From the IMG/VR virus record IMGVR_UViG_3300027899_000058, positions 1 through 27,212 of that record: a DNA stretch of 27,212 bases; one strand, 5' to 3'. This DNA is from a virus. Positions within the stretch are counted from its first letter, which is position 1; the number at the start of each line of letters is the position of its first letter. The notes under the pieces were generated by a model, which saw only the letters and a list, made by a program, of their open reading frames with translations, did not search any database and was not told where the DNA came from. Positions 1 through 27,212 of the stretch are shown here, in pieces. A program made the translations under genes and the position numbers.

Positions 1-107
1 GCCAGGTAGACTGGTGCCGTAGAAACCTTCATGGTTTAAATATTGTTCATCTCCCTCCTTAACAATATTTAAACCATGAAGGTTTCTACGGCACCAGTCT
101 ACCTGGC
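1..107. repeat. Perfect inverted repeat (fold-back) at the left edge
   Basis: Bases 1-47 are the exact reverse complement of bases 61-107, separated by 13 bases (48-60). The right arm continues smoothly into the coding sequence of the leftmost minus-strand gene, so the right arm is the genuine copy and the left arm is its mirror. No other repeat in the window approaches 47 bp with perfect identity. Perfect arms, a short loop, a position exactly at the window edge and disruption of a gene together suggest a chimeric fold-back made during amplification or assembly. A real hairpin end is possible but less likely. Confidence 0.95.
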
Positions 108-216
108 CTTTGTTGAAAGCTTCAATAACTTGCCAGTCTTGAATATTATCGTAATCATTACTGGCTAGCTTGTTTAAGCGTTGTTTTACTTTTATGAGTA
201 TTGTTGAGTTTAACAT
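1..216 (-). CDS. Neck/tail structural protein, N-terminal fragment
   Basis: The gene starts at ATG 216, 14 bases after the preceding stop, and stays open to the window edge. The first 55 or so residues look genuine: a short basic start, then a stretch with NDYDNIQDW and FNKGQVDWCRRNLHG. From memory this closely resembles the start of a structural protein found just downstream of the head genes in many crAss-like and other Bacteroidota phages, a neck, ring or tail-stabilisation component. The residues after KEGDE come from the mirrored arm of the inverted repeat and are probably not real. The true protein should be several hundred residues long. Role is inferred from family memory and position. 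Confidence 0.7.
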   Translation of the reverse strand, partial: MLNSTILIKVKQRLNKLASNDYDNIQDWQVIEAFNKGQVDWCRRNLHGLNIVKEGDEQYLNHEGFYGTSLPG

Positions 217-230
217 TTGTTATATACTAT

Positions 231-473
231 TTAACATTTCCACTTTCTTAAAGCTAGTGCTTTTCTTGTAGGTTCACCATTAGGTTTTTTCATTGGTCCT
301 TTTACACCAGACATTCTTGCACAGAATGATTTTTTTCTAGGACCTCCTTCAGGCTGTGGAGCCTTAAGATTTGATCCGGGATTAGCTTTATTATAAGAGT
401 CTCTACCTTTTTGGTTTAACCCACCAGTTTTACTTTTACCTTCAGATCTGGTCCATGCTGGAGTTTTTGCCAT
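231..473 (-). CDS. Small conserved phage protein, DUF6321-like
   Basis: An 80-residue, basic protein rich in Lys, Gly and Pro. It opens with MAKTPAWTRSEGKSKTGGLN, then a middle PQPEGGPRKKSFCARMSG and an end that finishes ALALRKWKC. This pattern (PAWTR at the start, KSFCARM in the middle, a terminal W-x-C) matches, from memory, the family DUF6321, seen in many environmental phages, often beside head and tail genes. Its function is unknown. The start codon overlaps the stop of the preceding 36-residue gene (TAATG), suggesting coupled translation. Two cysteines and no membrane segment are seen. It is the last member of the tiny-gene cluster before the neck/tail gene. Confidence 0.85.
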   Translation of the reverse strand: MAKTPAWTRSEGKSKTGGLNQKGRDSYNKANPGSNLKAPQPEGGPRKKSFCARMSGVKGPMKKPNGEPTRKALALRKWKC

Positions 474-583
474 TATTTAATTCTTTTTAAATTATCATAA
501 ATTTTTCTAGCAGTATAGTTATTATCATTTAGATGTTTTAGCTTTTTACAAAGCATATTCCATATTTTTAAATCTTTTACCAT
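473..583 (-). CDS. 36-residue basic protein of unknown function
   Basis: This very short frame reads MVKDLKIWNMLCKKLKHLND followed by a short helical tail ending LKRIK. Support comes from context: its ATG overlaps the stop of the preceding gene in a TAATG arrangement and its own stop overlaps the next start in the same way, so the three frames form a coupled chain. It is predicted to be helical and basic, with one cysteine and no signal peptide. No family is recognised. The main doubt is length; conservation of both coupled junctions in related phages would settle it. Confidence 0.55.
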   Translation of the reverse strand: MVKDLKIWNMLCKKLKHLNDNNYTARKIYDNLKRIK

Positions 584-762
584 TAGTCTTTTATATTATA
601 AAGTTCTTTAGCTTTATCAAAACCTTCTTCAAAAGCTTTTTTTATTTCTTCCCATATTTCATACTTAGAAATATGATCTCCTTTTTCCATTTTATATTTA
701 GTAGAGTCAGCATATTCTAAACCTAATCCCCACTTATTAATTTTTTGATCTGTATCAGCCAT
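583..762 (-). CDS. 59-residue charged small protein
   Basis: The protein begins MADTDQKINKWGLGLEYADS and continues into a charged helical half (KYEIWEEIKKAFEEGF). Unlike its lysine-rich neighbours it has many acidic residues, so it is near neutral or acidic. The ATG at 762 shares its A with the TAA stop of the upstream gene, and its own stop overlaps the next ATG. This unbroken coupling supports it as a real gene. No family is recognised. Position between head genes and the neck/tail gene suggests a virion or assembly role, which is inference only. Confidence 0.7.
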   Translation of the reverse strand: MADTDQKINKWGLGLEYADSTKYKMEKGDHISKYEIWEEIKKAFEEGFDKAKELYNIKD

Positions 763-911
763 TATTTCTTAGTTTTAGCTTTAATCTTTTTTTCTTGTTT
801 AAGCATTTCTTTGGTAGGCTTTTTACCAGAGCCTTTGTTAGCACGGACGTTATCCCAGAGACCTCTTTGGGAAACACTACCGTCTTTTCTTTTAATCATT
901 TGCTTAGCCAT
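762..911 (-). CDS. 49-residue lysine-rich conserved phage protein
   Basis: The sequence opens MAKQMIKRKDGSVSQRGLWD, continues NVRANKGSGKKPTKEMLKQE and ends in a run of Lys. From memory, a protein of nearly this form (MIKR.DG, S.RGLWDN.R, GSGKKPTKEML) recurs in crAss-like and other environmental phages beside structural genes, with unknown function. The ATG lies one base after the stop of the previous gene. It is highly basic, so DNA or RNA binding or packing inside the capsid is conceivable, but nothing in the sequence proves it. No membrane segment or signal is seen. Confidence 0.75.
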   Translation of the reverse strand: MAKQMIKRKDGSVSQRGLWDNVRANKGSGKKPTKEMLKQEKKIKAKTKK

Positions 912-912
912 G

Positions 913-1062
913 CTATCTGTTTTTAGCCATTTTTTTAAAAGTTAAAGCTAATGCTTTTGCCTTACCTGTACAACCTGGTTTAGTAATAGGTGTACATTTA
1001 CCTTCAGTCCCTCTTCTCTTGATAGAGGCTGTTGCTTTCTGTATCCATTTTTTGTCAGCCAT
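913..1062 (-). CDS. 49-residue basic conserved phage protein
   Basis: The protein begins MADKKWIQKATASIKRRGTE, has a pair of cysteines in GKCTPITKPGCTGKAKAL and ends TFKKMAKNR. The pattern W-I-x-x-A then a Lys/Arg-rich stretch, C-T-P-x-x-x-x-G-C-T-G, then A-L-x-x-T-F-K-K resembles small proteins found near structural genes in many environmental phages, recalled from memory and of unknown function. The two cysteines ten residues apart could bind a metal or form a disulphide. The start lies one base beyond the preceding stop and its stop one base before the next ATG, which fits a single tightly packed operon. Confidence 0.75.
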   Translation of the reverse strand: MADKKWIQKATASIKRRGTEGKCTPITKPGCTGKAKALALTFKKMAKNR

Positions 1063-1063
1063 G

Positions 1064-1270
1064 TTATTTCTTTACTGCGTTGTTTACAATGTTCTGCATT
1101 TCAGTAGCAGCTTTTTTTACATCAGCCATCAATCTTGAATCTTTTCTAATTTCTTCTGCTCTCTTTAAAGTACTTAAAGCAGAATCAACTTCCCATTTTC
1201 TTTCTTGATTTTTAGAACCAGATATCATTGATATAGAGACGCTTTTTGATTTAGTTGATTTCTTTGCCAT
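1064..1270 (-). CDS. 68-residue basic helical protein
   Basis: The frame extends upstream to 1294, but the ATG at 1270 is chosen because it lies one base after the preceding stop and gives the MAK start shared by neighbours; the longer version would overlap the upstream gene. The N-terminus is Lys/Ser-rich (MAKKSTKSKSVSISMISGSK) and the rest looks like one amphipathic helix that ends NNAVKK. There are no cysteines, signal peptide or membrane segment. No family is recognised. It is one of the tiny-gene cluster downstream of the head genes. Confidence 0.75.
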   Translation of the reverse strand: MAKKSTKSKSVSISMISGSKNQERKWEVDSALSTLKRAEEIRKDSRLMADVKKAATEMQNIVNNAVKK

Positions 1271-1271
1271 G

Positions 1272-1547
1272 TTATTTCTTTTTAATTGAACCACCCATTT
1301 TTTTACTAGCTACAATTTTATTAGTTGCTGCTAATTTAACAGCACTGTCTGTTTTAGAACTGTTTAAAGAACCTAGATTTTTTTCTAAGTCTCTTTCATT
1401 ACCAGATCTTAAAGTTGCTACAGCTTTAGAAACTTTGTCAGATACCATAACTGGTTTACCTATGTTATTCATCATAGCCATGATTTTGTTATTTCTAACA
1501 TCAGTATTATCTCTTTGTGCTATTCGAGGATTTGTTGTTTTTGCCAT
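1272..1547 (-). CDS. 91-residue basic protein with Lys-rich tail
   Basis: This protein starts MAKTTNPRIAQRDNTDVRNN and ends SKKMGGSIKKK. It is basic and Met/Asn-rich with predicted helices in the middle. The end resembles that of the 54-residue neighbour (MKKGGMVKSKKK), which suggests these tiny proteins share ancestry or at least a common tail type. The ATG lies two bases after the previous stop. The opposite strand also has an open frame here, but that lacks any start context and is treated as a shadow. No family is recognised and no function can be given. Confidence 0.8.
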   Translation of the reverse strand: MAKTTNPRIAQRDNTDVRNNKIMAMMNNIGKPVMVSDKVSKAVATLRSGNERDLEKNLGSLNSSKTDSAVKLAATNKIVASKKMGGSIKKK

Positions 1548-1549
1548 GT

Positions 1550-1720
1550 CTATTTCTTTTTAGAAGGTATAGCTCCTTTAGGTGGAGTGTTTACCCCACC
1601 TGAAGATTTAGCTTTAATATTAGTTTGTTTTTTAGCAACACCATTTGTGCCACCTTGCTTACCTGTAGCTTTCTTAGCTGCAGTAACTTTAGCGTTTGCT
1701 GTTTTCATTTGTCCGGCCAT
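1550..1720 (-). CDS. 56-residue Lys/Gly/Thr-rich protein
   Basis: The protein begins MAGQMKTANAKVTAAKKATG, has a flexible Gly/Thr/Asn middle and ends AIPSKKK. It is strongly basic and low in hydrophobic residues, so it is probably disordered on its own. The start MAG.MKT matches the start of the 56-residue gene two positions upstream (MAGTMKT), hinting at duplication inside the cluster. The ATG is two bases after the previous stop and the Lys codons at its end lie just before the next ATG. Function unknown. Confidence 0.7.
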   Translation of the reverse strand: MAGQMKTANAKVTAAKKATGKQGGTNGVAKKQTNIKAKSSGGVNTPPKGAIPSKKK

Positions 1721-1722
1721 GA

Positions 1723-1887
1723 CTACTTCTTTTTAGATTTAACCATTCCACCTTTTTTCATAGCAGGTGCAGGACCTGTTTTAGCTTTAGGCGCTTTGTA
1801 ATTTTCATAATTACTAATCACACCTGATGTAGTTTTTCCATCAGTTTTAGTAATAGATTTTGCTGTTGCTTTTTTTGCTTTTGCCAT
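1723..1887 (-). CDS. 54-residue Lys-rich protein
   Basis: The protein starts MAKAKKATAKSITKTDGKTT and ends MKKGGMVKSKKK. About a third of its residues are Lys, and most of the rest are Ala, Thr, Gly and Ser. There is no cysteine, membrane segment or signal. It follows the preceding stop by four bases. Its composition resembles small basic proteins that bind nucleic acid, but that is only a composition argument. No family is recognised. The Lys-Gly-Gly-Met tail is shared in weaker form with the 91-residue neighbour. Confidence 0.7.
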   Translation of the reverse strand: MAKAKKATAKSITKTDGKTTSGVISNYENYKAPKAKTGPAPAMKKGGMVKSKKK

Positions 1888-1891
1888 GATC

Positions 1892-2062
1892 TTATTTTTT
1901 TAATTTTCCTGTTGGTACATCACACACAGCTTTATTCATTCCTCCTGTGTATCTTGTAGGATTAGTTACTACTATAGGACATGCATTCATGCCACCCTTA
2001 TATTGAGTAGGATTAGTTACTACTTCAGGGAATTTGTTTTGGGTTTTCATTGTACCAGCCAT
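1892..2062 (-). CDS. 56-residue protein with an internal tandem repeat
   Basis: The first tiny gene after the second head protein. It starts MAGTMKTQNKFPE and contains two copies of VVTNPTxYxGGMN seventeen residues apart, then ends VPTGKLKK. Two cysteines (residues 28 and 47) are present. The ATG lies 17 bases after the stop of the 337-residue gene. The repeat is also visible in DNA as an 18-base exact copy. No family is recognised. Two equal short modules would suit a small capsid-associated or binding protein, but this is speculation. Confidence 0.7.
   Translation of the reverse strand: MAGTMKTQNKFPEVVTNPTQYKGGMNACPIVVTNPTRYTGGMNKAVCDVPTGKLKK
1956..2024. repeat. 18-bp direct repeat, 51-bp period, inside the 56-residue gene
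   Basis: The 18 bases at 1956-1973 are repeated exactly at 2007-2024. The repeat lies in frame and encodes the VVTNPT segments, so it represents a duplicated 17-residue protein module rather than a separate DNA element. Confidence 0.85.
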
Positions 2063-2079
2063 TGTATTTATTTTTTAAG

Positions 2080-3093
2080 TTAATTCCAGTTTTTCTCTAG
2101 CTTCTTAGTAATGTCTACTAATACACTTTCTTGTAAAGGATTTTTTAAGTATTCAAGACACTCTGCAGCATTACGCCCCATTTGTGAACTTGAATCAACA
2201 TGATAAATAAATCCATCAGGTTTTGCAGCTATAATTTTATAGAACGTTGCATCTTTGATCATGGCTCTAATCTTAAGAGTTTCCATGTCAAGTTCAACAG
2301 CATCTAAAAATGTTTGAGCTGCTCTTTTTAAGTTTTTCTCAATACCTTCACCATTAATAAAAGTATCCATGTTAGAATATGTTACATCATGTGGCGTAGT
2401 CTTTTTGTATTGAACACTGTTACCATCTACCACTTTAGCAACATAAAACAACTTGTTCTGATTCTTGTTAAATAATTTATCAAGTTCAGATATAGCTCTG
2501 TTTTTAAGTTTAATAACTTCAGTCTTAGTAGAAATAGTCTCAACATATTTGTCAAGATAAAACTTAGGTGCAACGTTTTTAGTTCTAGCAGCTTCGTAAC
2601 TAGGAGCAATCATTGAGAAACCACCAGCTTCAATTGCGTATAATTTAATCAAATCATATGGATCTTTAACTGGATCTAATGGTATGATCTCATTACCACA
2701 ACGCATTGTGATCTTATTCCAGAACTCATGGTTATCAGGCTTTAATAATTTTACTTCATTCCAGAAGTTAGGGCTATCTGGATCAATAACATTTACAGCT
2801 AGTTCTCTTTCAAGTTGAGCTACAACATTACGGATCTCTTTAATTTTAGCTTCGCGCGTTTCTTTGTCCTGGATTAATTTTACCTCAGGTGCAAATTCAC
2901 TTAAGCCTGTTACATATCTTTGAATACCATTACGCTCAATGCAAGAAAGTTGTTCCTCATGGAACACTCCGTCATAAAGGGTGATACCATATTTTTCTAA
3001 TCCTAAATTACTAGTGTTAGGATCAAAGTAAGGTTTAACGGAAATACGCCCGCTCTTTACATCATAAGGTGTTGAAACAATTGAAATACTCAT
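2080..3093 (-). CDS. Head-associated structural protein (crAssphage gp75-like position)
   Basis: A 337-residue soluble protein directly downstream of the major capsid gene. It has no signal peptide or membrane segment, a region rich in charged helices near residues 70-110 (ETREAKIKEIRNVVAQLERE), and two short stretches that look folded (IAPSYEAARTKNVAPKFYLD and IIAAKPDGFIYHVD). In crAss-like genomes the gene after the capsid protein encodes a conserved structural protein, named gp75 in the first crAssphage; this gene matches that position and roughly that size. The match is by order and general character, not by alignment. The gene is preceded by a terminator hairpin and a leader repeated elsewhere, so its expression may be set apart from that of the capsid gene. 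Confidence 0.65.
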   Translation of the reverse strand: MSISIVSTPYDVKSGRISVKPYFDPNTSNLGLEKYGITLYDGVFHEEQLSCIERNGIQRYVTGLSEFAPEVKLIQDKETREAKIKEIRNVVAQLERELAVNVIDPDSPNFWNEVKLLKPDNHEFWNKITMRCGNEIIPLDPVKDPYDLIKLYAIEAGGFSMIAPSYEAARTKNVAPKFYLDKYVETISTKTEVIKLKNRAISELDKLFNKNQNKLFYVAKVVDGNSVQYKKTTPHDVTYSNMDTFINGEGIEKNLKRAAQTFLDAVELDMETLKIRAMIKDATFYKIIAAKPDGFIYHVDSSSQMGRNAAECLEYLKNPLQESVLVDITKKLEKNWN

Positions 3094-3133
3094 AATCTTT
3101 TTTTGGTTTTTAGTTGGTTGTTATTTGACTGAC
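3094..3133 (-). promoter_or_regulatory. A-rich leader element, copy 1
   Basis: On the minus strand the leader reads GTCAGTCAAATAACAACCAA, then an A-rich stretch up to the ATG at 3093. A near copy lies ahead of the scaffold-like gene (6095-6127). Both begin with GTCAGTCAAA, contain CCAAC and end in A-rich sequence just before ATG-AG. It probably acts as a translation leader or marks a transcript 5' end; A-rich leaders without Shine-Dalgarno sites are usual in Bacteroidota. Confidence 0.5.
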
Positions 3134-3140
3134 TTTAATT

Positions 3141-3173
3141 AAAAAGAGGGGAGATTGCTCTCCCCTTTTTTTT
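3141..3173 (-). terminator. Rho-independent terminator between capsid and second head gene
   Basis: A 7-bp stem (3148-3154 with 3159-3165, GGGGAGA with TCTCCCC) and 4-base loop is flanked by A/T runs on both sides, so the minus-strand transcript ends in TCTTTTT. It lies five bases beyond the capsid stop codon at 3178. As the operon continues after it, it probably lets part of the transcripts through and lowers expression of the downstream genes relative to the capsid gene. Confidence 0.85.
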
Positions 3174-3177
3174 ATGG

Positions 3178-4803
3178 TTAGAATGATCCTCCAGTGATTG
3201 GATTTCTCATTACAATTTTTAATACTTTGGTTGGATCTTTTACCCAGATAGCTGGCATAGTCTGAGTCATCATCACACGGTAACCGTTGAATTGACCAGA
3301 GCTTTGGAAGCCTTGAGTACGGCCCATGTAATCCATGGTTCCGTTTTGATACCACCATTTTAATTGATTATCCCAAGATAACTTCAACATGTAGATGTTG
3401 TCATTTCCAGTATCAGTGATATCAAAAATGATGAAGCTATAAGATGATAACGGGTTACCATCAATGATTGGGTTCTCAATGTCATTTGTATGTAAGTTAT
3501 CAAACGCTGGGTTTAACACAAATTTCACGTTAGCCAAGAATGGAATAACGTAAGAAGTAAATGCAAATCCAAAGTTTAAGTCCATACCTTGACCAGAGAT
3601 AGCACCAATACCATTGTTGCTAGCAGCTTGGATTACTAAACCAGAGTTAACAGCTTCACGCTTGATAGCCTCGTTTACTAAACGCATACCGCCCATACCT
3701 GTTTGAACAATGATTTGGCGTTTTGGATCTGGACCTTGGAACTCCACACGACCTGCATAGAAGTTGTAGATCTCACCGCGGAATAACTCTAAGCTAAAGT
3801 TAGACTTATTGTACACACGTTTGAAAGAGTTATCTAACTGCTTCCATAAACCTACTGATAAACGCATATCATCTGGACCATCTTGCTTAACACGTCCACC
3901 ATGTCCCCACATTAAGTAGGTCTCGATGTCTGTAGCAATTTTAGTTAAGTGAGCTGCTTCCATTGTAGTTAAGAAAGTACGTGTTAAAGTACCATTTCCT
4001 ACAGCGCGCTTCAAGTAATCTTTACCCATTCTTGACGCGATATCTTCAATCTTAGTGATTGCTGGATCTAACGTCTTGTCAAAGTTTCTCCAGATCTCAG
4101 TTACAGGAACTGTACCATCTGCATTCATTCCTCCTTTGATCATCATGTCTGCACGAGATGATACTGAATAATGAACGTGAGCTTCTGCACCTCCTACGAA
4201 GTTATAGAATTCACGGAAACCTGCACGAGTTTGGATATCAGAGAATCTTTCACCATATTCCCCGCGGGCAGAACCTTTACGGAATAATTTAGTTTGTGGT
4301 GTTAAATACTTGTTATCAATAAACTTGTAGTTATCATTGTTTACCAATTGTACAGTGTAGATAAAACCATCACCCATAGGTAAGATATCATCTGCAGTAA
4401 TGTACATCTCAACTCCATTGTATTTGTCATAAGTGATAATATCACCATGTCCAAATTCACGTCTGTTGATTTTGATTTTGAAGGTTGTACCGTCAACACC
4501 TTTGTTTTCATTATTTGGTTCAATGTCTTCAAGGATGTACGCTAAATCCTGAGATACAGGAGTTTGCCATTTGTACTCACCTCTTGCATTGTCTACCATG
4601 ATAATGTTCTTACCACCAAAAGATGATAATTGGTATAAAGGCATTTCGATTTTTTGGGTCATTGCCCAAATGTCCACTGGACCCATGTCCATTGGTTCTG
4701 AGTCCTTCAACATATTCACTAAGTGATATGAATCTACGTGTGAACTAGCGTTGTAGTTAGTATCACGTAGGAAGAGACCATTGTTTAAAACTGGAGTGCT
4801 CAT
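3178..4803 (-). CDS. Major capsid protein
   Basis: A 541-residue protein in the expected place after portal and scaffold-like genes. The N-terminus (MSTPVLNNGLFLRDTN) and an extended region with FKIKINRREFGHGDIITYDK, then MGDGFIYTVQLVNNDNYKFI and YLTPQTKLF, resemble from memory the HK97-type capsid proteins of crAss-like and related Bacteroidota phages. The long middle is rich in aromatic and Gly residues (for example IIVQTGMGGMRLVNEAIKRE). No signal or membrane segment is seen. Its codons include more C and G at third positions than the neighbouring fibre genes, as expected for a highly expressed gene. The leader is A-rich, with AAAAACAAAAACAAAAAAGA just before the ATG. A terminator follows directly, consistent with high, discrete expression. 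Confidence 0.9.
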   Translation of the reverse strand: MSTPVLNNGLFLRDTNYNASSHVDSYHLVNMLKDSEPMDMGPVDIWAMTQKIEMPLYQLSSFGGKNIIMVDNARGEYKWQTPVSQDLAYILEDIEPNNENKGVDGTTFKIKINRREFGHGDIITYDKYNGVEMYITADDILPMGDGFIYTVQLVNNDNYKFIDNKYLTPQTKLFRKGSARGEYGERFSDIQTRAGFREFYNFVGGAEAHVHYSVSSRADMMIKGGMNADGTVPVTEIWRNFDKTLDPAITKIEDIASRMGKDYLKRAVGNGTLTRTFLTTMEAAHLTKIATDIETYLMWGHGGRVKQDGPDDMRLSVGLWKQLDNSFKRVYNKSNFSLELFRGEIYNFYAGRVEFQGPDPKRQIIVQTGMGGMRLVNEAIKREAVNSGLVIQAASNNGIGAISGQGMDLNFGFAFTSYVIPFLANVKFVLNPAFDNLHTNDIENPIIDGNPLSSYSFIIFDITDTGNDNIYMLKLSWDNQLKWWYQNGTMDYMGRTQGFQSSGQFNGYRVMMTQTMPAIWVKDPTKVLKIVMRNPITGGSF

Positions 4804-4849
4804 TCTTTTTTGTTTTTGTTTTTAGGGTTTATATTATTTATTGTGTTTA

Positions 4850-6094
4850 TTAACGTTTAAAAAATCCTCCTGTGTTTCTTGAAAGCTTTGCACCACCTCT
4901 GCTTTTTTGTTCCTCAGGTTGTTCATCTGCATAAGATGCTATCTTATTACTTTGTTCTGATTTTAACTTGCGTACTGTATCAGCTACTACTTCTTTTTTA
5001 GTGTTCTCGCGTACTCTAGCTTTGTATCCTTCAGGATCAGCTAAAAGCCATAAAGCTTCTGCAACTAAATCATGTCTTGGTTCAACGTATTGATGCTTCT
5101 CTAATAAGTGGCCAAGTAAGTTAGTTGGATTGCCGGACGCTGATTGATAGTTTGGCTGAACTAATCCTGTAAATAACAAGTTTTGTGTTTTTCTATCAAG
5201 CTTAAGGCCGTTTAATTCACCTGGCTCTAATGTCTTATATATGTTATCCATATAATGTTTCATTTGAACATCTTGTTGTTTTTGCATCTCAGCTTGTTGA
5301 GCAAGTTTGTATTGAACTTGTCTCTCAGTCATTGCATCTAATTTAGGTTTAAACTTAGAAGCTTTGTTCTCTAACTGATTTGCATCTTCCCATTCAGTGA
5401 TCTGTTCTTCAATCTCTTCAGTTGTACCAAAGTTGGTAGCTTGAAGATAACTTCTTGAAATGTGTTTTGCGTCTCCTTCATCAGAAGGATCCATTTGTCT
5501 AACCTCTTCTACTTGAGCAAGGGTTTTAAATAGACCTTTTAAATCTGTACCGCCTTTAGATATGTATTCAGCAGCGTATTGAAACTCAGGAGGAAGTGAT
5601 TCAAAAAACTGATTTGAGATACGCCCACCTAATTCTTGTTCCTTGTGATTAAAGTTTGCTTCAATAAGCTCTTCAAAATCTTGTAGAGTGTATTTGTCAA
5701 TTGGCTTATCATCATCAAAAGGAACTAGTAAGTTCTTTTCAATAAGTTTACTAGTTAATTCAACTAGACCATTCTTACGTCCTGTAGATTTTGTAGAACC
5801 TGGTGTTGTATCCTCATCAGGATCTTCATTCAACATGTCATCTAATTCTGACTTGGACACTGGCGTTGCTGCTGGTGTAGTTGCAGGATCTGCTGGAGTT
5901 GTTGTTGAAGCTGTTGTTTCTTCTTTTGCCGGATTATCTAAAAAAGATAAATCTTCTTTGCCACGGGAAAAAATGTTTTTCTTTTCAGGCTCCTCTGTAG
6001 TTGAAGGTAACATGACGCTATCCCCGATATTTAATATCTGGTTTATGTCCATGTCTACCGTCTCTACGGTTGTGCTGTCTGTTGTATTGCTCAT
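4850..6094 (-). CDS. Scaffold-like head protein between portal and capsid genes
   Basis: A 414-residue protein with an acidic, disordered start: residues 1-105 are rich in Thr, Asp, Glu, Pro and Ala with low-complexity stretches (TTTPADPATTPAATPVSKSE). The middle (about 220-290) is helical and Gln/Glu/Lys-rich, with likely coiled-coil segments (QYKLAQQAEMQKQQDVQMKH). The end is short and basic (GGAKLSRNTGGFFKR). Acidic disordered start, helical body and basic C-terminal end are usual for phage scaffolding proteins, whose C-terminus contacts the capsid protein; the position between portal and capsid agrees. It corresponds by order to crAssphage gp77. A minor virion protein is an alternative. 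No protease is visible in the window. Confidence 0.65.
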   Translation of the reverse strand: MSNTTDSTTVETVDMDINQILNIGDSVMLPSTTEEPEKKNIFSRGKEDLSFLDNPAKEETTASTTTPADPATTPAATPVSKSELDDMLNEDPDEDTTPGSTKSTGRKNGLVELTSKLIEKNLLVPFDDDKPIDKYTLQDFEELIEANFNHKEQELGGRISNQFFESLPPEFQYAAEYISKGGTDLKGLFKTLAQVEEVRQMDPSDEGDAKHISRSYLQATNFGTTEEIEEQITEWEDANQLENKASKFKPKLDAMTERQVQYKLAQQAEMQKQQDVQMKHYMDNIYKTLEPGELNGLKLDRKTQNLLFTGLVQPNYQSASGNPTNLLGHLLEKHQYVEPRHDLVAEALWLLADPEGYKARVRENTKKEVVADTVRKLKSEQSNKIASYADEQPEEQKSRGGAKLSRNTGGFFKR

Positions 6095-6127
6095 CTTTTT
6101 ATTTTTTGTTGGTTATTTTTGACTGAC
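6095..6127 (-). promoter_or_regulatory. A-rich leader element, copy 2
   Basis: On the minus strand GTCAGTCAAAAATAACCAAC is followed by A-rich sequence to the ATG at 6094. It matches the leader of the 337-residue head gene with two small gaps. The two genes are not similar in protein sequence, so the shared part is regulatory or translational rather than a gene duplication. Confidence 0.5.
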
Positions 6128-6224
6128 ACTCATATACTTAATATAACAAAATTATACAAATAAACTTTATAAATTTGACTTTTTTTTCAAGCATGTAAAG
6201 TTTTTCTGCATTATAACGCTAGTT
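6128..6224 (-). promoter_or_regulatory. Portal-scaffold gap with weak promoter-like site
   Basis: This is one of the few real gaps in the late block. On the minus strand a TAATTTTG box (plus 6147-6154) fits the Bacteroidota -7 form TAnnTTTG, with a possible transcript start near 6141. No TTTG or TTG is found at the proper -33 distance, so the site is weak. An 8-bp inverted repeat (AAACTTTA with TAAAGTTT) spans the gap with a long loop; it is a poor terminator candidate. Confidence 0.35.
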
Positions 6225-9008
6225 TTACTTTTTCTTGTTTGTTTTGCTATTCTCTTGAGCCTTCTTTTTAAGGTCAAATTGGTTTTTATTCTCTCTTGCT
6301 ATGTTCATATCCATCTGTTTCATGGCTAATTGAGTTTGCATTTTCTCTCTAGCAATATTATTTTTATCACCATTTAAAGATTTTTTAGATCTTTCTTTGT
6401 CTTGTTCAAAACTCATAGTCTGTTGAAACTCATTTGAACTTTGGATTTTAGCTAACTCATCAGCGTAATCACTTTGCTGATTCTTATTTATATCCTGCAT
6501 TGCACCAAAGCCTGCAGCTTTTATTTCAGCAGCAAGCAAGGTAGTTCTGTTACGCATTTCTTCTTTACGCATATCTGCATCAACTTCCATTTGTTTTTGT
6601 TGGATAGCTGTTTGATTAGCTTGTTCAGCCATTTGTTGCTCATGCTGCATTTGTTCTTGACGATCTTTTTGAGTTTTTCTATCAGTGCTCTTAAGAACAT
6701 GATTAAGTTCAGCAAGAGATTCTGATTGCATGATATTACCTAAATCAAAGATTGATGCTCCGGTTGTATTATTGCTAGAAATCATTTGTTTCATCTGTTC
6801 AAGAATTGCTCTTTGGTTAGCCTTAGTTGTACAGAAGATATTAAGATCTCTCAATAATAAATCAGTACCATTCATCTCAAAGTTTACTTTTTCATCACTG
6901 CTTGTTATGTACTGTAAACGCAATGAAGGTTTATTTGAATGATAAAACTGTGCAACATCTGTACGCATTTGATGTACTCGAGGCATAAGATAATCACAGT
7001 GTTGAATAAAGTAAGTCTCTGTCTGAGCATAAGAACCGGCCACAGCTTGTTCAATACCTTTAGCAGTTTCAGTTTGTCCTAATTGTTGACCTAATCGTTG
7101 TGGTGTGATACCTATTACTTCAAAAGCTTGTTGCTTAAAGTAGTTGGCCATTTGAATCCTTGACATCATACGATTAGTTTGTTCAAGGTTTAGCGTTTGG
7201 AAATGCTGGAAGTTAAGCGCATTTTCTGTGTTAGTAATAGATGTATCTAATGGTAACATCTGGAAGTTTTTCATAGCAACATAAGCCTTGGCTAAGTTGT
7301 TCTTACCCCAGTCTTCATTCATAGAGTGTCTAGGTAAAGCATTTTGATCTAACAAGATCACAGTACCTAATTCATCTACTAAGATATCAGCTATCTGGTT
7401 ATTAACAATGTTGTATCCAATCTGAAATGGCTTCATTAAATCTACCATTGCTGTTGATCTAGTATTACGATCAGAGAATACAGCACCTTCTACAGGCAAT
7501 TTACATCCATATAATGTTTTATCTCCCTTGAATTGAAACTTCAAAGGCTTAATTGTATTACTGTCAATACCTAAGTACATTGGGTTAATACCTCCTGGAT
7601 TATTCATACCCCAAAAAGAAGGGTGATTAGGTCCTATTTTGATACCACCCCATACTTCATTGATCCATATCCAATCAATGTGTTCTCCAAAGACCAAGTT
7701 GTCTTTAGTTTTATTTTGTATTAAGCGCGTATTGTACACAGGCTTATCTATCACTTTGTAACTTTCATCAATGATATCAACAATAGTCTCTCCACTTTCT
7801 GTAATCTTAGTAAGATGTCCTAGTTTACGTTGAGACTTCCAGTAAGCTGTAGTAACACGGAGTAAAAACGCAGCACCCATAGGGGCATAATCTTCTCCTT
7901 CAGCCATGATCCAGTTGATGATATCACCACCTGGAGCAATTGAATTATCCCACATTGAAGTGTATTGACGATAAGCTAAGCCAGGCATGTTTGTATTAAA
8001 ATCATGAGACTTTGTAGCGTCATAGTAAGAACCATCATTTTGATAACCTTGAAGTGGGTAGCCAGCTGACCTTACGGGGTAGATGGCTTCTATTGACTCT
8101 AGTTGTTCTTGAGTCATCATGTAACCGTATTTGTCAATAACGTCTGATATAGTCATCATGTCAATACGGCCTACCCAGTTACCTTGGGATATATATCTTG
8201 CTTCTGGAGACTTGTGATAAAAACTAGTTACCGGGTTCCAAAGTTCAACTTCATAATCATCTTCTGTCATACGTATATGCCAGAACTCACGATCAGTAAT
8301 TAACATATCTCTGAAAGCTCTTTCCTCAAGTTCATCCATTCTAAATCTTTCCTCATCCACTTTCATTTGATGAGAAGCCCATTGTTCGCACATACTGCGA
8401 TAGTCTTTATCAAAGAAGGATTGTATTTCAGGAAGTGTTTTAAGATTTTCTGGATCCATTTGCTGTTGCATCTGCTCTTGCATTTCAGGATCCTCAGGAT
8501 TCATTCCTTGCTCAAGCATTTTTGCTAATAGCTTTTGTTCAGCTTTTGAGTACAGAACATCTTCTACTTTTTTACGTTTTTCTTCTAGCTGCTCATTGTA
8601 AGTAAATTCATCAACCCCGCGGAAGGTAGTCTTAGTATTTCTTTTAGCAAACTCTGAAACAAGCACGTTGATTACATTAGGAATAATTGGATAAAACTTA
8701 AGTTCTAAAGCTGAAGTATCTTCTTCAATCAGAGTCTCAACTAAATCTCTCATCTCATTATTTTCTTCTATAAGATAATCAGCTTTGTCAATTACACCTT
8801 TAGCAAGCTTGTAATTTTTCATAAGCCTACGCGCGTTTCTGCGGATTTGTTTTAATCCGTTCCACTCTAACCAATCAAGATTCCAAGCAGTCCACTCATT
8901 ATCTTTTTCTTCACGAGGGATAAACTGAATAGGCTGCGTGATACTACCCATACGGTTAGTTTCAGATTTGGCACCAGCCTTTAATTGCATTGCGTTTAAT
9001 ACTTTCAT
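6225..9008 (-). CDS. Portal protein
   Basis: A 927-residue protein immediately after the large terminase, four bases apart, which is the usual portal position. Size fits the unusually long portals of crAss-like phages. Residues 1-110 are basic and helical, containing the start GLKQIRRNARRLMKNYKLAK. The central part has mixed alpha/beta regions with many Trp, Tyr and Pro (for example WNPVTSFYHKSPEARYISQG) and a segment FQIGYNIVNNQIADILVDEL that looks like the helical wing/stem part. The last 180 residues are very Gln/Met/Lys-rich and should form long coiled coil (QEQMQHEQQMAEQANQTAIQ), probably the barrel or an internal tail. A 12-subunit ring at one capsid vertex is expected for this family. 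No frameshift is seen. Confidence 0.88.
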   Translation of the reverse strand: MKVLNAMQLKAGAKSETNRMGSITQPIQFIPREEKDNEWTAWNLDWLEWNGLKQIRRNARRLMKNYKLAKGVIDKADYLIEENNEMRDLVETLIEEDTSALELKFYPIIPNVINVLVSEFAKRNTKTTFRGVDEFTYNEQLEEKRKKVEDVLYSKAEQKLLAKMLEQGMNPEDPEMQEQMQQQMDPENLKTLPEIQSFFDKDYRSMCEQWASHQMKVDEERFRMDELEERAFRDMLITDREFWHIRMTEDDYEVELWNPVTSFYHKSPEARYISQGNWVGRIDMMTISDVIDKYGYMMTQEQLESIEAIYPVRSAGYPLQGYQNDGSYYDATKSHDFNTNMPGLAYRQYTSMWDNSIAPGGDIINWIMAEGEDYAPMGAAFLLRVTTAYWKSQRKLGHLTKITESGETIVDIIDESYKVIDKPVYNTRLIQNKTKDNLVFGEHIDWIWINEVWGGIKIGPNHPSFWGMNNPGGINPMYLGIDSNTIKPLKFQFKGDKTLYGCKLPVEGAVFSDRNTRSTAMVDLMKPFQIGYNIVNNQIADILVDELGTVILLDQNALPRHSMNEDWGKNNLAKAYVAMKNFQMLPLDTSITNTENALNFQHFQTLNLEQTNRMMSRIQMANYFKQQAFEVIGITPQRLGQQLGQTETAKGIEQAVAGSYAQTETYFIQHCDYLMPRVHQMRTDVAQFYHSNKPSLRLQYITSSDEKVNFEMNGTDLLLRDLNIFCTTKANQRAILEQMKQMISSNNTTGASIFDLGNIMQSESLAELNHVLKSTDRKTQKDRQEQMQHEQQMAEQANQTAIQQKQMEVDADMRKEEMRNRTTLLAAEIKAAGFGAMQDINKNQQSDYADELAKIQSSNEFQQTMSFEQDKERSKKSLNGDKNNIAREKMQTQLAMKQMDMNIARENKNQFDLKKKAQENSKTNKKK

Positions 9009-9012
9009 AATC

Positions 9013-11217
9013 TTATCTTATATTTTTAAATGGATTTCTTGAAGGTCTGCTTCCAATACTTCCTGAGCCTTTTCCAATATGCCGGAAAGGACTTACGTTT
9101 AATTTAAACAAATTTGCTGACTTTTCCAAGTGTTTTCTATCTGTATTTTCAACTCTTTTTTTATAACCTCTGTTTGCTTGCTGAACTTTAGCAAAAGCAA
9201 TAAGTGCTCCTAATGCTACTAACCTATCCACATTTATTTCTGTGTTGTAGGCTTTCATCTCTTCCATGGCCATTGGATCCGGAATACGTTCAATGCCATA
9301 GTAAGTTTTTACAATAGTGCCATCATCCTTGGTTTCAACATCAAGCTCTTCTTTTAAGAACTCAATCAAGTAGCTTAAGATGTGATTCTTAAACAACGTC
9401 CCTGTGTTCTTCCATCCATATTCTTGAAACACGTTCCTGTTTGCGGATAACTCTTTCAAGAAAAAGATTTGGTCTTTAGGTACAAGATAGCGCTGTTTGT
9501 GCTTACTTATCATGTACTGTATAAACAAAGATACGTTATTTTCTATTAAAGTCCATGAGTTATACCACTCAATTATTGTAGCAAGTCTCTCATGAGTTTT
9601 ATTGATATCATCAAAACGCCCACACCAAGCAGCTACAATTTTATCACGTTCTATATAAGTCTCAGTTTTATCTACATCAATCTTTGTTACCTCAACAGGA
9701 TTCTTGTATACATAAATAGAACACAAAGATTCTGAGGTAGTTGTTTTACCTTCTGATACAGGGTCAATAGAAGCGTAGTAGGTTCCCCATTCAGCATTAG
9801 CGTCAGGTCTCTCCCAAACAACCAGGGTGCCTGTTTTATCTTCTGTTTTTTTAGTAATAGGAAATTCAGATATAGGAAGTTTAGTTGTGATATGAGGCTC
9901 GATTTTACCGGACGCATCACGTTCTAAGTTTATAAATTCATAAGCATATTCTTTTTCCTCTATTCTGCGGGACTGAGCTGCAATAAGATGTTGGGGAAAT
10001 TGAGATACCTTTCTATAAGCAAATGCTTCAGCTATATTACGCGGATGCTGGGATACACGCAATTGATATTTCTCAGGTGTAAGGTCTTTTTTCCATTGAT
10101 CAAACTTAGCATTAAGTGCAGCGGTTGCTTCAGCTACTAGTGAATTACCATACTTATCAATATATGGAGGCATTGACCATTGCTCAGGAATAAACAAAGC
10201 TGACTCACCTATTGTACCTTTATCATCTAGCAAATTACTAGTAACCGGATAGATGCTATTTACAACAGGATATAAAGTCATTTGCTTCAGTGGCTCACAT
10301 TGATCAAGATCACCTACAGTTCCTGCAGCAATAAAAATACCAGTTGTAATATCACCAGCTTGTAATGCCGGAAATAAGTACTCCACAGTTTTATCCATAT
10401 GAGGAGCAACTCCGGCTTCTTCATAAAAGAATATCCTTACAGCACCACCTACACCAGATGTATCACTCTTTTCAAAACTCACACCCTGGATAGTACCTTT
10501 TAAACCTTTTAATGTAGATCGGCCATCAGTACCTGTATCCTCAATCTGTTGTTGCCACATTAATACTTTACCCGGATTCATTGGACGGTACCAAGCAGTC
10601 TTATCATCTAAGAAAGATTTATACTCAGTTAAGAATTTCCAAGATCCTTTATCATTAATGTAATCTTTTAGTGATGCTCCAATCTTAAGAATTGGGGTTT
10701 CCTCAAACCAGATTTGATTGATCAGTTTAGCCATATGGTAATAGGAGGAACCAAATTGACGCTTTTTAAGAACTGCAGCGTGCATCCAATGAAGCTCTGC
10801 CAGTAACTCATAAAGAGCCATATGATATTGACTATCCCATATCTCAGGAAAACCAAATTTCTTTTTTACTTTATCATTGATAGGTAGGAAATTGATCCAC
10901 ATGTAGTACTCGCGCGGAAGATACCAAGTATCTGTTTTACCTTTATAGATAACACCATAACGGCATTTAATTTTTTGGTCATTCCAGTAAGCTAAAAAAT
11001 CTTTACTGCCTTCAGGATATGGACAAAAATAACCTGATTTATTAAACTTTTTTGCTTGAGTATTAAACTCTAAAGCTGCTTCATCAAAAACATACTGACC
11101 AGGTTCTTTAAATAAAGATAAGACAAAATCTCTAAAATCAACCATGGTATCAAAGGTGGTTACTGACCATTCATCATTCTCCCATGTTGGGATTACTATG
11201 TATGGTTGATCATCCAT
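9013..11217 (-). CDS. terL: Terminase large subunit (packaging ATPase/nuclease)
   Basis: A 734-residue protein that pumps DNA into the prohead through the portal and cuts it. An ATPase domain is visible: a Walker A-like loop KKRQFGSSYY at residues 151-160 (the Q-rich variant of phage terminases) and Walker B RIFFYEEA at 262-269 with catalytic Glu. A nuclease domain follows, with its first likely metal-binding Asp at about 485 in YYASIDPVSEGKT and further acidic sites downstream (CGRFDD, IENN). The N-terminal 130 residues are extra, as in crAss-like large terminases. The start overlaps the upstream 70-residue gene by eight bases. The C-terminus is basic (GSIGSRPSRNPFKNIR), perhaps for binding portal or DNA. 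Intact, no odd residues noticed. Confidence 0.93.
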   Translation of the reverse strand: MDDQPYIVIPTWENDEWSVTTFDTMVDFRDFVLSLFKEPGQYVFDEAALEFNTQAKKFNKSGYFCPYPEGSKDFLAYWNDQKIKCRYGVIYKGKTDTWYLPREYYMWINFLPINDKVKKKFGFPEIWDSQYHMALYELLAELHWMHAAVLKKRQFGSSYYHMAKLINQIWFEETPILKIGASLKDYINDKGSWKFLTEYKSFLDDKTAWYRPMNPGKVLMWQQQIEDTGTDGRSTLKGLKGTIQGVSFEKSDTSGVGGAVRIFFYEEAGVAPHMDKTVEYLFPALQAGDITTGIFIAAGTVGDLDQCEPLKQMTLYPVVNSIYPVTSNLLDDKGTIGESALFIPEQWSMPPYIDKYGNSLVAEATAALNAKFDQWKKDLTPEKYQLRVSQHPRNIAEAFAYRKVSQFPQHLIAAQSRRIEEKEYAYEFINLERDASGKIEPHITTKLPISEFPITKKTEDKTGTLVVWERPDANAEWGTYYASIDPVSEGKTTTSESLCSIYVYKNPVEVTKIDVDKTETYIERDKIVAAWCGRFDDINKTHERLATIIEWYNSWTLIENNVSLFIQYMISKHKQRYLVPKDQIFFLKELSANRNVFQEYGWKNTGTLFKNHILSYLIEFLKEELDVETKDDGTIVKTYYGIERIPDPMAMEEMKAYNTEINVDRLVALGALIAFAKVQQANRGYKKRVENTDRKHLEKSANLFKLNVSPFRHIGKGSGSIGSRPSRNPFKNIR

Positions 11218-11422
11218 TCTTTAATAACTTTTTAATCTTAGCTTGATCACCTTCAGTCTTCTCAATAATCTCAACTAAAGTACTATGCTTCTTTGAAGAT
11301 ATTGGATTCTCTAACTCTCCGTTAAAATACTTATTAATATCATCTCTTTTAAAAGCAGTCCAGCTTTTAGTATATGGGCTGTAATGAAACAACCAATCAT
11401 ATAGGCTATCTTTATTGATCAT
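11210..11422 (-). CDS. 70-residue conserved protein between terminase genes
   Basis: The protein begins MINKDSLYDWLFHYSPYTKS, then WTAFKRDDINKYFNG, and ends in a charged helix (KIKKLLKNG). From memory, similar short proteins with the pattern Y-x-W-L-x-H-Y-x-P-Y and W-x-A-F-x-R sit directly upstream of the large terminase in many Bacteroidota phages; their function is unknown. It overlaps the upstream gene by 11 bases and the large terminase by 8, so its translation is coupled to both. A role in packaging is suggested by place alone. Confidence 0.75.
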   Translation of the reverse strand: MINKDSLYDWLFHYSPYTKSWTAFKRDDINKYFNGELENPISSKKHSTLVEIIEKTEGDQAKIKKLLKNG

Positions 11423-11924
11423 AAGCTAATTTTTTACCACCGCGCACACGGCCTTTTAATTCTTCAAGTTCTTGTAAAGCAACTTTTTCAAGCTGTTTAA
11501 ATTCCATAATTGTTTTACCAACTGATTTTACCTGAGATTGTAAAGCTCCAATATTACCATCTCTTCCCGTTGTGACTGTAGCTGTTCTTACAAATTGACC
11601 AAGTGTTTCCATCAATCTTTTATTATCAAGATAATATCTGTATGTTGGTGTTATAGTTAAAACATCAAGTTTAACCATAGCTTCAATCATGACCTCATCT
11701 TCTAAAGTATATTCACCAGGAAAGTCTGCTTGAATAACTTCTTCCTTAGCATCTTCTTCTATATTGGCATAAGCACTTTCAGGATCAAATTTATAATATA
11801 GAAAATTAAATGCAGGAATAGGATCAGTATATGCATCATGTACTGCTTTAAGTTCAGGTATTGATAAGCAATTATGATTAATTACCACCTGACCATTTAC
11901 TATATCAAAAAATTTTAATGTCAT
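11412..11924 (-). CDS. Probable terminase small subunit
   Basis: The frame opens at 11936, but the ATG at 11924 is preferred because it overlaps the stop of the preceding gene as ATGA and has GGAGAAAAAG just ahead. This gives 170 residues starting MTLKFFDIVNGQVVINHNCL. The pattern FF.I.NGQVVIN then a stretch with Asp/Glu and Tyr, and a helical, charged C-terminal half (MEFKQLEKVALQELEELKGR), is recalled from proteins upstream of terL in crAss-like and related phages. A small terminase recognises phage DNA and regulates the large one; position and oligomer-like helix fit, but no helix-turn-helix is plain. Confidence in the gene is high, in the role moderate. Confidence 0.6.
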   Translation of the reverse strand: MTLKFFDIVNGQVVINHNCLSIPELKAVHDAYTDPIPAFNFLYYKFDPESAYANIEEDAKEEVIQADFPGEYTLEDEVMIEAMVKLDVLTITPTYRYYLDNKRLMETLGQFVRTATVTTGRDGNIGALQSQVKSVGKTIMEFKQLEKVALQELEELKGRVRGGKKLAYDQ

Positions 11925-12115
11925 CTTTTTCTCCATTTAAAGTGAATGCCAATACACAAAATGCAAATAGTCATATCTACATAGTGATCCATTGGAAATG
12001 AAATGCCTATACATACACCCGGGTAAATGTGAGCATCTATTTTAATTTTTCTTTTCTTGTTCATTTTTACATTGTTACAAAATAACTCTCTGTGTTGATA
12101 AGGGTCATTGCTCAT
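11921..12115 (-). CDS. 64-residue protein of unknown function
   Basis: The protein starts MSNDPYQHRELFCNNVKMNK, has a basic KKRKIKIDAHIYPGVCIGIS stretch and a hydrophobic half with several Cys and Ile (MTICILCIGIHFKW). Four cysteines are present. The hydrophobic part looks more like beta strands than a membrane helix. Its stop overlaps the next start (ATGA) and its own ATG lies inside the upstream gene's last codons, which supports it as a real, coupled gene. A similar small protein with IYPG(V/I)C(I/F)GI is faintly recalled from Bacteroidota phages. No function is known. Confidence 0.7.
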   Translation of the reverse strand: MSNDPYQHRELFCNNVKMNKKRKIKIDAHIYPGVCIGISFPMDHYVDMTICILCIGIHFKWRKR

Positions 12116-12368
12116 TTTCTATTTTTTTTGTGTAGAGTTTTTTAAATTCTGTATAAGGCACATCTAAAGTCAAAAGTATACCTGTATCTAATACAGCTAC
12201 GGTGTAAGGTTCTAGTTCACCATCTCCATCAAAAGACTCTCTGAAATATTCAATATTGCATAAGTTAAATGTACATTTAGAAAAATGCAGAGATTCAATA
12301 CCCATATCCTCTTTCAGTTTAGAGTTTTCCATTACCAGATCAAACTCAACCATTACTCTTGTTTTCAT
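12105..12368 (-). CDS. 87-residue protein of unknown function
   Basis: The protein begins MKTRVMVEFDLVMENSKLKE and is acidic overall. It alternates strand-like stretches (YTVAVLDTGILLTLDVPYTE) and ends in a Lys-rich helix. No signal peptide, membrane segment or known motif is seen. It follows the RecB-like nuclease gene by one base and overlaps the next gene by 11. It may be co-regulated with the nuclease, but the sequence gives no hint of what it does. Confidence 0.75.
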   Translation of the reverse strand: MKTRVMVEFDLVMENSKLKEDMGIESLHFSKCTFNLCNIEYFRESFDGDGELEPYTVAVLDTGILLTLDVPYTEFKKLYTKKIENEQ

Positions 12369-12369
12369 A

Positions 12370-13185
12370 TTATTTTTTATCAGTTGTATAGTGTATCATG
12401 TTAATTATTTCTCTTTTTAAGTAAGGTACTTCATAAGGCACAACTGTTTTTACAATAGGTTCATTGTTAGAGTCTTTACGTAATATAGGATTACCAAACT
12501 TATCTTCACCATCTTTTTCAAAGATCACATGATGTAGTAGCAATTTACCAGGTTTGTAATTAGGATTATGTTTCAAAATCATGTACATATAAGCACTTAA
12601 TTGTAAAGCATAATGATTAAAATTACAGTCATCCATGTGGTTACAAGGACCGGTCATCTTCTGTGATATACCGTCCCAGCTTTTAAATGATTCTTTTTTA
12701 ATCTCCTTATTTGTTTTATAATCAATTATATCCACTGTGTCTTTAATTACTTCTACTCTATCAGATTGTCCACATAGACCTACTGATTTCAAATATACAA
12801 AATGTTCTGGATAAATCCCCTCTGTAAGTTTCTGAGAAGGTGAATGTTTTACACCATTATTATAAATAGGTTTAATGATTGGAATTGCTACACCTTGCCT
12901 TTGTATTGTATCTATGCTTAGTAAATCAGATTCACGTTGATCATGATAAAATGTTCCAGCAGACATAGCACGTCCTGATTCCTTTTCCCAGTGAGCTTGT
13001 ATTTCCAAAGGAGGAATGCCGTACCACTTAGACTTTTTATTTTTTGAAGATTTAATTGATTGTGCTACAGGATCAAACTTTTGCTTAAACTGTCCAACAA
13101 AAGTGGTTACACTGATCCATTCTATTCTGTCATCAGGATCTAAGCTTTCATACTTATGATTTTCTGCTTTAAATGTTACCGCCAT
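12370..13185 (-). CDS. PD-(D/E)XK nuclease of the RecB/Cas4-like type
   Basis: A 271-residue protein that shows the motif series of RecB-type nucleases: GTFYH at residues 77-81 (G-T-x-x-H), GQSD at 139-142 (G-x-x-D), IDYKT at 154-158 (the D-x-K core), and QLSAY at 195-199 (Q-L-x-x-Y). In this family the Asp and Lys of the core hold metal and cut DNA ends or flaps. An insert at 178-190 holds Cys181 and Cys187 with nearby His, which could be a metal site, though too few cysteines are seen for the four-Cys iron-sulphur cluster of Cas4. It sits in the packaging block, so processing of replicating concatemers before packaging is a fair inference. No ATPase or helicase domain is attached. Confidence 0.85.
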   Translation of the reverse strand: MAVTFKAENHKYESLDPDDRIEWISVTTFVGQFKQKFDPVAQSIKSSKNKKSKWYGIPPLEIQAHWEKESGRAMSAGTFYHDQRESDLLSIDTIQRQGVAIPIIKPIYNNGVKHSPSQKLTEGIYPEHFVYLKSVGLCGQSDRVEVIKDTVDIIDYKTNKEIKKESFKSWDGISQKMTGPCNHMDDCNFNHYALQLSAYMYMILKHNPNYKPGKLLLHHVIFEKDGEDKFGNPILRKDSNNEPIVKTVVPYEVPYLKREIINMIHYTTDKK

Positions 13186-13197
13186 GGTTAGTTAATT

Positions 13198-13539
13198 TTA
13201 AGATTGTTCATTATAAGGATCATATCCCATTGAGTCATATACTCTGTCCTGTTCTTCTTCAGATAATACAGCTCTCCATTTAGCACCATTAGGATGAGCG
13301 CAATAAGAAGCAAGCGATCTAACTTTAAATGCTAGACAGCACCCACAAGCTGAACAACAAGGAGCTGTTCCTGGTACTATGCAGCTATCACCTTTATTAT
13401 CAAAAAGACCACAATCTTCACAAATTGCTAATCTTCTTTGAGCTTCTTCTTCAATCATCTTCCTGTATATCATCTTGTTCCAAAAGCCTTCCCATATCAG
13501 GCTCTTGTTCTTCCATATCTTTTTGAGTTTTTCCCACAT
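13198..13539 (-). CDS. Cysteine-rich, zinc-ribbon-like protein
   Basis: A 113-residue protein with a basic aromatic start (MWEKLKKIWKNKSLIWEGFW) followed by nine cysteines at 40, 43, 53, 61, 62, 65, 67, 68 and 80. The pairs C40-x2-C43 and C62-x2-C65, plus C67/C68 and C80, can form one or two zinc ribbons. The last part (residues 84-113) is acidic and aromatic. A protein with the same layout (IWEG near the start, C-x-x-C, then P-x-C-x-x-C-G-C and R-S-L-x-S) is recalled from many Bacteroidota phages beside the IHF-like gene. The function is unknown; nucleic-acid or protein binding is likely. Its first 89 bases overlap the HU/IHF-like gene in another frame; keeping the IWEG segment needs this start. 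Confidence 0.75.
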   Translation of the reverse strand: MWEKLKKIWKNKSLIWEGFWNKMIYRKMIEEEAQRRLAICEDCGLFDNKGDSCIVPGTAPCCSACGCCLAFKVRSLASYCAHPNGAKWRAVLSEEEQDRVYDSMGYDPYNEQS

Positions 13540-13924
13540 AACGTTTATGTTTTATTTGTTGTTGTTTATTGGTTTCTTGATCTACTTTTACTTGAAGTTC
13601 ATTCAGTATACTTAGTCTTTGTTCTGTCTCTTTAAGTATAGTGAATTTCTGAAAAGAAGCAGTCTCTGGATTGTCGGTAAGAGTTTTATACTTGTTATGA
13701 ATTCTCTCATACTTAGCTATTGTTTCCGGTAACTTCCATGGCTTAGCTTTAAATGTACCAAATCCTTCTAATATAATATTAGGACCAAGACCTTTAAGCA
13801 TAGCTTGCTTTACATCTTTCCAGTAGCATCCTACTATATCTGCTATAAATTGCTCACTTACGTCAAACTCTTTAGCAAGAGGAGCATAGAAATCTTTAGG
13901 CTTCCTGGGGTTCAACGTACACAA
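13451..13924 (-). CDS. HU/IHF-like DNA-binding protein
   Basis: A 157-residue protein. Residues 5-65 fit an HU/IHF fold: helices NPRKPKDFYAPLAKEFDVSE and FIADIVGCYWKDVKQAMLKG, then a beta part with the IILEGFGTFKAKPWKL signature, where G-F-G-x-F is diagnostic. The long DNA-bending beta arm looks short or altered. The C-terminal 90 residues are a charged helical tail, rich in Gln, Lys and Glu, absent from bacterial HU. Such IHF subunits are usual in crAss-like genomes. No ATG is available before residue 42, so translation must start at TTG 13924 or TTG 13915; either overlaps the upstream gene by 20-29 bases. The end overlaps the cysteine-rich gene by 89 bases. Confidence 0.82.
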   Translation of the reverse strand: MCTLNPRKPKDFYAPLAKEFDVSEQFIADIVGCYWKDVKQAMLKGLGPNIILEGFGTFKAKPWKLPETIAKYERIHNKYKTLTDNPETASFQKFTILKETEQRLSILNELQVKVDQETNKQQQIKHKRYVGKTQKDMEEQEPDMGRLLEQDDIQEDD

Positions 13925-14318
13925 TTTTATAGTTTAACAATACAGATCCTTGCAACTGAATTTTTAAATCAGGGTTAAGACTTATTTTTTTACGGCCTTT
14001 ACCGGCTTTTAAAAGTAAGTTATCTTTCTCAACTTTAATAAGTACATTCCTTATTGTTTGTGGAGAAGGATCAGGCTTTCTCTCATTTGGTCTAGATGGC
14101 TTCCAGGTTTTTAATTTTTCTTCTAACCTTTTCTCAGCCATTATAGAACAGAATTCTGTAAGTTCTGATTCACCCATCTTGCCAAGATTTATTAAGCAAT
14201 CTAAATCAAGTTCACTCAAAGCTATATGATTAATATAGCAGTGAGTAATTAATTGATATCTGATTATGTCATCCAAGTCCATTCTGACTTGTTTGTTGAC
14301 AACGTTAACTTTTGCCAT
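13896..14318 (-). CDS. Winged-helix DNA-binding protein
   Basis: A 140-residue protein. The N-terminal half is helical (MDLDDIIRYQLITHCYINHI and LIN(L)GKMGESELTEFCSIMA). Near residues 86-125, PSPQTIRNVLIKVEKDNLLL followed by GKGRKKISLNPDLKIQ reads as a recognition helix and wing: S-x-x-T-(I/V)-R-N-x-(L/I)-x-K-x-E-K, then a basic loop and I-x-(L/I)-N-P. The same pattern is recalled from proteins upstream of the IHF-like gene in Bacteroidota phages. It may regulate transcription or mark DNA for packaging; neither is shown. It is followed by the HU/IHF-like gene with an overlap, so two DNA-binding proteins appear to be made together. Confidence 0.72.
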   Translation of the reverse strand: MAKVNVVNKQVRMDLDDIIRYQLITHCYINHIALSELDLDCLINLGKMGESELTEFCSIMAEKRLEEKLKTWKPSRPNERKPDPSPQTIRNVLIKVEKDNLLLKAGKGRKKISLNPDLKIQLQGSVLLNYKIVYVEPQEA

Positions 14319-14335
14319 GTTTTTATAATGACAAA

Positions 14336-14614
14336 TTATTCTTGAACTTTAAGCTTACGCTCTTTTTTTTCAGGTTCTGGACCTTCTTCAGGTTCTGTAG
14401 GTGGGGTCATCATTTGAGCAATTCTAAGATTCATGCTGATTCTACGAGCTCTTGCTTCTTCAATATCAGCTAAATACTTTTCATACTCAGCTTGAATTTT
14501 TACAAGCGGTAGTTGTTCTTTGTAATATGCTTGCATATTAGCACGCATTTGTTTGATCTCTTCCTGTGTAGGCTCTGGCATTTCACGAGGATCCATGTTG
14601 GTTGTTTCTGACAT
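14336..14614 (-). CDS. 92-residue coiled-coil protein
   Basis: The protein starts MSETTNMDPREMPEPTQEEI and continues into a long charged helix up to about residue 68 (IQAEYEKYLADIEEARARRI), then a Pro/Glu-rich tail ending KKERKLKVQE. It is a likely dimeric or trimeric coiled coil with no membrane segment. It is the first gene after a good promoter-like site and lies 17 bases before the winged-helix gene. A near-identical start (MDPREMPEPTQEEIKQ) is recalled from other Bacteroidota phages, function unknown. Being first in its transcript, it may be expressed with the packaging block. Confidence 0.72.
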   Translation of the reverse strand: MSETTNMDPREMPEPTQEEIKQMRANMQAYYKEQLPLVKIQAEYEKYLADIEEARARRISMNLRIAQMMTPPTEPEEGPEPEKKERKLKVQE

Positions 14615-14637
14615 AATAAACTTTTTTAATATTAAAC

Positions 14638-14675
14638 TTATACAAATATAATATAAAAAGTTTAAACTTACAAGA
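14638..14675 (-). promoter_or_regulatory. Bacteroidota-type promoter ahead of the packaging block
   Basis: On the minus strand TCTTG (plus 14671-14675) and TATATTTG (plus 14643-14650) are 20 bases apart. This fits the Bacteroidota form of a TTTG/TTG -33 element, 19-21 bases, then TAnnTTTG at -7. The transcript would start near 14638, giving a leader of about 24 bases to the ATG at 14614. It lies in the only clear gap of this part of the block, between the spanin-like and coiled-coil genes. Confidence 0.6.
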
Positions 14676-14676
14676 T

Positions 14677-15237
14677 TTATTTTAAGAAAGGTGGGTAGCT
14701 TTTAAGGTAATTTTTAGCAATCCATAGTGCCACTATAGCTGCTGTAATCCAAAACCACCACCAGGTAAACCCATCAAACTTGGTTCTGTGCTCTAGTTCA
14801 CAAGGTTTTTGTACTGTATTTTCAGTGTGACTTTTCTCTATATTAATTATATGATGTTCAAGATATTGGATCCTAGCTTTTAAGGAGTCTGTTTCACATT
14901 CTACTACTAGTACATTTCCTACAGACTTAATAGTACTTTTTAACCCATTCTTTTTCTCAGTTCTTGTAAATGGTTTAAGTTTACCAAATGAGTCACATAA
15001 TAGTGCACAAGGATTTTCCAGGTAGATAGGAGTATTAACCACAGTAGGTACATATATAGTAGTATCCTTAAGTACTATAGAGTCTTTCTTGATATAGACT
15101 ATGCTATCCTTTCTCTCACAGTACTTAGCTAAGAAGTTGTTCTTCTGCTTTTTTGTAAGTACACACTGAGTCATTGTTACCAAGACTAGTAAGGTGAGTA
15201 GAAAATTAACTACCTGTTTCATCTTTTTTAAGATCAT
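14677..15237 (-). CDS. Spanin-like lipoprotein with C-terminal membrane anchor (u-spanin candidate)
   Basis: A 186-residue protein. Residues 1-24 form a signal sequence (KKMKQVVNFLLTLLVLVTMT) followed by Cys25 as the probable lipid-bearing residue; TMTQC is a loose lipobox, acceptable in Bacteroidota. The middle is periplasmic, with KDSIV/KDT strand repeats and a helical part near 118-136. Residues 157-177 (FTWWWFWITAAIVALWIAKN) form a membrane helix. A lipid anchor at one end and a membrane helix at the other is the layout of unimolecular spanins, which join outer and inner membranes at lysis. Genes for a holin-like and a membrane coiled-coil protein stand just upstream. ATG 15222 is an alternative start. 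It overlaps the holin-like gene by 32 bases. Confidence 0.65.
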   Translation of the reverse strand: MILKKMKQVVNFLLTLLVLVTMTQCVLTKKQKNNFLAKYCERKDSIVYIKKDSIVLKDTTIYVPTVVNTPIYLENPCALLCDSFGKLKPFTRTEKKNGLKSTIKSVGNVLVVECETDSLKARIQYLEHHIINIEKSHTENTVQKPCELEHRTKFDGFTWWWFWITAAIVALWIAKNYLKSYPPFLK

Positions 15238-15451
15238 CTGTGAAAAAGTTGGTTAAGAATTTACCAGCTATACCTACTACCAAAGCTGCTCCTATAAACA
15301 TCTTCAGTTCTTTAGGAGTGTAGATATCTTTTAACTGATCATAGGCTAGGATTCCACCACCACCTATTAGTCCGGCACATGCTAATAAAGCATCACCTAG
15401 TTTTCTCCATTTCTTAGGAGTTGGTTTGTAATAATTTTTTAAGGTCTTCAT
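15206..15451 (-). CDS. Holin-like small membrane protein
   Basis: An 81-residue protein with a basic start (MKTLKNYYKPTPKKWRKLGD), two hydrophobic segments at about 20-38 (ALLACAGLIGGGGILAY) and 50-68 (MFIGAALVVGIAGKFLTNFF), and a short charged end (DDLKKDETGS). Two membrane helices with both ends inside and a small Gly-rich first helix are typical of class II holins. Its ATG overlaps the stop of the preceding membrane coiled-coil gene (TAATG). The place beside a spanin-like gene supports a lysis role. The endolysin is ten kilobases away in the same direction. Sequence alone cannot tell holin from other small membrane proteins. Confidence 0.65.
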   Translation of the reverse strand: MKTLKNYYKPTPKKWRKLGDALLACAGLIGGGGILAYDQLKDIYTPKELKMFIGAALVVGIAGKFLTNFFTDDLKKDETGS

Positions 15452-15873
15452 TATGATTCTCTTTTAGCTTTTAAGTATCCTGTTAATTCAGCTAAGGAAG
15501 TGCTCATAGCTCTTTGCATATTCTCAACACTGTCAAGCTTTACCCAAAGTTTTTCATGTGCATCTTGTTGCTCTTGTTTTAACTCACTAATTCTGTTGTA
15601 GATTTGAGTTTCTTTTTTCTCAACCTCATCTTTGTTTTTCTGCATTGCATCCATAATATATTGAATATTGGCTTTTTTAGAGTTCTTACCATGTATAAAT
15701 TTTTCATTTGTAGAAGCCTTAAAGTCTTCAAGATCTTTTTTTATTACTGCTGCATTTTCAGTTGCTTTATCAGCATTCCTTTTAAGAGCATAGAGAAAGC
15801 CCAAGATACTTATAACAGCTACTATAATTGCTGCTACATCTTTGGCTCCAAAGGTTATTTCAGTTGCATCCAT
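15451..15873 (-). CDS. Membrane-anchored coiled-coil protein (lysis cassette)
   Basis: A 140-residue protein. One membrane helix lies at about 12-30 (VAAIIVAVISILGFLYALKR), and the remainder is a long charged helical region (residues 31-130) with coiled-coil character, for example EVEKKETQIYNRISELKQEQ and EKLWVKLDSVENMQ. This shape resembles haemolysin XhlA-like proteins and inner-membrane spanins, both common in phage lysis cassettes. It is followed with a one-base overlap by the holin-like gene. A role as a holin partner or inner spanin is inferred; a tail or membrane-injection protein cannot be excluded. Confidence 0.6.
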   Translation of the reverse strand: MDATEITFGAKDVAAIIVAVISILGFLYALKRNADKATENAAVIKKDLEDFKASTNEKFIHGKNSKKANIQYIMDAMQKNKDEVEKKETQIYNRISELKQEQQDAHEKLWVKLDSVENMQRAMSTSLAELTGYLKAKRES

Positions 15874-15908
15874 GTAATAATATACTAAAAAATTACTAGT
15901 TCACCAAA

Positions 15909-16169
15909 TTAATTTTCACCTACTGGAGGAAAAGGATTTTCTTTAGGCACATAGACTATTAAGTCTAAATCTTGTACCCACATATAGTTTGGGTTTATAT
16001 TATATTCCATCTCCTCAACAGAGATAACCCAATTATCTGCATTATCTTGTATAGGATTAAAAAAACAATCTGGAGCATATTCCTGCCCTACTAATTCATT
16101 CTTTTGTTCTACTGTTAGAAGTCCTACATAAGTAGTATATTCTGCTCTTGTTATATCTGTTAGTTTCAT
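15909..16169 (-). CDS. 86-residue acidic protein following the lectin-like fibre gene
   Basis: The protein begins MKLTDITRAEYTTYVGLLTV and includes LVGQEYAPDCFFNPIQDNAD followed by NWVISVEEMEYNINPNYMWV, ending in a Pro-rich tail. It is acidic and aromatic with one Cys. A protein with the same YAPDCFFNPIQD segment is recalled next to fibre or lectin-like genes in Bacteroidota phages. Position after a fibre gene suggests a fibre assembly chaperone or a small tip protein. No membrane segment or signal is seen. The role is inferred. Confidence 0.7.
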   Translation of the reverse strand: MKLTDITRAEYTTYVGLLTVEQKNELVGQEYAPDCFFNPIQDNADNWVISVEEMEYNINPNYMWVQDLDLIVYVPKENPFPPVGEN

Positions 16170-16187
16170 AGTTTATATTTTTATTTG

Positions 16188-17012
16188 TTAAACATTTCTA
16201 GCTAAACTTACTTGGAAGGCATTAACTGCATTGTAAAAAGCTAAGGCTTCAGCATCTGTTAAGCCGTCACCTATTGAAGCAAAGGCTATTTCTTTGTTAT
16301 TATAAAAAGCCGCAGCACCATCTAAATTTAAAGCACCAATTAACATTACAAAACTTACTGCCGCTGTTGAAGTAGTAATAGTTGATGTGGATGATATTGC
16401 ATTTTTAAATACTTTTTGACTATTTGTTCCAACCCTCGTTGCTTGAATAAACCCTAAAGTATTAGTTAATGGAATAGAAGCATAGTCTGCATAAGTATTT
16501 ATTCTTCCAACAACTGCTCCACCTGCATACATAGTTAGTGTAACATCACTACCACTGATTGTATTTCTTGCACCTATATCAAAACCAAGCGAAGTATTAT
16601 TTGTTCGTGAATATATAGATAAAGAAACATTATTTAAAGTTAAATTTGTTGAAGGAGTTAAAAAAGTATTTGCATAGGCATTAGTTCCATTTGGTAAATA
16701 ACCATTTGAACTATGAGTACCACCACCTATAAAATTTAATCTAAAAGCTGCATTAGTATCAGCAGGATTTTTAAGGTTGAACTTTTGAGATGTTGCTGTA
16801 CCACCTACCATTGGGTAAACAGCTTTCATTTTAGTCCATATACCTATTGCTTTAGCATCTACTACCCATTGATTAACAGCACCTTTTTCAGTAGTAGAAA
16901 GAGTTACTCCTGCTGTTGTTTGAGCATCAAAGAATAGTTGAGCATCTGGATCATAAGTTGGTCCAGTTACTGTAGTCTGAAGACCAGCACCCATTAGTAA
17001 TATAGTTCCCAT
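16188..17012 (-). CDS. Lectin-like fibre/receptor-binding protein
   Basis: A 274-residue protein. After a short start (MGTILLMGAGLQTTVTG) it has DPDAQLFFDAQTTAGVTLST, then GIWTKMKAVYPMVGGTATSQ and FNLKNPADTNAAFRLNFIGG with GTHSSNGYLPNGTNAYANTF, then a beta-rich part with ISIYSRTN-like strands. From memory this is a widespread Bacteroidota phage protein whose second half looks like a concanavalin A/LamG sandwich, with WTKMKA(V/I)YP(M/F)VGGTA as its mark. Virion surface adhesion is the likely role. The helix near 250-270 (DAEALAFYNAVNAFQVSLAR) is also characteristic. It starts two bases after the stop of the upstream fibre-anchor gene. Confidence 0.7.
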   Translation of the reverse strand: MGTILLMGAGLQTTVTGPTYDPDAQLFFDAQTTAGVTLSTTEKGAVNQWVVDAKAIGIWTKMKAVYPMVGGTATSQKFNLKNPADTNAAFRLNFIGGGTHSSNGYLPNGTNAYANTFLTPSTNLTLNNVSLSIYSRTNNTSLGFDIGARNTISGSDVTLTMYAGGAVVGRINTYADYASIPLTNTLGFIQATRVGTNSQKVFKNAISSTSTITTSTAAVSFVMLIGALNLDGAAAFYNNKEIAFASIGDGLTDAEALAFYNAVNAFQVSLARNV

Positions 17013-17014
17013 AA

Positions 17015-17839
17015 TTATGCAGCTTTATAACCAGAAGCAGATACATAAACATTTGCTCCTGTAGTTGTACAAATAGCTTGTAGTTTTTTATTAGCCACAG
17101 GCATCTTAATAGGTACAGTAAAAGATACTGAGAAACCACCACCTGCCGGTGCAGCATATCCTGCATATAATCCAGTACCATCTTCTGTTTGAATAGTAAC
17201 TAATGTTCCTACTGTAGCATTAGAGTTGGTAACTAAGATTTGTGTTATATAAGTAAATAATCCAACACCTGGTGCTACAATTACATCAGTTGCTACTACA
17301 CCTGTAATACCAGGAGATGGAATATAACCTGATACACCTGTTCTTTCTACTTGATTAACTGGTTGTGTTGCTTGCCAGAAAGTTCCTGTTACAGGAGTAC
17401 TTGGCATTGTAGCAATTGAAACAGGTTGAGTAGCTTGAAAAAATACACCATCTACAGTAATAGAGTTACCACCATCTTGAATATTTACAGCAGCTACACC
17501 AGGTCCATTAAGAACTGTTACACCACTAGGAGCAGATATAGGTGTAAGATTTCCAGGAGCAGGTGCTGTTATTGTAGTTTGTAAAGTTTGATTGAACCAT
17601 ACTGTTGATGCAACAGTAGATGTTGCAACATCTATAATATCATATCTTACAATAATATCTCCTGAAGAATAACCTGTCCCAGAAGCAGTAGCTTGATAAG
17701 TTGTAGTTCTAGTTTCATAGTCTACACCAGGTAAAGCAGAGATGCTATCATTAATAGCTCCTAATAGTTGTAATGTTTTTAATTGGTAAGGGAAATTGTT
17801 ACCCTTGTTACCTTGATCTTTTAAGTTTCCTATTGACAT
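17015..17839 (-). CDS. Virion surface protein with GNLKDQGNKGNNFPYQLK anchor (short form)
   Basis: The open frame extends to 17884, but ATG 17839 is chosen because it gives MSIGNLKDQGNKGNNFPYQL, the start of the 445-residue neighbour upstream. The first 33 residues of the two proteins match except at a few places; after that they differ fully. The rest of this 274-residue protein is beta-rich, with Thr, Val, Gly and Pro, including two ATQPV repeats (FFQATQPVSIATMP, FWQATQPVNQVERT). No enzymatic motif is seen. The shared module probably attaches both proteins to the same site on the virion, and the variable parts form different tips. That is inference from pattern. Confidence 0.72.
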   Translation of the reverse strand: MSIGNLKDQGNKGNNFPYQLKTLQLLGAINDSISALPGVDYETRTTTYQATASGTGYSSGDIIVRYDIIDVATSTVASTVWFNQTLQTTITAPAPGNLTPISAPSGVTVLNGPGVAAVNIQDGGNSITVDGVFFQATQPVSIATMPSTPVTGTFWQATQPVNQVERTGVSGYIPSPGITGVVATDVIVAPGVGLFTYITQILVTNSNATVGTLVTIQTEDGTGLYAGYAAPAGGGFSVSFTVPIKMPVANKKLQAICTTTGANVYVSASGYKAA

Positions 17840-17855
17840 AATTTTATATTTTATT

Positions 17856-19193
17856 TTAATAAATTTCTCTCCACTGCATAGCACAACCTACAGTAGTAGA
17901 TGTAGTACCTAAGTTTGTTACAGCAATCATATATATTTCTGAGTCTGTGCTATCATAATTTTGAGCAACATAGTTTTCTCTAGCATTTGAAGCATTGCTA
18001 TCAGCATTGATAGAACCTCTATTTCCTACAGCGGCAGATACATAACCAGAAGCAAATACTTTACCATCTGTATAAGCAGTAGCTCCAACATTATATTCAA
18101 CACCTGAATTTGAATTTACAGGTGTCCAAGAACCTCCTGTTAAAAAAGAAACATTAGGTAGTTTTATAACTTTGTAATACAAAGGCTCTTTTACAGAATA
18201 AAAACTAAACTCTTCTAGTTTACAAGTTAGTCTGTTTAGATAACCTTGAAAAGTATTACTTAATCTTATTGCTAATAAAGGTACTGTTGCTCCTGCATTT
18301 ACTGTTCTTAATGTTGTATTAAGTGTTGAATAATCTTGACCAGTTTCAACATATCCACCTTCACTCATTACAGAAGAACAAATTTGATCAAATGATCCCC
18401 CTGTTGTAGGACCTGTATTAAAAATCTCACATCTTACTGGAAGATTTGGAGATTGCATATAAGGTACGGTAAGTGTATTTGATGTGTTAAACTCATGGGC
18501 AATTATATATTCACCATTTACTAAGAATCCACATCTTACTCTTCCTAATCCTAACCATGTAAAATCTGTAAAGAAAAATTGAGTTTTTGTAATATCAAGG
18601 TTATATCCTGAAGCACCTGTTCCATCACACTTATCTACATTCCAAGAAGACTGTACTATTCTTGTTCCAATAGCTATTCCACTTGTACTAGTTCTTACAT
18701 TAAATGATAATGTACCCTCACCATTTTGTTCAAAATATATACCATTAAGATCATCAAAGTATCCTGTTCTTTTAGTTACATTAGTAACAGCTGCTTTAAA
18801 ACATATTGTAGAATAAATCAATTGACTTTTACCAGGCATATAGGCATGATAAAGTTTAGTTTGATGAATAGCACTACTAGTGGGGTTAGATGTTGTTGAC
18901 AATAAAGCAGAAGCTTGATCAAAAATAAAAGTTACTGTACCTCCATTAGTTGTTTTATCTAAGAAGTTTGTGTTTAATCCATAGATGTGTTTATAATCTC
19001 CAAGAGTAAATGGCTCAGAAATTCTTTGTCTACCAAAAGCATCTGTAATCATTGGACCTAAATATTCAGAAACTATTGTATTATTGAGGTCAGTGATCCC
19101 CTCATTAATAGCTCCTAGTATCTGTAAATTTTTAAGTTGGTAGGGAAAGTTATTTCCTTTATTACCCTGGTCTTTAAGATTACCTATACTCAT
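17856..19193 (-). CDS. Virion surface protein with GNLKDQGNKGNNFPYQLK anchor (long form)
   Basis: A 445-residue protein. Residues 1-33 form the anchor module shared with the next gene. Then comes ITDAFGRQRISEPFTLGDYK, a pattern recalled from other phage virion proteins, followed by a large beta-rich region with many aromatic and Gly residues (FTDFTWLGLGRVRCGFLVNG, GEYIIAHEFNTSNTLTVPYM) and a C-terminal part ending VGCAMQWREIY. No catalytic motif or transmembrane segment is seen. It is probably a fibre, decoration or baseplate-edge protein. Nine bases separate it from the upstream tiny gene. Codon use is AT-rich like the neighbouring fibre genes. Confidence 0.72.
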   Translation of the reverse strand: MSIGNLKDQGNKGNNFPYQLKNLQILGAINEGITDLNNTIVSEYLGPMITDAFGRQRISEPFTLGDYKHIYGLNTNFLDKTTNGGTVTFIFDQASALLSTTSNPTSSAIHQTKLYHAYMPGKSQLIYSTICFKAAVTNVTKRTGYFDDLNGIYFEQNGEGTLSFNVRTSTSGIAIGTRIVQSSWNVDKCDGTGASGYNLDITKTQFFFTDFTWLGLGRVRCGFLVNGEYIIAHEFNTSNTLTVPYMQSPNLPVRCEIFNTGPTTGGSFDQICSSVMSEGGYVETGQDYSTLNTTLRTVNAGATVPLLAIRLSNTFQGYLNRLTCKLEEFSFYSVKEPLYYKVIKLPNVSFLTGGSWTPVNSNSGVEYNVGATAYTDGKVFASGYVSAAVGNRGSINADSNASNARENYVAQNYDSTDSEIYMIAVTNLGTTSTTVGCAMQWREIY

Positions 19194-19201
19194 TTTATTA
19201 T

Positions 19202-19345
19202 TTATTTAGTTGGTTCTTGTTTACTATTAAACAAGACATTTAAAGATTGTAAAAGCAAAGCTGCATCAGCCATTGAATATACTCCTTTTTTAAAAGCTTG
19301 ATCTAAAGCTTGATTTAATACTTCTTTTGCTTGTTCTGGTATCAT
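19202..19345 (-). CDS. 47-residue helical protein in the fibre region
   Basis: The protein starts MIPEQAKEVLNQALDQAFKK and continues GVYSMADAALLLQSLNVLFN to a short polar end. It is predicted as two amphipathic helices, with no signal or cysteine. The ATG is five bases after the upstream stop and the stop eight bases before the next ATG, so it fits the operon tightly. A similar small protein (QA.....KG.Y.M..A) is faintly recalled from Flavobacterium and Bacteroides phages in the fibre region. The role is unknown. Confidence 0.65.
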   Translation of the reverse strand: MIPEQAKEVLNQALDQAFKKGVYSMADAALLLQSLNVLFNSKQEPTK

Positions 19346-19350
19346 AACTA

Positions 19351-19581
19351 TTAACTATAAAGTTCATTGATTTTGTTGATAACATCAGTATCAGTCCATT
19401 GACCAATAGCATCATAAGCATCACCTTCCCAAAGAGTGATAACACCTACTTCTCTAGTGAATGCTCTTACTATTTTCATTGCTGAATTATCTATTACTTC
19501 ATTAATAGTGATTTCAGATACTGTTTGTTTTAACTCTTTTACAAGAGTGATTTCTTTTGGGTCTGTAAATGTAATTGTCAT
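19351..19581 (-). CDS. 76-residue protein in the fibre region
   Basis: The protein begins MTITFTDPKEITLVKELKQT and has strand-like (VSEITINEVIDNSAMKIVRA) and aromatic (FTREVGVITLWEGDAYDAIG) stretches, ending in a helix (NKINELYS). It is slightly acidic, with no signal, cysteine or membrane segment. Its place between a repeat fibre and a tiny helical protein suggests an accessory to fibre assembly or attachment. Small proteins starting (I/V)TF.DP.E and ending with W.G..Y..IGQWTD.D are recalled from Bacteroidota phages without known function. Confidence 0.7.
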   Translation of the reverse strand: MTITFTDPKEITLVKELKQTVSEITINEVIDNSAMKIVRAFTREVGVITLWEGDAYDAIGQWTDTDVINKINELYS

Positions 19582-19597
19582 TTTATTTATTTTTTAA

Positions 19598-20944
19598 TTA
19601 AAGTCTTACTGCTCCTATTGAATTTGTTGCCTGATCATGATATAAATAAGTACATCCTGCTGTTGCTCCACCTACAACAGTAATTGCTGCAGATGCTGTA
19701 GCAAAATTTGTATAACTAGGCATTGAAGCATTTGAAAATATAGTCATTCCAGATAAAGTATTTCCTGCACCTGCTCCGTTACCAAAAGCATTAACATTAT
19801 TTCCACTAGAAGAAGCTCCTGCATTTATACCAAAGAAATTAGAGTAGCTTGCTGCTGCTGCACCAAAACCAGCACTAGCCCCAAAGAAGTTAGATAAATA
19901 AGCACTATTTGCATTAACACCAGCAAGTCTACCAAAGAAGTTTGAACTGTAAGCATTAGTTGCATTTTGACCTGCATTAGCACCAAAAAAATTTGAGTCA
20001 TACGCACTTGATGCTTGGTATCCTGCAATAGATCCTAAGAAATTAGAGTTACTGGCATTTGTTGCAAAACTTCCTGCATTAGCTCCAAGGAAATTAGAGC
20101 TATTAGCATTAGTAGCTTGATAGCCTACACTGTTTCCTAAAAAATTAGATTGGTAAGCATTAGAAGAATTATATCCTGCATTAGGTCCAAAGAAGTTTGA
20201 GTTACTAGCACTACTAGCTAAATTACCAGCATTGTTTCCCATAAAGTTGGAATAGTATGCATTGGCAGCATTAGCCCCTGTACCTGCTCCTAAAAAATTA
20301 GAGTAATAAGCATTAGGAGAATTAATACCTGCACCTTGTCCTATAAAGTTTGAGTTGTCAGCATTAGTAGCATTGAAACCTGCTAAGTGTCCAAAAAAAT
20401 TTGAGTTATCTGCATTGGTAGCATTATCACCTGCACTACTTCCTAAAAAGTTGGAGCTGTTAGCATTGACTGCTAGGCTTCCAGCATTAACACCTAGAAA
20501 ATTAGATTCATAAGCATTAGCAGCTAAACGACCTGCTTGATTACCAAGGAAGTTTGAAAACCTTGCATCTGTTGCACCTTGTCCAGAAACCTGTCCTAAA
20601 AAATTAGACTGATAAGCATTAGTTGCAGCATAACCAGCCTGAGTTCCTAAAAAATTTACACTAGCAACACCTGTTGCACCATTACCTGCATCAGTTCCTT
20701 GAAGGTTTATACCATTAACTAAGTCATGATTAAAATCAAGTACTTGTTGTAATGTAGGTATTCCTCCAAGTTCACTTAAAGCAATAGCAAAAGAAGGATA
20801 AGAATCAGCATTGCCTGAACCTATTCTTCTATTGTTAGGCTGATAAACACCTACTTGTACAAAAGCTTCATCAGGGTTAACCTCAGTAATATCTGTTATT
20901 ACTCTGCCTTGGGCTATTAATGTTTGTATCTTTACTATGTCCAT
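19598..20944 (-). CDS. Repeat fibre protein with seventeen 17-residue repeats
   Basis: A 448-residue protein. Residues 1-62 form an N-terminal module shared with the 400-residue fibre upstream (MDIVKIQTLIAQGRV, then P-x-x-x-F-x-Q-x-G-x-Y-x-P and IGSG). Residues 63-82 link it to a repeat region at about 83-371, made of seventeen consecutive 17-residue units of form GxxAGxxAxNAxxSNF(L/F), plus a degenerate unit to residue 388. The C-terminal 60 residues (TIFSNASMPSYTNFATASAA, ending NSIGAVRL) form a cap. The regular G/A/N/S pattern resembles left-handed solenoids such as YadA-type heads, though the unit is 17 residues rather than 14. A trimeric or single beta solenoid fibre is likely. It starts four bases after the stop of the 400-residue gene. 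Confidence 0.78.
   Translation of the reverse strand: MDIVKIQTLIAQGRVITDITEVNPDEAFVQVGVYQPNNRRIGSGNADSYPSFAIALSELGGIPTLQQVLDFNHDLVNGINLQGTDAGNGATGVASVNFLGTQAGYAATNAYQSNFLGQVSGQGATDARFSNFLGNQAGRLAANAYESNFLGVNAGSLAVNANSSNFLGSSAGDNATNADNSNFFGHLAGFNATNADNSNFIGQGAGINSPNAYYSNFLGAGTGANAANAYYSNFMGNNAGNLASSASNSNFFGPNAGYNSSNAYQSNFLGNSVGYQATNANSSNFLGANAGSFATNASNSNFLGSIAGYQASSAYDSNFFGANAGQNATNAYSSNFFGRLAGVNANSAYLSNFFGASAGFGAAAASYSNFFGINAGASSSGNNVNAFGNGAGAGNTLSGMTIFSNASMPSYTNFATASAAITVVGGATAGCTYLYHDQATNSIGAVRL
19832..20698 (-). repeat. Tandem 51-bp coding repeats (17 units)
   Basis: The DNA under residues 83-371 of the repeat fibre has a 51-base period. Units share NF(L/F)G and AG codons but differ widely elsewhere, and no unit is an exact copy of its neighbour. 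This means old duplication kept by selection on the protein rather than recent slippage. Confidence 0.9.
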
Positions 20945-20948
20945 TTTA

Positions 20949-22151
20949 TTATTCTATTATATAATCTATAATCATTGTTACACCAGTTGGAGTTTGACCA
21001 ACAGGTGAAGCTGGAATTGCAGGAGATTGAATTACTGTAAATACAGAATCATTTTCTGTTACAGGTATAGCTAAACCAATAACAATAAAAGTTTTTGAAA
21101 CTATTGATGCACCTCCTATTGCTACTGCCGGTGTAATACTTGATATAAGACCTGTTGTTTTATTTCTAAAAGTAAATGCAAAGTTTAAATTAGAGCTTCC
21201 TCCAGTTAGAGTCCATGAAATTTTTGCTCCTGTTATAGTACCTGTTTTTGGTATTAGACCAGAATTTTTAGTATTTGTTATTCCTGGATTAGCTGCAGTA
21301 CCAAAAGAAGTAATAACTTGACTAAGTTGCTGACCTATTAAATAGTATCTACCAGATGTTGTACCAAGAGTACTTGCTCCAAAACCATGAGTATGTAAAG
21401 TTTTATATTTTATTTGTGAAGCTGGTACTTTACCATTTGCATCTAATTCAGCATAACCATTAGGTATACCTTTATTAGCTATGTTTTCCGGGATATAGCC
21501 TAGACCTACATTTAGGATATTCCAATCTGTAGAAAGAGTTGGATTATCTACCAATGCTCTAAAGTTATTTCCTACTACTACTGGAGTTCCACCAAGTAGT
21601 CCTGGTACTGATACAAACCATAAGTCTCCTTTAAGAATAGTACCTAATGGGCCTGATCCTCCGGTAGAAGGAAATAAACCAGATGAAGCATCCCAGTTAC
21701 CTCTGTCATCTAAGACACCAGTAACTGAAGCATCAATATAAGTCTTAACTGCTTTTTGTGAAGGATATAATATATCACTGTTAGCAGCTAAAGCTGTATC
21801 TATATCTTTATTAGCTACATCTTCTGGAGTAAATCCTAAAGCTAATTGATAAGGAGCTAGTGCTGTAATATCTATAAAACTATCAGGATTGGTTATATCA
21901 TACTTTGCATCCAAGGCAGCTTGTAAATCTAACTGAGCAGCTAATACTCCAGTGATAGTTCCCCAAGCACCACCACTTGCAAGTTCACTTAAAGGAATTA
22001 CAAAAGGAGGATAAGTGTTATTACCTGATCCAATCTTTCTATTGTCTGGTTGGTATATACCTATCTGCACAAAAGATTGTGTAGGGTCTATATCAGTAAG
22101 CTCTACTACTCTACCTTGGGCAATAAGAGTTTGGATCTTAACTATGTCCAT
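20949..22151 (-). CDS. Tail fibre protein
   Basis: A 400-residue protein. The first 60 residues are the module shared with the repeat fibre (identical MDIVKIQTLIAQGRV). The next part has typical phage-fibre strings: GAWGTITGVLAAQLDLQAAL, LGFTPEDVANKDIDTALAAN, SDILYPSQKAVKTYIDASVT and, further on, GYIPENIANKGIPNGYAELD. Such 'NK...L..NSD..YPSQ.AVK.Y' segments occur in many tail fibres from Bacteroidota phages. The C-terminal 130 residues look beta-rich, probably the receptor-binding tip (GSSNLNFAFTFRNKTTGLIS). It is expected at the tail or baseplate, binding the host surface. No chaperone domain or protease is seen. Confidence 0.8.
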   Translation of the reverse strand: MDIVKIQTLIAQGRVVELTDIDPTQSFVQIGIYQPDNRKIGSGNNTYPPFVIPLSELASGGAWGTITGVLAAQLDLQAALDAKYDITNPDSFIDITALAPYQLALGFTPEDVANKDIDTALAANSDILYPSQKAVKTYIDASVTGVLDDRGNWDASSGLFPSTGGSGPLGTILKGDLWFVSVPGLLGGTPVVVGNNFRALVDNPTLSTDWNILNVGLGYIPENIANKGIPNGYAELDANGKVPASQIKYKTLHTHGFGASTLGTTSGRYYLIGQQLSQVITSFGTAANPGITNTKNSGLIPKTGTITGAKISWTLTGGSSNLNFAFTFRNKTTGLISSITPAVAIGGASIVSKTFIVIGLAIPVTENDSVFTVIQSPAIPASPVGQTPTGVTMIIDYIIE

Positions 22152-22153
22152 TA

Positions 22154-22588
22154 TTAAATAGTGTAAATTTCATAATATAAATAAAATGCACCTTGCCATT
22201 GATCCGCACCAGCTCCAGCAGGACTAGCATTATAAATACTAATACCTACACCATTTGGTACTAAAACACCATTACTTATAATATATGGTATAGCTCTATC
22301 AGTAATTGGCACAGGTTTGTAATATGGAGTAAGCTGTACATAGATATTATCTTTATTTGCCTCAGTCAAAATAAGACTTGGGTTATTAATGTAGATTTGT
22401 ACAAATCCATCAAAAGCTGGATCAGCACCGCCAATATTTTCTATAGCATCTATCTCAATAATACCTTTAAGGGTATTAACAGTAATGACATTTCCATCAA
22501 CTAATGAGTGACTGTAATATGCTGTTTTGTTAATTTTATTATTCCACAGTTGCCAGTTGAATACTTTGTTTAGTTTAAATTCATTCAT
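22154..22588 (-). CDS. 144-residue beta-rich virion protein candidate
   Basis: The protein starts MNEFKLNKVFNWQLWNNKIN and is rich in strands (GFVQIYINNPSLILTEANKD, NIYVQLTPYYKPVPITDRAI), ending FYLYYEIYTI. It has no Cys, signal or membrane segment. The start (EFKLN...F..QL.N) resembles that of the next-upstream 155-residue protein (QEFKLPIKFYGQLANQ), and both end with Tyr/Ile-rich strands (YYEIYTI; YIYGYIIK), so the two may be distant paralogues sharing one fold. Located between fibre genes, it probably decorates the virion or fibre. No family is recognised. Confidence 0.65.
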   Translation of the reverse strand: MNEFKLNKVFNWQLWNNKINKTAYYSHSLVDGNVITVNTLKGIIEIDAIENIGGADPAFDGFVQIYINNPSLILTEANKDNIYVQLTPYYKPVPITDRAIPYIISNGVLVPNGVGISIYNASPAGAGADQWQGAFYLYYEIYTI

Positions 22589-22595
22589 TGCTTTA

Positions 22596-23063
22596 TTATT
22601 TAATTATATATCCGTATATGTATAAGTCTACTGTTGAAAGTGATCCTTCAGGTGTATTAACACTAAGATAAATAGTATCTCCAGTTAATGGTTTTGGTGG
22701 TGGTGGTGATATACATCCTCCAACATTTACACTTCCATCTATATAATCATCTGGTGCAACAAGAAGAGGAGAGCCAAAAGATGTAACATTATATTCAATA
22801 AGTAGATCACAAGCTTGTGCAATAGGGTTAGGTTTTGAATAAATCTTGCTATAATCACCATTATTACAAGTACCTTGAAGGTTAGTAGCAATAGACCCTG
22901 TTATTACAAACTTACTTCCTCCATTTAATTTAATAGGTTGGTCTACAGTAGTATTTAAGTTTACTGTTTGTACAGCTAGTAGTAATATTCCTTGATTATG
23001 TACAATTGGCTGATTAGCTAATTGACCATAAAACTTTATTGGTAGTTTAAATTCTTGCATCAT
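22596..23063 (-). CDS. 155-residue beta-rich virion protein candidate
   Basis: The protein starts MMQEFKLPIKFYGQLANQPI, is rich in Val, Ile, Thr and Asn, has four cysteines and a PPPPKPLTGD loop near residue 121, and ends DLYIYGYIIK. Similarity of both ends to the 144-residue neighbour suggests a related fold. There is no signal or membrane segment. As part of the fibre region it is probably a small virion surface or fibre-accessory protein. The function is unknown. The start follows the upstream stop by one base. Confidence 0.65.
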   Translation of the reverse strand: MMQEFKLPIKFYGQLANQPIVHNQGILLLAVQTVNLNTTVDQPIKLNGGSKFVITGSIATNLQGTCNNGDYSKIYSKPNPIAQACDLLIEYNVTSFGSPLLVAPDDYIDGSVNVGGCISPPPPKPLTGDTIYLSVNTPEGSLSTVDLYIYGYIIK

Positions 23064-23064
23064 C

Positions 23065-23589
23065 TTAGTTATATACTCTTATTTCTATAAATGTGTTATT
23101 TAATAAGTCATCTGAAGGAGTTGGTAATGGACCTATGCCTGTACCTATTGTTAAAATAAATACTTGATCAAGTGTAGCCGGTATTGCATTGTTATTTAAA
23201 GCTGAAAAATTAATTACTCCTGGTACAACTACCGTTTTACCTAAAGTAAATGCACCAAAAGCTTCAGCATAATAATTACCGGAACCAATGCTGTTTTCTC
23301 TATACCAAGTAACTGGTACACCTAATGTGTTTTCAAGAACAATTGCTATTGGATCATTAGATCCCATTTGAGTTAATAATGCAGAGTATACTTTATATGC
23401 AGGAGTTGATCCTCCCATAACATCACCAGCCTTAATAGCATAGATAGGATAATTAGTAGCCTTCATACTATTAGTCCTGTAGTGATTACTGTACTTACCA
23501 ATCAAAAAATAATCCTCATTAGGATCTACTTGGGCTGGGTCTATGATTTTACCCTGTGCTTTTAAAGCATCAAAATTTACTACATCCAT
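23065..23589 (-). CDS. Short fibre protein with the MD.V attachment module
   Basis: A 174-residue protein. Its first 60 residues (MDVVNFDALKAQGKIIDPAQ, then VDPNEDYFLIGKYSNHYRTN and YPIYAIKAGDVMGG) align by eye with the shared start of the 400- and 448-residue fibres: MD.V....L.AQG, then P-x-x-x-(F/Y)-x-x-x-G-x-Y and YP..AI. The rest is a compact beta-rich domain (GSGNYYAEAFGAFTLGKTVV). It may be the smallest of three proteins that attach to the same virion site. No enzyme motif is seen. The 66-base gap upstream is AT-rich. Confidence 0.7.
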   Translation of the reverse strand: MDVVNFDALKAQGKIIDPAQVDPNEDYFLIGKYSNHYRTNSMKATNYPIYAIKAGDVMGGSTPAYKVYSALLTQMGSNDPIAIVLENTLGVPVTWYRENSIGSGNYYAEAFGAFTLGKTVVVPGVINFSALNNNAIPATLDQVFILTIGTGIGPLPTPSDDLLNNTFIEIRVYN

Positions 23590-23655
23590 AATACAATATA
23601 CAAATAAAGATATAAATATACAAATATATTTTTACAAATAAACAATTTATATAAC
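23590..23655 (-). promoter_or_regulatory. AT-rich gap with promoter-like -7 box
   Basis: This 66-base gap is almost only A and T. TATATTTG on the minus strand (plus 23621-23628) matches TAnnTTTG and could start a transcript near 23615, 26 bases before the ATG at 23589. No TTG is found at the right distance for -33, and several other TTTG runs are nearby, so chance is a real possibility. Confidence 0.3.
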
Positions 23656-24660
23656 TTAAAAATCTGTAGGCTTTTGATAATTAGTAATTATTAATATTCC
23701 CACATTAGACTCAATACTAACATTTGAACCAGAATTGTTTCTAAGAGCAAAATAAAACCCTCCTGTTACAAAAGGATCTAAAGGTCCTGATGTATATGAT
23801 AAAAAATTATATTGTTGTCCGGCAACATCAAGATTTCTATTAACTTGAATTTCACTACCTATAATAGAATCATCTGAATATCTTCTTAAAGATAAAGCAA
23901 GAGTTTGATCTGTACCTGTAGAAATACTAAAATTAACTCTAAAATTATGATTTAATCTTTGCCCTACATAAGGAGTTCCTGTATAAGGAATAATTATGTG
24001 ATCTAAAGAAGAAGCAGCTGTTCCTGTAAATGGATTAACAATAGTTCCATTAAGAGTACCTGAAACATTTGTTATTGTTATTGTATCAAGAATAAGATTA
24101 CTACTCCTACTAAATCTTATTCTTCCATCAGCACCAGAACCTAAAGCAAAAACATTAATACCTAAAAGTAATAAAGCAGCTTGATTAGCTGTAACCCAGT
24201 TTTGAGCAGTAGTAAAAAGATTAGTAGTAAAAGTGGCTAAGTAGTTAACGCCATTTACATTTATATTAGCTGTGCCAGTAGTACCAGATAAAGTTATTTG
24301 TCTACCATAGTATTGGTTATATTCATCATAAGCTGTAGTACCATTTGCTACTTTATCAGCATTTGTAAAAAATGTAAAACCATTAGCTGTTAATCCATTA
24401 TTTAAAGCAACAGGAGCAGCTAATGTTCTTGACCATTGTGTTTGTCCAAAGTTTACACCATCTATAGGAGCATATCTAATATCATAAGTTGGATATCCAT
24501 TTGGCCATATTACATTTGGGTTAGGATATGTTCCTGTAAGATCTCCTCCTGCCGGACCAATAGGTGAAGCTGTTCCAGGATTTTTAGGTTTACCATCAGA
24601 GCCAATGATCTGTACATTATGCTCACCGTATACATTACCACTACCATCTATTAATTCCAT
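23656..24660 (-). CDS. Tail fibre protein with GGDLTGTYPNP motif
   Basis: A 334-residue protein. Near residue 36, GPAGGDLTGTYPNPNV is the motif seen in very many phage tail fibres and fibre-like proteins (GGDL.GTYP.P). Before it lies a start (MELIDGSGNVYGEHNVQIIG) typical of collagen-like or fibre attachment segments. The remainder is beta-rich with many Asn, Thr, Gly and aromatic residues (IIPYTGTPYVGQRLNHNFRV, DSIIGSEIQVNRNLDVAGQQ), without enzymatic motifs. It is likely a receptor-binding or fibre component. Its ATG overlaps the stop of the 99-residue gene by one base. Confidence 0.78.
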   Translation of the reverse strand: MELIDGSGNVYGEHNVQIIGSDGKPKNPGTASPIGPAGGDLTGTYPNPNVIWPNGYPTYDIRYAPIDGVNFGQTQWSRTLAAPVALNNGLTANGFTFFTNADKVANGTTAYDEYNQYYGRQITLSGTTGTANINVNGVNYLATFTTNLFTTAQNWVTANQAALLLLGINVFALGSGADGRIRFSRSSNLILDTITITNVSGTLNGTIVNPFTGTAASSLDHIIIPYTGTPYVGQRLNHNFRVNFSISTGTDQTLALSLRRYSDDSIIGSEIQVNRNLDVAGQQYNFLSYTSGPLDPFVTGGFYFALRNNSGSNVSIESNVGILIITNYQKPTDF

Positions 24661-24959
24661 TATAAATATTCTAATGCTGTTATTAAATAATTAGTGCCGG
24701 CAATAGATGAGTTAACAGTTAATGAATCACTAGGTCTTAAAAAATAATTGTTATTGTCAATTACAAAATCACCAGCTGCTAAATTGAATGTATAAACATC
24801 AGTAGTTACACCAAGAATAGAATCAAATCTTGAAAGAGTAATTGTATATGCAGAGGGATTATTAAATTTAAGATTTACATTAGCTGTATTACCTATAGGG
24901 CATGTGTATAGTAATGTACTACCTGATCCTAATGTACCTTGTAACGGTATGTGTGGCAT
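24660..24959 (-). CDS. 99-residue small beta-strand protein
   Basis: The protein begins MPHIPLQGTLGSGSTLLYTC and alternates strands (NVNLKFNNPSAYTITLSRFD, VYTFNLAAGDFVIDNNNYFL), ending NYLITALEYL. It looks like a single beta-sandwich domain with one Cys. Such proteins (TLLYTCP...TANV..KF.N.S...ITLSR) are recalled as small virion proteins beside fibres in Bacteroidota phages. It follows the amidase gene after a 35-base AT-rich gap. The function is unknown, with decoration or fibre-capping as guesses. Confidence 0.68.
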   Translation of the reverse strand: MPHIPLQGTLGSGSTLLYTCPIGNTANVNLKFNNPSAYTITLSRFDSILGVTTDVYTFNLAAGDFVIDNNNYFLRPSDSLTVNSSIAGTNYLITALEYL

Positions 24960-24994
24960 GAGTATTAATTTAATTTGTAAATATACAAATTATT

Positions 24995-25915
24995 TTATAA
25001 ACTTACAAGCATGTCTACCAGCTCTGTTTGCGGAAACATGTCAACTTTACCTTTCTGAACATTGGTGTGATTCCATAAGCCTTTGGTAGTTTTACACATA
25101 TCTTCATTACATGTGTCAAATGCTTTCTGAGCACCCGCTAACTTAATCAACTCAGGTAGGCCTTTTCTAATATCAATACCATCACGCTCTCCAATAAACA
25201 AAATATTCTTTTTAAGACTCTCAATTTGTTTATCTGAATATTTATGCCAGAACTCGTAACCTCTGAAAGCTTTACTTAATTTAACAACTTGTTCAGAAGC
25301 AGCTTCAACACCTACGTAAGTATAAAAAGAATTTGATTTTAGAGCAATCCATTTACCATCCTTGGTATAACCACCTTTAGTAAGCTGGCCAAAGTTACAT
25401 ACTTCAATACCAATTGAATTTCTATGCATGATATTATTACCAGTACCTAGATGCCAGGCATAACCACTACGAGGAAAAGCCTGCACAATGACACCGTCAG
25501 CTTTAAATTCTTCACCTTTAATAGATTGCCCACCTATAACAAACTCAGTTGCTACCGGACCACGAGTATCTTTACCCCATTGGACAATAGTATTAAAAGG
25601 ATCATGCCAACCGGCAGTGTGATGTAAGAACAACCACTCTTTCTTAGTAGGCCCAACTAGATACTCACCAGCCGGAAGATGTAACCTTTTAAATTCAAAA
25701 GAAGGTTCCGCCTTTTCCGATAGATCAGTTGTGATGTACCCCATCTTAGTCATGGTATCAGTACCAACAATCCCATCCGGCGTTAACCCGTTTAACAATT
25801 GCCAAGCTCTAACCTTAAGCGCGGTACCTGAACCAAAGATACCATCATCAGTAACTTTTAAAAATCTCTGTAATTGTTTTACATCCTCACCAGTGGATCC
25901 TATCTTTAATACCAT
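24995..25915 (-). CDS. N-acetylmuramoyl-L-alanine amidase with peptidoglycan-binding domain (endolysin)
   Basis: The frame opens at GTG 25939, but ATG 25915 is preferred because the MVLKIGSTGEDVKQLQRFL start is the usual beginning of a PG_binding_1 domain; this gives 306 residues. Residues 1-60 are that domain (GSTGEDVKQLQ, DGIFG, PDGIVGTDT). Residues 92-295 are an Amidase_2/PGRP domain: HHTAGWHDP (zinc ligand near His98/99), GQ-x-IKGEEF, AWHLG (155), IGIEVCN (168-174), then WNHTNVQKGKVDMFP with His283 and Asp292 as likely further zinc ligands. It should cut the amide bond between MurNAc and L-Ala. No signal peptide is present, so release through a holin is expected. It is the first gene of the minus-strand block. 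Confidence 0.9.
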   Translation of the reverse strand: MVLKIGSTGEDVKQLQRFLKVTDDGIFGSGTALKVRAWQLLNGLTPDGIVGTDTMTKMGYITTDLSEKAEPSFEFKRLHLPAGEYLVGPTKKEWLFLHHTAGWHDPFNTIVQWGKDTRGPVATEFVIGGQSIKGEEFKADGVIVQAFPRSGYAWHLGTGNNIMHRNSIGIEVCNFGQLTKGGYTKDGKWIALKSNSFYTYVGVEAASEQVVKLSKAFRGYEFWHKYSDKQIESLKKNILFIGERDGIDIRKGLPELIKLAGAQKAFDTCNEDMCKTTKGLWNHTNVQKGKVDMFPQTELVDMLVSL

Positions 25916-25955
25916 AATAATTTTTTTGCTAATATACACACTATAAGAGACATAA

Positions 25956-25989
25956 ACAATAATCCCCAGAATTACCCGGGGATTATTGT
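25956..25989 (-). terminator. 12-bp hairpin in the leader of the late block
   Basis: ACAATAATCCCC (25956-25967) pairs perfectly with GGGGATTATTGT (25978-25989) around a 10-base loop. On the minus strand the stem is followed by a T-rich stretch (TTATG then TCTC), weak for a terminator. If the promoter at 26096 is real, the hairpin lies within its transcript about 40 bases before the amidase start and could attenuate it or shield the mRNA end. It might also stop plus-strand transcription. Confidence 0.5.
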
Positions 25990-26073
25990 AGAGAATTTAA
26001 TCAAGCAATAATAGAAGCGCTTTATCTACCTTGGTCTTATTAGGAAATCTGGCAAGACAAAGTAAGTAGCCTA

Positions 26074-26130
26074 AGCAGAGTAAAGCTTTCTGCTACAAAT
26101 ATACACAACGCTTTTTAAAAAAAAAATTTT
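26074..26130 (-). promoter_or_regulatory. Candidate late promoter
   Basis: On the minus strand TATATTTG (plus 26096-26103) is an exact Bacteroidota -7 form. The -33 place (about 26123) falls in a long T run rather than TTTG, and an A/T tract at 26113-26130 lies there like an UP element. A transcript would start near 26090 and carry a small hairpin (26074-26079 with 26089-26094 lies at its first bases) and then the 12-bp hairpin. It is the best promoter candidate for the amidase-led block. Confidence 0.45.
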
Positions 26131-26166
26131 GGAGTATAAAAAAACAAGATGAGTGTTAGTTTGTGT

Positions 26167-26217
26167 GGGGTCTATATTAAACGACCCCCGGCCAAACTTC
26201 CAGCGGGGGCTACCCCC
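26167..26217. other. GC-rich island with mutually exclusive hairpins
   Basis: In plus-strand order the arms are GGGGTC (26167-26172), GACCCCCG (26183-26190), CGGGGG (26204-26209) and CCCCC (26213-26217). Arm 1 pairs with arm 2, arm 2 with arm 3 (6 bp, 13-base loop), and arm 3 with arm 4 (5 bp, 3-base loop); these pairings exclude each other. It stands out by GC content in an AT-rich genome. A switch-like RNA or protein-binding DNA element is possible on either strand; no known riboswitch or ncRNA class is recognised. Confidence 0.6.
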
Positions 26218-26386
26218 TATGCAAATTGCCAGACCTTTTTGAATTCCTGCTGTGTATAAATAAAGCATTCTTTTCCTAGGAGTGTTGATGGCATCTAAGA
26301 TACAGAAGGAATGATGTGTGTCTACATGTCTTCCTACCATGTCATCATACGTTAATCATCACAGGTCATCATCTATTGTTATATGT

Positions 26387-26432
26387 TATCAGTACTCTTG
26401 CTGTGTACATATTATATTAAGCCTTTCCTAGT
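26387..26432 (+). promoter_or_regulatory. Upstream motif, copy 1 (candidate early promoter)
   Basis: TATCA (26387-26391), TATTATAT (26410-26417) and CCTTTCCT (26422-26429) followed by AGT lie ahead of the first plus-strand gene. The same three words in the same order occur ahead of the second plus-strand gene. It does not match the host -33/-7 form, so a phage-specific promoter is conceivable. Confidence 0.4.
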
Positions 26433-26464
26433 ACTTGCCTACTATCCAATAGGTATCATACACC

Positions 26465-26731
26465 ATGTATACATTACGTTATAGAACATCAGAGAATCCA
26501 GAAGCATTAAGAGTTGAAGAGTTTCATCTACAAGATGCGGCATTACAGACTGCAATTGATTTACATTACAAAGGCATTAGAGGTAGATACCAATATTGGG
26601 ATATAACCCTTGATGGAGAACACGTTGACTGGAAAGAAGCTGAGATATTATTAGCTTACAAAGCTGATCTTGAGAGAAGACAAGACTTCATTGCTATGAG
26701 TAATTGGGATGTAGACCAATTGCCCTTCTAA
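26465..26731 (+). CDS. 88-residue protein, first plus-strand gene
   Basis: The protein begins MYTLRYRTSENPEALRVEEF and has EFHLQDAALQTAIDLHYKGI, then YQYWDITLDGEHVDWKEAEI and an acidic end (NWDVDQLPF). It is a small alpha/beta protein without signal, Cys or membrane segment. A strong hairpin terminator follows eight bases after the stop and a repeated motif precedes it, so it forms its own short transcript. Its opposite direction from the late genes suggests early expression. Codons are less A/T-biased than in the fibre genes. No family is recognised and no function can be given. Confidence 0.75.
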   Translation: MYTLRYRTSENPEALRVEEFHLQDAALQTAIDLHYKGIRGRYQYWDITLDGEHVDWKEAEILLAYKADLERRQDFIAMSNWDVDQLPF

Positions 26732-26737
26732 TGATAT

Positions 26738-26760
26738 AGCCCTTCGGGGCTTTATCTTTT
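26738..26760 (+). terminator. Rho-independent terminator after the first plus-strand gene
   Basis: AGCCC (26738-26742) pairs with GGGCT (26747-26751) around the very stable loop TTCG, followed by TTATCTTTT. It lies seven bases past the stop codon of the 88-residue gene. Confidence 0.9.
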
Positions 26761-26788
26761 CCCACGTCACTCCGCTCCGCTTCGTTCC

Positions 26789-26831
26789 TATCAACTATAC
26801 TTTCTAGTATTATATCTTGTCCTTTCCTTGT
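26789..26831 (+). promoter_or_regulatory. Upstream motif, copy 2 (candidate early promoter)
   Basis: TATCA (26789-26793), TATTATAT (26808-26815) and CCTTTCCT (26821-26828) followed by TGT precede the second plus-strand gene by ten bases. Word order and most spacing agree with copy 1. As copy 2 directly follows a strong terminator, a new transcript has to start here, which supports a promoter. Confidence 0.45.
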
Positions 26832-26838
26832 CACTGCT

Positions 26839-26997
26839 ATGATCACAACTACAGTTAGCACTGAATTGTTCCAAGAGCAATTAGTGCAGGTCCTTACCGT
26901 AACCTATAACAACGGTAAATCAAAAAGATATTTAGACGCAGTGACACGTATACCGTTTCACATTGTCTGGATACCAAACAACAAGCAGGGTAAATAA
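26839..26997 (+). CDS. 52-residue protein of unknown function
   Basis: The protein reads MITTTVSTELFQEQLVQVLT, then VTYNNGKSKRYLDAVTRIPF and ends HIVWIPNNKQGK. It looks like a small beta-rich domain with a basic loop. It sits between two hairpin terminators, with its own upstream motif, and so forms a single-gene transcript. The last codons form the left arm of the downstream terminator. No family is recognised. Single small genes with private promoter and terminator are typical of phage early regions, whose products often act on the host; that is only analogy. Confidence 0.65.
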   Translation: MITTTVSTELFQEQLVQVLTVTYNNGKSKRYLDAVTRIPFHIVWIPNNKQGK

Positions 26998-27014
26998 TCC
27001 TGCTTGTTTATTAT
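26980..27014 (+). terminator. Terminator overlapping the end of the 52-residue gene
   Basis: AACAAGCAGG (26980-26989) pairs perfectly with CCTGCTTGTT (26999-27008), with the stop codon in the 9-base loop, followed by TATTATT. The 10-bp stem makes it a strong hairpin; the T tract is interrupted by A. Confidence 0.8.
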
Positions 27015-27036
27015 TCACCATTTAAAACTTAAAATC

Positions 27037-27212
27037 ATGTTTACAAGAAAAGAAAAGATTACACTAAAAGTATTAGTGCTATACTGTATTACTGCAGTAT
27101 GTTTATTGTTCATGCTTAATGCGTGTACTATTAACAAGAGATGTGTTAAGGGTCGTGCTGACTCATGTCCAGGTTGGACAGACAACATCAAGAACCCTGA
27201 GAATGAGGAGTT
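27037..27212 (+). CDS. Small lipoprotein, 3' end cut by the window
   Basis: The visible 58 residues start MFTRKEKITLKVLVLYCITA and have a hydrophobic stretch VCLLFMLNAC, with Cys30 as a probable lipidation site (LNAC fits the lipobox). Three further cysteines follow at once (KRC, DSC) and then the polar PGWTDNIKNPENEE. The signal is Lys-rich at the front as expected. A phage lipoprotein in an early region may act in superinfection exclusion or host-envelope changes, but the sequence does not prove either. It follows the terminator by about 22 bases, so its promoter must lie in the stretch 27000-27036 or reading passes through. Confidence 0.65.
   Translation, partial: MFTRKEKITLKVLVLYCITAVCLLFMLNACTINKRCVKGRADSCPGWTDNIKNPENEE

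Follow-up and report, generated by a model that had tools for sequence, protein, structure and literature searches.

The crAss-like phages, which are among the most abundant viruses of the human gut, possess a QDE-1-like two-barrel RNA polymerase, not a T7-like enzyme such as that of N4. Promoters of the N4 type are typified by fixed contacts in loop and stem (a purine at -11 and a G at -8), with the +1 position at a set distance, and promoters of the primary sigma factor in the Bacteroidota carry the -7 box TAnnTTTG. The virion polymerases of N4 and N4-like phages employ GC-rich hairpin promoters near the early genes, with stems of 4–7 bp and loops of 3 nt (PMC4496689, PMC3715699). For the two-barrel virion RNA polymerase of Thermus phage P23-45, an AT-rich, phage-specific motif located before the pre-early genes has been reported (PMC10770324). 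In the crAss-like phage phi14:2, the early operon is transcribed by a conserved RNA polymerase of the virion, homologues of which are present in all members of the group (PMC8375218).

The locus described here lies in a stretch of 27,212 nucleotides (the window), which comprises positions 1–27,212 of record IMGVR_UViG_3300027899_000058, given as one strand. Judging from its predicted proteins (Crass_capsid, PF23898; terminase and portal of the crAss type), the window represents part of a crAss-like phage genome. Its late genes are oriented leftward, in a block that ends at the endolysin (start at 25915), and rightward genes follow from 26465. The latter are labelled early by comparison with crAss001, whose transcription map shows the genes at the corresponding end being switched on first (PMC8375218). 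The first-pass annotation had placed a GC-rich four-arm element, suggested to be a small RNA, an attenuator or switch, a protein-binding site separating early from late transcription or part of an origin, between the late block and the early genes, and the gene layout bears out this position:

24995–25915, minus strand: endolysin (PG_binding_1 and Amidase_2), first gene on the late side
26465–26731, plus strand: first early ORF, 88 aa, 77% identity in a close relative (see below)

Sequence comparison shows that most of the crAss-like phages examined have a cis-element where early and late genes meet, just ahead of the first early genes, and that the four-arm patch is the window's copy of it. 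This element is probably either the start of infection-initiating transcription or the end of the linear genome. On the early strand it consists of a C-box (C-box 1), a spacer of approximately 23 nt that usually has a G-run towards its end, and a further C-box (C-box 2). The same element may have been described elsewhere before.

Four GC-rich arms in the window and their close relative

The arms had been reported correctly in both position and sequence, and arms 2, 3 and 4 correspond, by the same comparison, to C-box 1, the G-run and C-box 2 of the order-wide element:

26158–26163, plus strand: AGTTTG, which can pair with CAAACT at 26193–26198, outside hairpin 1:2
26167–26172, plus strand: arm 1, GGGGTC, which pairs with GACCCC at 26183–26188; kept in the close relative, mostly clade-specific across the order
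26173–26179, plus strand: TATATTA in the loop of hairpin 1:2; the relative has TATTATA at the same place
26183–26190, plus strand: arm 2, GACCCCCG, which contains C-box 1
26185–26189, plus strand: C-box 1 (within arm 2), with an aligned counterpart on the early strand in 20 other crAss-like genomes
26204–26209: arm 3, CGGGGG, with the G-run part at 26205–26209, plus strand
26213–26217, plus strand: arm 4, CCCCC, which is C-box 2

The G-run is located 3 nt 5' of C-box 2 and is able to pair with either C-box. It had been proposed that the arms pair only in exclusive combinations; pairing 2:3 does exclude both others, whereas 1:2 and 3:4 are compatible, so that exclusivity was overstated. The nearest-neighbour energies are -10.2 (1:2), -9.2 (3:4), -19.4 (1:2 and 3:4 together) and -12.1 kcal/mol (2:3). 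In the folded strand, hairpin 1:2 is lengthened by the AGTTTG/CAAACT pair, which was absent from the earlier description; AGTTTG at 26158–26163 belongs to a G/T-rich box (GTTTGTGTG) that recurs 5' of C-box 1 in other phages.

The patch is a genuine GC island and the most GC-rich 55-nt stretch of the window: 34 of the 55 nucleotides at 26163–26217 are G or C, a content reached by only 5 of the 27,158 segments of this length in the window, and the top segments overlap the patch. The arrangement C5-N18-G5-N3-C5 (up to 3 mismatches) has one match in the window and none in 100 shuffles, and such a combination of a G-run flanked by two C-runs would not be expected there by chance. Folding stability by itself is unremarkable (z of about -0.9 to -1.9; -0.9 and -1.6 as RNA, -1.7 and -1.85 as DNA); the case for the element comes from other phages. 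The patch had been said to resemble no known RNA class, and Rfam indeed holds no family for it. A covariance search of the window gave nothing at the gathering score, a permissive search returned only sub-threshold chance matches around the region (E values 0.7–1.7), and in eight other crAss-like loci no Rfam family was found at the element.

Scans of viral contigs and genome contigs yielded one close relative spanning the region, IMGVR_UViG_3300008259_000501. A block just upstream of the arms is better conserved in it than the coding flank on the endolysin side (86%). The relative retains hairpin 1:2, with GGGGTC/GACCCC changed to GGGGGTC/GGCCCCC, which introduces one wobble and adds one pair; the outer AGTTTG stem loses one pair. 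Arms 3 and 4 (the G-run and C-box 2) are missing, and the alignment skips from 26203 to approximately 26434. The loop TATTATA of the relative matches an early intergenic module, TATTATA-N5/6-CCTTTCCTTG, which precedes several rightward genes of the relative and has two copies in the window. Outside the relative, a search of viral contigs turned up the TATTATA-CCTTTCC module once per matching contig, and none of those contigs was detectably similar to the window.

26094–26168, no strand assigned: 75-bp block, 73/75 identical to the relative; includes the A/T tract at 26112–26130
26410–26438, plus strand: early intergenic module copy, TATTATA-N5-CCTTTCCTAG
26808–26837, plus strand: early intergenic module copy, TATTATA-N6-CCTTTCCTTG

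The covariation check suggested for the arms lends no support to a base-paired RNA, since this sole close relative shows no compensatory double changes with respect to the window and lacks arms 3 and 4. With a single close relative at hand, covariation was replaced by the recurrence of the twin C-boxes in distant genomes. Two further observations concern the same pair of sequences. The control region of the relative (L002 4865–4932) carries a 34-bp tandem duplication, with the unit GTATA..TTAGTTTG, of which the window has a single copy. At 26732–26800 of the window, a region with AGCCCTTCGGGGCT and CTCCGCTCCGCTTCG, approximately 60 nt are identical in the relative, whereas the flanks are about 85% identical.

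A twin C-box element across crAss-like phages

The survey began with the divergent gaps of 19 crAss-like genomes, a count that includes the window and its relative. Most of these gaps were enriched in runs of at least four G or C. A strict pattern, CCCC(C), 17–25 nt, CCCC, was composed after viewing the 19 genomes. It is found at the junction in the early orientation in 16/19 genomes, with two other matches in 559 kb (both strands counted), and it occurs in 14 of 17 gaps, compared with 0.29 expected from dinucleotide shuffles. In crAss001 and cr108_1 the pattern falls outside the gap assigned from the annotation, yet directly 5' of the early genes. Three genomes had no match to the strict pattern: the close relative, which has C-box 1 alone; cr125_1, whose second box is CCC; and cr124_1. 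Because it had been fitted to this first set, six further genomes were taken as a held-out set, in which 4/5 were positive (DAC15, cr126_1, frurule and cr85_1) and cr3_1 was negative. The sixth, cr111_1, showed no early/late junction in the region examined, and the same holds for ProJPt-Bp1 and cr273_1; p-crAssphage was outside the sample. Several of the genomes are close kin, so that independent lineages are fewer than the genome counts. This recurrence in distant crAss-like phages (terminase approximately 25% identical) supports the earlier idea of a conserved control element.

Read from upstream, the element comprises an A/T tract, a G/T-rich stretch often with GTGTG, 13–20 nt, C-box 1, the spacer and C-box 2. 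The distance from C-box 1 to C-box 2 is 22–25 nt in 18/20 genomes and 18–19 nt in two, and in most genomes a G-run (at least three G) lies 3–6 nt ahead of C-box 2; FpV4 and cr11_1 have both C-boxes and no G-run. From the end of C-box 2 to the first annotated early CDS there are 26–91 nt in 14 genomes. Within the stretches examined of phi14:2 (58 kb), FpV4 (58 kb) and cr55_1 (38 kb), the element was found only once.

The G-run can pair with C-box 2 across a short loop and with C-box 1 across a longer one. MAFFT alignment left the C-boxes unregistered, and pairs were scored by script against spacer shuffles. Pairing exceeds the shuffles for both boxes (Fisher p of about 4e-11 for C-box 2 and 1e-6 for C-box 1, values inflated by relatedness), although a conserved G-run without structure would also yield such an excess. 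Of the 14 short-loop G4/C4 hairpins detected on 280 kb of early strand, 12 fall within the element; across the order the loops are 3–8 nt long, and the aligned genomes share no common loop sequence. What is conserved order-wide is, on these comparisons, two C-boxes at fixed spacing with a G-run, rather than covarying stems. The inverted repeat of arms 1 and 2 was considered as an order-wide feature and set aside (mean arm of 4.2 versus 3.8 in shuffles, which is unconvincing); it is pronounced only in the window, in its relative and in a few others, with looser counterparts of arm 1 in a few genomes.

Transcription start, genome end and other possible functions

The element of the window resembles the N4 promoters in that GGGGG-CTA-CCCCC would form a stem of 5 bp with a loop of 3 nt, in its adjacency to the early genes, and in belonging to a phage with an RNA polymerase in the virion. 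It differs from them in that N4 has three promoter copies and this element only one, in its variable loops devoid of a fixed purine, in the extra upstream C-box at fixed spacing, and in that the hairpin is missing in the close relative, FpV4 and cr11_1. As the fixed loop bases of N4 are absent from the aligned crAss-like genomes, N4 is taken as an analogy and not as a class to which the element belongs. The likeness to P23-45 is that of a phage-specific motif 5' of the first genes together with a two-barrel virion polymerase; the P23-45 motif is, in contrast, AT-rich and without C-boxes, and no hairpin has been reported for it. Promoters of the Bacteroidota sigma type share the A/T-rich tract and the control-region position, and a leftward box at 26096–26106 fits TAnnTTTG. 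However, TAnnTTTG was present 5' of C-box 1 in only 3/21 genomes and had no consistent place on the early strand, which makes a host sigma promoter less likely.

As the likeliest function, we tentatively infer that the element may serve as the entry signal through which the phage's own RNA polymerase, packaged in the virion, starts early transcription in place of a host sigma factor. This polymerase is a candidate because it occurs throughout the crAss-like phages and, in phi14:2, is responsible for transcription of the early operon. In its most detailed form, the model would have the polymerase recognise the short hairpin GGGGG-CTA-CCCCC, or contact the C-boxes as duplex; transcripts would begin near C-box 2 and continue into the early genes, and pairing of the G-run with C-box 1 would be an inactive alternative state or a by-product. 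Counting against a start signal are the relative, which has neither G-run nor C-box 2, the absence of the G-run in FpV4 and cr11_1 and of the whole element in cr124_1 and cr3_1, and a loop that varies in sequence and length, unlike that of N4. In addition, the other early genes of the relative use TATTATA-N5/6-CCTTTCC, which has no hairpin, and the DAC15 genome end, 13 nt from C-box 1, suits a packaging site equally. That packaging site is the main rival, which we consider somewhat unlikely: terminase would cut concatemers just 5' of C-box 1, with the C-boxes and hairpin as its putative recognition signal, and the early/late junction of the circular map would be the physical end of the linear genome. 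In DAC15, a direct terminal repeat of 1,842 bp is annotated, both copies being identical, and the right terminus (the outer end of the repeat) lies 13 nt upstream of the C-run in C-box 1. DAC17 matches up to the same boundary in two places, and the cr85_1 record has one of its ends within C-box 1. Nevertheless, terminal repeats are annotated in just two close relatives, DAC15 and DAC17, and the close, early-side-biased spacing to the first early gene would be unnecessary for packaging. If the DAC15 boundary is valid in other genera, the element would mark a genome end, and could be a packaging site or a promoter situated at a terminus of the molecule; these functions are compatible with each other. 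The fullest version is unlikely as a whole: in it, the entire order would share one twin C-box promoter that forms a hairpin, lies at the physical terminus of the linear genome and is recognised by the QDE-1-like virion RNA polymerase during DNA entry. Were it true, a solution like that of N4 would have been reached independently by an unrelated polymerase.

Two other functions are possible, and less supported. A role as the 5' leader of the early mRNA, in which a transcript with C-box 1, G-run and C-box 2 would switch co-transcriptionally between the C1:G and G:C2 hairpins and so affect stability, translation or elongation, seems to us decidedly unlikely. It accords with the position of the element, with the above-shuffle pairing of the G-run with each C-box (its p values inflated by relatedness), and with the occurrence of structured RNAs such as Hatchet ribozymes in the early regions of crAss-like phages. 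On the other hand, no compensatory changes were found, no T-run is present, the stems are seldom longer than the G- and C-runs, and FpV4 and cr11_1 keep the C-box spacing in the absence of a G-run. A classical attenuator, one of the options raised initially, is also unlikely since none of these hairpins is followed by a T-run when read on the early strand; between 25900 and 26500 no early-strand terminator was found, the two terminator-like sites there both being on the minus strand. Part of a replication origin, in which a phage initiator would bind the A/T tract and the repeated C-boxes, is improbable: an A/T tract does lie upstream of C-box 1 in nearly all genomes, and the element is single-copy within the stretches examined, but it lacks the iteron array typical of origins and stays at a fixed closeness to the early CDS, and skew is uninformative in a fragment such as the window. 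A chance GC-rich patch with accidental pairing, to which the modest folding scores and the missing arms 3 and 4 of the closest relative might point, was already disfavoured and is scarcely credible given the recurrence at the homologous place in distant genomes, the held-out set included.

A short element at a predictable place in most families is a concrete target for mapping of start sites, polymerase binding and termini, and could be used as a marker of the early/late junction in unannotated genomes. If it is a start signal, it also bears on how the crAss-like virion RNA polymerase locates the early genes.

Late-side flank and nearby RNAs

On the late side, two leftward promoter-like boxes are conserved in the relative:

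26096–26106, minus strand: promoter-like box GTGTATATTTG, containing TAnnTTTG
25929–25939, minus strand: second promoter-like box GTGTATATTAG, just before the endolysin start

Between them, at 25956–25989, is a strong hairpin (CAATAATCCCC/GGGGATTATTG) that is weakened in the relative by two mismatches. The early region of the relative (L006) has several non-coding gaps of 394–1081 nt between rightward genes, and large structured RNAs are possible in these. A hammerhead-like RNA (L006 1463–1530, minus strand; RAGATH-1 model, E value 0.029, below the gathering score) lies in the 1,081-nt gap before a DUF2828 protein, with the core letters CUGAUGA, GAAAC and GUC present. On the early side of the crAss-like phages cr4_1, cr109_1 and cr50_1, Hatchet ribozymes exceeded the Rfam gathering score:

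L036 2281–2433 and 2538–2696, minus strand: Hatchet ribozymes
L041 1349–1477, minus strand: Hatchet ribozyme
L035 11392–11519, plus strand: Hatchet ribozyme

An early-side gap of cr4_1 also contains a RAGATH-7 RNA (L036 2914–3130, minus strand).
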